Assembly (NCBI GenBank): GCA_024278345.1
Contig: JAJRTK010000334.1
Coordinates: forward strand, 1 to 5,519
DNA length: 5,519 bases
Reading direction: 5' to 3'
Origin: a bacterium
GTDB lineage: Bacteria; CSSED10-310; JAJRTK01
This document shows positions 1 to 5,519 of this stretch, one piece after another (the first letter of the stretch is position 1; every line of letters starts with the position of its first letter). The notes below the pieces were generated by a model. The model was not told the origin of the DNA. It made no database searches and worked only from the letters and a program-made list of their open reading frames with translations. The translations under genes were made by a program, and so were the position numbers.

Positions 1-1
1 A

Positions 2-301
2 CAAATCGGCCCGGTGCGCCAACTCGTGCTCATGCGGATCGAGGGCGACAGCATGGAGCCGACCCTCCACGAGGACGACGTCGTCATGATCCACACGGGC
101 AAGCGCGAGCTCAGGCCCGGCAAGCTCTACGCCATCGGAATAGGGGAGAGGCTGCTGGTGAAAAGGTTGCACCCCGCCCTGGGCGGTGGTATCGAGATCA
201 TCAGCGACAACCAGCGCTACGGAAAGGAGGTCGTCCAGGAGGAGGAGCCAGGGTTCCGGATCGTGGGGCAGGCGGTATGGATGGCGAGGAAGTTGGACTG
301 A
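2..301 (+). CDS. LexA/CI-like S24 family repressor, C-terminal peptidase domain (5' truncated)
   Basis: This is the C-terminal autoproteolytic domain of a phage-type repressor. The frame is open to the window edge, so the GTG at 14 is internal and the N-terminal DNA-binding domain lies upstream. The visible peptide holds the S24 hallmarks. The motif GDSMEPTL carries the nucleophilic serine (codon 50-52). Next comes an acidic DDVVMI strand, and then LLVKRL with the general-base lysine (codon 161-163). SDNQRYG and IVGQAVWMARKLD follow as the closing strands. Family members repress phage or island genes and cleave themselves when RecA is activated by DNA damage, which induces the element. Both catalytic residues are present, so the domain looks active. 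Its targets are not visible. The next gene begins 18 bases downstream on the same strand. A HigA-like or ImmR-like regulator role is possible, but the serine/lysine pair favours a self-cleaving repressor. Confidence 0.9.
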   Translation, partial: QIGPVRQLVLMRIEGDSMEPTLHEDDVVMIHTGKRELRPGKLYAIGIGERLLVKRLHPALGGGIEIISDNQRYGKEVVQEEEPGFRIVGQAVWMARKLD

Positions 302-319
302 GCGACGAAGGAGGGGGAG

Positions 320-916
320 ATGAAGAAACCGGCAAGGCTTGCGATGGCTGTGATAGTTCTAATCGTCTTGAGCCACAGCCAGAGCCTCGGCGGTGACTAC
401 ACAAAAGACCCGCGCGGGTTTAGGGGGCACACTTGGGGAACGTCAGAGGAAGAGGTTATGGAAAATGAAGGTTGGGAACTTGTTGGAGCAAAGGATGGTA
501 GGGTTGCCTATAAGGGAGAGATAGCCGGCCTTCCGGTCTTGGCCACTTATGTTTTCGTCCAGGATAAACTTGTTAAAGGGATATACTTTTTTCTTCAGCA
601 ACATACTAACTTGAACTTATACCTAGATGATTTCTATCGCATACGAGACTTGTTGTTTGAGAAGTATGGCGCGTCTACTGGGACCCAGATGCTCTGGAAC
701 TGGGACCTGTACAAGAAAGATAAGGCCAAGTGGGGTTTTGCCATCTCTCGTGGTGATTTAGCTGTCGTCACAAGGTGGGGGTTTCTGGACACCGAGATCA
801 CATTGATGTTGCACGGAGACAACTTTGAGGTGCGTATGGATCTTGAATATGCAAGCAAGGGCTTTGCGCCACTTTTGGAGGACACCTCCAAGCAACAGTC
901 TCTAAAAAACCTTTGA
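320..916 (+). CDS. Exported protein of unknown function, 198 aa
   Basis: The start is well supported: AGGAGGGGG at 309-317 lies just before the ATG. The N-terminus is a signal peptide, with lysines at 2-3 and a hydrophobic core at about residues 7-18. Cleavage near residues 23-25 (SLGG) is my estimate. The mature part begins with FRGHTWGTSEEEV (34-46), a pattern I recognise from small secreted proteins of unknown function in Gram-negative bacteria. An aromatic-rich alpha/beta region follows (YVFVQDKLVKGIYFF at 77-91, FEKYGAS at 113-119). The mature part has no cysteine and no second membrane segment. It is probably periplasmic. The coding sequence is visibly AT-richer than the flanking repressor and the integrase, which suggests separate acquisition. 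It may be co-transcribed with the repressor gene, 18 bases upstream. No enzymatic motif is visible and I assign no function. Confidence 0.8.
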   Translation: MKKPARLAMAVIVLIVLSHSQSLGGDYTKDPRGFRGHTWGTSEEEVMENEGWELVGAKDGRVAYKGEIAGLPVLATYVFVQDKLVKGIYFFLQQHTNLNLYLDDFYRIRDLLFEKYGASTGTQMLWNWDLYKKDKAKWGFAISRGDLAVVTRWGFLDTEITLMLHGDNFEVRMDLEYASKGFAPLLEDTSKQQSLKNL

Positions 917-1028
917 TTTGTGACCCAAATACTTCAACCTGCGCGGGTTGCAAATGTTGCGGCGCGCGTTATTGCTTCTTCTATAGTTGTCTGTGCGGCA
1001 TCCTGATTAGCACAAAAGGAGGGGCAAC

Positions 1029-1433
1029 GTGAAAGCGATGGGCCAGATTATGTGCGTTATTTTCCTCTCGTTTTCTCTTCAAGCCTGTTCTGTCGTGATG
1101 GCGACAAAGCAGCCGTCCAAGAAGGATTTGAACGTCCTTGCTGTGGGCATGCCGCGCGCCGCCCTGATTGCTGAGTTTGGCCCTCCAGTTCACACGGAGG
1201 CCAAGGACGGCAAGAAGTATGACATATTTCGTTTCGTCCAGGGGTACAGCACCGGGGCAAAAGCTAGTAGGGCCCTTTTGCACGGCACAGCAGACGTTCT
1301 GACTCTTGGCCTCTGGGAGGTCATCGGAACCCCCACGGAGGCGATTTTCGACGGCCGGGAGGTTGCGTACGAAGTGACCTATGACGAGAACGACCGGGTC
1401 GCCACCGTCACCCCGCTGAAAACGACCGAGTGA
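1029..1433 (+). CDS. Small outer-membrane-type lipoprotein with BamE/SmpA-like motif, 134 aa
   Basis: The GTG start at 1029 follows AGGAGGGG (1017-1024) at good spacing. The in-frame ATG at 1038 is a weaker alternative. Residues 1-20 form a lipoprotein signal peptide ending in the lipobox LQAC, with Cys20 as the lipidated residue. Ser21 at +2 is not the inner-membrane retention Asp, so outer-membrane sorting is expected if the host is Gram-negative. GMPRAALIAEFGPP (40-53) resembles the motif of the BamE/SmpA/OmlA fold. A conserved-looking stretch follows, with RALLHGTADVLTLG (81-94) and WEVIGTPTEA (96-105), which I recall from uncharacterised proteobacterial lipoproteins. The C-terminus (EVTYDENDRVATV) is a typical beta-hairpin end of such domains. 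It is too divergent to call BamE itself. As cargo it might alter the cell surface, but that is speculation. Confidence 0.82.
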   Translation: MKAMGQIMCVIFLSFSLQACSVVMATKQPSKKDLNVLAVGMPRAALIAEFGPPVHTEAKDGKKYDIFRFVQGYSTGAKASRALLHGTADVLTLGLWEVIGTPTEAIFDGREVAYEVTYDENDRVATVTPLKTTE

Positions 1434-1479
1434 TTTGCATCACTCGAGCCCAGGCCGCCAAGCGGGGCGTCTGGTCGCT

Positions 1480-1507
1480 CCCCGGACCGAGGCCGTCGGG
1501 GTGCTTT
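1480..1507 (+). terminator. Weak hairpin after the lipoprotein gene, possible terminator
   Basis: CCCCG (1480-1484) plus AC (1486-1487) can pair with GTCGGGG (1495-1501), giving 7 pairs with one bulged G and a 7-nt loop, followed by TGCTTT. The T-tract is short and interrupted, so intrinsic termination is doubtful. It lies between the lipoprotein stop and the TcmP start, where an operon boundary would be reasonable. Confidence 0.25.
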
Positions 1508-1540
1508 AGGCGGGCCACTGGGCGGTGACCGGAAGAATAG

Positions 1541-1547
1541 GGAGGGG
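1541..1547 (+). promoter_or_regulatory. Ribosome binding site that fixes the TcmP start
   Basis: GGAGGGG ends 4 bases before the ATG at 1552 (GGAGG core to ATG: 6 bases). The in-frame GTG at 1525 has only GGCG-type sequence upstream, so the ATG is the better start. Confidence 0.7.
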
Positions 1548-1551
1548 AATA

Positions 1552-2388
1552 ATGTCGGCGTGGGTGGTGGAGGATGTCGGGCCCTGGTCGGAGATCAAAC
1601 TAGAGATCATCCGGGACTATGCAGCGGCGTATTCCAGGATTCTCTCTGCGCAGGGGATTTTCGAGCACATTTACATCGACGGCTTCTGCGGGGCGGGGGT
1701 GCACATTTCTCGGGCCACGGGGGGGTACATTCCTGGAAGTCCTCTCAACGCGTTGAACGTCAAGCCGCCGTTCCGAGAGTATCACTTGATCGATATCGAG
1801 GGGGACAAGCTGGATACCTTGGGGCTCCTGGTCGGCGACCGACCCAATGTGTACCTCTATAAGGCCAACTGCAACCGGGTTCTTTTAGAGCGTATACTGC
1901 CTACGGTCATATACGAGCAGTACCGACGCGCGCTATGTCTCCTCGACCCCTACGGCCTTCATTTGGACTGGCGGGTGATCGAGCTGGCTGGTAGACTCCG
2001 AACTGTGGAGATCTTCCTGAACTTCCCCATCATGCACATGAACCGGGGAGTGCTCCGGCGCAATCCAGAAAAGGCCGTGCCTTCAGACGTGGAGCGCATG
2101 ACGACTTTTTGGGGCGACGGCTCCTGGCGACAGATAGCCTACTCGAAGGTGCCAGGCCTGTTTTACGAAGAAGAGTACAAGAAAAACAACAGGGCCATAG
2201 TAGACGCATTTGTAAAACGCTTGAAGTTGTCAGCTGGGTTCCAGTACGTTGCTAAACCTTTTCCGATGAGAAACTCGAAAGGAGCAGTCGTCTATTATCT
2301 GCTTTTTGCGGCGCAGCGCCCGGTGGCCGCAAATATCGTAAAAGATATCTTCATGAAGTACCGCTTCTGGAGGCCCGCCCGGAGTTGA
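1552..2388 (+). CDS. tcmP: Three-Cys-motif partner protein TcmP (methyltransferase-like)
   Basis: The 278-aa product matches the TcmP family, which is named for recurring beside a three-Cys-motif protein, as it does here: the next gene starts 10 bases after this stop. The sequence shows class I methyltransferase-like landmarks. DGFCGAG (43-49) sits where the SAM-binding glycine loop would be. LIDIE (79-83) has acidic residues at the end of strand 2. YKANCN is at 103-108. LLDPYG (130-135) resembles the DPPY-type catalytic motif, followed by FLNFPIMHMNR (155-165). The C-terminal block YYLLFAAQRPVAANIVKDIF (248-267) is typical of the family. I therefore infer a SAM-dependent enzyme, perhaps acting on nucleic acid; the substrate is unknown. 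Length is normal and the frame intact. An upstream in-frame GTG at 1525 would add nine residues but lacks a good ribosome site. Confidence 0.88.
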   Translation: MSAWVVEDVGPWSEIKLEIIRDYAAAYSRILSAQGIFEHIYIDGFCGAGVHISRATGGYIPGSPLNALNVKPPFREYHLIDIEGDKLDTLGLLVGDRPNVYLYKANCNRVLLERILPTVIYEQYRRALCLLDPYGLHLDWRVIELAGRLRTVEIFLNFPIMHMNRGVLRRNPEKAVPSDVERMTTFWGDGSWRQIAYSKVPGLFYEEEYKKNNRAIVDAFVKRLKLSAGFQYVAKPFPMRNSKGAVVYYLLFAAQRPVAANIVKDIFMKYRFWRPARS

Positions 2389-2398
2389 AGAGGATATT

Positions 2399-3139
2399 AT
2401 GGCAACCGGAACCACGATTGAATGGACAGACACGACGTGGAATCCTGTGACGGGTTGCAGCAAAATCAGCCCTGGCTGTAAGAATTGTTACGCCGAACGG
2501 ATGGCAAGGCGGCTCCAAGCCATGGGGCAGAGAAACTACCGTAACGGCTTCCGCGTCACCATGCACGAGCACATGCTGCAGGCCCCGAAGCGCTGGAAGC
2601 GTCCCCGGAACATCTTCGTCAATTCCATGAGCGACCTGTTCCACCCGGAGGTGCCTTTCGATTTCATCCGAAAGGTCTTCGGGGTCATGGGTGAGACCCC
2701 CTGGCATCAGTTCCAGATCCTGACCAAGCGGTCCGAGCGGCTTGTCGAGTTCGCCCCGGAACTTCCGTGGCACCCCAATATCTGGATGGGCGTCAGCGTC
2801 GAGAACGAGATTTACGCCTACCGGATCGACCACCTGCGCACCGTGTCGGCGGCGGTGCGGTTTATCTCGTTCGAACCCCTTGTTGGCCGGGTTCGCTCCT
2901 TGAATCTGACGAACATCGATTGGGTGATCGTGGGAGGCGAATCCGGCCCGGGGGCTCGCGCGATGCGTAGGGAGTGGGTTGTCGAAATCCGCGACAAAGC
3001 CCTCGCAGCCAGCGTGCCGTTCTTCTTCAAGCAGTGGGGCGGGACCCGGAAAAAGAAAGCGGGGCGCCTGCTGGACGGGACGATTTGGAACTTCCTCCCT
3101 GGGGCTCGCCACGGCGTTGTCGCCCCCGTGCCAGCTTAA
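2399..3139 (+). CDS. Three-Cys-motif protein, phage Gp37/Gp68 (DUF5131) family
   Basis: The 246-aa product belongs to the phage Gp37/Gp68 family (DUF5131). It opens with IEWTDTTWNP and the three-cysteine motif Cys20-x6-Cys27-x2-Cys30-Tyr, the only cysteines in the protein. This recalls the iron-sulfur cluster ligands of radical SAM enzymes, though the spacing differs from CxxxCxxC. Further family blocks are FVNSMSDLFH (73-82), ILTKR (107-111), IWMGVSVEN (128-136), FISFEPLVG (156-163), VIVGGESGPGARAM (176-189) and FFFKQWGG (208-215). Their order suggests a beta/alpha barrel. The ATG lies 4 bases after GAAGAGGA, which overlaps the TcmP stop, so the two genes are probably translationally coupled and act together. 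A metal- or cluster-dependent nucleic-acid modification role is plausible, but I know of no settled function. Length and motifs are complete. Confidence 0.9.
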   Translation: MATGTTIEWTDTTWNPVTGCSKISPGCKNCYAERMARRLQAMGQRNYRNGFRVTMHEHMLQAPKRWKRPRNIFVNSMSDLFHPEVPFDFIRKVFGVMGETPWHQFQILTKRSERLVEFAPELPWHPNIWMGVSVENEIYAYRIDHLRTVSAAVRFISFEPLVGRVRSLNLTNIDWVIVGGESGPGARAMRREWVVEIRDKALAASVPFFFKQWGGTRKKKAGRLLDGTIWNFLPGARHGVVAPVPA

Positions 3140-3158
3140 CGCCTTGGCCCCCTAGTCT

Positions 3159-3184
3159 CTCCGCGATTCGAGGCTGTCGCGGGG
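3159..3184 (+). other. GC-rich hairpin after the three-Cys gene
   Basis: CTCCGCGA (3159-3166) pairs with TCGCGGGG (3177-3184) across a 10-nt loop, with one G-T wobble. No T-run follows, so it is not a convincing intrinsic terminator. It may stabilise the 3' end of the tcmP/three-Cys transcript. Confidence 0.35.
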
Positions 3185-3206
3185 GTGGCGAAGGGGGATG
3201 GTCGAG

Positions 3207-3228
3207 TGATCACGCGAAAAAATCTTTA
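3207..3228 (+). promoter_or_regulatory. Palindrome GTGATCAC and A/T-rich upstream element
   Basis: A perfect 8-base palindrome (3207-3214) is followed by AAAAAATCTTTA (3217-3228), just upstream of the -35 box at 3237. The A/T tract is placed like an UP element. The palindrome could be an operator half, but it is short and may be chance. Confidence 0.25.
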
Positions 3229-3236
3229 CCGATGTC

Positions 3237-3265
3237 TTGACAGGGGACACGTTGGTGCCGATACT
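3237..3265 (+). promoter_or_regulatory. Sigma70-type promoter upstream of the NYN gene leader
   Basis: A perfect -35 box TTGACA (3237-3242) is separated by 17 bases from GATACT (3260-3265), which matches the -10 consensus at 4 of 6 positions. Transcription would begin near 3272. It is the best promoter I find in the window. It drives a short leader that meets a terminator before the NYN start codon. Confidence 0.55.
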
Positions 3266-3271
3266 GGTAGT

Positions 3272-3347
3272 GGTAGTAGAGAAATTGCGCCCCGCCCGAC
3301 TTGCTTGCGTTCGACCAAACCGCAGGCCTTGGGCGGGGTTATTTTTT
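3272..3347 (+). ncRNA. Putative ~76-nt leader or small RNA before the NYN gene
   Basis: The segment is bounded by the promoter at 3237-3265 and the intrinsic terminator ending at 3347. It begins with short direct repeats (GGTAGTGGTAGTAG, 3266-3279, partly before the expected start). It then folds into a two-tier hairpin: outer stem 3290-3297/3331-3338 and inner stem 3304-3309/3321-3326. The 11-nt apical loop (3310-3320) contains CCAAAC. Together with C3321, CCAAACC is exactly complementary to GGTTTGG at 3354-3360, which overlaps the NYN ribosome site. It could be a stand-alone small RNA, or a cis leader that attenuates the downstream gene. I see no coding potential or resemblance to a known RNA family. 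The boundaries are inferred. Confidence 0.4.
3290..3347 (+). terminator. Intrinsic terminator/attenuator just before the NYN ribosome site
   Basis: CCCCGCCC (3290-3297) and GGGCGGGG (3331-3338) are perfect inverted repeats. TTATTTTTT follows immediately (3339-3347). The 33-nt interior holds a second stem (CTTGCG with CGCAGG, one G-T wobble). The stem-plus-T-tract layout is that of a Rho-independent terminator. Because it lies between a promoter and the NYN ribosome site at 3351, it either ends a small RNA or limits read-through into the NYN gene. Confidence 0.65.
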
Positions 3348-3350
3348 GTC

Positions 3351-3355
3351 GGAGG
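3351..3355 (+). promoter_or_regulatory. Ribosome binding site that fixes the NYN start
   Basis: GGAGG lies 6 bases before the GTG at 3362. It overlaps GGTTTGG (3354-3360), the sequence complementary to the hairpin loop upstream, so access to this site may be controlled by RNA pairing. Confidence 0.6.
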
Positions 3356-3361
3356 TTTGGG

Positions 3362-3985
3362 GTGCCCAGAGAGCCCAGCGTGAAGCGCACTGCGGTTTTT
3401 GTGGATGGACAAAACCTCTTTCATGCAGCCAAAGAGGCTTTTGGGTGCCATTACCCTAATTATAATATCTACGCGCTGGCGTCAAAAGTATGCGGACTGC
3501 AAGGTTGGTGCTTGCAGCAAATACGCTTTTACACAGGTGTACCAGTCGCCGCCGTTGATCCTGTGTGGCATGGGTTCTGGACAAATAAGCTCGCCGCCAT
3601 GGGGCGCAAGGGGATTCATGTTTTTAGGCGGCCTCTAAAGTACCGAAATAGGTGCCAAAAGTGCCCACACGGCCATGCTGTCACGTCTATGGTTGGCAAA
3701 GAGAAAGGGATAGATGTCCGAATTGCCATTGATGTGATTCGCTTGGCGCATCGAAGAGAATATGATGTTGCGCTAGTATTCAGCCAAGATCAAGATCTCT
3801 CTGAAGTTGCCAATGAAATTCGAGAGATTGCCAGAGAACAGAATCGGTGGATCAAGATCGCTTCGGCATTTCCTTGCAGTGAGACCACAAGGAACAAAAG
3901 GGGGATTAACTCCACCGACTGGATCCGTATCGACAGGGCCACCTACGACGCGTGCATCGATCCGAAGGATTACAGGCCTCAGTAG
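3362..3985 (+). CDS. NYN-domain (PIN-like, LabA/DUF88-type) putative ribonuclease
   Basis: I choose GTG 3362 (207 aa) because GGAGG sits 6 bases upstream and the conserved domain begins at once. The longer frame from 3185 would translate the promoter and terminator hairpin. A second GTG at 3380 is possible. NYN domains are PIN-like metal-dependent nucleases, usually acting on RNA. Visible acidic motifs are FVDGQNLF (Asp15, Asn18), GIDVRIAIDV (Asp118, Asp124) and VFSQDQDLSEV (Asp143, Asp145), which match the expected active-site positions. GINSTDWIRIDRATYDACID (181-200) is a C-terminal block I associate with this NYN subfamily. An insertion CQKCPHGH (98-105) could bind zinc. Composition is AT-richer than the integrase. 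The gene converges on int with 31 bases between them. The biological target is unknown; a role in phage defence or RNA turnover is inference from context. Confidence 0.88.
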   Translation: MPREPSVKRTAVFVDGQNLFHAAKEAFGCHYPNYNIYALASKVCGLQGWCLQQIRFYTGVPVAAVDPVWHGFWTNKLAAMGRKGIHVFRRPLKYRNRCQKCPHGHAVTSMVGKEKGIDVRIAIDVIRLAHRREYDVALVFSQDQDLSEVANEIREIAREQNRWIKIASAFPCSETTRNKRGINSTDWIRIDRATYDACIDPKDYRPQ

Positions 3986-4016
3986 TTCTGACTCCATTTT
4001 CGCCGCACCGATCCCT

Positions 4017-5201
4017 TCACGCGACAATTTCCTTTAGCCTCCGCTCCCACGCCAGGAGCGCCTCGCGCTTCTCCCGGTCGTAGCTGTGCCGGTCGTACAC
4101 GGCCGTCACCGTGGGGTCGGTGTGGTTGAGCACCTGGCGGATCACGAGCCGCGGCACCCCCAACGAGGCCATTCCCGAAGCCGCGGTCCGGCGCAGGTCG
4201 TGGGGGGTGAAGCGCTCCACCCCGGTGAGGCGCCGGTACTGCTGAATCGCGTGCCCGAGATCCGTGGGCGTGATCGGCGTTGCGCGCCGGGGGAATACCC
4301 ACTCTCCCCTCGGCTCCCCCAGGAGATCCAGCGCCAGGGGCGTCACTGGAACCCGGTGAGCCTTCCGGTTCTTGGTGCGCTCCCCCGGGATGGTCCACCA
4401 CTCGCCCTCGATTTCGGCCCATGGAAGCGCGGCCACCTCCCCGGGCCGCTGGGCCGTGAGGAGGAGAAACCGCAAAGCCCGGCGCGTGGAATCGGTCGCC
4501 CGGAACTCGGTCCCCGTTTCCAAGCCCGAGAACCCCTCCAGCCCCCACCAGAATGCCCGGATCTCGGCTGGCGCAAGTACCCGCTCCTTGGCCCGCTCCT
4601 CTCCGGGGGCCCGCACCTGCCATGCCGGCGACACCTCCAGAATGTCCTGCTCGACGGCCCAGTTGAACATCTTCCGGATCAGGGCCAGGAGCCGGTTTGC
4701 CGCGTACGGGCCCCGGCGCATCACACGGTCCAGGAGCGCCCGCACGTCCCGCCGGGTGATCTCCCGAGCCTTCCGCTTCCCCCACGCCGGGACCACGTCC
4801 TTGTAGAGCCGCCGACGGTCTTCCTCCCAAGATCGCTTCCTGGGTTTCGCCCACCGCTCCAGGTACTCCTCCACGAGCCACGCCACCGTAGGCTCCCGCT
4901 CTCGCGCCTCCCGGGCCAGGCGCCGGGCTCTCTCCCGGACTGCCCGCCCCTCTCGCGGACTCCTGCCGTCCTGGAGGACCTGCTTCGCCTCCAGCAGCGC
5001 CTCCCTGGCCCGGGCGAGCCCCATGGCCGGATACTCACCGAGCACCACCCTTTCCTTCCGCCCGAGGTAGTGGTACGTATACACCCACGCCTTCCGGCCG
5101 GACGGGTACACCCACATCCCGAGCCCCCCGGGCTCCCGAACCTCGTAGCGCCGGTCCCGGGGCCTCAACTGCCGAATCGCCGTGTAGGTGAAGGCCTTCA
5201 T
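4017..5201 (-). CDS. int: P4-type tyrosine site-specific integrase
   Basis: The 394-aa product is a full-length tyrosine recombinase that would catalyse integration and excision of the element. The N-terminal ~90 residues resemble the DUF4102 arm-binding domain (GGLGMWVYPSGRKAWVYTY, then LGEYPAMGLARARE). A SAM-like core-binding domain follows at about 103-195 (TVAWLVEEYLERW). The catalytic domain has all expected residues: Arg252 in TAQRPGE, Lys277 in RTKNRKAH, His334 and Arg337 in HDLRRT, His360 in LNHTD, and the nucleophile Tyr369 in AVYDRH. The ATG at 5201 has AAGGGA upstream on its strand. The gene points away from the tRNA scar at 5380-5434, with about 180 bases of att DNA between them, which is normal for P4-like integrases. 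It is visibly more GC-rich than the NYN and 320-916 genes. It appears intact. Confidence 0.95.
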   Translation of the reverse strand: MKAFTYTAIRQLRPRDRRYEVREPGGLGMWVYPSGRKAWVYTYHYLGRKERVVLGEYPAMGLARAREALLEAKQVLQDGRSPREGRAVRERARRLAREAREREPTVAWLVEEYLERWAKPRKRSWEEDRRRLYKDVVPAWGKRKAREITRRDVRALLDRVMRRGPYAANRLLALIRKMFNWAVEQDILEVSPAWQVRAPGEERAKERVLAPAEIRAFWWGLEGFSGLETGTEFRATDSTRRALRFLLLTAQRPGEVAALPWAEIEGEWWTIPGERTKNRKAHRVPVTPLALDLLGEPRGEWVFPRRATPITPTDLGHAIQQYRRLTGVERFTPHDLRRTAASGMASLGVPRLVIRQVLNHTDPTVTAVYDRHSYDREKREALLAWERRLKEIVA

Positions 5202-5215
5202 GCGGTGAGTCCCTT

Positions 5216-5245
5216 GTGTCGCCGAAGTGTCCGCTCAAGTGTCCG
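5216..5245 (+). repeat. Tandem GTGTC repeats, candidate integrase arm-type sites
   Basis: GTGTC occurs at 5216-5220, 5227-5231 and 5239-5243, spaced 11 and 12 bases, about one helical turn. The last two form the exact 9-base direct repeat AAGTGTCCG (5225-5233 and 5237-5245). They lie just upstream of the int start, inside the predicted int leader. Phased short repeats next to att sites are typical binding sites for the integrase N-terminal domain or an excisionase. The assignment is by position and pattern only. Confidence 0.5.
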
Positions 5246-5290
5246 GTTTTGCCGCGCTGGAGGGCATTCTGGAGCGACAGACGGCAACGC

Positions 5291-5320
5291 ATAATATCCC
5301 GTGAAGGCCTGGAACTACAA
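5291..5320 (-). promoter_or_regulatory. Possible int promoter
   Basis: On the minus strand, TATTAT (5291-5296) is a good -10 box. TTGTAG (5315-5320) is a weak -35 box, 18 bases upstream. Transcription would start near 5284 and cross the GTGTC repeats, so integrase bound there could repress its own synthesis. Confidence 0.3.
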
Positions 5321-5328
5321 GGGGAAAT

Positions 5329-5355
5329 CGGACACACAGCGCTTCGTTGCGACAC
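5329..5355 (-). repeat. Inverted copies of the GTGTC repeat near the attachment site
   Basis: CGGACAC (5329-5335) is the reverse complement of the GTGTCCG in the direct repeats at 5227-5233 and 5239-5245. GCGACAC (5349-5355) is the reverse complement of GTGTCGC at 5216-5222. The two are 20 bases apart and face the first group. The second lies inside an imperfect palindrome, GTTGC (5346-5350) with GCAAC (5359-5363). They are candidate binding sites on the att side of the int leader. Confidence 0.4.
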
Positions 5356-5379
5356 CCCGCAACAACCCCCTCGACGTCA

Positions 5380-5434
5380 CTTAAAATCCCTAGGCCGCAA
5401 GGCCGTGCGGGTTCGAGCCCCGCCCCGGGCACCA
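5380..5434 (+). pseudogene. tRNA-Leu(UAA) 3' fragment: attR core of the element
   Basis: The sequence contains the anticodon loop CTTAAAA (5380-5386, anticodon UAA at 5382-5384) and the 3' anticodon strand TCCCT (5387-5391). A long variable arm follows, GGCC-GCAA-GGCC (5393-5404). The T arm is GCGGG-TTCGAGC-CCCGC (5407-5423), then the acceptor strand CCCGGGC (5424-5430), A73 and encoded CCA (5432-5434). The 5' half is absent. The bases preceding the loop do not form the AGGGA expected opposite TCCCT (only the A next to the loop matches), and no GCCCGGG acceptor strand lies upstream. The type II variable arm, A73 and UAA anticodon identify tRNA-Leu. Recombination at the anticodon loop by the adjacent integrase explains the truncation. 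It should be non-functional as a tRNA. Confidence 0.88.
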
Positions 5435-5519
5435 ATGATTACAGAGGGTTACGTGCCCGCGTGGTCCTTTCTTCCTTCACGGCGCCAAGAATGCCTGTGC
5501 TATGCCACGAAAAGCGAAG
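5435..5519. other. Presumed chromosomal flank downstream of the tRNA-Leu target
   Basis: This is the sequence beyond the CCA end of the tRNA fragment, expected to be host DNA that originally followed the tRNA gene. I see no gene, convincing terminator or repeat in these 85 bases. Confidence 0.55.

Follow-up and report, generated by a model that had tools for sequence, protein, structure and literature searches.

In type III toxin-antitoxin systems, an RNA gene, a terminator and an RNase gene lie in this order under one promoter. To our knowledge, RNA antitoxins that directly inhibit a protein are known for few toxin folds, namely the ToxN-like fold and the HEPN fold of AbiF. The AbiF/RCd22 module has a SigA promoter, an RNA of ~100 nt, a terminator and a read-through mRNA, and the RCd22 RNA both lowers expression in cis and neutralises the AbiF RNase by binding it in trans (PMC12373285). 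The locus described here lies in a stretch of 5,519 bases, which we analysed as a whole and refer to as the window. It has the same order of promoter, RNA, terminator and RNase gene as the type III systems ToxIN, CptIN and TenpIN, and it shares with AbiF/Abi_2 and its RCd22/abiF-motif RNA (RF03085) a sigma promoter, a short structured RNA, a Rho-independent terminator and read-through into an RNase. However, it is a member of neither ToxIN nor AbiF. It lacks a toxin of the ToxN, CptN or TenpN families, its RNA has no tandem repeats and no pseudoknot that we could find, and in relatives the RNA consists of one hairpin. AbiF is a HEPN protein, whereas the protein here is of the NYN (PIN-like) type, gives no Abi_2 profile match and has NYN domains as its best structural matches. 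The RNA, ~50 nt in length, is a single hairpin that doubles as the terminator; its sequence is unrelated to that of the AbiF RNA and does not match RF03085. The NYN proteins VPA0982 (2qip) and MARF1 (NYN domain, 6fdl) have the same fold as the window protein at 20% and 11% identity, respectively, and we know of no RNA partner of either. A CRISPR-associated NYN protein of Bacteroides fragilis, with a comparable set of catalytic Asp residues, was shown to be an ssRNA endonuclease that depends on Mn2+ and cuts without sequence specificity; it differs in being encoded in a type III CRISPR locus, with no cognate leader RNA described (PMC11346440). Our search of open-access papers, with most subscription journals outside its scope, returned none on a NYN gene with a leader RNA.

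The promoter, RNA and nuclease gene in the window

A sequence-only reading of the window had proposed a promoter, a short RNA and a terminator packed in front of a putative ribonuclease gene. The features of the locus and its neighbours are as follows.

3237-3242, + strand: -35 box TTGACA (in most relatives, -35/-10 sites lie at a conserved distance ahead of the hairpin)
3260-3265, + strand: -10 box GATACT, after a 17-nt spacer and ending 24 nt before the stem
3272-3347, + strand: predicted small RNA of ~76 nt, its start placed 7 nt past the -10 box and its end at the T tract
3283-3289, + strand: 5' single-stranded segment AATTGCG (consensus A(C)TTGCT, first A invariant)
3290-3299, + strand: 5' arm of the main stem, CCCCGCCCGA (fold and covariation)
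3303-3309, + strand: 5' arm of the inner stem, enlarged in the window copy (consensus GCC-GNRA-GGC)
3321-3327, + strand: 3' arm of the inner stem (fold and alignment)
3329-3338, + strand: 3' arm of the main stem, TTGGGCGGGG (fold and covariation)
3339-3347, + strand: terminator tail TTATTTTTT, with TTAT nearly invariant among relatives
3351-3355, + strand: ribosome-binding site GGAGG (sequence)
3362-3985, + strand: NYN-domain (PIN-like) ribonuclease gene, GTG start, 207 aa (Pfam, PADLOC and fold)
1552-3139: TcmP/DUF5131 gene pair, directly upstream of the RNA-NYN cassette
4017-5201, strand opposite to the NYN gene: tyrosine integrase

The proposed TTGACA-17-GATACT promoter is present at 3237-3242 and 3260-3265, and the proposed outer stem (3290-3297/3331-3338) is the uninterrupted 8-bp G-C core of the main stem 3290-3299/3329-3338. 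The inner stem, given as 3304-3309/3321-3326, is also present, but is really one pair longer (3303-3309/3321-3327). Likewise, an RNA of ~76 nt is indeed predicted for the window, but this size is peculiar to its copy, which is atypical in having a longer leader (24 nt from the -10 box to the stem) and a large apical loop, with a stem-loop of 49 nt; due to these two features, the RNA reaches ~76 nt here and ~50 nt in relatives. As a 77-nt sequence it folds with -35.3 kcal/mol (z = -3.55 against dinucleotide shuffles). Since the window promoter by itself is within chance (two sites found versus 1.7 expected in a promoter scan of the window), our case rests on the comparison with relatives. A covariance model built from 86 sequences, of which the window copy is one, matches the window at 3278-3350 with 53.2 bits. 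No Rfam 15 covariance model matched 3237-3361 at E-values up to 5. The hairpin lies in a frame open from 3185, and we set aside the possibility that it is coding sequence, as the leader varies in length among relatives and the changes preserve base pairs.

That the protein is a NYN protein rather than ToxN, and that the RNA has no long tandem repeats, had been stated correctly: the profiles give NYN, and a scan of 3180-3370 for direct repeats was empty. Pfam NYN (PF01936) matches the protein at 7.5e-13 (49.7 bits, cut-off 24.2) and PADLOC HEC-09, a candidate model without tested function, at 2.1e-15; in Pfam and NCBIfam together, NYN and a weak Endo_dU were the only matches, with no ToxN family and no Abi_2. 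At the active site, all 89 homologues have D15, D118 and D145, and 88 of the 89 keep D143. A sequence search of solved structures gave no relative, and the structural relatives were found by fold comparison only: an AlphaFold2 model (pLDDT 92) matches VPA0982 with Z 16.1 and the MARF1 NYN domain with Z 13.4, both well above every other match. Judged from its residues, the window protein has an intact NYN active site, and RNase activity is likely by analogy with the CRISPR-associated NYN protein, which has the same kind of Asp set.

Elsewhere in the window, an S24 peptidase fragment occupies the left end, and there are two orphan ORFs. TcmP (TIGR04474; PADLOC PDC-M41A) and DUF5131 (PDC-M41B), at 1552-3139, form a candidate defence pair, which is not kept beside the RNA-NYN cassette in other genomes. 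Beside the integrase at 4017-5201, an apparent tRNA 3' end (GGTTCGAGCCCCGCC...CACCA) is located at about 5390-5435, where ARAGORN found no whole tRNA; together they probably mark an attachment site of an integrated element.

Conservation of the element ahead of NYN homologues

We collected NYN homologues with 47-68% protein identity from 80 genome contigs and 9 viral contigs, plus three found by whole-genome and plasmid search, with more added later. In the 150 bases upstream of each gene, which we examined, the element lies directly ahead of the gene in 91 of the 92 homologous loci. These loci span at least 15 phyla, including Gemmatimonadota, Acidobacteriota, Planctomycetota, Bipolaricaulota, WOR-3/Stahlbacteria, Omnitrophota, Elusimicrobiota, Hydrogenedentota, Pseudomonadota, Rokubacteria, Chloroflexi, Patescibacteria and others, where most of the sequences are metagenome bins, so that single assignments may be wrong. 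Among the carriers is a cultured strain, Brevundimonas aurantiaca DSM 4731 (L089). The order of promoter, small structured RNA, terminator and RNase gene on which the sequence-only reading had been based is thus conserved in essentially all NYN relatives; the homologue alignment that it had proposed as a check shows hairpin and promoter conserved across phyla, outside the element of the window. The exceptional gene (L074:4001-4621), alone among close NYN homologues in lacking the RNA, also carries G59D, a change at a site where 88 of 89 homologues have Gly. In another locus (L092:3935-4003), the T tract is poor, and behind it a second long inverted repeat extends up to the start codon and is perhaps a translational lock.

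The RNA consensus is A(C)UUGCU-CCCCGYYYGA-CAC-GCC-GNRA-GGC-C-UCRRRCGGGG-UUAUUUUUU, or, as DNA, A(C)TTGCT-CCCCGYYYGA-CAC-GCC-GNRA-GGC-C-TCRRRCGGGG-TTATTTTTT. In most relatives the entire stem-loop is 34 nt long, and the coding region starts 9-73 nt downstream. When 86 distinct copies are aligned, 96.8% of the cells of the 13 proposed pairs are paired, and 12 of the 13 pairs show compensatory (two-sided) changes, a level that none of 500 shuffles reached; when the partners were slid by 1-3 columns, pairing fell to 35-54%. RNAalifold independently recovered the same structure. The apical loops are mainly GNRA-type tetraloops, with TTCG in three copies, and divergent copies missed by the model keep the plan, for example ACCCGCCGGATC-GTC-GCAA-GAC-TTTCGGCGGGTTATTCTC in L167, which contains a further compensatory change. 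Bases outside the pairs are conserved too: the first A of the 5' segment in 86 of 86 copies, the C opposite the internal loop in 84 of 86, and TTAT after the stem. As far as the alignment tells, this conservation exceeds the needs of a plain terminator. A chance combination of promoter and terminator is ruled out by the conservation and covariation. So is a known RNA family, since Rfam 15 searched at E-values up to 10 with relatives, including eight consensus copies, gave no family at the element. BLAST of one 81-nt copy against plasmids returned no match, and a pattern scan of viral DNA found nothing beyond the loci already known.

Promoter scores also differ from those of shuffled sequences. 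Averaged over the loci, the top sigma-70-like site ahead of the stem reaches 8.75 of 12 versus 5.75 in shuffles, and 36% of loci reach a score of at least 10 versus 1% of shuffles; the best predicted promoter is below 9 of 12 in about a third of loci. In about 70% of loci the -10 box ends 13-17 nt before the stem. At the invariant A, which lies 6-10 nt past the -10 box, information per column rises abruptly from ~0.1 to 2.0 bits, so that this A coincides with a plausible transcription start; a start there would make the RNA of a typical relative about 50 nt long. It is this comparison, in the form of the 12 covarying pairs out of 13, the scores of 8.75 and 5.75 and the 53.2-bit match in the window, that makes the promoter significant.

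Linkage to the NYN gene and genomic setting

In a sample of 386 genomes across the domain, with NYN called at E-values up to 1e-15, we found NYN in 13 genomes, the RNA in 16 and both in 12; the thirteenth NYN-bearing genome, which has no match to the model, contains a divergent hairpin of the same plan. Of the 17 RNA places outside the window, 12 directly precede a NYN gene and one a NYN relic, which excludes a general element unlinked to NYN; the remaining four, one of them a weak match, are without NYN. RNA and protein distances are correlated (Mantel r 0.48, permutation maximum 0.26). No neighbour family recurs in 114 flanking ORFs, whose strand and family are random, and neither a conserved word upstream of the promoter nor a conserved 8-mer after the gene was found. 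We therefore rejected an operon partner, since neither the TcmP/DUF5131 pair nor the integrase recurs beside the cassette, as well as a mobile cassette with a conserved far end, and, because neither flanks nor neighbours are conserved, the conserved unit is the promoter, the RNA and NYN alone.

The 50 carrier genomes have, as a rule, one RNA copy each. Most extra copies are either NYN relics or belong to the solo hairpins of a single genome (G413), which has five copies; two of its solo hairpins lie right behind tRNA 3' ends, without NYN (L152:3043-3099 and 3882-3946). In the relic of contig G036:C4 (L115/L159), the RNA precedes only the last 19 NYN codons, and NYN has been lost and the RNA retained in L155 and L075:2444 as well, judged from N-terminal remnants. 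Two Caldilineaceae bins (L066 and L068) share an in-frame stop after NYN codon 70 and have an intact RNA (77.7 bits). We did not take this asymmetry of broken NYN and kept RNA as proof of addiction, as target size alone explains it: the RNA is ~12 times shorter than the gene, so RNA-only relics are expected by chance.

In alphaproteobacterial phage-like elements, five cassettes (L091, L096, L094, L097 and L093) have a terminase gene, a portal gene or both as neighbours, with a position between the two genes confirmed at both flanks in L091 and L097. A cassette or relic is also found within type I restriction loci (hsdM, DUF1016/YhcG, hsdS) in L159 and L075, and in L075 a DUF1016 gene, preceded by a separate copy of the RNA, seemingly begins with a NYN-like N-terminus. 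By analogy, such sites look like those of a moron or a toxin-antitoxin cassette.

Candidate functions and a possible wider class

The order of promoter, RNA, terminator and NYN gene, the covariation of the RNA, its near-exclusive co-occurrence with NYN and the autonomy of the unit from its neighbours are observed. For its function we lean, at slightly better than an even chance, towards a type III-like module, similar to ToxIN and AbiF, in which a terminated RNA inhibits a NYN RNase made by read-through; the 'undescribed RNA-controlled nuclease module' of the sequence-only reading is thus also our best reading, given an order conserved across phyla. Transcription from a sigma-70-type promoter would yield a short hairpin RNA with an intrinsic terminator of its own. 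Since this terminator is located between promoter and gene, most transcripts would be the short RNA, in excess, and occasional read-through would supply the mRNA of the NYN-domain endoribonuclease. The abundant RNA, a compact hairpin with the conserved single-stranded 5' end A(C)UUGCU and the conserved internal loop, would then probably bind the nuclease and hold it inactive, as in type III toxin-antitoxin systems and AbiF, and NYN would be toxic or serve in defence or addiction. We take RNA inhibition of NYN as the most likely mechanism because AbiF/RCd22, where it is proven, has the same anatomy.

The main rival is autoregulation in cis, in which the hairpin acts as a leader attenuator of the NYN mRNA and is bound or cut by NYN or another factor, which tunes read-through; the released RNA would have no job of its own, and NYN would be a housekeeping or defence RNase rather than a toxin. 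It is common for RNases, such as RNase E and RNase III, to regulate their own leaders, the hairpin is nearly always in cis, 9-73 nt ahead of the coding region, and a conserved attenuator bound by NYN would show the same pattern. On the other hand, the conserved 5' end begins at the predicted +1 and the RNA has a strong terminator of its own, no alternative antiterminator pairing is seen, and A(C)UUGCU shows no antisense complementarity to the downstream mRNA beyond that of shuffles. The patchy spread over phyla and the random neighbours are also more like a toxin-antitoxin or defence unit, and we consider attenuation rather unlikely, though a serious contender.

Considerably less probable, and third in our ranking, is that a NYN ribonucleoprotein uses the RNA as a structural or guide cofactor and is active when RNA-bound, for example in anti-phage defence. 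The conservation of the single-stranded A(C)UUGCU and the internal loop beyond what a terminator needs would fit such a role, as would the reported relationship of AbiF and its ncRNA to the origin of RNA-guided Cas13 (PMC12373285). However, the single-stranded segment is fixed and hence offers no variable guide, and there is neither a variable spacer nor a partner gene. Still a little less credible is a mere insulated expression cassette, a moron-like promoter and terminator that travel with the gene by horizontal transfer. Sites flanked by terminase and portal genes, or lying within type I restriction loci, would suit this explanation, but a terminator between promoter and gene would only lower expression, and the loop, internal-loop and 5'-end bases are conserved, with a stem that covaries across phyla.

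Returning to the RNA-inhibited module, we found leaders composed of a promoter, one or more hairpins and a terminator, but unrelated in sequence, ahead of some distant NYN genes (25-30% identity); none of these leaders matched Rfam above cut-off. On the Carboxydocella thermautotrophica plasmid pCCELLA01 (L177:2330-2513), a perfect TTGACA-17-TATAAT is followed by three tandem hairpins and a terminator before the start codon; the hairpins have similar TCGGA-type loops and the leader folds with z = -7.3, so that by its sequence it looks like a repeat-type RNA antitoxin. The 4.3-kb E. coli plasmid pKFu019_3 (L174:2250-2474) carries a distant NYN gene, found in one of 5,426 E. coli genomes; its leader contains the word GCTACGGCTC repeatedly, and a perfect terminator lies 30-55 nt ahead of the ATG. 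L005 and L006 are further examples of distant NYN genes with such unrelated leaders. A close upstream terminator is present in 4 of 20 divergent NYN genes versus 0 of 19 canonical ones, with shuffles near zero, in samples that are small; we thus rejected the idea that the architecture is general to all NYN genes. These leaders suggest that several independent RNA families precede NYN genes, again from small samples.

A whole class of toxin-antitoxin or defence modules, in which NYN RNases are checked by dedicated leader RNAs, is conceivable, though we put it somewhat below an even chance; the RNA of the window would be one family of this class, present in at least 15 phyla, with unrelated ones before other DGxN-type NYN genes. 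A covarying RNA tied to a NYN RNase in many phyla would add an RNA family absent from Rfam 15 and, if the inhibition of NYN by its RNA is true, would provide a new toxin fold and a function for a large set of orphan NYN proteins.
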